From the NCBI GenBank assembly GCA_905147135.1, contig LR990045.1:15166173-15230172 (forward strand): a stretch of DNA of 64,000 nucleotides, written 5' to 3'. This document shows, in pieces, positions 1 through 64,000 of the stretch (the stretch's first letter is position 1; the number at the start of each line of letters is the position of its first letter). Source of the stretch: Blastobasis lacticolella. Lineage: Eukaryota > Arthropoda > Insecta > Lepidoptera > Blastobasidae. A model generated the notes under the pieces. It saw nothing but the letters and a program-made list of their open reading frames with translations, searched no databases and was not told where the DNA came from. The translations under genes and the position numbers were made by a program.

Positions 1-2
1 CA

Positions 3-662
3 GATCGAGGTGCTTCTTTTCTTTCAAAAGAACTGAAAGATTATCTCCATAATAAGGGAATTGCTACGAGCTACACTACACCATACAATCCTCAAGGTAA
101 TGGACAGAGAGAGAGCGATATAACGGTAACATCTGGCAGACTATTAGCTCTAAAAAGCCAACATCTGCCTATAACAAAATGGGAGTTAGTCCTGCAGCAA
201 GCTTTACACTCTGTGAGATCACTCCTATGCACAGCCACCAACAGCACACCCCACGAACGAATGTTTACTCACCCAAGGAGATCCTCAAATGGTCAGTCGA
301 TGCCTACGTGGTTAACCATTCCCGGCAAAGTATTAATGCGCAACCACGCCCGATCTAGCAGATATGAACCAATAATTGAAGAAGTTGACATACTAGAGGG
401 TAATCCTCAACATGCTCGTGTGTGTTTAAGCAGTGGAAGAGAAGTGGTAGTATCAAATAGGCATTTAGCTCCTGCTGGGGAACGTCCTATAGAAACAAAT
501 GGAGCTGATTCGAATGATGACGTTGACTTCATTGATGAAGTCGAGGGAAGGGATGAAACTAATGAAGCACCCACGGAGAAACCTAAGAACATGGAAGGAT
601 TACGGCACTCTGGAAGAGCACGCCATCCACCAGCCCATCTGGCTGACTATGTGACATATTAA
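3..662 (+). mobile_element. Ty3/gypsy-type retrotransposon, 3' end of integrase (partial)
   Basis: This is the C-terminal part of a retrotransposon integrase, the enzyme that inserts element cDNA into the host genome. The frame entering at base 3 reads DRGASFLSKELKDYL, the region after the second catalytic Asp. It continues through TPYNPQGNGQ, where the Glu of the DDE triad is expected, then LLCTATNSTPHERMF and a C-terminal tail ending LRHSGRARHPPAHLADYV before a stop at 660-662. Between about 117 and 165 the best match shifts to another frame and back, so two small indels have damaged it. The upstream part lies outside the window. Assignment to Ty3/gypsy rests on the order of motifs and is fairly secure; the family is not named. 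Confidence 0.75.
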
Positions 663-846
663 GCCCAGGAGAATGTGGTCATATTACGACCTTCTTTGCT
701 ACTGTACATTCAGAATTCAAAGAAAGAAGTAATAACAATATGTTTTATGTGCTTGATTTTTGTTGAATAAAGTCTATATTATACGATAAGGGCTTATTTA
801 TACAAGGGCACAAACACATCGCCTTTCAGAGTCGCTCAGCGTTCTT
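663..846 (+). repeat. possible 3' LTR or 3' untranslated remnant of the gypsy element
   Basis: This sequence follows the integrase stop and carries AATAAA near 766, so it may be the 3' LTR or 3' UTR of the element. No second LTR is in the window, so the boundary cannot be fixed. Confidence 0.3.
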
Positions 847-969
847 TTACAAGTAATCTGCATTTCTAGCTATTATTAGATCTTTCCTATCTGTAACACC
901 TGGTGTACGTGACGAGAATTGCTTATTTTTTTGTAGCACCGAATAATTACACACGTTCAGGTAACTGAC

Positions 970-1518
970 CTCCTGTTCCTTGCGGGCCAACCACTGCTGG
1001 AAGGCCTCCTGGCGCTTGCGCTCATTACGCTCGCGCTCCTCCTTGGCCGTGGTGGTCGTCGACAGCGAGGCGACGGAGAGGCGGAACGTGTCCGCACCGT
1101 CCTCGCGGTACGTGCGGTTCCGCGGTGTTGGGTCCAAGTCTTCGAGGACAGGCACGTCGTCCAGTCGGCACGACTTGCGCTTCACACTTCCGGACGAGGT
1201 CGACGACGCGCGCCCGCTCAGCGTGGGTGTCGAAGTGCTCCGGTACGTCGAGTGCGGGTGCGGCGTCACGTCCGCCTCGTCCACGCACGACTCTGCCAGC
1301 AGCGACGTCGCCGAGTGCGCCTCCACCGGCTCGATGTAGATAGCCGGGTTTATGTACCGCGTCTTCGTTTTCTTCGAGCCGAGCGACTCCGAGTCACTGT
1401 AGTACTGCACGTGCTCGCCCGCCCCGTCGAACACATGGCCCGACCCCTTCCGCAGCTCGTACTCCGGCCGGTTGCGGGCGCTGTCACCGTAAGTTCCTTT
1501 CTCCATTTCCCTTTGCAT
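970..1518 (-). CDS. 5' coding exon of an unrecognised, coiled-coil-ending protein
   Basis: I do not recognise this gene. An ATG at 1518 (or the next Met, four codons on) opens 183 codons of polar, Ser/Thr-rich sequence. Visible features are an acidic SDSES patch, a RYINPAIYIEPVE stretch, a low-complexity Ser/Thr run, and a highly charged C-terminal segment (EERERNERKRQEAFQQWLA) that should be helical or coiled-coil. The exon is much more GC-rich than its surroundings, as expected of real coding DNA. It ends after codon 183 at a good splice donor (GAG|GTCAGT, 969-964 on the minus strand), so the frame running on to 847 is probably intron. Downstream exons would lie below 970, in transposon sequence or outside the window. 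The AFQQWLA-type segment resembles parts of CCDC34/CCDC181-like proteins, but this is only a guess. Confidence 0.55.
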
Positions 1519-2496
1519 GGTGCGGGCTCAAAAAATAAATGCCATGCCTAAACAGTCCAAAACGATGTCGGTCAACTCCAAAATAAATATATCAAGAATA
1601 AACCACACAAATGTAAAATTGTGGCACGCGTAAGTTGTCAAAACGTCACCATATTATATGTCTCATTTTGATGTTCTAAAAATAAATATTTGACAATTTC
1701 AATCTGTACGAGTTCATCAGTATCTGTGGTAATGTATATGGCCACCTCAAAGGAAGGACAAAAAGGTAGAAAATATTTTCGTATAACCCATAGACATAAA
1801 AAAATCGATAAAAAAAATTATCTATGTCGAAAACGCCCTTTTGATATATACATAGATAAATTTGATATATAAATAGAGCAAATAACCAATAGTCTAAGGC
1901 TGGGAATACACGTCAGATTTTGTTTCCGATTGTCTGTTCAGATTATCTGATCGGTTTTACTCGATACACATCCGATTTTTGCGCCAGACTTTGTCTGAAC
2001 TCAATCGTTCTCGAGCTGTGCTTGCTTTCATACGGAGCAGAAAGAAAAGATGGACGACGAATTACTGTACTTATTGCATATTTGCTTGTGTTAGCGCGGA
2101 AGAAGAAAAAACGTCGCTATTGGATTCACCCAATCAATCTGACAAGAATTACCGACAGTAATTTCCACTTAAAACATCCAAAAATTACTGAGATACCCCG
2201 AAAAGTTTTTTGATTTTTATAGAATGAGTATAAGCTCTTTTAACGAACTTTTGAACTTAATAAAAGAAAGATTAACAACAACAATTTAGTTGTGTATTAA
2301 ACAATCCTTAACAAATACAATACTGGCCATCTTTTATGAGATAATTTGCTGTATTTGCAGTCAAATACCTAGGTACCTACAATAAAACTTGTTGTGGTTG
2401 CAACATGTTTACAATATGGGCAAAAGATAAACTATTATTTTTCAATTGATATTAAATCTATGTGCTTATTTTAAACGCACGTACACTGAAAAAATT

Positions 2497-2745
2497 GGCC
2501 GTGTGGTGTCCGGCAGAGTAGAATAGCACCAACCCCTTCACTCATGGGTGTCGTACAAGGCGACTAATGTTTTCGAGGCAAAAGATCAAGAGTCTCCGTA
2601 GTCTGGAAAATGGGCAGCAGCATTTTCCATTGTTATATTTAAACACTGCGATCTCCAACCCGCCTGCCAGGCGTGGAGATTATGGCAATAACCCCCCTTT
2701 CGTGGGAGAGGCCCTAAGTCCTGCAGTGGACTGTTACGGGCTGTG
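2497..2745 (+). repeat. dispersed repeat family R, copy 1 (inside the Harbinger element)
   Basis: It starts near GGTGTCCGGCAGAGTAGAAT and ends near ACTGTTACGGGCTGTGATG. Further copies lie at 3700-3962, 15340-15585 and (diverged) 16823-17095, all inverted relative to this one. It has no coding capacity and resembles a LINE 3' end or SINE-like repeat. Confidence 0.7.
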
Positions 2746-2804
2746 ATGACACTGAAAAAAATAAAATATCTTGTATAGTTTGAGGTAAAATTGTGAAAAA
2801 AAAG

Positions 2805-3014
2805 TTATTTACATATTTTCTTCCTCTTTTCAACGTCCATTAAAACCCATGCTCCTTCCAATATTTCGTTACACACGTCTTCCCAAGCCAAATCTTTCAT
2901 CTGTCTATCGTGATACCCTTCACTGCCTGTATCCCATAAGCAACTACGTTTTTCAACGGCCATAATAAGCCGTTCGGTGTCGAAATTTTCCGCCATCGTC
3001 CGAACCACAACCAT
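2805..3014 (-). pseudogene. MADF-domain DNA-binding protein of the Harbinger element (fragment)
   Basis: These 69 codons begin MVVVRTMAENFDTERLIMAV and contain CLWDTGSEGYHDRQMKDLAW and a following EDVCNEI, the conserved core of the MADF (Adf-1-like Myb/SANT) domain. In PIF/Harbinger transposons this second protein helps the transposase enter the nucleus and bind the ends. The position inside matching TIRs and the opposite orientation to the nuclease remnant support this origin. The protein stops after one domain, so it is probably broken. Confidence 0.65.
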
Positions 3015-3311
3015 GCGATGCGTCCGTTCAGTGTCACGCTAGAGAGTCAACTGGCAAAGCGGAAGGAAAAATCTGACGTCTATTTGGTGTCTGTACAAAA
3101 GTATGCAGACCGCGCCTTCAGACAATCGGATCGGAAATAAAATCGTAAACGTCTTGGCGCTGTTTCCGACTCGGACGTCCGATCCGACTATCGGATCGGA
3201 TGTGTATTAAGTATTCAAACAAATGTATGGCACGAGTGCCTTCAGACAGTCTGATCAGACCATCGGATCCGACTGTCGGATGGAAAAATCTGACGTGTAT
3301 TCCCAGCCTAA

Positions 3312-3690
3312 TACTGACTAAATTTGACAGTTGTCAAACCACAAAACACGAGTTAGACGTTTGTTTCTTTTTTCACAGTCACAGTAAGTACAAAAAGTAT
3401 AGATAGATTTAATGTTTCAATTGTCATTTCTGTCTAAAATCTACAGACAATTGATTTACGACGCGGTTGAAATGCTAAACTCAAAAAATACTGACCGGGG
3501 AAAGTGAAACAGTGATGGCCGGGGTAAGAGAAACATATAGCCCACTTCCCCCGAGACAGAGTTCATCAACATTTCGGAGAAATAACCTTATTTTATAAAA
3601 AAACATAATAGATTACCTACCTACTTGGAAACAAGTTATGTGGTTATTATTTGGTTAATGCCTATTGTATGCTGATTATTATTTAAGAAG
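3312..3690. other. non-coding stretch, nothing recognised
   Basis: AT-rich sequence between the Harbinger remnant and repeat R copy 2. I see no gene or recognisable repeat. Confidence 0.5.
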
Positions 3691-3699
3691 ACTGCTTTT

Positions 3700-3962
3700 C
3701 TACTTCATCATCACAGCCCGTAACAGTCCACTGCAGGACTTAGGGCCTCTCCCACGAAAGGGGAGGTTATTGCCATAATCTCCACGCTTGGCAGGCGGGT
3801 TGGAGATCGTAGTGTTTAAATATACCAATGGAAAATGCTGCTGCCCATTTTCCCGACTACGGAGACTCTTGATCTTTTGCCTCGAAAACATTAGTCGCCT
3901 TGTACGACACCCATGAGTGTAAGGGGTTGGTGCTATTCTACTCTGCCGGAAACCACTCGGCC
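3700..3962 (-). repeat. dispersed repeat family R, copy 2
   Basis: Reverse-complement copy of 2497-2745 with few differences. Copies 1 and 2 form an inverted pair about 1 kb apart. Confidence 0.7.
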
Positions 3963-4109
3963 AATTACTTACTTTTTTACTTACTTATTATAAACCTGGC
4001 CTCTATTTGTTTATTCAAGCATCACGCAAAAACGATTAAACCGATTTTAATGAAAAGGCATACGTATAGTATATATTACGGATAAAGACAGTAAGTATAC
4101 TTTTTATCA

Positions 4110-4270
4110 TCTTGGCATTAATGTCCTGGTTATGCTCTCGCGCACGAGGGCCCAGGGTCCGCTGTGTACATGATCCACGATTTGGCCGATCAGGTAACAA
4201 TGGAGCGTCTGCCATCTGACCTCCGTGATCCTAACAGAGGAACCTGACCAGATTGGATCATAGTTACACA
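4110..4270 (-). repeat. SINE fragment, minus orientation
   Basis: It matches the body of the tRNA-derived SINE seen at 58485-58860, including the ATGATCCA and TCTGACCTCCGTGA segments. The tRNA-like head is absent here. Confidence 0.55.
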
Positions 4271-4589
4271 TTTAGTCCCATGAATGTGCAGATTTCACTG
4301 TTTTATCCTCCAACATCACAATGTTTTCTACCCCTGATTCCAATGACTATGTTTCACTTACCCCAAGTTCAGTTTTTTCAATGTATTTTAGAAATTAAAC
4401 CTTATTTCGATAGACTAAGACTCTTATTAGAGCGAAGCAATTTGAGATGTCATTTAAGTCATTACAATATTTCCACAGACCTAATATTTATAGATATTCT
4501 GTTGATAGTTTCACTTACCCCATATTTCGGGGTAAGTGAAACAAAACCATAGACTGCATGTATTTGATATTTTTATCGTTAATGAGCAG

Positions 4590-5005
4590 TCTTCCAATAG
4601 GTATCTAAAGCATTCGTAACCACTCACTAGATAGCGCCCCGATAATTTTGGTAATTGATAATCGCTTGAAATATGCTCTTAGCAAACAGGATATAAAGAC
4701 TGGGTACGTTGTATTGGATAATATTGTATTTGACAATAGTTTTCAACCATTTTAGAGGTTGTAATAATAAAGGCACATAGTGCCAACTTCTATAAATATT
4801 TATTTTTACATTTTGTTCAACCTTTAACAGTTATATTTATATTAATAAACATTTTATTTTTAAGTTTAGTATTAGTTGGCTGCATGAAATCATTGCCACC
4901 CTCATACAGATTAACAAAAAATTACCAAAATTGTAGGAGCGCCATCTATTGATGCTTTTTGAAACCAACTATCAATACCTACTGGAAAACTCCTCATTGC
5001 TCGAC
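4590..5005 (+). mobile_element. AATGAG-family MITE, complete copy
   Basis: The imperfect terminal inverted repeats begin AATGAGCAGTCTTCCAATAG at the left and end CTACTGGAAAACTCCTCATT at the right. The roughly 415-bp interior is AT-rich and non-coding. Related copies are at 19013-19320 and, as an inverted pair, 25596-26355. Confidence 0.7.
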
Positions 5006-5009
5006 TAGA

Positions 5010-5485
5010 GAGCTTGAAATCGTGTCATAGAAAGATGATGATAGGGGGTATATTTTGCACATTTATCGCTATTCGAAATAAGTCTTTTTACTGAGCTAGA
5101 GCTCATTATGTAAAAGTAAAGTATGTTTCACTTACCCCACCTGACCTTAATAAGTTTACTTTGGAAGTAGAAAGAAAAGAAGAACGGAAGTTTGCATTCC
5201 TGGATGTATTATTGATCGCTTGAAGATGGGACTTTCGGTCACTCTGTCTATAGAAAACCAACACATATAGCCAAATATTTACATGCTACTTCACACCATC
5301 AGGCATCATCCACGTCACCTACATTCACTGGTGAGCATAGGCGTAGAATGGTCTGGTGCCCATGGTGCCAGGATAATTACATTTTTACATTACATTTCAT
5401 TACAATGAAATTATTTAACACTTTGTGTTGTCACTTCATGATGGAACTCCATTATTATGAATTAAATCACTTTTTGTACACTAGC
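5010..5485. other. non-coding stretch
   Basis: AT-rich sequence with scattered degenerate codons but no frame I can assign. No recognisable feature. Confidence 0.4.
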
Positions 5486-5605
5486 TCCACTTTATTATAC
5501 AATTTTATTAATTGCAACCGGTTTCGAATTTGAAAGTGGCGAATTGCCTGAAGATGAGTAATTCGAAACCGGTTGCAATGTAATACAATTGTATAATAAA
5601 GTGGA
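5486..5605. repeat. 120-nt hairpin-forming inverted repeat
   Basis: The two arms of about 45 nt pair almost perfectly. The left begins TCCACTTTATTATACAA and includes CAACCGGTTTCGAAT; the right is its complement and ends AATAAAGTGGA. The loop is about 30 nt. It is probably a small fold-back MITE. Confidence 0.7.
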
Positions 5606-5649
5606 ATGAAATGAAATTACAATCAAAGCTAGATTGAGTTATAATTCAA

Positions 5650-6530
5650 AAAGTTGGGTAACAAACCTAAAAGACAATTTTTCAGGGTGTATTTGCCCCC
5701 CCCCCCCCCCCCTAGAGCCCTCTCTGACTCACAATCACCCACGGTTTTTATAACAAAAATGACGAGCTCGCGTCTCTCGCTCATTCATTTGCTGAAGGTT
5801 TTTCTTTCAAAACCTAAAATTCCGAGGTCGCTGCGCTCGTTCAAACATTCATTTTAACAATCACCCCAGCTTATAAAAACCATAATGTTTACAATTTTGT
5901 GCGCGCTCCGTTTGGTTATTCAATAACTTATACTACTTTTATTGTCTTTTATTACGATCAGCATCACACATCATCACAGCACCTAAGCTAAAATGCTAAA
6001 AATGGATCACACCAACTTTTACGACTAAAAATGAAAAAAAAATTCGTTCTCATTCATAATTTTCAAATACTTTTCTTATCATTCACTTAGCTTGTTGCGG
6101 TCACTCATTAATTAATTTCCTTAAATTACTATTGGGAGGAGCACCCATTGCTGTTAAGACTACAAATGTTTAAAATTGCCAGCTCGCTCCGCTCGCTCAT
6201 TAGTTTAAGGGTTACCTCAAGCTTTTGTAACCCGAAATATCACAAATTACAAGCTCACACCGCCCTCAAACATTCATTCAATTATTACTCCAGCTTTTAA
6301 GACCTCAAACGTAAAAAATGTCGAGCTCGCTCCGGTCGCTTATTCATTGATCACCGCAGCTTTTAAGATCCAAAGTGTCAAAAATTTCGTATGAATGTGC
6401 TCGCTCCGCTCACTCGTTTATACGCTCGTTCACCCCACTAAAACGGCAATTTTTTTACTCAGCGCGCCCAGAAGTTCAGTAGAGAATACCTATAATTTTG
6501 ACTTTTGCCCCCCCCCCCCCCCCCCCTTTG
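5650..6530 (+). mobile_element. hAT-like MITE relative, degraded, bounded by poly-C tracts
   Basis: It contains repeated GCTCGCTCCGCTCGCTCAT-type segments shared with the complete hAT MITE at 59935-60453. Homopolymer C runs lie at about 5696-5712 and 6508-6526, with the same motif order between them. The terminal inverted repeats are not visible, so this copy lacks its ends. Confidence 0.5.
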
Positions 6531-6569
6531 ACTATTGCAAATGTACATAATTTAAAAATATTTATTTAT

Positions 6570-6690
6570 TTATATGTATGTATATTAGCTTTTGCCCGCG
6601 ACTTCGTCCGCGTGGAAATCGTTGTTAGGACTGTTTATCTTTTTCCCAAACGACCATTTTAAATGACCTCCCTAATGAAGTAATGAAGCT
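6570..6690 (+). repeat. common lepidopteran repeat fragment
   Basis: It contains CCCGCGACTTCGTCCGCGTG, a stretch I associate with dispersed repeats in butterfly and moth genomes. Too short to class further. Confidence 0.45.
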
Positions 6691-6867
6691 AGTACTACGG
6701 AGAGGTCAAGCTTTATCCCTGGTTCTACCCAACTGAATTAGATAAAACACGGCCTTCATTTTAAATTGGACCCCATACTACCAAACTGTTAAAACCCTAT
6801 CAAAATCCATTCGGCGCCATTTCAATATTTCTTATAGTTAAACTAGTCTATTATGGTTCTACATCAG

Positions 6868-7108
6868 TAGCCGTATTCACAATGATTCGAAACCGTTTCC
6901 GATCGATTCGACACGAAATTCGTGAGCGTCGAATCCGTGTCGATCGATTCGAAAACTGATTTTCAGAATCCCGATAGATTCCACGGAAACTCTCTCTATG
7001 AAAATTTCATCAAAATTAACTGAAACCACATTTTCCTAAGAACTTTAGCGGGGTCCTTTGTCGATTTCGTATCCGAATCCGATTTCCGAGCCATTGTGAA
7101 TACGGCTA
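6868..7108. mobile_element. 241-bp MITE with TAGCCGTATTCACAATG ends
   Basis: The ends are inverted repeats beginning TAGCCGTATTCACAATG, flanked by CAG on each side (6865-6867 and 7109-7111). The same junction could be read as a TA duplication with shorter ends, so Harbinger-like and mariner-like origins both remain open. No coding capacity. Confidence 0.7.
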
Positions 7109-7111
7109 CAG

Positions 7112-7740
7112 GTGTTCCGGTTTTCAAAATCAATTATGCCCTATATGTTGCCCAGGCTTAATAAATACACAATAAAAAAATTACCGGAGATTAGCGTGTC
7201 CAAACAAATTTTAAAAATGCTTATTGTATTACTATTTCTTCATTAACAGGAACGTTTTCCATGTAGAAATTTGTAAATCATAATCGGAAAAACTCATCAA
7301 CATGAAAATAAATTTTTTTACGTGCAAAATTGGTTGTCAATTTGAAACTTTATCTGTTAGATACATAAGCATTTAAAACACGCCCTTTTTTCTGCACTCG
7401 CATCAGATGTTTTTATACCTATAACGATTGAGTTTGGTGACCAAACAATAATCCTTCTCTCATCATCATCATCATCATCATCATCGTCATCACTTGCCCA
7501 ATCAAAAGAACATGTTATATTCAAAATATGAATATAGTTACTGTTGGTCTCACTTTTTGACACAATCCAACACAAAAATCATGACGTAATCGCGACTCAA
7601 ACACGTTCACTCTCTGACAACGCCTATAAGTAACTCGCGAATAAACAGCTTTGACCCAACACGTTCTATAAATGAAATTAACGTGGTCGTCTTTGAACGA
7701 TAAGAGTTTGACAACTTTACGTCGGTTCCTTTAGGCCTTG
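7112..7740. other. non-coding stretch with an ATC microsatellite
   Basis: AT-rich sequence with a TCA/ATC trinucleotide run at about 7460-7492. I see no gene. The minus-strand frame across the run is low-complexity and not convincing. Confidence 0.5.
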
Positions 7741-7999
7741 GTAACACAATACGCAGCGTGATTATGAGGTGAATAGCCCTCATTAGTTATGAGATGACTC
7801 ATCTCTATATAGTAATCTCTACATATGCTACATCGATACATTAGCAATTTTTTGTAAAGAAACATATTTCAGAAATAAAAAATTGTTATAAGACCATGAA
7901 TCTGATTGCTTTACTCTTATGGCAGCAATGGTTGCCTTAAAAAAGGATACACTGATCAAAACTGATAGTTCTTTTATTCTCAGTAGATTACATGTTTGT

Positions 8000-8446
8000 T
8001 CAACAATCTAATGTCAACAAATGCAAGTCCATTTTGGTCAGATGAATGCGAAATTCGACGAACATTGAACTATTTGATTTAATGGTATTCAAAAAGTAAA
8101 ACAAGACATTATGTATGAAAAAGTAATGATTTGGATTTTGGATACTAAAATTTCGTTGTTGTCTAACTTTTAAAACTGTCAGCGGCACGGAAACAGATGC
8201 CGTATGTACTAAAGAATACAAGCACATGTCGATCACACAATATGTTGAAGTTCTACCTACACCATTATCACTATGAATAATAATTGGACCGGGTAACGAC
8301 TGCTTGGTCTGTATCGCTTCTGTTAAATTTTGTTGGCCCTGCCTGTTGACAGCTAGCAGAAATTCAAGAAAAAGTTTTGAATCCGGAATACCATTTTCTA
8401 GCCAGTCCAAATATTTGAAATGGTAACAATAATTATTGTTACCATT
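8000..8446 (-). pseudogene. truncated bracovirus-type PTP, catalytic Cys replaced by Ser
   Basis: This is the C-terminal half of a tyrosine phosphatase domain. Recognisable parts are FKYLDWLENGIPDSKLFLEF (the WPD-loop region, with the Asp position changed to Glu in WLE), then IIIHSDNGVGRTSTYC, the phosphate-binding loop. That loop normally reads HC-x5-R; here the Cys is Ser while the Arg remains, so phosphatase activity is not expected. The usual C-terminal helices follow (TVLKVRQQRNFSIQNPNHYF). The N-terminal half is absent: homology stops at a perfect palindrome (8419-8446), which supplies the first codons of the open frame. It is a broken gene, probably silent. Confidence 0.75.
8419..8446. 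repeat. perfect 28-bp palindrome at the PTP truncation point
   Basis: Each half reads AATGGTAACAATAA outward-in, and the 28 bases are perfectly self-complementary with no loop. It lies exactly where PTP homology of the minus-strand fragment ends, so it may mark a recombination or deletion point. Confidence 0.85.
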
Positions 8447-8512
8447 CAACTATAATCTAACCACTGAGTTATTCATATATGTGTCAGAGAGTTAATAAGG
8501 AAACCGAGCATC

Positions 8513-8547
8513 TATAAATGGCGATTTACAGTTAAAAAGACATCAGT
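8513..8547 (+). promoter_or_regulatory. core promoter of the intact PTP: TATA box plus initiator
   Basis: TATAAA at 8513-8518 and the arthropod initiator TCAGT at 8543-8547 (in CATCAGTTG). The distance from TATA to the initiator A is 32 nt, the normal spacing. Predicted 5' UTR is about 80 nt. Confidence 0.6.
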
Positions 8548-8623
8548 TGTAGCTCATTCCTGAACCCTGCTCGATTTCTAAGTAAATATCAACCCAAACT
8601 CTTTTGTACCTGCAATAATTGAA

Positions 8624-9448
8624 ATGGGGAATGGAAATTTTAAGACACTGAGTCGCAGTGGTCTCGTTAAATTGATCGACCGTACCAACGCCAGTGAATT
8701 TCTTTGTGATGAGAACGACAACATTATGAAGATTGAGACACAAGACATGACGTGCTTTGAACGAAGCCGTGTACGTTTTCCAGAAGAAGAAAACTCTGAG
8801 GATTATATGAACGCTAGTTACGTTGATGGTTTCAAGAACTCTAAGAAGTACATCGTGTGTCAAGCACCTACTATAAAGAACACCAGTTCCTACTTCTGGA
8901 GAATAATATGGCAGCACAGAACTCAAATCATCGTTATGTTGTGCAGTACTATTGAAAATGGCAAGACCCACTGCTATCGTTATTGGAGTCCAGTAGAAAA
9001 AGTAACGATGCAATTTGGAAAATTTAAGATAGCTACGGTCAAGGTTGATTCGACACATCCAGGCTTCATAATTACGCACTTTGAGGTGACGAATGAAGAT
9101 GGTGACTGTTTGAAAGTCACTCACTTGTTGTACGAAAAATGGCAAGAACACGATTTATCTCCTGACGAATTCAGCTTCATTGACTTGGTACTAACGACAA
9201 AGTTATACGGCCAATCAGCTAGTGATACGCATACAAGCCCGATAGTTGTTCACTGCAATAGTGGGCTAGGAAGATCCATGGCGTTTTGTGCCATAGACAT
9301 CTGTTTGTCAAGATTAGACGATACAGGGAAACTCGACGTATTTTCCACGGTATTAAAACTCAGAAAGCAAAGACCCAACTGTCTATCTAATGTCAATCAG
9401 TACATTTTTATCTATATGGTTTTGTACTATTATATTGTCATATCCTAA
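8624..9448 (+). CDS. bracovirus-type protein tyrosine phosphatase, intact
   Basis: A 274-residue single-domain, intronless tyrosine phosphatase, the usual length for bracovirus PTPs. In parasitised caterpillars such proteins act in host cells, including haemocytes, and are thought to disturb signalling. Motifs in order: substrate loop DYMNASYVDGF (60-70), YIVCQAPT (76-83), core strand IIVMLCS (102-108), then the signature HCNSGLGRS (210-218) with catalytic Cys211 and Arg217 present. The WPD loop reads KWQEHDLS (172-179), so the general-acid Asp is Glu or displaced. The first Gln of the Q-loop also seems to be Ser. It may be weakly active or only substrate-binding. The start is the first ATG after the predicted initiator. 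There is no signal peptide. An antisense frame over 8543-9151 is a shadow. The match to bracovirus PTPs is from family knowledge, not a search. Confidence 0.85.
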   Translation: MGNGNFKTLSRSGLVKLIDRTNASEFLCDENDNIMKIETQDMTCFERSRVRFPEEENSEDYMNASYVDGFKNSKKYIVCQAPTIKNTSSYFWRIIWQHRTQIIVMLCSTIENGKTHCYRYWSPVEKVTMQFGKFKIATVKVDSTHPGFIITHFEVTNEDGDCLKVTHLLYEKWQEHDLSPDEFSFIDLVLTTKLYGQSASDTHTSPIVVHCNSGLGRSMAFCAIDICLSRLDDTGKLDVFSTVLKLRKQRPNCLSNVNQYIFIYMVLYYYIVIS

Positions 9449-9459
9449 ATCATGCTCAT

Positions 9460-10050
9460 TATTTTTTGCTCAATGAATAACTACTTTTGCACGCCTCATA
9501 AGCGAAGCGTTGAGGTAGTGCTCTACTCTCGACATGTCAGAAAAAACAGTTTTTCGAAACTTGAATTAACTTTTTTATCACTTATATTGCACTTATAAGA
9601 TAATGTAAGTGCACATATCACGAAAAATTATGTGTTAAACACGTAAAATATAATTTGACAACAATTATTTAGTTTAACACAGTAAATAAATTAGTTAAAA
9701 ATAATTTTTCTTGGACGTTCGTATGTCTGTGTGTATGGATCCCCGTATGTGGCAGGGAAATTGATCGAAAAAATTATCGTATCGGAATAAATTTTTTTTT
9801 ATCATTTATAGTATCACTTGGCGCTGCTTCTCAATTAATACGACTGCTTAATTCACTACCGTTCAATAATTATTCATAAAAAAACTAAAACACGACTGTG
9901 TATTTGTATATCTATACATATTTATATTTTTTATTAAATTATAGTTTTTATTAATGTATACCAAATGTTTAGCTATAGATGAATTAGGCTAAGATTTATG
10001 TATAATTGAAGTATTTTTATTTTGTCAACAGTCATTAAGATTAACAATCA
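9460..10050. other. AT-rich stretch downstream of the PTP, possibly viral flank
   Basis: No frame of note. AATAAA occurs near 9685, about 240 nt after the PTP stop, and could serve as its polyadenylation signal. Whether this belongs to virus or host is not decided by the sequence. Confidence 0.35.
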
Positions 10051-10052
10051 TG

Positions 10053-11766
10053 TGTAGGGTGAGATGTCGAACAGTGAACCAGTAGTACACAGTTAGCCAT
10101 CATTAGTATCACCATAAAACAACGTTGCCAGATCGTGCAGTAAGCGTTATCGTACTTGGTTTTTACCGCTCTTCTTGCTTTCCAGTTGGTAGCGAGCTCC
10201 AGTGCAGAACGCCCGCGACTCAGGGATTTTTGTGATTTTCGGCGTAAAAACACGGAAAATCCTAAATAGTAATTTTTAGATTTTCAATGTTATACTGCAT
10301 CTTTTAAAAGTAATGTTTGTTTCTATTTCTGTACTGAATATCGTTGCATTGTTTGGTCGTACATTCATGAATCCTACTTTGATGATTAATTTTTTGATGA
10401 ATTAAATATTAGTAGAGGTGTGTGGTACATAGTGACCCACTACACCGGCACGAACAGTGAGCCACCGCTTCACTGTGTACAACATCAAAATTCTGATTTT
10501 CTTAATTATTTTATCTTTAATATTCATATAAATCAGCTACCGGTTATTTTTTTTAAATGATTCCATTTAAAAATGCGAGTAGGCAATATCAGGCTACTGC
10601 TGTCAGGCTTCTTGAATAGGTACATGAATTGGCTGGACGTCGCGTCTTGGTTCGCGTGGTTTTAATTTAATGAACTCTACCTCTATCCCACTTCTACATG
10701 TACCCTACCCCTATCCGCGCCCTAACCGAGCTCTATCCGTACCCAACCCCCCTCAAGTCACTAATATCCACTGCAAGGCTCCACCAGTGAATCGAATCCC
10801 GACTCCATCACTTACTTTTTTCTACATAAATTTTTGTAGGGGATACCCCTATCCTACCACACCACCACTGTCGGTAGACGCCTAAAATATAATAGGACCA
10901 CGATAAGTCCATATTGACTGACAGTAGTAAACAGTATAAAGTGTGTATATGGCAATAATCTGGGGATAATCTTTCCTTGTTACTCCTTCTAGTAAACATT
11001 CAGTTATTTGGTCACTATTAGCTTGAACTTTTGTCTAAATTATTAATCATGCTAAAAATTATTTTCCCTTTTTAATTGTGTGCAAAGTATTCAAAAATAT
11101 TTTTCATAACTCACGAAAATAAACATACCTCCAGAAATCAAATTGTTTGTTATGACTTTTAAGAATGACGTTCTATGACGGATAAAAAACTTGGCATAAG
11201 TTAGGATACAAAGATTTTAATTTTTTTAAATAAGCAATTTAGTCTTATTATAGATCTTAAGAACTCTAGTGTAGCTAGTTGACTATTTATTATAATACAA
11301 CCTTAAAATATATCATCAATGACTGTAATTAGAAAATAGGTTAAGTTATGTTGTTATTGATTTATAGTCTTCACAGTTATTTTGGTAAATAAAACTTAGG
11401 TACTTTACACATTTATAAAGAATGTATTATTATCTGATTTATCTACTATGCTAATAACTACAACAAGGAAACGTTAATAATATTGATCTCATTCGTCGGG
11501 CTCACTGTGTACTCCCCGGTTTGCTGTAGACCAACCCCCTGGTTCAATGTGTGCCACGAGGTGGACACAATGAGCCATTTCCCATCTTTCAAAAAATCTG
11601 CATCATCATTTTATCTATAAATCTTTTTCCATTAACTTATATACAAAATGAGAGTCAGATATATTACGCAATGACTAGACCACAAAACATTTCATGATAT
11701 TGACAAACTTATGAGTTATGATTGTTTAACTTTTTTGTGGGTCACTGTTCGACACCTCACCCTACA
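10053..11766. mobile_element. 1.7-kb terminal-inverted-repeat element, non-coding
   Basis: The left end begins TGTAGGGTGAGATGTCGAAC and the right end is its near complement (ends CACCTCACCCTACA). The inverted repeats are about 30 bp with few mismatches. Inside are variants of the motif CACTGTGTAC near both ends (about 10480 and 11508), which look like subterminal binding repeats, and a pyrimidine-rich patch at 10670-10870. No transposase frame is seen, so it is probably non-autonomous. I see no clear target-site duplication, so no superfamily is assigned. It begins 600 bp downstream of the PTP. Confidence 0.65.
11140..11200 (-). repeat. short repeat shared with 26648-26695
   Basis: About 50 bp, including GACGTTCTATGACGGATAAA, recurs inverted at 26648-26695. 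Origin unknown. Confidence 0.45.
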
Positions 11767-11769
11767 ACA

Positions 11770-12740
11770 TATCCAAATTTTTTTAAACTTTTAATAAACT
11801 TAAGGATGTAAGCAGTAAATATTTTCGTCATTATTTTTCATCTCAAATCTGCGAAATCATGAAGTGACGAAATAAAAGAAACGATGTTCGATCGTTAAAT
11901 TAGATCAGCTTTGATCAGTTTACAGTAAAAATGAGATCTAATCTAGGATCTAATAGTTTCTGTAAAATACCGTCAGTAGATTTTTCAACTCAAAACACCA
12001 AAACAAACACAATCTGCAGCTGTTAGATGAAAATGTGATGGAGAATCCAATGATCTGATTGTTCTCAGCGAAAATGGACTATCAAGTTTAAATTCAGCAG
12101 ATATTACTTTGCGCTATTGTATACGACATTTTCATCGCGCTGGATTTTCACGTCACATGAGTCACTATTGGATAAGAATACATAATGCGTTCAAGAACGT
12201 TAGTAAGAAACCAATTTATTCAACGAGACATTTACGAGCGCTTTTATATCGTAAAACATAAACTCATAAATAGTTCAAAAAAGCAGAGTATTTTTGTATG
12301 GAAAATTCAGTGGTCAAAACCCAAAACTCCACGCCAACTCCCACAATTTACGTGTTTTAAAAGTTTCTAGAGTTGCTGATATGCATATGACGTAATTAAC
12401 CACAATGTACCATGAAATAAAAATAATTAACACATTTAAATTGTTTTGACTGTATTTGGTAATGCAACTTTTGGTATGGTTTTCCTGTTTTTGTGACTCT
12501 TGTCAAATGCCTACACCATCATTTTAAATCATCAATAATTTTACTCATATTTACTTTTACAGCTCAAAGAAGTTATACATTGATCATTATGTTTCAGCTG
12601 TCACTGTATAGTAGAAATTTGTTCAAAATTTTAATTCTAATTTCAAAAAGCTATACTTTACATTTCATTCGTATGATATTCGCTTTTTACACGCTCGGAG
12701 TAAGCAATTCGTTCAAGAAATAAATTCACTTTCATTAACT
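11770..12740. other. unrecognised AT-rich stretch
   Basis: No assignable gene. A degraded plus-strand frame near 12065-12240 looks protein-like in composition but matches no family I know, and several stops interrupt it. It could be an old transposon or viral remnant. Confidence 0.3.
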
Positions 12741-12744
12741 TATT

Positions 12745-12890
12745 GTGACGTCATCGATTTGGCTGTTGATGTTTTGCCAAGTCAACTAACTTTCTAGATC
12801 GAAGTCTTTTCTGTTTATTTCGAATAATCCTCTTAGCACGCTTCTCCACCGAATCCAAAGCAGCTGGCTGATTCATCCCAATGGCAGCAG
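12745..12890 (-). pseudogene. C-terminal scrap of a LINE reverse transcriptase ORF
   Basis: The minus strand reads LDSVEKRAKRIIRNKQKRLR, the pattern found just after the RT domain of Jockey/CR1-group LINEs. A second, inverted scrap of a related LINE follows at 12910-13300. Confidence 0.5.
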
Positions 12891-12909
12891 TAGGTACTCC
12901 ATAATAAGT

Positions 12910-13300
12910 AGGTAAGGTATGGCGAATGCCCCTCCACTACCAAAGCCTCGGTTCCTCAATTCCCCCCACTGTTATTGTTTGGCTGCGGTTCTCTATATGG
13001 TGGACCTATTCTCCAGTGGCTTCAATTCGAACGCTATATCTGCCACCTCTAGGATGGATCAGCCAAATACTATTGGCCAATTTGGATTCGGTGAAAAACG
13101 TGCAAAGGATAATTTGTGTCCCGCAATTGATTGACGCTAAGCTGTAGAGCCTCAAGCATCGGCGTAGGGTCTGTCGGTCTTCTATAGGTCAGGAAGCAAT
13201 TGCACACACAAACTTTCGCACACACACGTTGCCTGTGAGTATTCCCGGACCATTATAATCTAGCCGCTTTTAAAGGCTAGAGTGAATAAGCTGTTCCTAG
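12910..13300 (+). pseudogene. Jockey/CR1-group LINE 3' ORF scrap
   Basis: The plus strand contains ANLDSVKNVQRIICVPQLID followed, after a stop, by SLKHRRRVCRSSIGQEAIAH, the C-terminal end of a Jockey/CR1-type ORF2. It is broken by stops. The 5' part (12915-13025) is shared with the repeat at 44200-44380. Confidence 0.55.
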
Positions 13301-13454
13301 ACAGGTATGTTTGTGCCGGGTTTAAAAACCAGTGCAACCGTGGCTTCTCCGTAAACTTTTTCTTAGGTTAGAACACAGAGTAATGTTAAAAACTATTTCG
13401 TACATTTAACATTTGAGGTTTATGCCCGCGATTTCCGGCTGATATAATTTATCA

Positions 13455-13790
13455 TATCAGCCGGTAGACGCTCACTGCTGGGCATAGGCCTCTTTCAGAG
13501 ATCTCTACAAAGATCGGACTCGTGCCTTCTGCATCCAGCTGATACCTGCGATCTTTCCAGATCGTCGGTCCATGTATAGAATAGAATAGACTAGAATATT
13601 TTTATTGCATAAAATGTGGTTTTAAATAGGTCTTGATTAAATTGTCCTAGGGGGTAGGCCTCCCACGCTGCGTCTTCCGGTACGTGGTCGCCACTCGAGA
13701 ATGTTTCTGCCCCATCGGCCATCTGATCTGCGAGCTATGTGCCCTGCTCACTGCCATTTAAGCTTGGCAATCCTTCGGGCTGTCGGTGAC
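13455..13790 (-). pseudogene. LINE ORF 3' fragment with a small insertion
   Basis: It matches 57000-57245 in reverse, including the WRPRTG and GRPPTR segments typical of LINE C-terminal ends abundant in Lepidoptera. It is interrupted at about 13573-13648 by an AT-rich insert containing tandem AGAATAGAAT units. Confidence 0.6.
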
Positions 13791-14029
13791 CTTAACGTTT
13801 TACTTCACCGGGTGATTATCTCTGCTTATTTTCTTCCAAAGGCTTAGCTGTTTAGGTGTGACTGTCGCTGTTAGGTGGAAGGTTTATGTATAAGGGCCGG
13901 GAGGTACACAGACAGTTGACAGACGGCAGACAGCTGACAGACGCTGGACAGATTTCAATTAAATATCGTACACGAGTAGGATATGACCTGGATTAACATA
14001 TAGAATACTGTTTATTCCGAAATTACCAT

Positions 14030-14262
14030 GGTAGCGGAGCCCTGGGATCTAGTTAACAATAAGTTATAAAATATTCTTAAAATTTCTTTGTTATCTACGT
14101 TGAGGGCCAATATATTTAGACCCGAGGCGTTATTGACCCTCTAGAAAGCAACGTAAAGTTGGCCCTGCGAAAAACAACCAGTCCTTAGGCCGACACCAGC
14201 ATCTTTCAGCGTCTGTAAATCATGAGATGAAAGCCCACTGAATGCTCTAGGGATTACAGACG
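14030..14262 (-). pseudogene. Helitron/Pif1-type helicase C-terminal fragment
   Basis: The minus strand reads AFSGLSSHDLQTLKDAGVGL, then GQLYVAF and, after an in-frame stop, RVNNASGLNILALN. The GQLYVAF(S)R block is helicase motif VI of the PIF1-like helicase carried by Helitrons (rolling-circle transposons). The Ser codon of this motif has become a stop. Only the C-terminal end remains. Confidence 0.7.
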
Positions 14263-14264
14263 CA

Positions 14265-15110
14265 ATTCGTGATCAAAAAGTGAAATGTGTCGGTCGCATA
14301 AATTATGCAGAAATAAACAAAATGGTAGATATTCATAGAAATGAATTTTATTTTGATATAATTATTGGTACATTTTAAAATTAATGGTTGACTGAAACAG
14401 CCAAATTGTATCACTTTGCTAAAGATGGGTAATGTCAATAATAATTATGATCTATTTGTTACAAAACAGGCACTGAAATTTTACTGAATATAATATTACT
14501 TTGCAACATATTGTGGCATAGTCCAAGACTGATACTATATAACTTATTTATGCTCTTAAAATACATTATTATTGGGAATAGTTTTAGGAATATACTGGTA
14601 GTGATGAACTAAATTCATCATAATGAAGTTCCATAGCAACTTGAGTGATTCTGCCACACCTAACTCAAAAGCATCCTCATATTGTTAACCTAAGTTTGCT
14701 AGCCAGTATCAAAATTACACACATTTGGTAAGCTGAATATATTTTGAATTGTCACTTTTAATATGTCCATGTTTATCCCTAACAGTCGTCAGTCTCTTAG
14801 TATAATACATCTCATAGTCGGGCACACATCATTTGCTATGGATGACAACATAATATGAATCACTATTTTTTATTCACTATTTAATTTAAGTGGTGTGACA
14901 GGTTGGTTTTTTTAAAGAGATTATTTTGTACCACATCATTAGTAAACAATCAAAGCATTTAATTATAATACAGAGATGTAAGACAACAACATTTTGATTG
15001 AGTTTAGTTTGTCTACAGTTAAGTGAATAAAAAATAGAAGATACATTTTCAGTACCAGTAGAGGAAATCTCAATTACTCTTACAATTGAATGCTAGTGTA
15101 CTAGTGGCGT
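14265..15110. other. 3' flank of PSME3
   Basis: AT-rich, no other gene seen. AATAAA on the minus strand at 14874-14869 could serve as the PSME3 polyadenylation signal. Confidence 0.35.
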
Positions 15111-15114
15111 CCAC

Positions 15115-18051
15115 CTAGTATAAATTCTCAGCATTAGAGGAGCGAGGCTTCTTAATTTTCTCCAAGTTTTTGATCACAATGTCATGCAGCGAACAGTAAC
15201 GGTTGCGAATCTCACACATCACCAACCATAGTGAAAGGTATTCTTTTTCATCTAGTTCCTGAAAACACAAAATATGTTATATCCTGATACCAGAGGAAGA
15301 TCGAGCGAAGTGTACAAAAAGTAGGAAGACAGACTCCGGCTTGGCCATCACCACCACCATCACAGCCCATTACAGTCCACTGCAGGACTTTGAGGTTATT
15401 GCCATAATCTACACGCTTGGTAGGCAGGTTGGAGATTGCAGTGTTGCAAACATAATATGGGAAATGCTACTGCCCATTTTCCAGTTTACGGAGACTCTAG
15501 ATCTTTTGCCTCTAAACGTTAGTCGGCTTGTACGACACCCACGAGTGTAAGGGGTTGGTGCTGTTCTACTCTACCGGCCATCACCACACAATGAAAAACC
15601 AGGATTGTCTCAAAGATGATGATGAGCAGAGGTTTTTACTCCTCATATAATCACAAATAGAAGAGAATTAAAAGTACTTACTCTTACAGCTCTTCTATAA
15701 TCCTCTATATGGGGGTACTTGGCCACCTTAGACACAATCTTCGCCCTTGAGATGAAGTAACGAGAAATTTGATCAAAAAATGCAGCTGCTTCAGATTCCA
15801 CTGATTGGATTTCTGCTAATGTGTCCTCCTGTATTGATACTCCAAAATTGTTGCCATCTTCAATTTTTGGAATCATGAATGAAATCCACATTTTAAGCTG
15901 TAATGAGAAATATGTAACTTTTCATTAGCTGTACTTACAATTAATGACAATACAAAATCAGACAATATCTTATGAGATTGATTCTTACAAGGTTGGAATC
16001 TTCAACCAGCTCTCTAATGTGAGGTTTCACAAGGTGGATCAGGTCACTGAGTGGCTTGTTGCATGGCACAGTTCCATTAGGGAGTGCATACACTCTCATT
16101 CCCTCTATAGAAGTGTTGCTGGATACTTCAGAGCTATCTGTGATTCTGGGTCTTTTAGCATTTGGCTCACTATTAGTTGGAGGTGGTACTGGAATGTTCA
16201 AATCCTGAAAAAATGGTTTGTTATGTTATATCGAGGTAATATTTTAAAATTATACTACTTTTATTGTCACATTTGGCTATTATATGTGGTCTCTAGTGGA
16301 AAAGGATGTGGCAGCAGTAGCTGACATTGGCCTCTTTTAACAAGGCCCATTGCTTAATTATACCTGATATAGAATAAATGGGCAATTTTGACAAAATATG
16401 CCATACGTGAAGTCAATTAAATACAAAATCGATAATACAAACCTAAAGATGCAATGATCAACAACATGTTGTTAAAAGACATCAAAATAATACAATATTA
16501 CTTTAATTATACCAACCATAAATTTGTGAAAAGAAAATCTTTTTTATATCCTTGTAGACAAGTTATGTGACAATAATAATCAATTTGATAAAACATTCAG
16601 TTTGACAAAAATAATCAGTGTGATAAAACATTCTCAGAAATAAATAAATAAGAATAAGTAAATAAAAATGCCACCTCGGCGATTACTGTACACAATAACA
16701 TAACAGTCAGGTGTCAGATACTGCGGGCAAAAGATGAGTATCGGATCATCTGCATGGTATATATGTCAAGTGGCCATAGAACTTCTATAAACTTTTCTTA
16801 TTTAGATATGTGTGATAGTACCACACCACATCAACAGCCCATAAAAGTTGACTGCTAGATTTAAACCTCTCCTATATCAATTGATAGTTTTACCATAACC
16901 TCTATGCCAAGGTTTCACCCGCTGGGGTTACAGATTGCAGTGTTTAAAAGACAAAAAAAATCTACTGGTATTTTTTGAACTTTGGTTTAAAATTTTCTGG
17001 TCTATAGAGATCCTAGCTGGTTAGCCCTTTAAGCCATTAGTCACCGTTCATGTCACCCAGTTAAATGGGTTGGTGCAATTGTACTCTGCCAGATATATAC
17101 ATGAAGATTATAAGGCAGACCTTTAGAAATTAAAGATATGGTACTAGCGACCCATCCTGCACAGCTAGTAACCTTAACAAATTGTATACGTAAACCTTCC
17201 TCATGAATCACTCTGTCTATTGTTGAAAACTGCATGAAAATCTGTTCAGTAGTTTTTCAGTTTATAGTAAACAGACAGATGCAGCAGATTTTTACAATTA
17301 ATAATACATATAAACTGTAAGTTTAATCAATACACTATATCACACAATAATGGTTTGAATCCATGTTCAGCATCCTATCTTGTGCAAAGGATTTCATTGA
17401 CTATTCAGCATGGCAATGTGGCTTCCTTAATAGGTACTCTATTTGGGGGCAACTTTTATGGTGATTAATAAAGATTGCCTTGTGGTAATTATATTATTTG
17501 ATGTAAATATTTATAAGAATTTAGATTTTGGACTAAGTGTTAGTGTTATTATTAGTGCAGAACTAAAGAATATGTGTAAACGTAAACAAATGTAATGATA
17601 TTGTTGGTCATACCTGGTGTACATCAGCCAGGTCGCGATTTCGGAAATTTGAAGTTTCAAGAAGTTCATTCAAGTTTACAATTTTTTCTGGAAAGCCTTT
17701 GATTATTAAGTGTTCCGCCTTCACCTTCAAGGAGTCTTTGTATTCTTGAACCTAGAAAGAAAACGTTGAATTGAGTTGCGACATCTCGACGCTAGAGCTA
17801 TGGGTGGTTACAATTTTAGGTTATAATATTAATCATATCAAAAGCAAGGAGAATGGAATGAATCTTCAGTAAAAACAGTTTGCCGTGAACATAATGTAAT
17901 GCCGGGCTGAGTATAGAGCATAATTATCGATATCTAGAGCCTAGGATTACTCGAATTTGTAAGGTCATGCACATTATTCATTGTTCGTCAGTCGTGACAT
18001 GAAAGTAGAGTAAGAGCAATAAATAATTACCTTTTTGGAAACTTCTGTCAT
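15115..18051 (-). CDS. PSME3: proteasome activator complex subunit 3 (REG-gamma/PA28-gamma)
   Basis: REG-gamma forms a heptameric ring that caps the 20S proteasome in the nucleus and stimulates ubiquitin-independent degradation. Five coding exons are clear, all joined in phase 0: 18031-18051, 17614-17751, 15989-16204, 15688-15897 and 15115-15258. They give 242 residues, close to the usual 254. The protein starts MTEVSKKVQEYKDSLK. A lysine/proline-rich insert (NAKRPR) in exon 3 looks like the nuclear localisation signal of this branch. Exon 4 holds the activation loop (IEDGNNFGVSIQEDT), and the C terminus KKPRSSNAENLY is the conserved proteasome-docking tail. All junctions fit GT/AG. Intron 2 contains a diverged repeat R copy. 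Confidence 0.93.
15340..15585 (-). repeat. dispersed repeat family R, copy 3
   Basis: Same family and orientation as 3700-3962, with a small internal deletion. It sits in the last intron of PSME3. Confidence 0.65.
16823..17095 (-). repeat. dispersed repeat family R, old diverged copy 4
   Basis: It follows the order of repeat R (CACATCAACAGCCC... to TACTCTGCCAGA) with many substitutions, so it is older than the other copies. It lies in PSME3 intron 2. Confidence 0.5.
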
Positions 18052-18740
18052 TGTGCTACGGATTTATATCCGTTTTATAAAGAATAACACCTATTTACTT
18101 GTTTTAATAACTAATAGAAAGAAAATAACGATAAATTATGCACCAACTCCAACTCGGTAACTTTACTCGTGTGCGGTGCGATTTGAGAATGAATAGATTC
18201 GGATACACTAAAATCTCAATTAATGAAGAATGAAAATTAATATAGAAAACAAATTCCTACCACATTGAATTCAAGTAAAACTCGTGAAACTGTATCCGTT
18301 TCCATTACAGGCAGGTTTTTATCTCTAAAGTAAAAGAAATAATTTTTACAATTGGATGACACCTTTGTTTTTTTTTACTAAAAATTTTTTTTATTAGGGA
18401 TGTAGTAGTTTTCTAATGAATTTGTCAAATAAAAAATGAAACTGCTATCATCGAGAATGTAATAGTCGCTTGAAAAGATTCTAGACTACGCGTAAAAAAG
18501 TCTATCCGATTTCTGTATTTACTCCGACTGGGGTGTATACAGAAAATACTTGGCGGCGCCCGGCGTAGCCATGCATTGTATCCAAACATCTATTCTTGTG
18601 GAAGTATACGACGGCGTCTCGAGTTATTGGTCGTGATAAGAAATCCTCCCCGTTGTTTTTGGTAGTCTGTGTTTTGTTGAGATGATAGCGTTCTCGTGTT
18701 CTGCGATGTTTCGGTTTGATTTAAACCGGACACCAACCAC
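18052..18740. other. PSME3 upstream region
   Basis: Presumed promoter and 5' UTR of PSME3. No TATA box is positioned convincingly. No other gene recognised. Confidence 0.35.
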
Positions 18741-18744
18741 CTGA

Positions 18745-18914
18745 GGGCCTATCGGCTATCTCAGTGGACAACTGAATTTGACATAAAAAAATTTGACACT
18801 ACTCTAATTTGGTACAAATTTGGTAGACGCTATTGCCAGTTTTCAACGTAGATGACGTGGTGTAGAATTATCTAGTGTCAAATACAGTTGTCAACTGAGT
18901 TAGCCAATAGCCCC
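18745..18914. mobile_element. 170-bp MITE with GGGCCTATCGGCTA ends
   Basis: Inverted ends of about 38 bp: the left begins GGGCCTATCGGCTATCTCAG and the right is its near complement, ending TTAGCCAATAGCCCC. The interior is short and non-coding. Confidence 0.7.
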
Positions 18915-19012
18915 GCTGGTCTGATGTTAAAATGAAGATGATAGATCCGGTTTTTTTAAGGCGCTAATATAAATAAAGCCATTCACGTTCATGGAGCGGT
19001 ACGTCCGATCTC

Positions 19013-19320
19013 CAATGAGGAGTTTTCCAGTAGGTATTGTCAATTGGTTTCAAAAAGCATCAATAGATGGCGCTCCTACAATTTTGGTAATTTTTTACCG
19101 AAAGGTTCAACGAAATATATTTTAATACAAACCTTTCATATTTGTATTGCGTCCATTATTGATCCTAGTGTCTATGAAACGAATTGATTCAGTGAAATTG
19201 ATGTTTGTTTTGTTGGTAATAATTTATTAAAACCTCTAATATGGTTGAAAACTATTGATAAATACAATATTATCCAATACAACGTACCCAGTGTTTATAT
19301 CCTCTTTGCTAAGAACCTTT
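19013..19320 (-). mobile_element. AATGAG-family MITE, partial
   Basis: Reverse orientation to 4590-5005. It keeps the GAGGAGTTTTCCAGTAGG end and the body down to TTTGCTAAGAACC, then stops abruptly near 19320. Confidence 0.65.
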
Positions 19321-19523
19321 AGGTAAATACGCACGCTCGAATGAAAATGTCATTACGTACAGTATCGTAGTTACTAAATATCAACTTTTTTTTCATACAT
19401 ATAAAGCTCAAAATGGCTTTTCGCGCTGTGAATAATGCTGCGACTTCATTTCTTTTTGTGTGCAATTTGTTTTCGCTTTCACGCATGCGCATGCATGTGA
19501 CAACTGACGTGATGTCTGACACT

Positions 19524-20256
19524 AAGGTTGCCACCCGTACGTATATATAGTATCGTACTATATTTAAGTGATTTGTACTATATATTATAGAAAAATAATA
19601 TAGTACCAAAAATACTATATTTCATCGATAATACAACTGTGGACGTTTTTTATTTTATTTTGTAACAGGAACGCATGCCCATTGCCCAACGCAGCATGGA
19701 TATTTAAATATGAAAATTGAATTTAATGAACTCAACAAATTGAAAATTTAAATTAAATATTAATCAAATATTGTTTTCTGTAGATATTGGATAAATTAAC
19801 TGATGGACTAAATGGAACTATCGTTTTGTTTACACATGAAACTAGGTTATTGTATAGAAGTATACAGAGTTTTTGATTTTCAGAAGATCAAGTTTTCTTG
19901 CTCGTAATTTCTTTTCTTCTCTCCATTCCTGCAATTTCCTACAAACTACAACATTTATAGGAAGTATTTTTTCTGTAATAAATATAAAATCAAGAGAAGA
20001 GAGGATTAGAGCATCGATTAATTTAATAAAAATTTCATTGTTTAAGTATAAATATTTCAATAGTCGATAGATAATAACTAATAGTTGATTGTTGGCTAAA
20101 GCCAAAAGTAACTAAAAATAAAATAGGTAAAAATAAATAGATAATGTAAATGAAAATGTACTAATTTTTTAAGCAAAATTTCCCAATATTACTATATTTT
20201 TTGCTATTAGATAAGAAAAATACTATATTTCACCAAAAAAAAAGGTGGCAACCCTA
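19524..20256. mobile_element. 733-bp MITE-like element with GGTTGCCACC ends
   Basis: Inverted ends GGTTGCCACC (left) and GGTGGCAACC (right) are flanked by the direct repeat TCTGACACT (19515-19523 and 20257-20265). A duplication of 8-9 bp points to hAT or Mutator-like transposition. Internal TACTATAT motifs are repeated near both ends. Open frames inside are not recognisable proteins. Confidence 0.7.
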
Positions 20257-20398
20257 TCTGACACTGACAATATGTTTATGATTAAAATAATTATTTTTAT
20301 AGGTTTTTTATGTGTAAATCGCTATATTTATGCATGATAAGATGTTTAATGTGTTTATTCACGCAAAATATGAAATCCCATCCTTTTTTCGTAGTTTA

Positions 20399-20816
20399 AA
20401 GCGCGCTCCACATGTGGACAGTTTCGCGGGAACACGAGAATGTAGAGGGAGTATTCGTGTAGTCCCGTGCATGTTTGGCATGTCTCGCCTCTTTCATAGA
20501 CTAAGTAGAGATAGTTTGTTGTCGTCTCGATTCGATCGATTTTATATTTATATTCCCAGCGCTTTTTCCCGTAACAGGTTCGGGGTACACTTGAACATGA
20601 TCCAGGATATTAGTAGATCAAGTAATTACAGTAGAGCAGCTGCCATCACCTCTGTGACCCTGTTTACAGTAGATTACTGATATTACACCGATGAATCGAT
20701 AAAATGTCGCGCGTTTTGACACCACCACATCCCTAATAGGCGAGAATGTAGAGGGTCGACCAAAGTCCCGGCAAAAGTTTCGCCGGAAGTTTCGGCGAAC
20801 ATGTGGAGCGCGCTTA
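20399..20816. mobile_element. MITE with GCGCGCTCCACATGT ends
   Basis: The inverted ends GCGCGCTCCACATGT and ACATGTGGAGCGCGC enclose a second inverted pair (GAGAATGTAGAGGG-type). A related truncated copy lies reversed at 50145-50370, and the two share the segment containing CAGCTGCCATCACCTCTGTG. The frame running through 20330-20680 is chance. Confidence 0.6.
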
Positions 20817-24477
<3,661 letters not shown>

Positions 24478-24979
24478 ATCTTTCCATTTATATTAAGTAT
24501 GAATAATTTTTATGTCCAAGGCTAAATAAATAATGATTTAAGAATATGATAGTAATATTGTATGTTATCTACATTACTAAAAATGAATCTCTAGGGGAAT
24601 GAACCTCTGCAAAAAGGCAAGGTCCTCAAAAATGAAATATGAGGTTGTCAGGATTGTAAGGGTTAGCGCTGATGAGTAGAATAGCGGCATGGCGTAGTGA
24701 TCTTTTAAAAGTGGTTGAGATCCACAAGTCCATGACTTAAAGTTCATTTCAATATTAGGCATAAATGTGAGATCACGAAAATCAACTTTCACCCCCCGCT
24801 TACGGTGTACCTTCCAAGATATATCTATACCATATACCATCCTCTGATCATCCATCCATACCATCATTACTGAATCTAGTTAACTTGTGTTAGGTGATGC
24901 TCTATCTATGGCTTCAAGGCATGACCAGCACAGACGAAGCACATCCGCCTACTCCACGTCAAAGATCCTGTGATGGATT
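24478..24979. other. region downstream of RPB6
   Basis: No gene recognised. The minus-strand frame at 24577-24867 has no family features. Confidence 0.35.
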
Positions 24980-25577
24980 CAGGTGCGGATCCAGCATTTG
25001 GTTGAGGGGAGGACAAAAGTCAAAATTATAGGTATTCTCTAATCAAAGAGTGAGCGCCATGAGTAACAAAAATTTGCCCTTTTTGAGTGGGGTGAATAGT
25101 AAATGAATAAGCGAGCAGAGTTAGGTCGAAAATTTTAGTTTTTAAAACCTGGGAAGAACAACGAATGTGTAAGCAAGCGGAGCAAGCTCGACGTTTTTAA
25201 AGTTTGCAGTCTTAAAAGCTGGAGTGAATTGAATGAATGAGGAAGTGGAGTGAGCTTGCAATTTGTGATATTTTGGGTTATAAAAGCTTGAGGTGATTGT
25301 TAAATTAATGCAAGCTCTCTATTTTTTATATTAACAGCAATATTACTACTTTTCTTATCATTCACCTAGCTCGTTGTGGTTACTCATTCATTGATTTCCT
25401 TAAATTACTATTGTGAGGATCACCTATTGCTGCGAGCGAAGCAACCTCGAAATTTTTGACATTTTGGGTCGAATTTTTAAATATTTTGGGTTTTAACAGC
25501 AATTAAAGTAACTTAGGGAAATTAATGAATGAGCGACCGCAACGAGCATGGTGAAAGGAAGAAAAGTAACTAATTAA
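24980..25577 (-). mobile_element. hAT-like MITE copy, minus orientation
   Basis: It begins with CAGGTGCGGATCCAGC, a variant of the end of the complete copy at 59935, followed by the reversed order of the GAGCGAGC-type segments. The other end is lost near the palindromic MITE pair. Confidence 0.6.
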
Positions 25578-25595
25578 TCCAGAAAAAACGACGTA

Positions 25596-26480
25596 ATGAG
25601 GAGTTTTCCAGTAGGTATTGATAGTTGGTTTCAAAAAGCATCAATAGATGTCGCTCCTACAACTTTGGTAATCTTTTTATAATCTGTATGATGGTGGCAG
25701 TGATTTCATGCAGCCAACTAATACTAAACTAAAAAATAAAATGTTTATTAATATAAACATAACTGTTAAAGGTTGAACGAAGTTTAAAAAGAAATATTTA
25801 TAGAAGTTGGCACTATGTTCCATTATTATTACAACCTCTAAAATGGTTGAAAACTATTGACAAATACAATATTATCCAATACAACGTACCCAGTGTTTAT
25901 ATCCTGTTTGCTAAGAACCTATTTCAAGCGATTATCAATGAGCAGTTTTCCAATAGGTATCCAAAGCATTCCTGACCACTCACTAGGTGGCGCCCCGACA
26001 ATTTTGGTAATTGATAATCGCTTGAAATAGGTTCTTAGCAAACAGGATATAAACACTGGGTACGTTGTATTGGATAATATTGTATTTTGCCAATAGTTTT
26101 CAACCATTTTAGAGGTTGTAATAATAATGGAATATAGTGCCAACTTCTATAAATATTTATTTTTAAACTTCGTTCAACCTTTAACAGTTATGTTTATATT
26201 AATAAACATTTTATTGTTAAGTTTAGTATTAGTTGGCTGCATGAAATCACTGCCACCATCAAACAGATTATAAAAAGATAACCAAAATTGTAGGAGCGCC
26301 ATCTATTGATGCTTTTTGAAACCAACTATCAATACCTACTAGAAAACTCCTCATTACCAAAATTGTCGGGGCGCCATCTAGTGAGTGGTTAGGAATGCTT
26401 TAAGTAAGTAAGTAAAAACTCTTTATTGCACACATACCTACCTTTAGATACCTATTGGAAAACTGTTCATTAAGGTAAAT
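25596..26480. mobile_element. AATGAG-family MITE pair forming a large palindrome
   Basis: Two copies face each other: the left arm is about 25596-25938 (minus) and the right arm about 26012-26355 (plus), separated by about 75 bp holding one more terminus. A further fragment runs to about 26480. The flanking sequence on both sides (CCAGAAAAAACGACGTAAT and TAGTAGCCATGACAGAGAGT) occurs joined, without the MITEs, at 31240-31345. Confidence 0.7.
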
Positions 26481-26559
26481 ACGTTTATTCAGCTTAGTAG
26501 CCATGACAGAGAGTGTCAAACCCACAGATACATAAAATGTGAACATGACATGACATACC

Positions 26560-27190
26560 TCCCCCACAAGAAAAGACATATAGTAGGACCACGCCAAGTC
26601 AGAATCTCTTTTAAAAAAAAAAAATCTCTGTATGGCAACTAATGCCATGTCTTTTATCCGTCATAGAACGTCATTCATAAAAGTCATAACAAAGAATTTA
26701 ACTGATTTGAAAAATATTGTTGAGGCGATTGGCACATTGGAGCGTAGCATTCATTCTGGCGAAATTTGGAAATATGTGTAATAATTATATTGTTTTATAT
26801 ACAATAAAAAATTAGGAAGTCTTCAAATTGATATAATCTTTTCATAAAATTATATTATTTAAGCGAAAAATAATTAGAGAACTGAGTAACGGAATACCTA
26901 TTTGACAATCCTGGAGACCTCACTTCACAGCAGCGGCCTATTTGACGCCTTTTTATGTGGAAAGTACAGCGCCAAAAACTTATCTGACCCGCAGCCCGTG
27001 TCAAATGTGTCAAAGAAAAAAAACGACGGATCCGCACGAACACGCGTCGATGCGTTTTCAGTGTGTTCGACTATGAGTACTTTCCATAGAAACCGATGAC
27101 CGCTCAAATAACTTTATGTCACGCACTAACGCACGTCACGCACAACTGTACGGTGCTGCGTTCCAGTGTGCGGATCGCCTAAATAATAAT
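26560..27190. other. non-coding stretch before the gypsy element
   Basis: It includes the short repeat shared with 11140-11200. The frames at 26855-27107 overlap on both strands and look like chance. Confidence 0.35.
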
Positions 27191-28232
27191 GGACAATGAC
27201 TGACAAGGACAGATTATCCAATAGATATTGCCATATCCACATTTTATATTTTCTACCACTGTCAGTTGATTCGGGCTAGGCGTGGTCTTATTATAAGTAC
27301 TAAGTACAGTAGATAACCAGACAGATACCAAAACAAATATTAAAATAAATAATCAACATTTTTAGGCCAAGGTCTCGCATAAGGCTTTTTGCATAAGTAC
27401 TTAGTTTAGTTTTAAATTTTCTTTCCGCCAAACTCGTCTTGAAATTTCCCGGGATCCCCAGCATTTCCGCCCATTTATCAGCACTTGGTATTTCAATAAT
27501 TTCTTCCGTACTTTTATTTAAAGAATCTGGCTGACTATCACTTTCTCCACCACCGTTGTATTCCGTGGCTTCTATCTGTGCAGGGTTCGCGACAGCTACT
27601 GTTTCGTCCGCTTTCTTAGGTGCCACTTTAATCAATTGATCTGTGTGTCGATCAACCACAGCCCCGTCGTCAGCTTGTATTCCGTAACTAGACGGGCCGC
27701 TCTTAGTCACCACTGTACCTGGAATCCATTTCGGACCTTTAGTATAACTTCTATACATCACTGTCTGTCCTATATTTGTTTCTCTATTTTTTTTTGTGTA
27801 TTTTCCGCTATCTGCTTTTCAATTTTTTTTATTTAATAAGCTGTCTGGATGAATAGTATCTAGAAGCCAGAAGCGTTTTTGTCCGCCTCTTCATCAACAT
27901 CTCCGACGGACTCTTATTGGTCGCCGATCATGGCGTCGTTCTTAAACCCAGTAGCAAGTTAGGCATTTTGACATCCCACGAAACATTGTCCATTTCCCGC
28001 AGTTTGTCCTTAACAGTCTGCACCATCCTCTCTGCTAACCCATTAGTTGCGGGATGGTATGGAGCGGTTGTGATGTGTTTGATCTTATTCGCTTCCAAAA
28101 AGCTCTTCATTTCTGCAGAGACAAAAGATATGCCATTGTCAGAGACCAATATCTCGCACAAGCCATGTGTGGCGAACGACATTCTTAGATAACAGGCGCA
28201 GAAGTTGTGTTGGTAACTATGAAAACGTCGGG

Positions 28233-28273
28233 CCATTTCGAATGGCCAAAAAACTTTTGGCCATTCGAAATGG
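28233..28273. repeat. 41-nt perfect hairpin within the integrase region
   Basis: The arms CCATTTCGAATGGCCAAAA and their complement are separated by AAC. This looks like a local template-switch mutation that broke the integrase frame. Confidence 0.75.
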
Positions 28274-28836
28274 AAATGTTTTGAAATGGGCCTGCAAAGT
28301 CAATGTGCAATCTTGACCAGGGTCTTGTGGGAGTTACCCACTCGTGACTAGATTTAGGTGGCATGTGCCTGTTTTTCAAACATTTTATGCAGCTGCCTAT
28401 CAATGTTTCGCTATCCTGGTTCAATGCTGACCACCAAATATAACTCCTCGCCAGTCCTTCTGTCAATACAATGCCATTGTGAGTCTTTTGTAACACCCGC
28501 AGTGTCGCTTGTCGCAACGGCGCCGGTATCACTACTCGGCAGCCCAACAACAGACATCCATCTTGTAATGATAATTCTGATCGATTTAGACAGTAAATAC
28601 GAAGATCATCATCTCTGACTTTAGCGGGCCAGCCGCATTGAACAAAATGTATCACCCTTCAAAAGCGTCTTGTCTTTAGTTGTTTCTGTTGCAATTTTCT
28701 CTGCATCATAGGGGAAATCTTCCGGCGTCTCTGCCATCAGTAATATATCACACAATTGTTGTTCAGGTTGCTCAGGCACAGGTTGTGGCCAACGACTTAA
28801 TCCATCTGCATTTCCAATATCAGAACCCGGTCTATA

Positions 28837-29227
28837 TGTCGCAGCCAAATGGTTAAATTAGCCGGTTAATTAAACGTCTAGCTATTTAAGCAGTTATTTA
28901 ATTGAAAATTGGCCAACTTCATGAACTTTGAAAGTAAAGTCAAATTAACGATATTGCCTCGAGTTTACGGAGCTCTTCCATTTATTGTCATAATGCTAAC
29001 CTAAACTAACCGAATAGAAACCTAATGCAAACTATTATTATACTTTGAAGTTATTGTGGGTAGGTTAGCATTGGAACAATGTGTGGAAGAGCTGCGTAAA
29101 CTCGAGGCAATATCGTTCTTTCAACATCACTTTAACATCTTATTAAACTGGCAAATTTTCAACTAAATAATTGCTCAAAAAGCTAGCCGTTTAGTTAATC
29201 GGCTAATATAACCATCCGGCTGCGACA
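28837..29227. mobile_element. 391-bp MITE inserted in the gypsy element, 4-bp TSD TATA
   Basis: Inverted ends begin TGTCGCAGCC and run imperfectly for about 70 bp. TATA flanks both sides (28833-28836 and 29228-29231). The gypsy frame stops at the left border and resumes at the right border in register, if one TATA and the element are taken out, which fixes both limits. Internally, arms containing CTCGAGTTTACGGAGCTCTT are also inverted. Confidence 0.8.
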
Positions 29228-31237
29228 TATATACTATATTATAACTGTGCGACGACAGCGCAATTGCTATTCTGGTCAGGCGTGACCAGAATACTGTTGT
29301 AATGGTTTGTGATCCATTACAACAGTAAAAAAATCCCCCAGACAAGTAATTATGGAACTTCTGTATCCCGAACCAAATCGCAGTGGCCTCCTTATCAAAC
29401 TGTGAGTATCGTCGCTCATATGAATGTAGCGTTCGAGAGCTCATAGCGATGGGTCGTTCTTGCCCGTCCTCCATCACATGGGACAGCACCGCACCGGCGC
29501 CAACAGTCTGTGTAAAGGCTCTAATATGGTCGCCTTGTGAGGTATGAACCTCTCATAAAAATTGTATAAACCGAGGAAAGCTCGCAATTTTTTGGTGCCG
29601 GCGTTTTGTTTATAGATTCCACTTTACTCGGGGCTGGATGTATGCCTTCGGAATCAATAACGAACCCCAAATATTCTACTCTCTCTTTAGCGAACTTGCA
29701 TTTATTATTTTTCAATCATAGGCCTGCCTTACCGACGCGCTCCAGTACTACGTCAAGCCGCTGCTGCATCTCAGTCACAGTACTTCCGCTAATGATTATG
29801 TCATCGATCAGTACTGCGCCTCCTGCTATGCCAGCTAGCAGCGCCGTCATCAGCCGCAGGAATATCCCTGGGGAAGCCTTCACGCCGAAAGCGAGGCGGT
29901 GCACTGTATATTAACTCTTGCAAGTATTCAGCGTTAACAGCTTTGTGGTGGGCTCGTCCACCGTCACCTGAGTATAAGCATGGTCCAAATCCAACGTCGT
30001 AAAAAACATGGCTTCAGCAATATTGGCAAATACTTCGTTGGCAGTCGGCATGGGATATGTGTCAGGTTCTGTAGCTTGATTCACGGTACTGCGGTAGTCT
30101 CCACATAGTCTAATATTGCCAGACTTCTTCACAATGGAAACTACCGTCGTAGCCCTCTCCGAGAAAGCCACCGGCCGCAATACTCCTTCTTGCACCAAAC
30201 GATCAATTTCCTTCTCTATTCTGTCCTTAATCTCATAGGGCACAGGACGAGCTTTGAGGTATTTGGGCGTTGCCCCGGGCTTGAGGTGTATTGTCACTGG
30301 ATCTCCGCGATAAGTATCGAGCACGGCGCGGGCGCTAGCGGCGGCGCGGATGGCGCGCCATGTCCGCTCGTTCACCAGGGAGAAACTCGCGCCCGAGTCC
30401 ACCTGCAGTACCACCGGCACTCCTGCCAGCGACACAGTCACCTCGAATGGCGCCACTCGTGAGGAACTTCGCACCATGTATATGCCGTTAAAACTAGCGC
30501 TCTCGTCGTCATTTGTGTGTGTGTAGTTCACGTCCTTACGGCTACTCTTCTTCTAGATATGCACACTTTTTCAATGTGTCCTTTCTTGTTACAGTACCGG
30601 CACACCGTGTTAATAAAACGACATTCTCCGCCATGGCGATCTCCGCATCGATATCAATAAAGGTTCGGGTGGAGGCTGCTCAACGGCGGGTACACACGGC
30701 TCGACATAGGATGAGCCTTGAATCATGCGAAAGTCTTTTCCTGCACTTTCAGATGAAAACATAAAATCTACAACAGTTTTGTAGCTTAAATCGTCTTTCT
30801 TTAGTAAATCGTACTGTAATCTGCCGTCACTCTTACCGCACACAAGTCTGTCGCGCAACATTCGCTCCAAATCCGAAAAATTGCACCCCGAACTGAGCTT
30901 CCGAAGCTGTGCTACGTATTCGGATACTGTTTCTCCTTGTTTTTGATTACATTGATAAAATTTAAACGACATTGATATTTCGTTCGGTTGTAAATGTCAC
31001 ATCACTAGCTTTCTTATGTGTTATTAGCGCGAGAAGGGTTTCGAACACCTGTGCACCACACACAGTGAAGAAATTAGCCCACCGGATGCCCACCGGGCAC
31101 TGTCCAACAAGATTCCATTTGCTTCAAAACAGAATTTTAGCCGATCAATGTAGTTGTCCCAAATGTCCTTTTGTGGGTTGAATTCCTCAAACCTCACTGA
31201 CTTAGTAGCCGAAATCACGTTTAGTACTCGTCGCCAC

Positions 31238-31370
31238 TAATAGATCCAGAAAAAACGACGTAATTTAAGATAATACGTTAATCAGCTTAGTAGCCATGAC
31301 AGAGAGTGTCAAACCCACAGATACATAAAATGTGAACATGACAGTAACTGAAACCTATGAATGAGCGAGC
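31238..31370. repeat. empty-site copy of the MITE-pair flank plus hAT MITE fragment
   Basis: 31240-31345 equals the two flanks of 25596-26480 joined together. 31343-31370 (GTAACTGAAAC... GAGCGAGC) matches the hAT MITE reversed and is the left neighbour of the LINE insertion. Confidence 0.6.
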
Positions 31371-32669
31371 GAATAGGGGTGTGGGTGGTAGAATTGTGGG
31401 CCCTGGGGTGGCTGTCTTGCTGGAGGCCAGCCACCATAAAATACCAGGAAATGCCGGATCGTGTACACCCGGGGGTGTGGTCCCGAGAGAGTACACCTAC
31501 CACCAAGTCGGCACTGTACGTCCTCGCCGCTACTGATCATCCGTACTACGAAGGGTCAGCGGCGGACTGCCAATTTTGCGGTCGTACATCCTGGTAATGC
31601 TGCGGTTCATACGAGATCCACACATAACTATCTTCCTCGGAGCCGTAGTAGTCAAACAGTGCTGCGAGGGCGAACCACCGGCGCCTTAAAACCGGTTTAC
31701 CAGCTATCTCCATACTGCCACTGTCAAGTGATACAGCAGTCGCAGGCCCTCGGCCACCGCATACTAATATGTCGGTTAGACGGAGGGTGGGGGCATATCA
31801 CCCACGTGTTTGTGCCGTGCGTGGAGACCCGTACGGAGGGATGAAAGGGTCTTGGAGGCTAAGCGTGAGGTGGGCCGGTCATTGGTTATAGTGCCGACCG
31901 ACTGCAACACTCCTCTTTGGCCTGGATTTCCCCTTAAACGGGAGGTCTTAGGCTAGCCACCTAGGATCAATCGGCTGAGGCATCCCGTCAGAGGGCTGCC
32001 AGGTGAGGGTTCGGGTTTTGGAGGGGGACGGACGGACGCTAGGTGGTCGCGGCGGGGCAGAGCAGGTCTTTCTGTTCGGTCTCGGTGCGGCCGCCATGTT
32101 CCGGCCCGGAACTTTTTCAAGAACGGCCCTATCTCTGGCTGGTTTGGCGGCATGGGAAACCGTCTCATGTCGTCCCCACTTTGCGGGCTCCGGGGAGGGT
32201 GGAACGCTGCCAGAGATGAATAAAAAAACAGTATATACATGGATGACCAACCAGGCTGCGTCAGACGCGCCAACGGCCTCGGTCTGCCGAACGGTGGACC
32301 CTGGTAAAACAGTAGTGGCAGCGCCCCCCAGCGCGCCTTCCGCACCAGTGGTGAAAACCGCGGGTGAGGACTTGAACCTGTCTGACTTTCAGGCGAGATA
32401 CCACCTCTATGGACCTCAAGGACAGCAGGTCCAAAACAAAAACAGTAGAACAGCCAACGGTGGTCGCAGGACCAGCGAAGGTCAAAAATAATAAAAACAC
32501 TCCTTCCAGAGCGCGACGTGAGAAGGCGAGGAGGGAGACAAAAAAAGCCAGCGCCGAGCGGCCGATGGCAATATGTCGCTTAAAGTGACCGAAGGGGAGG
32601 TAACTCCCCAGAAACCTGGCCCGAGCGCGACACCGCCCGCATGCGCCCCCGTGGCAGCAGCGGAGGCTA

Positions 32670-33197
32670 GTGCAGGGCCAAGGGCATTGGCCGACGGGGC
32701 CCCCTCGACTACACGCCGGCTACTACCTCGTGGCTCAGCGGTCGGCGGCTGCTGCGGCTGCTGAGGCTCTGACTCCGGTCGGAGCCGGTGCGGCTGCTGC
32801 GGCTGCTGTGAGTTCGACTCCGGTCGGAGCCGCTGCTACAAGCAAACCCGCCAAAAGGGATCGTCCCGACGATTACCTGACCCCGAAGAAGGCTACAAAG
32901 CGCCCGAAAACAAAACGCACGGAAGGGTTCGTGAACTATGCCGACGCGCTCAAGTCTAATAAGCTATACGTGGCTATACTCGCGGAACCCTTCCGCGAGT
33001 TAACAACGGAACAGGCAGGGGCCATTGAGGCGGCGATCGACGAGGCCATAGACCGGGATCTTGGAATTGCCGGAGGCTCCGTCAGATCAGCGCCGGACTT
33101 TAGAAGTAAACCAATCCTCAGCGAAGGGGTGGTCAAGCTCTGGTGCTGGGACGACCGTTCGGTGCAATGGCTCCACAGAAATGTGGGGGTCATTTGA
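32670..33197 (+). pseudogene. LINE ORF1 protein, DUF4780-like
   Basis: An Ala/Gly/Pro-rich N-terminal part is followed by a basic stretch (KKATKRPKTKRTEG) and a folded domain (FVNYADALKSNKLYVAILAE, then LTTEQAGAIEAAIDEAI) of the kind called DUF4780 in insect retrotransposons. It would bind RNA or assist the element's particle. It goes on in other frames to about 33480, so ORF1 is broken. Confidence 0.6.
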
Positions 33198-33775
33198 ACC
33201 ACCATGCCCTGAAACGAGGCTGGTTGTAAAACGCCAGTCTGAGTTACCAAAGAGGGTAAAGACTGTCGTCTTGGTGCCGAAGTACGGAGGCGAGGATTTG
33301 GACATCGTCCGCCGTCGCCTCCAAGGCCAAAACCCCTAGTACTGTGTCGACCAGTGGGCCATATACCATGCCGAAAGGCGGGAGGAGACAGGTATGCTCC
33401 TCCTGGTAATGGGTATACCGCAGGCCGACGTGGACAAGCTGAGGGCTAACAGTAATAGACTGGCCTGCAGAGTAGGCTCCCATCTACGCAAGGTTCGTAG
33501 ATGAAGAAAGGACGGGTGCGGAAACCGTACCTGAGCCCCCTCAGGCGCCGCGGGTGCGACCGAGCCCTAGCCACACGGCTGTGGAGGGCTCTGGGGTCGT
33601 CCATAGCTGCAAGGCGAAGTAAGTCCCAAAAGCCTCAGGACGCAACGCAGCGGCGCCTCCCCAAATCCCGGCCACGACGATGCCTGGCAGCGACACCGGC
33701 TAGGAAGAGGGGATCTACATCTGAGGAGGAGATGTTGATGGGTAGCGATGGCCACCCCACCTCATCTCCTCTTAA

Positions 33776-34661
33776 CCTGCTACAAACAAACCTCCAACAC
33801 AGTCAGACTGCTACGGCCACCCTACGCAGGACGTTGGAGGTGCACCCTAAGACCGCAGCCCTGATCCAGGAGCCGTGGATCAGAAAAGGCAGAATCTGCG
33901 GTCTGAACAACTTGGGGGGTGAATTTCTCCTCGATACAACGGTTAGTAATCCACGTACGTGCATATTTGTTCCAAAACAAATACGCGCCGTACTTCTAAA
34001 CCAGTTCTGTTCTAAATGAAAAATGAAATGAAATGAAAATACATTTATTGTCTCAGGACACCACATCACAAGTTCACAATACACATATTTACAGACAGTA
34101 AACAATACACAATACAGATAGCATCGGAACTGCTGTAGTGGTACCCCTGACGACAATAGGACCTCGCTCAGCGTATGCCACGGCCTGAGCCGCGCGGTTC
34201 TAGAGATCTGACTGCAGTCAGGTTCACCAGTTCGAACAACAGCAGCCTGCCACCGACCGTGCTCGTGTCGGCCTACCGGAGACGCCGAGGCGCCGACATC
34301 CGCACTGGCTGGCCTCATTCAGTTCTGCGAGCGGGAAGATATGCAGGTAATCATTTCACTTGATTCTAACGCGCACCACCCACTATGGGGACGCGATACT
34401 ACGAGCAACCGCGGTGAGGATCTTATCATGTTTCTTATGACAACACGACTCACGGTAATTAACAGGGGCGCTGAACCTACTTTTGTAACACGAAGGGCCC
34501 ACACAATTATAGATCTGACGCTAGCCTCGGAGCAGGTATTCAATCTGATAACAGACTGGCATGTGTCTGATGAGATCTCTTGCTCTGACCACAGGTGGAT
34601 CAGATTTAAACTACACACAGCGAACAAGGACATAGGTATGAATAGGATCCCCGCCGGCTAA
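33776..34661 (+). pseudogene. LINE ORF2 endonuclease domain, interrupted
   Basis: The APE-type endonuclease starts LLQTNLQHSQTATATLRRTL and reads AALIQEPWI (Glu motif), then is cut by a short insertion at 34015-34196. It resumes with VLVSAYRRRR-like sequence, IISLDSNAHHPLWG (the catalytic Asp-Asn motif) and CSDHRWI (the final Asp-His). It nicks target DNA to start reverse transcription. Confidence 0.7.
34015..34196 (-). mobile_element. 182-bp insertion in the LINE, TSD GTTCTA
   Basis: Flanked by GTTCTA (34009-34014 and 34197-34202). On the minus strand it ends in a run of TTTCATTTCA units, a simple-repeat tail like those of 5'-truncated LINEs or SINEs. It is therefore younger than the LINE it sits in. 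Confidence 0.75.
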
Positions 34662-35297
34662 ACCGCCCCAAGTACATGACACTGACGGAGGATTATCTGA
34701 AGGGAATCTCGATACCACCTACCTACCAAAACAACACAGATATAGACAAACATGTTGACAAAATAACGACGACATTAACAGACGCCTTCGAACAAACATG
34801 CCCCCTGAGCGCCCCTCGCACGGGACTAACATCGCAGCACCAGTGGTGGGGACCCGAGCTAGAGAGAATGCGGCGAAAACTTAGGAGAATGTTCAATAGG
34901 GCCAGAAACACAAGATGTGATAGCGATTGGGATGCTTACAAAGAGACCCAAAATCATTATAAGAAGCGCGTCCGGCAACGCAAACAGGAGTGCTGGAGAC
35001 GTTTCTGCTCAGGAGTGGAAAGTAACACCCAGGCTGCTAGGATAAAAAACGTACTTAGCAACGAAAAGTCCCACAACCTGGGGTCACTGATCAAACCCGA
35101 CAAAACATACACGAAAACGACTCGGAGACATGCGAAGTACTGCTGAATACACACTTCCCAGGCTGTGAAATCAGAGGGGAACAGTCATGGACCGAGGCAG
35201 TGGAGCACAAACCGAGTGAAACAGATTGGTCACAAGTTGACAAGATAATAACCAACCATTCAAATCACCGGGTCCAGACGGAATCTTCCCGGGCCTG

Positions 35298-36542
35298 TTG
35301 AAATGGAGCGGGGAGGGAGTGATCGACCACCTTGTCAGTATATACAAGGCTTGTCTCGCCAAAAGATACATTCCGCTAAAGTGGAGAGAGGTAAGGGTTG
35401 TGTTCATACCCAAACCCGGCAAAGGTGACTATACACAACCCAAATCCTTCAGACCGATAAGTTTGACTTCGTTCATGCTGAAGGTACTGGAGAAAATATG
35501 TAACAGAGATATCAGAGACTCTGCTCTAATTAACTACCCTCTCCACAAAAATCAACATGCCTACTCCATAGGCAAGGGCACTGAATCAGCACTACATAGC
35601 GTGACAGCTCATATAGAGCACGCTATGGCATCTAAACAATCCACCCTAGGGGTCTTCATAGACATTGAGGGTGCGTTCGATAAAACTCACTTTGGCAGTA
35701 TTAGCAATGCCCTGAAGAAGCACGGAGTAAAGTATACCATTGCCGGGTGGATCGATTCCATGCTGAGATACAGGGCCGTGCGACTCACTATGAATAACAC
35801 AACAAGAGCGGTGGTTGCGAGAGGATGTCCCCAAGGGGGGGTCCTATCCCCGCTCTTATGGAACATAGTGGTCAACGGGCTTATTATCCGCTTAAACGAC
35901 CGCAGCTTTTATACAGTAGGCTATGCTGATGACATAGCAATACTAATCAGCGGACCCTTTAAAAACATCCTATGTGATCTCATGAGGTCTGCTTTAAGAA
36001 TCGTTGAATACTGGTGTCATGAACAGGAACTCTCCGTGAACCCAACCAAAACAGAAATGGTTATGTTCACGCACAAGAGGAATCTGGGGGAACTCAGACT
36101 ACCCAAACTGTTCGACACGACCCTATCCCTATCTAACGAAGTCAAATACCTCGGGGTTACATTTGACAGCAAATTGTTATGGAACAAACACTTGGATCAC
36201 AAGCTGGCCAAAGCTAGCATCTCCCTATGGCAGTGTAACAGACTCCTGGGCAAGACCTGGGGTATCTCCCCTAAAATCGCCAGGTGGCTGTACACTGCGG
36301 TAGTGAGACCATTTGTAACATATGGGGCAATCGCCTGGTGGACTAGAACGAAGCTGGCCACGTCAATTAACAAGTTACAGCGATTCCAGAGGATGGCCTC
36401 CACCGCCATTACTGGTTGCATGCGCTCAACACCATCAGCAGCCCTTGAGGTACTACTGGGACTGCCACCGCTTGATCTGCATATACAGCAGCACTCCGAA
36501 GCAGTTCACATTTGGCAAAAGATACTAAATCCAGACTGCTGA
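35298..36542 (+). CDS. LINE reverse transcriptase domain (open stretch)
   Basis: The longest open stretch of the LINE, 414 codons. Reverse transcriptase motifs in order: VVFIPKPGKGDYTQPKSFRP, ISLTSFMLKVLEKI, GVFIDIEGAFD (first catalytic Asp), ARGCPQGGVLSPLLWN, and YTVGYADDIAIL (the catalytic Asp pair), then the thumb (KYLGVTFDSKLLW). The active-site residues are intact. It is an internal part of ORF2; the ATG is not a real start. Upstream and downstream frames are broken, so no complete protein is made. Confidence 0.85.
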   Translation: MKWSGEGVIDHLVSIYKACLAKRYIPLKWREVRVVFIPKPGKGDYTQPKSFRPISLTSFMLKVLEKICNRDIRDSALINYPLHKNQHAYSIGKGTESALHSVTAHIEHAMASKQSTLGVFIDIEGAFDKTHFGSISNALKKHGVKYTIAGWIDSMLRYRAVRLTMNNTTRAVVARGCPQGGVLSPLLWNIVVNGLIIRLNDRSFYTVGYADDIAILISGPFKNILCDLMRSALRIVEYWCHEQELSVNPTKTEMVMFTHKRNLGELRLPKLFDTTLSLSNEVKYLGVTFDSKLLWNKHLDHKLAKASISLWQCNRLLGKTWGISPKIARWLYTAVVRPFVTYGAIAWWTRTKLATSINKLQRFQRMASTAITGCMRSTPSAALEVLLGLPPLDLHIQQHSEAVHIWQKILNPDC

Positions 36543-36569
36543 GAAGGAGACAGACTGGTCTGGGATACG

Positions 36570-36915
36570 AGAAGTCCGAATATACACGGATGGATCAAAG
36601 ACCGACCAGGGCACAGGAGCGGGAATCATCTCGCTCGGGAATCATCACTAACACTAGGAGAGCATCACAAAGGCCGCTCGGCTAGTGCAGCGCCTTGGCG
36701 TACGCGACCAAGGCGTCAGAATACTAACAGATAGCATGCCCGTACTGAAAGCTCTAATGGGCAACAGCATTAACAGTTCCTTGATCCTGGAGTGTCACCA
36801 TGCACTAGAGGACATCTCCTCGGTGAACAGGGTCACTCTACAATGGATTAAGGGCCATAGCAACTCAATGGGCAACGATGCCGCCGATGAGCTAGCAAGG
36901 AGGGATCAGGGATGA
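36570..36915 (+). pseudogene. LINE RNase H domain
   Basis: In pieces: IYTDGSKTDQGTGAG-like start at about 36575, GVRILTDSMPVLKAL (second Asp), and LQWIKGHSNSMGNDAADELA (HxxxxGN-DxAD block). This domain removes RNA from the RNA-DNA hybrid. It is separated from the RT frame by a stop and a frameshift. Confidence 0.7.
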
Positions 36916-37417
36916 GGATTGCCGGTCCCGCCCCATTTCATTCCCCTTTCTTTCAACACACTACGCTCGTGGGTGAGCAAACAGCACAACAAGCGCTGAG
37001 AAAACACACCCGGGTGCAGGCAGTCTAAATTAGTGGTGAGCGAAAGATCACCTAAAATAACTACTGGACCTAAAACGGAGAGAAATTAAGACAGTAGTTG
37101 ATACAATTACAGGGCACCTCCCCCTGGACAAACTACTGCATACCATCGGAGCTACAGACAGCCCCCTGTGTAGGGGATGTTTAGTAGCTGCGGAAACGAC
37201 AGCTCACGTGGTCCTGGAGTGTGAGGAGCTAAAGGACTACAGAGCTAAAGCCTCGATAGGAACAGGGTCCTTTCGAGAAGTCTGTGAACGTCCCAAGAGA
37301 CTAATAGACTTCTGGAAGGAGCTGGGCTGGCTACAATAGCCGGCTCTTAGTCACGTATAAAGGACCGAATTTTAGTCCAAGTACGGAAAATGGGAGCCTC
37401 TAACCTAAACCTCAATT

Positions 37418-37790
37418 ATGAGCGAGCTCGAAATTTATATCATTTTGGCTTAGGTGTATTATAATAAACGACAATACAAGAAATTAAAATTATTAAATGA
37501 GCAATCCTTTAATATTATGGTTCTTAAAAGCTGGGGTGATTGTTAAAATGAATATTTGAGAATTTTAGGTTTTTGAAATATCGGTGACTAGTATGACAAA
37601 ACTGAAGGCCATGAATGAGCGAGCGACGCGAGCTCGACATTTTTGACATTTATGTTCTAAAAAGTTGGGAGTGATTACAAAACCATAAAAAAATTTAGTG
37701 AGCGTAGCGAGCTTCGAATTTTTACTTTTTGCTTATAAAACCGTAGGCAATTGTGAGTTAGAGTCGGGGCTGGATCCGCGCCTTGGTAGA
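37418..37790 (-). mobile_element. hAT-like MITE, right part of the copy split by the LINE
   Basis: It continues the hAT MITE sequence interrupted at 31370 and ends near GGCTGGATCCGCGCC, the terminal inverted repeat of this family. Confidence 0.6.
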
Positions 37791-37834
37791 TTTGACAGAT
37801 ATCGAGTACCTACATTACAGTAGTACCTACATGG

Positions 37835-37965
37835 CATTAGAGACAAGAAGCGATGGATTGACATCGCCGAATCGGGTGCAAGAGTAAGAGGATGCCGAAG
37901 ACTGGGCAAAGTGAAGAAAGAGCAGGAAAGGCAGCCCTAGCAGAAGTCGGGATGGATGATGGTGA
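37835..37965 (+). pseudogene. RTE-type LINE 3' ORF scrap
   Basis: The plus strand reads KRWIDIAESGARVRG, the same end of ORF as KQWIDIAESNARANG in the element at 38606-38923. Too short to say more. Confidence 0.55.
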
Positions 37966-40188
37966 TGAAATGCAACCTTATTCAATATCCAAAATTGGTA
38001 CCTATAGCGAAACAAACGCCGCGGCGCCCGACCGATCGACCACAAGCGTTCAAAATGCCTGTACTTGCCTATCTCGTCCGACGTATAACCGACGCACGGT
38101 GGTACTTGCCTATCTCGTCGTCCCCATGAACCGTATCCTTCATCGAATCGAATTGCAACGGTGAACGCACAGGTGAGTCGAATGCGTACAATGAATCGAA
38201 GTCAACGAGGCCTCGCAGACCTATCGGCACCGAAGGATTGGACCGCGCCGAAAGAATCATTCCCTTTACAAGATCGTATAATCGACCACTAAAATAGCAA
38301 TAACATTTCGGTCACCACCCAATTTCCGCCATTTTGAAAAAATATCGATTTTGCGGCTACTCATAAAACATATGCCAATCGATAGGAAACTTTAATATCT
38401 ATCGATTACTATGTTCAAAAATGTCAAAAACGGTATACCTTGCGAGATATCGCAAATCTAAGATTATCTATCGACACATGGGGAACAAATACCTCCTACA
38501 AAGTTTTCTCATAGTCAAATATCTTCTAAACTAATGAACCGATTTCGATTAAATAAATTTAGGAATAATTTCGATTAAAATACCTTTCAAATACAGAAAA
38601 CCGCATTAAAATTGGTTCATTCGTTCGGGAGCTACAGATAGACGGATCGTCATCGTCCTAGCACTTATCCCGGCCTCTGCCAGGGTCCGCTTTCCTAATC
38701 TTCTCCACTTCGCCCGGTTTTCGGCATCCCCTTGTCGTAAGCCGTTGGCTCTCGCATTAGACTCAGCGATGTCAATCCATTGCTTCTTGGGCCGCCCACG
38801 GGGCCTCTTTCCTGATACCGGTAGATTGAGGCACCTATTTCCCACGTATCCCTGAGGCTTACGCAACACGTGACTAAACCAGCGCAGACGAACCTCCTCG
38901 ATCTCATCTGCGATATCCCTCACATCAAGGCTGCCTACTCGTTACGTACTCGATCGAGTCGCGTAACTCTGCACATCCAGCGCAGCATTTTCATTTCGTT
39001 GGCGTGGAGTTCGCGAACGTGTTTCGTCAGCGCTGGCCAAGGCTCGCAGCCATAGAGCATCACCGGGCTAACTATACTCTTGTATATAAGCCCTTTGAGC
39101 TTTACAGGGATTTTACGGTCACATATGACTGCCGTGAGTTCCCGCCATTTGGCCCAAGCCGCAGAGATTCGGGATTTGACATCGGGGCCGATATCGCCGG
39201 ACTCGTGCATCACGGATCCGAGGTAATTGAATTTATCTGTTCTATTGACAGCTTCGTTACCTATACGAATGGTGTCGGGATCCGCGCTGCAGCTGGCCAT
39301 ATACTCTGTTATGGCGATATTCATCTTCAAACCACAGTTTTCTAGCACATCCTTCTACGTGTTTACTCTGGTCTCAAGATCTTGCCTAAGCTTGCTCACC
39401 AGTACAATGTCGTCAGCGTACTTCATAAGCCAAGGAGGCATGTCCTGAATTTCCGCAGAGGGCATCGAGCACTATGCAAAACAAGTAAGGACTTAACACA
39501 GAACCCTGGTGGACACCTACAGTAATCGGGAAGGGTTAGTATGGCCTACGATGGTTTTGACAACAGTAATCCTGTATAATAGAAATGTACGCTTCGGGCA
39601 CAGACTTTGCTCTCAGAGCCCACCAGATTATCTCCCGAGGGACACTGTCGAAAGCTCTCTGTAGGTCGAAAAATGCGTAATGCAACGGTTGATTCCTACT
39701 GCAATGGGACTCCTGGAGGAACTTGAGAGCAAAGACTGGATCCATGGTGCTGCAGCCCGGCCTGAAGCCGTATTGGCATTCCGACAAGGAGCATTCCTGG
39801 CGAAGTCTCTGGTCAACAATCTGTTCGAATAGCTTCATTGTGTGGCACATATTAAGTTTGATACCTCGATAGTTGCCGCACTCTTGCACACTGCCTTTAC
39901 CTTTATAGATTGGTGTGATAATTTACGCGCCACGCGTCAGTTATAAGCCCCGTAGCTACAATCCTGTTAAATAGCTCAGTGGGCAAGAGTACGCCCCGGG
40001 TCCCCATTGTTTTCCAGGTTTCTATGGGTATTCCGTCATGTCCAATAGCTTTTCCGTTCTTCATACGTACCAGAGACCTCTCTATCTCATCAGGGATGAT
40101 CGGGCTTATCATGCCAAGGTTTGCAGTTTAAAGCTGTTGTGGTACGTAGTTGTTGGAATCGTTAGACAGTTCCTTGAAATGACAGCAC

Positions 40189-41034
40189 CGCTATTGTGGA
40201 GGGCGACGAGTTCCGGAACGGCATTCTGGAGGTGAACAGAGTGAGCGATCGACTCATGGTGATCAAGGCGCAAATTGAGAGTATAACAACCAACCTCATT
40301 AGCGCCTATGCTCCCCAGTCCGGCTGCGCCGACACCGAAAAGACTGCCTTCTGTAACAGTTTCGTAAATACCCTGCCACGTATACTATCCTCCGAACAGA
40401 TTGTGGTTGGTGCGGACCTCAACGGTCATGTGGTCCAGAGGAGCGAGGAATTCGGTCGGGTGCACGATGGATTTGGTTATGGCCAGCGAAACAGTGAGGG
40501 AGAAGATATTCTCCAAACCTCACTGGCTGCCGAATTAATCGTAGTCAACACCTTCTTCCAGAAAAGACCAGAACACCTCCAAAACGAACGACCTACAAAA
40601 GTGGCCCTCACCAATCACAGATCGATTATCTGCTGAACCGAAGAAGTGTCATCGGTCACGTATCCCAGTGCAAGATCATCCAGGGGGAATACCTCACTAC
40701 ACAGCACCTTTGTCATGATCGTCCGGGTGAGTAGTAGACGGCCTACGGCAGAACGCTGCGCTACGCTCTGAGCAGCACGAGCCAAAAGTTCATGGAGGCA
40801 GCCGAAAGCCTCGATTGGAGCGCAAAGGGTGAAACCTTCAATGAGCTTCGGTGTCACTATCAGAAATCCATCCTCAAACTCGGACGAACAGTACTCGGCA
40901 CGTCGAAAGCGTCCGACGAATTGACAAGGATACGGGGTGGTGGAATGGTGAGGTGCAGGAAGCGGTCAGGGACAAAAAGGCATGTTTCAAGAAATGGCAG
41001 CACAGTAACTCACTATCGGATAAGGACGTGTACT
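40189..41034 (+). repeat. left arm of a near-perfect inverted duplication in the RTE element
   Basis: It equals the reverse complement of 41253-42103 apart from a 5-bp length difference near 40703. The two arms are about 850 bp with a 218-bp spacer. The encoded frames are identical in both arms, so the duplication is recent (or an assembly fold-back). Confidence 0.85.
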
Positions 41035-41252
41035 AAATCGGTCTTTAATAGAGTTTGCACTTGTAAGCAAAACGCCATCCGTACCTTTTATGGCAACACC
41101 GTTTGTCACATCCAGACTGGCTCGACTCCACGGTTTTGCCAGCTTGTAGACGAGCTTGTGCCCCTCCACAGAATCCAACGCATCGTAGAGCGTATCCAGC
41201 TGGGCCGATCGCGCTTTTGCCTCCGCTATTTTAGATCACCGCTTTGCTCCCA

Positions 41253-42103
41253 AGTACACGTCCTTATCCGATAGTGAGTTACTGTGCTGCCATTTCTTGA
41301 AACATGCCTTTTTGTCCCTGACCGCTTCCTGCACCTCACCATTCCACCACCCCGTATCCTTGTCAATTCGTCGGACGCTTTCGACGTGCCGAGTACTGTT
41401 CGTCCGAGTTTGAGGATGGATTTCTGATAGTGACACCGAAGCTCATTGAAGGTTTCACCCTTTGCGCTCCAATCGAGGCTTTCGGCTGCCTCCATGAACT
41501 TTTGGCTCGTGCTGCTCAGAGCGTAGCGCAGCGTTCTGCCGTAGGCCGTCTACTACTCACCCGGACGATCATGACAAGGACTCGGTGCTGTGTAGTGAGG
41601 TATTCCCCCTGGATGATCTTGCACTGGGATACGTGACCGATGACACTTCTTCGGTTCAGCAGATAATCGATCTGTGATTGGTGAGGGCCACTTTTGTAGG
41701 TCGTTCGTTTTGGAGGTGTTCTGGTCTTTTCTGGAAGAAGGTGTTGACTACGATTAATTCGGCAGCCAGTGAGGTTTGGAGAATATCTTCTCCCTCACTG
41801 TTTCGCTGGCCATAACCAAATCCATCGTGCACCCGACCGAATTCCTCGCTCCTCTGGACCACATGACCGTTGAGGTCCGCACCAACCACAATCTGTTCGG
41901 AGGATAGTATACGTGGCAGGGTATTTACGAAACTGTTACAGAAGGCAGTCTTTTCGGTGTCGGCGCAGCCGGACTGGGGAGCATAGGCGCTAATGAGGTT
42001 GGTTGTTATACTCTCAATTTGCGCCTTGATCACCATGAGTCGATCGCTCACTCTGTTCACCTCCAGAATGCCGTTCCGGAACTCGTCGCCCTCCACAATA
42101 GCG
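41253..42103 (-). repeat. right arm of the inverted duplication (original endonuclease region)
   Basis: This arm is in the natural orientation of the element and joins smoothly to the linker (41252-41035). It is therefore the parent copy of 40189-41034. Confidence 0.85.
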
Positions 42104-42226
42104 ACCCCATTCCTCCCTTCTGCCGATCCTGTGTACAACAGCTTGTATCCCTGCCCGATTTCCCTAGACTTGGAGCCACGCCACCTCGTCTCTTGCAGGA
42201 ATGCAACCTGAACGCGGCGCCTGTAA

Positions 42227-43535
42227 CCCTTTAACCGCCACGCTTAGAATCAGTTGGCGTGCCCTCAGCGCCACGCACAGTAAAACGAAAAATAAATACC
42301 TACAACAAATAGTGATGTTCAATAGTATATCGATATGGGTAATTCCCCTTCAAACGCTTCCAATTTCATCTAAATATCGTAACAGACAGTAGATAGAAAA
42401 CGTTACTTTGTAATTTTATTTCTAATATTAGCAGGTATTTTGGTAACACAATGAAACAAAAAGCGTTTACAGATATTGAAAGATTTATTGATTTCCGCAC
42501 AATAAAATTGGTCATGAAAAGAATTTTGTTATTCTTATTTTTCAATTCAGTCCTATAGAGTATTCTTTATCTAAATGCAATAGTTAACAAACAACATTGG
42601 TCAGTTTTTTAACAAACATGATTATACTTATTTCAACAATATTAATATCAGTTTACCGAATCGAACCTTGACAGATTCTAATGATATTTAACTACAGATC
42701 ACCTTCCAGAATACGTATTAATTCTTCAGCTGTAATCATGTTTAATCACATTAATCGATAACACGAACATAATAATAACACGCATAAGCACAACACCAAT
42801 GGAAAAATCCAGAAGGCGGCACTCGTTTATGACGTCAGAAGCGGTCGTCTTTTTCCGTCCGTGGCGCTGGGTGTACTAGCAACATTAGTTTCTAAACATG
42901 CAGACTAGGGATGGGAATTGTCGATTCAGTCACTGACATTTTTAAGCTTTATTTATTATAAATAAAACAAAATAAACACATTTATTTATAGAAATAAATG
43001 TGTTTACCATAGAGTAACATTTGCTTTATTTGTTTTATAATAAATTAGTAAGTATTTAAGTAGTATATCAGTTATCTAGCACCCATAGCACAAGCTTTGC
43101 TTAGTTTGGGGCTAGATGGCGCTGTGTGAATTTGTCCACGAATATTTATTTATTTATTTAAGTATAAACAGAAATAATTTAATTTATGTGGATTTTTCTA
43201 CCAGTAAATCATTGCTTATGTCCCATCCTTATTGTCGGATTTTTCCGTCACTGGCGCTGGACACCAATACACTTTTCGAATAATACTATCAGTAATTTAT
43301 TTAACTTTAGACATTATTTTTAAGTCTTCTAATTAAGAAACTAAAGTGTAAGCAATTGTATATGATTACTTCATCAACTATTTACCAAATTATGAACATA
43401 ATTTTAATATAATACAGTGCTATCAAACAAAAAGGCAGATTAACCGAGTAGTGGTATTTGGTCGTAAATATCCGTCCTTGGCGAAATGAGCACGAAAATT
43501 TTTGTCGGATATATCCGACCTTGGCGGTTAAAGGG
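42227..43535. mobile_element. piggyBac-like non-autonomous element, 1.3 kb
   Basis: Perfect 14-bp inverted ends CCCTTTAACCGCCA, flanked by GTAA at the left and TTAA at the right. piggyBac elements begin CCC and insert at TTAA, so the left flank has one mutation. Short motifs resembling TCCGTCNNTGGCGCTGG recur inside (about 42855, 43245, 43472, 43515) and may be subterminal protein-binding repeats. There is no transposase frame. It sits between two oppositely oriented RTE ends. Confidence 0.7.
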
Positions 43536-43539
43536 TTAA

Positions 43540-43888
43540 CGCGTGTATCCGTCTATCTGTAGCTCCCGAACGGATGAACCAATTTCAATGCGGTTTTCTG
43601 TATTTGAAAGGTCTTTTAATCGAACATTTTCCTTACTTTATTTAATTGAAATCGGTTTAGTAGTTTAGAAGATATTTGACTATGAGTAGACTTAGTAGGA
43701 GGTATTTGTTCCCCATGAGTCGGTAGATAATGTACATCTTTGACTTGCGATATCTCGCAAGGTATACCGTTTTCGACATTTTTTAACATAGTGATCGATA
43801 GATATTAAAGTTTCCTATCGATTGGCATAAGTTTTATGAGTAGCCGCAAAATCGATATTTTTTCAAAATGGCGGACAGTGGGTGGTGA
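43540..43888 (+). repeat. RTE-type LINE 3' untranslated end, plus orientation
   Basis: An inverted copy of 38312-38645 with moderate divergence. Together the two 3' ends bracket the RTE/piggyBac composite like terminal inverted repeats. Confidence 0.7.
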
Positions 43889-44044
43889 TTTTCTCCATAG
43901 TAAATGTTCAATGCTCTTTAGACATATCTTCGTAGGCAAATACCGAATCTCCTTCTTTCCTTCCTTCCTTCCTACACGTAATGCCTTTCCCACACTGAAA
44001 CGGCAAGCACTCCGGCTCACTCCGCGTAGCACTTGGCCTAGTAG

Positions 44045-44390
44045 AGCGTTGTCTTTTTTTTTTTTTATGTCATACGGTAGGCAAACAGGCAAGCGGGCCA
44101 CCTGATGGAAAGTGGTCACCACTGCCTATAGACATTAGCAAAACCAAGAGTATCGCTAATGCGCTGCCCACCTCTATTACACGTTGCTCTGGCAGCAAAA
44201 AGGAAAATGCCTCTCCACTGCCAAAGCCACGGTTCCCCAAATCCCCACCCCATGGAGCACGGGAAACCTTACTCGCCAGCAGAAACACAATACTATTTAA
44301 AAAAGTATTGTTTAGCTGCGGTATTCTGTAAGGTGGAGGTACTTCCCCAGTCGGGCGGCTCCTATTCGAATTCTATTTAGTGGTTTATTA
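44045..44390 (-). repeat. CR1-like LINE 3' end or SINE-like repeat
   Basis: Minus-strand end runs into a poly-T/A tract at about 44053-44066. It contains the GTGGCCCGCTTGCCTGTTTG-type segment that I associate with CR1-like LINEs of Lepidoptera. The section 44200-44380 is shared with 12915-13025. Confidence 0.5.
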
Positions 44391-45296
44391 ATAAAACTGG
44401 TGATTTTTATTTGGAATATTGCATTGTTATTGGTTTTACTAATAGGTAGGTATATGTAGATGTACGTTTTACGTCTACCTATTAAATATTTTAATACAAT
44501 TTTATTTTATTTCTACTTTTTTGTAGCACTGTATCTGCTTATAGGTGTCGTTGCCTTGCACCCTAGTCACGACCATCGGTCGTTACAGGTAAGTTTCATA
44601 AATTTATAGGCGTTTCATTTATTACATAAGTATCTACATTAGCCACTTTTATTATACATTTCAATACTTCCAAGTTTTACAGTAAAACTTTTTAAACTAC
44701 AGTAGTATAAGCATTAACACCGATTCAGAAACAATTTCAAAATACCGTTCGTCCCATTCAGAAAAAAAGGAGTTTTCATCTAAAAAATGCAACGATAGAT
44801 CTCCGAAATCTGTTCACATTATTAACGTCACGCTCGGGAAGTGCTACGCGTAGTGCATGCCGGTGGAAGTGTGGGGCGCTTGGTAAAAAAAATTAATGAA
44901 TGTAAATTAATTTTGCCAGGGGAATGAATACGCCTGGAAACGGAAGTCGCGGCGCCTCGATCAGTAGACACAAGGCAGAACGCAAACGCTGAACGTATGA
45001 CCGCCTTGTTTGATGGCGCCCTTAGAAATGGCAAGCAAAGTGGAATCTTCTTGGAACATGGTCTGTCGCAATCAGAGTAAAAATCCGCTTCGCTCGAATT
45101 TTTTCACAATGAAACTAATGCCGACATGGCTGTATAGGTAGAGTAGCTTTGTCACGTTACGGTCAGCGCTATTAAAAAAAAGATTGTAAGTTATCGGCGC
45201 GTGAGCTTTTGAGGTTATTATTTTGTTTACGCTCTTTACGTTTCATAATAATCACAAAAAAGTGTATTTAAACTGTTAATATAGATTACTTTAAAA
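44391..45296. other. METTL18 upstream region
   Basis: Presumed promoter and 5' UTR of METTL18 plus unassigned sequence. No gene recognised. Confidence 0.35.
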
Positions 45297-46637
<1,341 letters not shown>

Positions 46638-46766
46638 CAATTTATTTAGATTATAATGATATATTACACTAATAATGATAATATTATATTTTGAACTTCT
46701 ACTAAAACAACATGGAAGACTTAATATTTATACCCTAATTATAAAATCATATATAATATTGGATCT

Positions 46767-48705
46767 TCATGGAGATAGTCTCTCATAAACCCACCCGTCT
46801 TCACCTTCATGAAGAATCTTCCCATCAGTTATCTCGCCAGGTTTTGGTTTCCTAAACTTAATACGGTCATGAAGACGGTCTCTTTGGCCCTGCCAGAATT
46901 CAACAGCTCTAGGATGAATTATGTAACCTCCCCTGTAATATAAGTAAATTTTAGTTAAATAAACAACATTATCTTAGTGATAACATAACAGGTACATCTG
47001 ATGTAATATCAAGAATAATATAGATATGAGTTACTGTAAACACTTGAATGAAAACAAATGAAAATCCCAATGTGAAAACTGAAATTAGTCAAAACCTTTT
47101 CAAAATATTAGAATTTTCACAGGCATTTCACATTGTAAAAGACTGAGAAATGAAATAGTATTATTGTGATTGTTATAAATGTTATTTAGAGAATGATTTT
47201 GTCATAACATCACTTTAGCAAACTAAAGGTTAATTTTGACTAATTTTCTGTCTTTACCATGAGACATACATACCTATACATTTACTTTACTGACATAACT
47301 TACCAGTACTTTGGCTTAGGAACTTCTATACCAGGAATAAGGTACTCAGATTCAAGAACACTTTCTCTCTCACAGAGAACATCTCTAGACTCTATAGGAG
47401 TACTCTGGTAACTAGCACATGCAGCAATTTGACTGGGTACTGGACGAGAATGGAAATAAGTAGTTGATTCCTCATCAGATAGTTTTTCGACAGTACCTTC
47501 TATTCTGATAGATCTATTTAAAGCTGCCCAATAAAATGTTGCTGCAACATTAGGATTTTCATCCTGAAAACAGAGTTACTTCAATGTCATTCCTCTAAAA
47601 TTGATATAAAAGTATTATTTGGTTGTGCCATTATGACCATGGTCATTATTACATAGACAATTGTCTACAGGCACCAGTAATAACTTTCCATCAGGTGACC
47701 CACTAGCTCGTTTGCCTTCTTTTGTTATAAAAAAACACATACCATTTCCTTGGCCTTCCGACTTTCATGATTTGTAAAAAATTTAAAGCCATCCTTGCCA
47801 TAGCCTTTACACAAAACAAACCTTGCTGATGGAAAACCATCCCTAGAAAGAAATTATGAAATTATTATTTTGTTTTAGTAAAAACCGCATCTCATCCATT
47901 GAGCTAGGTGACTTTATTTACAGAAATATAATATATATTGTCTCAAAAGATTGCACACCTGGGCAAAAACTAATTTAAAAGGCTGCTTACGCTGGAAGGG
48001 CAAGCCTTAAAAGCCATAAGACAATTTTAAAACAACTGCTCATGGTTTACAAACCGATTTCATGTTAAGAGTCTACAAAAATATATAACATAATAAAAAT
48101 GGCATTTTGTTAAAGTAAGACTTTTTCTGTTCTGAGAATTTGTTACATGGCATTTTACCAAGTCACCTCCTACATTCAATCAAATTGAAAGCTAACTTTT
48201 TCATAACATTAGCAAGTATCTATAGAAATTGATAACAAGATCTGAGTGGAGCTGATAAGTAGATATGTATGTAATAAAATTATGCCAACCTGGATGCTGT
48301 TGCCAAGCACATTGCATTTGGTTCCAAAATTTCTTTTCTACTGCAAGCATCTTCAAACCATGCTTTAAACTGGCCAAAAGGTTCTTTCGAAACTAGATGT
48401 TTCTCAAGAAAGGTTTCATCTTTATCTTTGTATTTTATTCTCATGCCTGAAATAAAGTTATTAGTATTTATCAGATCCCTTTTTATATGAGTCTGTATAG
48501 TAAACTCTGGACAGTTAACAGCATCTTTATAGTGTGACCAGCATCAGTAACCAACATGGTAGGTAGAAACTCCTTGGTGAACGGGGACACTATATTGTGT
48601 CATTATTCATTAGAAACTTTTGTACAAAAAAGCCCATACTTTACAGCCTACCAATCCAGAAGTAAAATATTTTTAAAGAGACTTACCTCCAATGTCAATA
48701 CTCAT
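46767..48705 (-). CDS. PNPO: pyridoxamine 5'-phosphate oxidase, copy 1
   Basis: PNPO uses FMN and oxygen to oxidise pyridoxine or pyridoxamine 5'-phosphate to pyridoxal 5'-phosphate, the active form of vitamin B6. Five coding exons (48687-48705, 48290-48446, 47743-47842, 47304-47563, 46767-46932; 19+157+100+260+166 nt) give 233 residues. Motifs: [31 protein letters not shown] (FMN binding), [44 protein letters not shown] (substrate/FMN site) and the signature C terminus GWVYERLSP (family RLAP-like). No mitochondrial leader is seen, so it is probably cytosolic. Introns are free of obvious transposons. Confidence 0.95.
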
Positions 48706-50144
48706 TTTTAGTGATGAAGGAACTAGCGTGAATGTTCTACAAAGATTAAATTGCGATGGAAACAAACACTTTGTACCCATATAGGTACCTAGCTAATATC
48801 TACAGTAAGTACAGATTAGTAATCACAATGCTTATTTACTTGGACTTATATAGTAGTTTAAATTACAATTTATATGATTCCGTTAATGAGTTGTTTGCTT
48901 TGCCAACTCTACAAGCGTAAATCTGAATTTAATTAGTTGAACTTTAATCGCTCGCCGGGCCTCGCTGCTTCACTTCACTATTCATTCATTCACTGACTGT
49001 ATATGATGTGACGACTGCTCGTACTGCACCGCGGTCACCGTCACAGTCTCGCTTGTCTTAGTTTACGTGTTATCAATGTTATCATTAACTTTGACGTTGG
49101 CCAAATTATTGTCAAATGACAGTGGAAGCCATAATTTGAGAAGAAGAAGCCTCAGTTTACGTTAGTATAGATATTCTGTGCTTTAGTTTATATCTCGCCC
49201 AATGAGGATAGAAACAACGTTTTAATTAATCTCGCCGATTATAATTCTTGAGTAAAGTGCGGATATCGGGAGAGAAAGAATGTCAAAAAACCATACACAG
49301 TAGAGAGCGAGCCTGTCAAGTGTCATCATAGTGTCAAGACAAGATCAAAGAGTATAGAAACACGACAAGATGACTATACCTTGTCTAAAATAGGATGATA
49401 ATTTTGACAGATTACAGTAGGGATGTGGTTGTGTAAAATCGTTAATGAATCTATTCGATTATCGATTATCATTCTCATAGAACTTGGAATCGATAGTTGC
49501 ATGGTTATGCTATACGTATTATACAAAATAAACTATTTATTTTCTTCTGAATTAATAATTTAATAATACGACATTAATAACCCTTCGACAACGACGATTA
49601 TGACACGTGCGTATTTCTATTCGGTCAGTCATCCTATTACGTAGAATACGCGCGACTCGAAATTGTTGTTGTGGAAGGTCTCTTAAGGTGAAATCCAAAC
49701 AAAGAATAAGAGTTAAGTTACAAAAAATAATAAGGTTACCTAAAAGTTAATTTTAAATATTCGATTATATTATATCAATATCGATTTTCGATTGTCTGTT
49801 GTTATTCGTTATTCGTGGCACTTCACTAAAGGGGCGGGGCCTGTCTATGAAGTACGACATTTTCCGTAGTACATTTTACCGAAATAAAACACAAAACTTC
49901 ATAGGCGTGCGCCAAAGACCAACAATTAGTGAGCTGTCAAAATTAACATCCTATTTTAGACAAAGCATAACACAAGCCACAAGGAAAGCATCGATTATAC
50001 CACCAGACTAAACACAAATCACAAATATTCCCTGTTCGCTCACTCTACAATGATTATAAATCTTGCTATTCCGATTTTTCGTCTATTCAAATAAGCTCTA
50101 AGAAAATTACGCCCGCATTGTTTTGAACGTTCGACATGTAGCTC
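48706..50144. other. PNPO copy 1 upstream region and unassigned sequence
   Basis: Presumed promoter of PNPO copy 1. Further upstream nothing is recognised. The open frame 49799-50011 has no family features. Confidence 0.35.
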
Positions 50145-50370
50145 AAGCTAAAGTGCGCTCCACATGTTCGCCGAAACTTCCGGCGAAACTTTTGCCGGGA
50201 CTTTGGTCGCCCTCTACATTCTCGCCTATTAGGGATGTGGTGGGTGTCAAAACGCGTCGTTATATCGATTCATCAATTTAATATCGCTAATCTACTGTAA
50301 ACATGACACATGTCTGATGAATGTGTCACAGAGGTGATGGCAGCTGCTCTACTGTAATTGCTGGACACAA
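50145..50370 (-). mobile_element. truncated relative of the MITE at 20399-20816
   Basis: The end GTGCGCTCCACATGTTCGCC and the following body match 20630-20815 reversed. The other end is missing. Confidence 0.6.
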
Positions 50371-50644
50371 AGACGGTGGTAGGTATCAAAGCGTGGGTTT
50401 GATTCACTAGACACCTTACCTTTTTTCACCTTACCTGGTCGATCTATACATAGAGTAGGTATATATGTAGCCTATGACCGGGTCCCATTTTTGAATCACT
50501 CGTGCGGTATTGATTTTCCGCACAAAAATTTTAAAATTCTGCTGACATATTGCGGTAAATCGCCTTTTTTTTCGAATCGACTCTATTGCGAGTGACGTAC
50601 TCACACTTCTACCTTTTTGACTCACACACACAAATAAGTGAACC

Positions 50645-51230
50645 AAATCTACACTAATATTATAAAGAGGAAAGATTTGTACCTATTTTTGTATGTTTGT
50701 ATGTTTGTAATGAATAGGCTCAAAAAGTACTGGGCTGATTTAAAAAATTCTTTCACCAATAGAATGCTACATTCTTCCAATTTGACATAGGCTATATTAC
50801 ATTTTCTAAAAAATTACGGATAATTAATAAAACTCCAATAATGTAACCCAAGGTGTAAAAAAATACCCAAAAAATTCCTTACATCGCGTGCGCTGCAAAA
50901 ACTATTGATGATAGCACAAAATAATGTACTACGACTTTGCAGAACACATCATTATCTACAAAAAGTGTCGCGACAGTATATGTCTAACTATTATAGTTAT
51001 GTCACAATAAGTGTTATTTTATTTTCAAAATTTAATTGAAATGCCGCCGCTAAAAAACGCTCTTTATTTGTACCTTGGTATTAATCCTTATCAAAATCAA
51101 TTACTTCATATTCACGACTGCTTCAATACCTTTATATAACATTTTGAATTATTCAATTCAGACATTCCATTCGAAAGATATCACGAGTTTAAAAATGTAA
51201 ATATTAGAAAAAAGTCGCGTGTTCGCCGCT
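50645..51230 (-). repeat. dispersed repeat, same as the core of the 2-kb long-TIR elements
   Basis: It matches 22500-23055 and 53310-53890 in reverse, but without the SINE insertion found in both of those. Its 3' end on the minus strand is TATAATATTAGTGTAGAT. Confidence 0.65.
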
Positions 51231-51654
51231 CAGTCCGCTCGGCTATCTAGGCAGCACGGGGTACGGGAGGGGAGTCAATGTGAAGAAATAAAGTGCCACG
51301 CGGCACACTCGCGCACAGATTACTATAGATCAGATGGGAAGCGTCCATAGAGACACGGACGTCGTAGAGAAAACCGCCAGCATCGGTTTTGACGTATAGT
51401 TTGACATAACAATTTTAACAAGTGCTAGTGCTGCGGTCATATCAACATAACAATCTATCGATTGCGATTTGGCTAGGGATGCCACATCGATTACATTTTC
51501 TCGATTTTCATATTGTACTTTATTATTATTGATTTCTAATTCTTATATTAAAGAAAACATAAACGGCACATAATTAACATACATATAATTTGTCTAGAAA
51601 TTAATTACAAAGTAATAGTAAAGCGCCTCTCAATTTCAAATAATCACCGCAGGA

Positions 51655-52412
51655 TCACAGAATGTTCTCAAGATGTGTTCGACACCATCTACCTGAAAGT
51701 AAAAGTCAATAATGAAGCTTTAATGTCATTGTAGTACCAATGTACCAGTGCAAACCTGTGTACACCTGCAGATGTCCATTATCAAGAGGATGTGTACTAT
51801 CAAAAGCAAAAATAAATTGATGACTCGAACAAATTATAGTGCACTTCAAATATAAGTTTGGCTATATAGAAGTCTTGTTTAGCCTTTGCTTATATTTACC
51901 TAATAGAAATTCATGTTTTGGTGCAGGTATAATATGTAGGTAGGTACTTATATCCAAATAAGTATTGCTTATTACTATGGCCAATTTATTTTTCTGAGAG
52001 AAATGTTTTGGTACAGGTATAAATGTAGGTAGGTACTTATATTTTACATGTAATTAACTGCTGTTAAACTGTGAAATGAACTAATAAATAAATAAATAAA
52101 TATCCAAATAAGTCTCGCTTATTACAAGGGCCAATTAATTTTTCTGTAAGAAATACTTTAAATGTCAATGCGGTCAATAAATATACAAAATTTTTAAGAA
52201 GTGTTACACATGAAATAAATGCACTTAGTACCAGTTAAGCTTGTTAGCCCAATATGAACAACCAATGGTGAATGCATAAAGCAAAATGCAATTTCATGCT
52301 TCACACATATAACCAAACAAAATAAGTTTACAATAATATAGTATACTTTTCAATTAAAACAATTACCATAGTAGGCCTCTGGGTATTCGTGGTCATAATC
52401 TTGATTGATCAT
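51655..52412 (-). CDS. candidate spliced gene for a 27-residue peptide
   Basis: I do not recognise this. An exon at 52367-52424 has an acceptor (CCATTTTCCAG) and a donor (G|GTAATTG). Its ATG at 52412 opens a frame MINQDYDHEYPEAYY that splits a Gly codon. Joined to an acceptor at 51693 (CTTTCAG), it continues GRWCRTHLENIL and stops at 51655. A 5' non-coding exon would lie upstream. The short acidic, Tyr-rich peptide has no signal sequence. It could also be the first exon of a longer protein with a different second exon, or a non-coding RNA. The only support is splice-site agreement. Confidence 0.25.
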
Positions 52413-52540
52413 TCCTCAAAACACCTGGAAAATGGAAACAGGAATGTTAAGTATTCATAGTTAAAGAGAGCGGCAAGGAAAGGTTTTGTCTAATAATTAT
52501 ATTCTATGAATGCTTACAATGAAACATTCGGTATAATGAT

Positions 52541-52661
52541 AAGGTTATGTTCCGGGTTACCTATCGCATACCTTTGTTGACAAGTAGCCCGATATTTCGA
52601 CACAGTTGCATGCATCATGGTCACGGGACGCGGTAGGAAACCCAGAACGGAACATAACCTT
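52541..52661. mobile_element. 121-bp MITE-like inverted repeat
   Basis: The ends AAGGTTATGTTCCG and CGGAACATAACCTT are inverted. The interior contains CCCGATATTTCGACACAGTT. No coding capacity. Confidence 0.6.
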
Positions 52662-52829
52662 AAAATGTGTAATAATAACCGCGATAGTTTAAAACATTAT
52701 ATTAGGTATAATTTATGTAAAACGGCAATTTGCTGATATTCTCACTTTTGAACCACCAATGAAAAAATAGGGATGATGTAGAAGTCCTGCACTAATGTAG
52801 AAGCCCTATTGCTAATCCATGAAAAGTAA

Positions 52830-54852
52830 TAGTCTAAGAGCCCATGAGGGCCAGACCTTCCTATTGTCCGTAAGTATGAAAGTTTTTCCATGTGTGTCCC
52901 CAACACAGGTAAGAATGATCCCCACCCATGAAACCTGGATCGTGGTTCCTTTGGCAGGTAACAGGTAACAAAGGTGTATAAAATCTTATCTCCAATTTCT
53001 TAAGTTAGCAAGCTCAATTTTTTTGTATTTTATTCGTAACAGCATTAATACTCACGATGCTCATTGCCAGACACATAGTATGGTTACAACCCTCCGCCGG
53101 ACACCCCTAAACTATAATTCTCTGTAATTATACTTACCTTATATTAGGAAAGCTGAATTTTATAAATGTTATTCAGAGAATTATTAAACTGAGTTATCTT
53201 AGTAGCCAGACAGTTTTTTGGGTTCTATAATCCTGCCAGACGCATAAAAAGTGTCTCATATGCAACAACTGGTGCGAGTGAGACAGAGCGCTCAGTTCAT
53301 TGCAATGTTATGCTAAACATATACTATCGTTTATTCCAAATTGTTTAGTGATTTTTTTTATAATTCATCAAGAAATTTAATAAAATAAAATTATTACAGT
53401 CAGAATAATAAATTTTTTAATCTATAATCAGTAAAAAATTTCTAATATTCACATTTAATCAGTAAATTTTTTCTAATATACCTACACATTTTTAAACTCG
53501 TGATATCTCTCGAATGGAATGTCTGAATTGCATAATTCAAAAAGTTATATAAAGGTATTGAAGCAGTCGTGAATATGAAGTAATTGATTTTGATAAGGAT
53601 TAATAGCAAAGTACCAATAAATAGCGTTTTTTTAGCGGCGGCATTTCAATTAAATTTTGAAAATAAAAGAACACATGCATACATGTGACATAACTATAAT
53701 AGTTAGACATATACTGTCGTGACACTTTTTATAGATAATGATGTGTTCTGCAAAGTCGTAGTACATTATTTTGTTCTATCATCAATAGTTTTCGCAGCAC
53801 ACGCGATATAAGGAATTTTTTGGGTATTTTTTTACACCTTGGGTTACATTATTGTAGTTTCATTAATGAACCGTAATTTTTTAGAAAATTACGCTCCCGC
53901 TCCGGCCATGTACCAATGACTGTTTTTTGAGTTATGTACATTAGTTGAATACTAACCGATGCTCTTACGGTGAGGGAAAACATCGTGATGAAACCTGCAC
54001 ATTCAGGCGACTGGATGTGTAACCATGATCCAATCTGGTCAGTTTCCCTTGTGAGCAGGGTCATGGAGGTCAGACGGCAGTCGCTCCACTGTAATTACCT
54101 GACCTGCCAAATCCTGGATCATGGTCAAGGCGGACCCCGGGCCCTCGTGCGCGAGAGCACAACCGGGACATTAACGCCAAGATGGTCACCCGGGGATAGT
54201 GTAGCTTCCCAACGGTGAAAGAATTTTTGAAATAGGACCAGTAGTTTCGAAGCCTATTCAATAAAAACAAACAAACAAACAAACAAACAAACAAAAAATC
54301 AAACATTTCCTTTTTATAATATTAGTATAGACGACAGCTGATGCGCAGTAAAAGATCGCACCGAACCGAGCGCTCTGTCTCACTCGCACCAGTTGTTGTA
54401 TATGAGCCCCACTCTCGCAACTATTACACTTTTAATGCGTCTGGCAGGATTATAGAACCCAAAAAACTGTCTGGCTACTGAGAAAACTCAGTTTAATAAT
54501 TCTCTGAATAACATTTATAAAATTCAGCTTTCCTAATATAAGGTAAGTATAATTACAGAGAATTATAGTTTAGGGGTGTCCGGCGGAGGGTTGTAACCAT
54601 ACTATGTGTCTGGCAATGAGCTACGTGAGTATTAATGCTGTTACGAATAAAATACAAAAAAATTGAGCTTGCTAACTTAAGAAATTGGAGATAAGATTTT
54701 ATACACCTTTGTTACCTGTTACCTGCCAAAGGAACCACGATCCAGGTTTCATGGGTGGGGATCATTCTTACCTGTGTTGGGGACACACATGGAACAACTT
54801 TCATACTTACGGACAATAGGAAGGTCTGGCCCTCATGGGCTCTTGCTCTATA
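52830..54852. mobile_element. 2.0-kb long-TIR element, copy 2
   Basis: Same layout, orientation and internal insertions as 22011-24009, with few differences (for example a longer AAAC run at about 54266-54295). The 30.8-kb separation in direct orientation makes the pair a possible substrate for unequal recombination. Confidence 0.75.
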
Positions 54853-56621
54853 AAGGTGAAAGGAAAAGGACAACATGGCACAAATATGAACATTATACCC
54901 TTGTTAAAAACTTAAATTGTAATATACTACTTACTTTTATAAATAACAGAGTTTTCTTTGGCAGTGAAAACACTATGTTGGACTATGAGTTGTTTGAGTA
55001 ATTTTAACTATATTTCGCAAGTTCTGGAGTTGGCCAATTTCACAATGTTTCTCTCAATGGGCATCCTCTCACGACACAGCGATATTAAAATATTGCTCAA
55101 AAATTCAAACAGAAGCCGATAGGAATCTATTATATTACAATAACAAATTAGAATTCACGAAAATACAAAAAAGAAACGATTTCTGTCAAAAAGTAGTTTC
55201 TTTTTCTAGAAGTTCGGTTTGGCTTTGGATACAAGGTATCAGTAGTGAATGTTTATAAAAAAAGAACTTTCGCGTATTATTTATATAGGTATATTAATTT
55301 TATTCTAAAAATGTATAAACATAATTTAAAGATATTATAATATTTTTTATTATCTGCACATATTGGTGATATTTTTGTATCCAACCGGGATGTCTACTAT
55401 GTAAAATTATATTTAAAAAGTTATTTGACAGCCACTCGATGCTGGCGGTCGCTTTTACTAAAATTATGACTCTGGATACTGCGTTTCCACCCCGTGCACT
55501 CGCGCGGTCGGCTCCCTACGCAGCGGTCGTGTGTAACCCGTGTACCCGTAGTGGTACCCGTGCGAAGCCGGGGCGGGCCGCTAGTCCTTTATACATACAT
55601 GGCCTTTGACATGGCAAACTCGTGATCGAAACATTACGGCGGCGATACGGTTGACTCGCCTTGCGGAAACGAGCGCTCGTAATCTATTCGGGAAAACGAG
55701 TAAAATAGAAAAATAAGCCCCCTGATGCATGAAGCTGATTTTACCTATTTTTGAAGCGTTAGTTTCTGTTGCCAACGTAATCAATATAAATAACTCTCTG
55801 TATAAATAAGCCCAAATATATATAAGCATTAATCATCTAGGTAAACTACTATATTATAAGCTAATAATTTTACACCGCTCGCTATGTGTGTCGAGACTGC
55901 ATCAACAGGCGTCAGAATAAATTGTCACTTTAACTAAATATTTTGATATCTCCTAATTGAACAAATCAATTACACTATAAGAAGAGACGAGAAGCATGTA
56001 ATAGTAACTCTGTGGAGTTTAATATACCTACCTAGCTGCTATGATCACACCTGCAAAAATAATTTAATTTGAATTTATTTCTGCCATTTTTTCACAAAAG
56101 AATGTAGCAGCATAAACTTCCTTATTCCTTATCCTTGGAATGCAGCGTCCTTAAAAAAGTTCTAACGGTATAAGTAGGTACAAAGTAAAGTACATACAAA
56201 GAGAAATTTTATAATTAACATTAATGATTTATTGATTAGAATTTACATAATATAAAAAAAGTGGATCCTTGCTAATAGCCCAGTCAATAAAGCTGTTGTA
56301 GAGTGCACAAGCGGGTAACTTACCGATTCCTTCAGTAACATGTTTAGGGTGCTCAGGGAAAAGTTGTAAAGAATTTTAAAAGCTTTCATTTGGTAGAAGA
56401 GAACTTTTCTCTACGACACACCGTTTTGCAGATGTAATATGTCGCCTCTTTTCGTTTGGTTAAATATAAAATAATAAAGGAGTGTGTTGTTTGCCGTCCG
56501 ATATAATGTGCGTTGTACCGGGGACATTATATATTATATCAAACATATAGATTATACCAAAACAACATGGAAGACTTGATATTCATACCTTAATACTAAG
56601 ATCAGAAATAACATTGTAACT
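54853..56621. other. intergenic stretch, no gene recognised
   Basis: AT-rich, with a GC-rich patch at about 55480-55585 containing GTGCGAAGCCGGGGCGGGCC, which I associate with dispersed lepidopteran repeats. Frames here are short and lack features. Confidence 0.4.
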
Positions 56622-59600
56622 TTATGGAGACAGTCTCTCAAACACCCACCCATCTACACCCGTATGAAGAATCTTCCCGTCAGGTATCTCCCCTGGTTTC
56701 GGTTTCCTAAATTTAATGCGGTCGTGAAGACGATTTTTTTGTCCCTGCCAGAATTCAATGGTTGTAGGAATGATTATGTAACCTCCCCTGCAACGCAAGG
56801 AAAACATAAGTTAAATATAGGTACCATCAAAATTATTATGAACCCCACGGTGACGAGAGGTTCTGATATTGGGTACAACGAGATATAAATAAATGAAGAG
56901 AGAGCACAGGGCAATGGAAAGAGCTATGCTCGGAGTTTCTTTGTGCTATCGAATCAGAAATGAGGAGATCCGCAAGCGAACCAAGGTTAGCGAATAGCTC
57001 TAAGGATTGCCAGACTGAAGTTGCAGTGGGCAGGGCACATAGCTTGAAGAACAGATGGCCGATGGGGCAGTAAAGTTCTCGAGTGGCGACCACGTACCGG
57101 AAGACGCAGCGTGGGTAGGCCTCCCACAAGGTGAACCGACGACCTGGTTAGGATCGCAGGTACCAGCTGGATACGGAAAGCATAGGACCGGCCTTTGTGG
57201 AGATCTCTGGGGGAGGCCTATGCCCAGCAGTGGGCGTACGTACGACCTTCACAAGGTCATTCGCCCATCTCGCTAAGCGCTCTCTAGCTACGCTTCTTAA
57301 AATGATAAATAGTCATTGGGTCAACGAATAATAATTATCCAAGCGTGCAGCTTGAAAGGAATCTAGATCTAGATAGATCTGACTCTGATGCTGACTCAAG
57401 CTGTCGCCATCACCGAGACCAGTAACACACTAACGATAAAAGTAAACAGAAAATATATAGTGAATATTAATTAAATAGACAATACTTACCAGTACTTTGG
57501 TTTTGGGACTTTTTTACCAGGAATAAGGTACTTAGATTCAAGAACACTTTCTCTCTCATACAAAACATCTCTAGATTCTATGGGAGAGCTCTGGTGACTA
57601 GCACATGCAGATATTTGGTTGGGAACAGGGCGAGAATGGAAATAAGCAGTTGATTCCTGTTCAGATAGTTTCTCAACACTACCTTCTATTCTGATACATC
57701 TACTAAAAACTTTCCAAAAAAAAGTTGCTGCAACATTAGGATTTTCAGCCTGTAAACAGAGATACAAGTTAGGTAGTTACTTCATTATAGTAATTAGGTA
57801 TAAAGCACTAGCGGATCCAGGGGATGAGGGGCTAGGGGGCTTCAGGCCCAAAATCATCTGATCCCCCCTCCCAAATCTCAAATTTAGATTTAATTATGCA
57901 ATAGCCAAACGTACAAAAATATTTCGAGTTCGCTACGTTGGTTATTTATTCGATTTATATTTATAGTCAGCAAAATTAATATTTGGCCAGCAAGATTGAG
58001 CAATCGGTACACTTAAATTTTAAGGGTCTGCATTTGAAAATTATGAACAGCAAATCATTTGAAATTAACGCGATATTATTAAAAAAACTATCAAAACCAT
58101 CGACCTGTCACAGTGCGACGAGCGTGTTAAGTTGTTATGAACCACACCGCGCCAGAACCAAAGCTAACATTTTCAGTGTAGTACTTTAAAATATCTACTT
58201 TGGGTCGCTGATAAGGTCACGGTTAAGCTCCCCCTCCCCCCAAATCTTGGATCTGTCAGGATAAGGAAGGAATCTAGATTATTTTTAGACGTACCAAATC
58301 CATGGCCTTTCTACTTTCATAATTGGTAAAAAATTTAAATCCATCTTTGCCATAACCTTTACACAACATAAACCTCGCTGATGGAAAACCCTCTCTGAAA
58401 TAATAAAAATATAGGTAAGGTACCAATGTTAATGGTAAAATGAGAAAATTGCTAGATTTTTACATTGGTCCCCGATGCTTTAACCATCGTCGGTGGCCTA
58501 GTGGTTACGGTTTCCAACTCGTAAGCGACAGGTACCGGGTTCGAATCCTACTGCGGCCATGTACCTATGACTCTTTTCTGAGTTATGTATATGTATATAC
58601 TAACCGATGCTCTTACGGTGAGGGAAAACATCGTGATGATAGGTATCATGTGTAGGTGCACATTCAGGCGACTAAATATACTATAACTATGATCCAATCT
58701 GTTCGAGTTCCCCTGGTAGCAGGGTCACGGAGATCAGATGACAGTAGCTGTATTATAATTACCTGATTAGCCTAATTCTGGATCATGGTTAAGGCGAACC
58801 CCATGCGTGAGATCATAGCCGGGACACTAACGTCAAGATGGTTTATATTTTTAATCCCTGAGACTAATCCTCTTGAAATCTCCGTTAAATCGTTGTCTAT
58901 TTCAATATTTTTAGGGGAAATGGGAGACGTGTCGGGCCATGTGCAGTGAGGGGTTATGTAGTTGCCTGTCAATATGCATGCATAAAAGAGGGCTTTTTGA
59001 TACTATAAACACATTACAAAGTTACCAATGCATCTAGTTCATACACCTGTATGTATCCGGTACACAAGACAACTGGTAAGAAATATTTGCTTTCCCAACT
59101 ACACTTTATAAGTTGGTTGACTATTTTTGTGATGTATCCACAAGTTTACGATTTTCGAGGTTTTCCCTTTACTTGTGCTACATAGCACTGCTTCTTAACA
59201 AATTTCATGATTCTAGGTGAACGGGACCTCTATAGGTTTCCCTTGCGAGCGTCAAAATATGGGCAGTTTTCAGAGTGTCCAAGCGAATTGTCGCTAAATG
59301 ACCACTCGCAGAAAAAAATGTTGTTACCAAAAGAAGCAAAAGATTTTGTTTAAATTCGTGTTTGCGTTCTCTCATACCTTTGAGGTCTGTAGGTGTTAAA
59401 TCGTAAACTGTTTCTTACTCGGACGTTCGATCCAATAATGGCGCTCTATGTGTAGGTACTATTGAACGTTCAAAGTAACAAAAATATACTACCTACTATC
59501 GCCTTCCGCCATTCGGATAAGTGGAATTAGTGAGTAGCCTACTTATGGTAGAAAATGGTACATATCTACCTACAGTCATGTGATGATGACTGTAGGTAGA

Positions 59601-60843
59601 TATGTAATAAAATCATTTTCACCTAGATGCGGTTGCCAAGCACATTGCAGTTGGTTCCAAAATTTCTTTTCTGCTACAAGCTTCTTCAAACCATGCCTTA
59701 AACTGGCCAAATGGTTCTTTCGAAACTAGATGCTTTTCAAGAAAAGTATCATGTTTGTCTTTGTATTTTATTTTCTTGCCTGAAATAAATAAGATACCTA
59801 CATTAATCAAATGTCTCAACTAGCCGGTATCATGAAAGTGTCGGACATCGCTGTGTCGAATGCAAGAGACATTGGCTTAAAACGGGAGGATGCTAAAGAG
59901 CGGGCGAAGTGGAAGAAGCGGACCCTGGCATAAGCAGGCGCGGATCCAGGTATAGGGGGGGAAGGGGGGGGCTTTGGGTGGAATCGCCCACGGGTTTATG
60001 AGCCAGAAGGCCAATATTTAAAAAATTTTGTTTATTAGAATAGATATGTCAAAAATTTCGACCACGCGACGCTCGCTCATTTATTGGCTTCAGTTTTTAG
60101 TACTATTCACCAATCTAAATTACTATTATTTTCTTTTATTACGATCAGCATTATACATCATATCAGCACTCAGACAAAATGTCTAAAATAAAGAGCTCGC
60201 TCCGCTCGCTAATTCATACGTTTCAGTTACTTTTCTTACCTTTCACCAAGCTCGTTGCGGTCGCTTATTCTTTACTTTTGTTAAGATCACCCCTTGCGTT
60301 AAAACTCAAGATGTCTAAAATTACGAGTTCGCTTCGCTCGCTCATTAATAGGTTTCAGATACTTTTCTTATTTAACTCAGGGCGCTAGCTCATTTATTCC
60401 TACAATTTCGACTTTAACTGCCCTCCCTGAACCAAATCCTGGATCCGCGCCTGGGCATAAGCCGGGATAAAAGCCAGGATAATGATGTTTATGATTCGGT
60501 ATTATTTGGGGCAGTCCATTTTTCGACAGTAAAGTGATGTAGGTACCTACTCACCATAGACGAACTACACAGGTACTTTAGTTGTCATTATCACTATCAC
60601 TACGTGCCTATATACTATAAAAACAGTCCTGCGCCGCGTCAGTCTGCTCGCGATAAACTCAAAAAATAGATACTGAACGGATTTTCATGCGGTTTACACC
60701 AATAGACATAATGAGTCATGAGGAATGTGTAGTTGCTTGTATGTGCGACCCTTGTCAAGTCCGGGCGGGACTTCACAATGGTCGCACCTTACTCACAAGT
60801 TAAAAATAAAATTTTGATGCTTACCTCCAATAACAATACTCAT
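56622..60843 (-). CDS. PNPO: pyridoxamine 5'-phosphate oxidase, copy 2 (tandem paralog)
   Basis: A second PNPO gene in the same orientation as copy 1, starting about 12 kb farther along. Five exons (60825-60843, 59623-59779, 58295-58394, 57490-57749, 56622-56787) have exactly the same lengths as copy 1 and again total 233 residues, with no stop or frameshift. Conserved parts: [58 protein letters not shown] and GWVFERLSP. Differences are mostly conservative, for example [12 protein letters not shown] against [12 protein letters not shown], and [20 protein letters not shown] against [20 protein letters not shown]. The introns are much longer than in copy 1 and carry a LINE scrap, two hAT-like elements, and a SINE. 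It looks functional; whether it is expressed is unknown. Confidence 0.92.
56885..57260 (+). pseudogene. LINE ORF 3' fragment in PNPO copy 2 intron
   Basis: The plus strand contains pieces such as [15 protein letters not shown] and [12 protein letters not shown], the end of a LINE ORF2 common in Lepidoptera. Related to 13455-13790. Broken by stops. Confidence 0.65.
57808..58262. mobile_element. possible hAT-like MITE relative in PNPO copy 2 intron
   Basis: The left end contains GCGGATCCAGGGG and the right end CCAAATCTTGGATCTG, weakly inverted. It has lost the repeated GCTCGC segments, so kinship to the 59935 element is only suggested. Confidence 0.4.
58485..58860 (+). repeat. tRNA-derived SINE, head present
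   Basis: The head has a polymerase III A box TGGCCTAGTGG (58494-58504) and B box GGTTCGAATCC (58538-58548), 34 bp apart. The body follows with CCGATGCTCTTACGGTGAGG. Bodies without the head recur at 4110-4270, 23056-23450 and 53890-54290. It is a SINE, not a tRNA gene, since no cloverleaf closes. Confidence 0.75.
59822..59926 (+). pseudogene. RTE-type LINE 3' ORF scrap split by a hAT MITE
   Basis: The plus strand reads [20 protein letters not shown] and [11 protein letters not shown], then stops. It resumes after the MITE at 60462. It is the same ORF end as 38606-38923. Confidence 0.6.
59935..60453. mobile_element. complete hAT-type MITE, 519 bp, 8-bp TSD GGCATAAG
   Basis: Perfect inverted ends CAGGCGCGGATCCAGG and their complement, flanked by GGCATAAG (59927-59934 and 60454-60461). 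An 8-bp duplication and CAG-starting ends are diagnostic of the hAT superfamily. The interior has repeated GCTCGCTCCGCTCGCT-like segments and no transposase. This is the reference copy for the degraded relatives at 5650, 24980 and 37418. Confidence 0.88.
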
Positions 60844-61585
60844 GTTTAGTGATGATGAAGGAGCAAGCTTGAATGTTTTACAAAAATTTAATTGCGTAGG
60901 AAACAAACACTTTGTACCCATATAGCTAATATCTGCAGGTCAGGTTGGTAATCGCAATGGTTTCTCAATTTAAGATTGACTTTACTTCGACTTATAAGTG
61001 GTTTCGATTATTTAGAATTTATTCCTTAATTGTGTGAGATTTTTTGCCGTTCCAAACTCAATGGGCGTGAGTTCTATGGTATTATATTACTTGAATTTCA
61101 ATATTGCCTTCCGATCCAAATCATTGCTTCACGTCACTGCCTGGCACCAACCTACTGCTTCAATCTTCTATGTACCTACTAGCGATCATAGCTTATTTTA
61201 GCCTGGCCTTTATCATTTAAGTTATTTTATTTTCCCCACAGGTTTCAGATTTATCATTCACCACTCAATTTTCACCTTTATTCATCATTCATCAGAGAAA
61301 ATCTCTGTATTCGTATTTATTATTCAATCAATCAATCAATCGATTTTTTAATAAAATGGCAACGGGTCGTTCAACAACTTGACAACCATTAATGCCAGTG
61401 TCAAAGTGCAAGGAAAACATACTGAAAAAGTTTGACCGGTTTAAGAGAAAAAAAAAAAAAAAACAATATTGCATTACTCATCTGTGGCATTGTCAGAAGC
61501 CAAGAAAACTATATAATTTGGATAACATGCAAAATATACTGTGGTGTAGAGACATCACAGGACGTCGCAAAACATAAATGTTAAA
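60844..61585. other. PNPO copy 2 upstream region
   Basis: Presumed promoter region. The first 120 bp resemble the matching region upstream of PNPO copy 1 (GAATGTT... CACTTTGTACCCATATA), so the duplication included upstream DNA. No other gene seen. Confidence 0.45.
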
Positions 61586-61589
61586 CTTT

Positions 61590-63861
61590 ATTTTAGAGTT
61601 TTATATTATAAGAACAAATATATTTACAGATTAAACGAATTAATGGAGCATTTGTATGAATAAGTAACGATTTAATATTAGTAGGCCTTGGTACTTTAGA
61701 AGGAAGCAGGTCATAAAGGGAAACAGATTGTAATGGGCAGTTGAAAAGGATGTGATCTTCGGTTCCAATATCCGTACCACAATCACAGACAGGGGAAGAA
61801 CGGATGCCAAATTGATGCAGACGCACAGGGGAACACGTATGACCTAGTCGAAGTCTACAGACAACCGAAGTGGCCCTTTTATCAACCTTTTGGTACTTAA
61901 AAAACCATGGTCTTACTGGAATATTTGGTTGGATGTCGCCATAGTGCCTGCCCTTAAACTGCCTAGAACGCGTCCAGTCCGTCAACCAATCCGAAATTAA
62001 ATAAGTCTTAGCTGAAGAATAGAGGTCATGTGGGAATAAGTAGTAATGATTACGACAACCTAAGTTAACCGCCTCTTTAGCAAAACGATCCACTGTCTCA
62101 TTGCCCTGGATGCCACAATGACTTGGGATCCAAGCCAATGTTACGTCGAAACCAGCAGAGTAACAGTCGAATAGATATTGTCAAATGTCCAAAACTATAG
62201 GGAAATTCCTGGAGCAAAACGGATTAGATGAAATTGATTGTAAACAGCTAAGAGAGTCAGAGAAGATAACAGAATTGGTAATTTTATGTGACGAAATGTA
62301 CCTAATAGACTCCAATATGGCGACAGCCTCACCCGTAAAAACTGAAGCAAGAGGCGGGCACTTAAAATTTAAAAGAATCTGATATTTGGGTATCCAAACA
62401 GCAGCACCAACCTCCCCGTCGTTATTCAGTTTGGAAGCATCAGTGAAAATCTGAATATGTTCACTCCAATGGGAATTTACAATTTTCAAAAACATGGCAT
62501 TGGCGGCTGGATTATCCTTATCGATGCCAATATTCAGTAATACTTGGGGTTCAAAAACTAGGGATTGAAAAGTGACTGAAAAAAGAGGGTGCAGAGGTTT
62601 TTGGAAGCAAGGTTGCGGAAGGTCGGAATTTTTTTGGAAACTTTTTACTAGACAAGGAAAATCTTTATAATACCAGTATCTATTACCTAGTATGATATTT
62701 ATCAAGACAAGCAACTTAGGTAGGAGAGGATGACAGGAATTCTGGACCATTCTAAAAAGAAATCTGTCACTGAGAAACGAACGACGAAGGGATAAGGGTG
62801 GGTCTACAGCCTCGACTTGCAAGGCATTGGTTGGCGAAGATTTCATCGCACCTAAGATAATGCGCAAACACTTGTACTGCACTTTGTCTAAGTTAGATAA
62901 AGCAACTTTACTGCAGGGCTCCAGTATAAACGATCCATAGTCAACCAGACTACGAATTATAGCATTATAAACCAGTTTTTGACAATAAGGATGAGCTCCC
63001 CACCAAACACCCGACAAACAACGCATGAAGTTAACATTCTTTTCGCACTTTTGTATTATATAATTTTAAATGCGGAACACCGGTCATTTTACTGTCAAAA
63101 AATAAACCCAGAAATTTAACTTTATTAGAAACAGGAATAGATTCACCAGAGTATATGATGTTAATATCGGGAATATTCCTTCTCCTAGTGAAAATAACGA
63201 CACTAGATTTGGCAACAGATAAAGAAAATCCATGCTCCGTTAGCCAAATTTCCAGATATGATAAAGCCCGGTTAAGCCTAAGGCATGCTTCCTCTATTGA
63301 GCTGCAACACACATAAAGGGCTAAGTCATCAGCATACTGGAGCAAATCGCAAAAAGAAACTACGACCTGCTCCAAATCGTAAGTGTACAGGTTGAAAAGA
63401 AGGGGACTAAGGACAGAACCTTGCGGAAGGCCCTTCCATAAACGCCTTGTGGGAAACAGGTTGCCATTAGCACGCACTTGAATAGACCTGTCCATCAGAG
63501 CGTTGCAGATAAAATGAGTCAGCCTCTCAGGTATACCCAGCCTGAGCATTTTCTACCTGAGTATAGGAAGCAAAACATTATCGTAAGCTGCGGATATATC
63601 CAGAAACACGCCTACTACAAATTCATTTCTAGAAAAAGCACGCCTAATATCTGTAGATAGGATAGATAGACTATCCATACAGCCCATTCCTCTACGGAAT
63701 CCAAATTGTGAATGGGCCAATAAACCCTTGGCCTCGACAAACCACTCTAGACGTTTTTTCAACATGTGTTCCATAACTGCATAGACACTGCATAGACAGA
63801 CAGGTAAAAAAATCCTAGGTTTGGACATTGACAATGACAGGCATGTCATTGTCTTTGTCAT
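61590..63861 (-). mobile_element. 5'-truncated LINE (Jockey/I group) with RT and RNase H
   Basis: On the minus strand: start of RT (63861-63553, LLAHSQFGFRRGMGCMDSLS and VGVFLDISAAYDNV), main RT (63549-63031, GLPQGSVLSPLLFNLYTYDL and LLQYADDLALYV), thumb and RNase H (63026-62181, IQIFTDASKLNNDGEVGAAV and NSVIFSDSLSCLQSI), and the C-terminal part (62138-61593, AWIPSHCGIQGNETVDRFAK with Cys-rich SPVCDCGTDIGTEDHILFNC). The active-site residues YADD are intact, but at least three frame breaks separate the pieces. The endonuclease and ORF1 are missing, so it is dead on arrival. Confidence 0.82.
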
Positions 63862-64000
63862 ACACTGCCACTAATGACGAATGAAACTCCATACTCCGTT
63901 AGGAAGACCTGCCCTGTGGTTGTAATTTCTATGGCGATGATAGGCTATGAGCGAGTTAATTAGCCATAATAATATGTATTATGATGCTGGGGAATTGTAA
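63862..64000. other. end of window, nothing recognised
   Basis: No gene. The LINE's 5' truncation border lies near 63860, next to a short inverted motif (GACAATGACA and complement). Confidence 0.4.

Follow-up and report, generated by a model that had tools for sequence, protein, structure and literature searches.

The stretch of DNA analysed here (the window) comprises 64,000 nucleotides of the moth Blastobasis lacticolella, C6:15166173-15230172; the contig measures 21.9 Mb, and the assembly totals 577 Mb in 45 contigs. An initial annotation, made from the letters alone, had described two protein tyrosine phosphatase (PTP) sequences lying among transposons and close to ordinary host genes. 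The latter point is borne out by a CCDC34-like frame at 847-1518 on the minus strand, whose 74 protein matches are lepidopteran wherever the organism is named; a CCDC34 tree with 45 rows did not place the host in a family. Both PTP sequences, referred to below as PTP1 and PTP2, lie inside a single insertion at 7246-12814 that had been missed at that stage. Comparison with other copies in the genome located segment ends of the host-integration-motif (HIM) type at 7246 and 12814, with a TTA repeat on each side that represents the target-site duplication (TSD). Mapped on the window, the unit consists of the blocks 7246-8424 and 8448-9488, separated by a deletion of ~1.2 kb, followed by a repeat, the block 9932-10056, an insert of 1.7 kb and the block 11763-12814. 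The individual features are as follows:

7243-7245, no strand: left copy of the TSD, TTA, by direct reading
7246-12814, plus strand: bracovirus-type segment with both ends present, part of its interior lost and later repeats interrupting the rest; delimited by ends common to copies with different flanks
7246-7270, plus strand: left end, ACAG-...-GAAATTT, like one half of the bracovirus HIM as described in the available text of PMC8460044
8000-8443, minus strand: PTP2, a 5'-truncated PTP remnant whose catalytic Cys is replaced by Ser (codon 8270-8272), grouping with P0010 and P0013
8424-8448, no strand: junction of the ~1.2-kb internal deletion relative to the C28, C2 and C24 copies, at a palindrome
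8513-8548, plus strand: candidate core promoter upstream of PTP1, recognised by eye, with a TATA-like element at 8513 and an arthropod-initiator-like element at 8542-8548
8624-9448, plus strand: PTP1, an intact PTP-Y-related protein tyrosine phosphatase of 274 aa, identified from the open reading frame, Pfam, protein matches, the tree and a structural model
9489-9931, no strand: repeat also found elsewhere in the genome, occupying the place of ~6.4 kb of the C28 unit that the window copy lacks
9932-10056, plus strand: piece of the right part of the segment, 98.4% identical to the C28 copy
10053-11766, no strand: transposon-like insert in the segment, with terminal inverted repeats (29-nt arms, 93% complementary)
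11763-12814, plus strand: right part of the segment, 97.8% identical to the C28 copy, ending in ...TAACTTTC-N16-CTGT
12815-12817, no strand: right copy of the TSD, TTA, by direct reading

Fuller copies of this segment measure ~11 kb, and the C28 unit is 11.0 kb long. The C2 and C24 copies are 99.98% and 99.5% identical to it, respectively, over 6.2 kb, with sharp common ends and differing flanks. A third PTP is present in the C28 unit, and a 183-codon frame that has no Pfam match lies near it (L029:2807-3358, minus strand). A larger related segment on C22 carries at least five PTP stretches together with two ankyrin proteins that are viral-ankyrin-like; a combination of PTP and ankyrin genes is typical of some bracovirus segments. 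Elsewhere in the window, a 126-aa frame occurs twice, at 40256-40636 (plus strand) and 41656-42036 (minus strand), ~1.0 kb apart and with identical protein, and by eye it appears to be of the RTE-retrotransposon type.

The phosphatase genes of the segment

The intronless, intact PTP of 274 codons that had been claimed for the locus is confirmed at 8624-9448 on the plus strand, with a Pfam Y_phosphatase match at E 1.3e-65. The statement that its catalytic residues are kept holds for the Cys (codon 9254-9256) and the Arg of the signature HCNSGLGRS, but it was incomplete, since the WPD loop reads W-Q-E, with Glu replacing Asp as in the four nearest relatives, and ~18 residues that carry the KNR motif in those same relatives are missing; both features would predict a phosphatase of low activity, if any. 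The predicted structure and its PDB match agree with a PTP domain, and PTP1 may be described as a relic with a predicted PTP fold. Protein comparison returned 23 database matches, the closest named of which are bracovirus or Cotesia PTPs. In a tree built without a broad set of cellular PTPs, PTP1 is sister to the bracovirus proteins P0001-P0004 with a support of 97/93, a position that allies it with the PTP-Y clade (Cc_ptp.y and two further bracovirus PTPs). Could PTP1 nevertheless be an ordinary moth PTP retrocopy that merely resembles bracovirus PTPs? Some resemblance would be expected, since bracovirus PTPs derive from insect PTPs, but the best matches are not the non-viral insect PTPs that such an origin would predict: among the 23, the named matches are bracovirus or wasp proteins, with the single exception of a protein from Euphydryas, whose own place in the tree is with bracovirus PTP-A, and the segment ends shared among copies and the viral-ankyrin-like neighbours in a related segment also argue against a retrocopy, which we consider to have a negligible probability. 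A point against the viral reading is the low identity, 45%, to PTP-Y as the nearest donor known. The name PTP-Y is taken from a database entry, and the string 'PTP Y' does not occur in the text of PMC3573978; as far as the PTP-Y and PTP-EX clades are described in the accessible part of that paper (Serbielle et al. 2012), PTP1 differs from them in the missing KNR-bearing stretch.

The second PTP sequence of the initial annotation exists as a PTP-like stretch, but it lies on the minus strand, running from 8443 down to a stop at 8000-8002, covers only the 3' half of a PTP and belongs in the tree to another PTP subfamily than PTP1. Its signature reads HSDNGVGRT, with Ser for Cys, and the WPD position reads W-L-E-N. 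In the portion of Serbielle et al. (2012, PMC3573978) available to us, PTP EX is characterised by Ser or Gly in place of the catalytic Cys and by an altered WPD Asp, and PTP2 displays both features. No EX-named protein was found among the PTP protein matches, so the likeness of PTP2 to PTP EX is set by these residues.

Copies, ends and target-site duplications across the genome

The right-end motif AGATCGANNNCTTTYCTGT occurs in exact form 113 times genome-wide, with 0 occurrences of the reversed control, and the end motif ACAGGRAYGWTTTYSATGTMGAA, allowing up to 2 mismatches, occurs 215 times (control 0). As the latter count also picks up right ends in some families, the number to rely on is 113. 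In the first 100 of the 215 places, the left-type ends fall into about nine sequences that are clearly distinct, and the segments read, which are of several types, carry PTP genes and in one case also ankyrin genes. A search of the genome with the PTP1 protein yielded at least 143 matches (141 of 869 candidates scored). Family A, to which the window copy belongs, includes five full-length copies with protein identities of 96-100%, the other A copies being broken. In family C, 40 copies reach a protein identity of at least 98%, and for 36 of these no internal stop is listed; the PTP frame of this family is open in all 30 of the best-scoring copies that were examined, and the most common form of the family is an internally deleted unit of ~6.87 kb with truncated ankyrin and PTP genes. 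Family D numbers ~40 copies whose protein is 72-80% identical to that of family C; these include partial copies, and 14 share a single score. A stretch resembling U2 snRNA (Rfam E 3e-5, below the gathering cutoff), common to the short family C copies, is found at full length in 17 family C copies and partly in five B copies and a 10-copy repeat; at L107:605-975 such a sequence, partly duplicated, lies inside a bracovirus-type segment. Separately, eight PTP matches lie on one strand at G000:C8:16535341-16558468 with spacings of ~2.8 or 4.2 kb, a cluster that could be a tandem amplification inside one segment.

The C28 unit (family A) starts with (A)ACAG-N16-GAAATTTA and finishes with TAACTTTC-N16-CTGT(T). 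The bracovirus HIM, according to the available text of PMC8460044, has inverted borders of 8 nt (TAAATTTC/GAAATTTA) and 5 nt (CTGGT/ACCAG), which enclose a stretch that disappears upon integration. With the 8- and 5-nt parts compared singly and irrespective of spacing, the C28 ends agree with the published borders at 8 of 8, 7 of 8, 4 of 5 and 4 of 5 positions, and the window's own left 8-mer agrees at 7 of 8; this likeness is judged from gene content and from borders that are short and taken from the literature, rather than from a bracovirus circle. The ends of family C (ACAGGGATG... on the left, ...AACTTTCCTGT on the right) fit the HIM borders more loosely, and those of family D are similar to those of family C. 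One family A copy has ACAA instead of ACAG at its left end.

An exact 3-bp TSD was observed in all 35 insertions of families A, C and D for which both ends could be read (5/5, 21/21 and 9/9, respectively), such that the three bases before ACAG equal the three after CTGT. This sample consists of insertions with both ends locatable, in which degraded insertions are under-represented; in family A, the stretches examined for C26 and C8 do not extend to the right end of either copy. When the flanks of the 26 family A and C insertions were paired by shuffling, TSDs arose in 3.15 cases on average and 10 at most, compared with 26 of 26 observed, and no 4-bp repeat was found at the flanks of these 26. 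What does this regularity reveal about the joining reaction? Staggered strand transfer leaves a short duplication of constant length, and the uniform TSD therefore points to joining of this type, retroviral-integrase-like or DDE-type, rather than to XerC/D-type tyrosine recombination. Of the two routes proposed for circle integration in the accessible part of PMC8460044, viral phage-type integrases and host retroviral-type integrases, the 3-bp TSD fits the latter, with the qualification that it is read from germline copies and not from somatic integration.

The same observations bear on whether the moth assembly took in DNA of a wasp or virus because the specimen had been parasitised, an artefact or contamination that the initial annotation had raised as its own alternative. 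Somatic integrations are frequent in parasitised caterpillars (PMC8549517, in the part available), which lends this explanation some plausibility. However, the contigs that hold the copies examined are chromosome-sized, flanks and TSD are individual to each copy, and many copies bear private changes, stops or nested repeats, which makes contamination very unlikely indeed.

Divergence and selection among the copies

Seven family A copies differ by 0.08-9.8% in their left part. In family C, 55 private changes were counted in 73,472 bases compared (0.075%), a figure derived from 26 of 30 loci, with L077, L081, L083 and L085 left out beforehand from this and from the four-gamete count because their structure differs or their 3' part has diverged. 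With a lepidopteran mutation rate near 3e-9 per site and generation, this proportion gives a rough age for family C of the order of 10^5 generations. Among the 26 copies, all four gametes are present in 22 of the 78 pairs formed by 13 shared SNPs, a pattern as expected of a recombining source.

The five intact PTP genes of family A have 17 variable sites, 16 of them private, with 15 nonsynonymous and 2 synonymous changes where neutrality predicts a nonsynonymous share of 0.80 (p 0.88), and seven of the eight differences between the window copy and the C28 copy in the PTP are nonsynonymous. In this small sample, the changes after insertion look neutral, with no visible constraint. The suggestion that the intact frame reflects purifying selection is therefore not supported, and the open PTP1 frame does not show domestication; probably too little time has elapsed since insertion for it to close. 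That PTP1 was domesticated and serves the moth, for example against other viruses or wasps, is very improbable, considering this substitution pattern, the deletion and interruption of the surrounding segment, and the fact that the genome holds four more intact copies, 96-97% identical. When families A and B are compared, in contrast, the PTP dN/dS is 0.28-0.29 at a dS of 0.52-0.55, which indicates a period of constraint on these genes that preceded insertion. The PTP of family C also exhibits fewer nonsynonymous changes than neutrality predicts across 30 copies (6 nonsynonymous and 7 synonymous, p 0.008), as expected if this variation had arisen in a functional virus, whereas ank2 of the same family shows no constraint (7 nonsynonymous and 1 synonymous, p 0.84; 9 of 30 loci usable). 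Pooling the two genes gives a borderline result of 13 nonsynonymous changes in 21, with p 0.15 against an expected share of 0.74 and p 0.05 against 0.794.

Origin of the insertions

In the interpretation that we consider highly probable, the segment at 7246-12814 is of bracovirus type and entered the germ line of the moth out of a viral circle that a parasitic wasp had injected. Such a circle would have been opened at the HIM with loss of the spacer between its halves, a loss published for somatic integration in the available part of PMC8460044, and its ACAG/CTGT ends would have been joined to staggered cuts 3 bp apart, leaving the 3-bp duplication. Because the genome holds 113 right-end motifs of several segment types, with copies that differ from each other by ~0 to ~10%, such insertion is likely to have happened many times, and most of the insertions would have come from repeated or mass germline integration out of one wasp-virus lineage. 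Thereafter, the PTP family of the window would have drifted without visible constraint. The initial annotation had proposed a transfer from wasp virus to host; the nearest proteins, the tree and the HIM-type ends speak for that proposal, but it was too narrow, as the window holds one of the 113 right-end motifs. A single transfer is ruled out by the genome searches, given the many copies.

A rival account, less probable, holds that a few bracovirus entries were followed by the rise of a transposon-like family, whose copies a DDE or retroviral-type integrase of the host would mobilise by acting on the ACAG/CTGT ends. The exact TSD in every one of the 35 insertions would fit such movement, as would the 40 near-identical copies of family C with their common ~6.87-kb deleted form, since an internally deleted derivative resembles transposon amplification. 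Copy groups that share the same kinds and numbers of stops point in the same direction, for example five copies of the 50% family with one TAG and one TAA each (compared by kind and number, not position), and so does the U2-like stretch, which is full length in 17 family C copies and is found in other repeats as well. On the other hand, the reticulate SNPs of family C would require much gene conversion between chromosomes, its PTP remains open in all 30 best-scoring copies and lacks a listed internal stop in 36 of 40, and the differences among family A copies are mostly private. Moreover, no transposase or integrase frame appears in the open reading frame lists (from 80 aa or 150 aa) of the L010, L029, L035 and L036 units, so that these units, as read, would be capable of non-autonomous movement only. 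In its fullest form, this account would make the bracovirus segments a self-spreading transposon family, with a resident retroviral-type integrase pasting in HIM-ended DNA with 3-bp duplications. We regard that form as unlikely; if true, wasp virulence DNA became a genomic parasite of the wasp's own victim.

Of the two, repeated transfer seems roughly twice as likely, and the points in its favour are the reticulate SNPs, the PTP frames of the young family C copies, which are mostly open and constrained, the constraint between families, the several segment types, and related proteins, at 77%, in Cydia pomonella on two chromosome-size contigs. No circle junction of family C was found with an exact pattern and a spacer of 32-62, so its origin from a circle is not shown directly, and among the viral_contigs no relative was confirmed with PTP1, P0002, P0101 and P0107 as queries. 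Bracovirus-type PTPs of the A and B kinds were also noted on chromosome-sized contigs of Euphydryas editha (P0011, P0106) and Cydia pomonella (P0098, P0099). A PTP of the stick insect Bacillus rossius redtenbacheri (P0102), situated on a 53.8-Mb contig, is 58% identical to family C and falls among Glyptapanteles bracovirus PTPs in the tree; a transfer outside Lepidoptera or an assembly problem are both possible explanations.

Transfer of bracovirus DNA into lepidopteran germ lines has already been published (PMC4574769 and PMC5704228, each available in part). HIM-mediated germline integration of polydnavirus circles in Lepidoptera is credited to Heisserer et al. 2023 (msad050), as cited in the available text of PMC11676520. 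The segment described here resembles that system in being linear and of bracovirus type, with HIM-type ends in a lepidopteran chromosome, and it differs in the 113 right-end motifs, the ~40 near-identical copies and the TSDs in 35 of 35 insertions, parts of which may already be contained in that study, here represented through the citing paper. Gasmi et al. 2015 (PMC4574769) likewise describe bracovirus genes fixed in moth genomes and propose HIM integration as the route; in the part of that paper available, no integration of complete circles was found, and its text lacks the string 'ptp' and has 'tyrosine phosphatase' a single time, within the title of a reference. As far as that part describes its domestication cases, the present locus differs from them in that the segment retains its two ends and its PTP is drifting, with no constraint visible. 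The integration of CvBV in Plutella (PMC8460044, in part) shares the 8+5 inverted HIM borders, and retroviral-type host integrases were proposed there for some circles, but it is somatic and its 5-nt border is ACCAG/CTGGT where that of the moth is AACAG/CTGTT. Neither 'target site' nor 'tsd' appears in the text of PMC8460044, and in the literature on bracovirus and polydnavirus integration, judged by title and the start of the abstract, no paper on TSDs of bracovirus circles was found. As far as the literature was searched, what looks new is how heavily one genome is loaded and that the 3-bp duplication is uniform.

How circles enter caterpillar chromosomes is a matter of debate between viral phage-type and host retroviral-type integrases, as set out in the accessible portion of PMC8460044, and the complete germline insertions, which number in the dozens and share the same 3-bp duplication, provide a direct fingerprint of the joining chemistry. 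It would also be shown that uptake of bracovirus DNA into the germ line can reach a massive scale instead of being a rare accident, and with its more than 100 insertion ends, which differ in age, this genome would serve as a fossil archive of the wasps of one moth and of their viruses.
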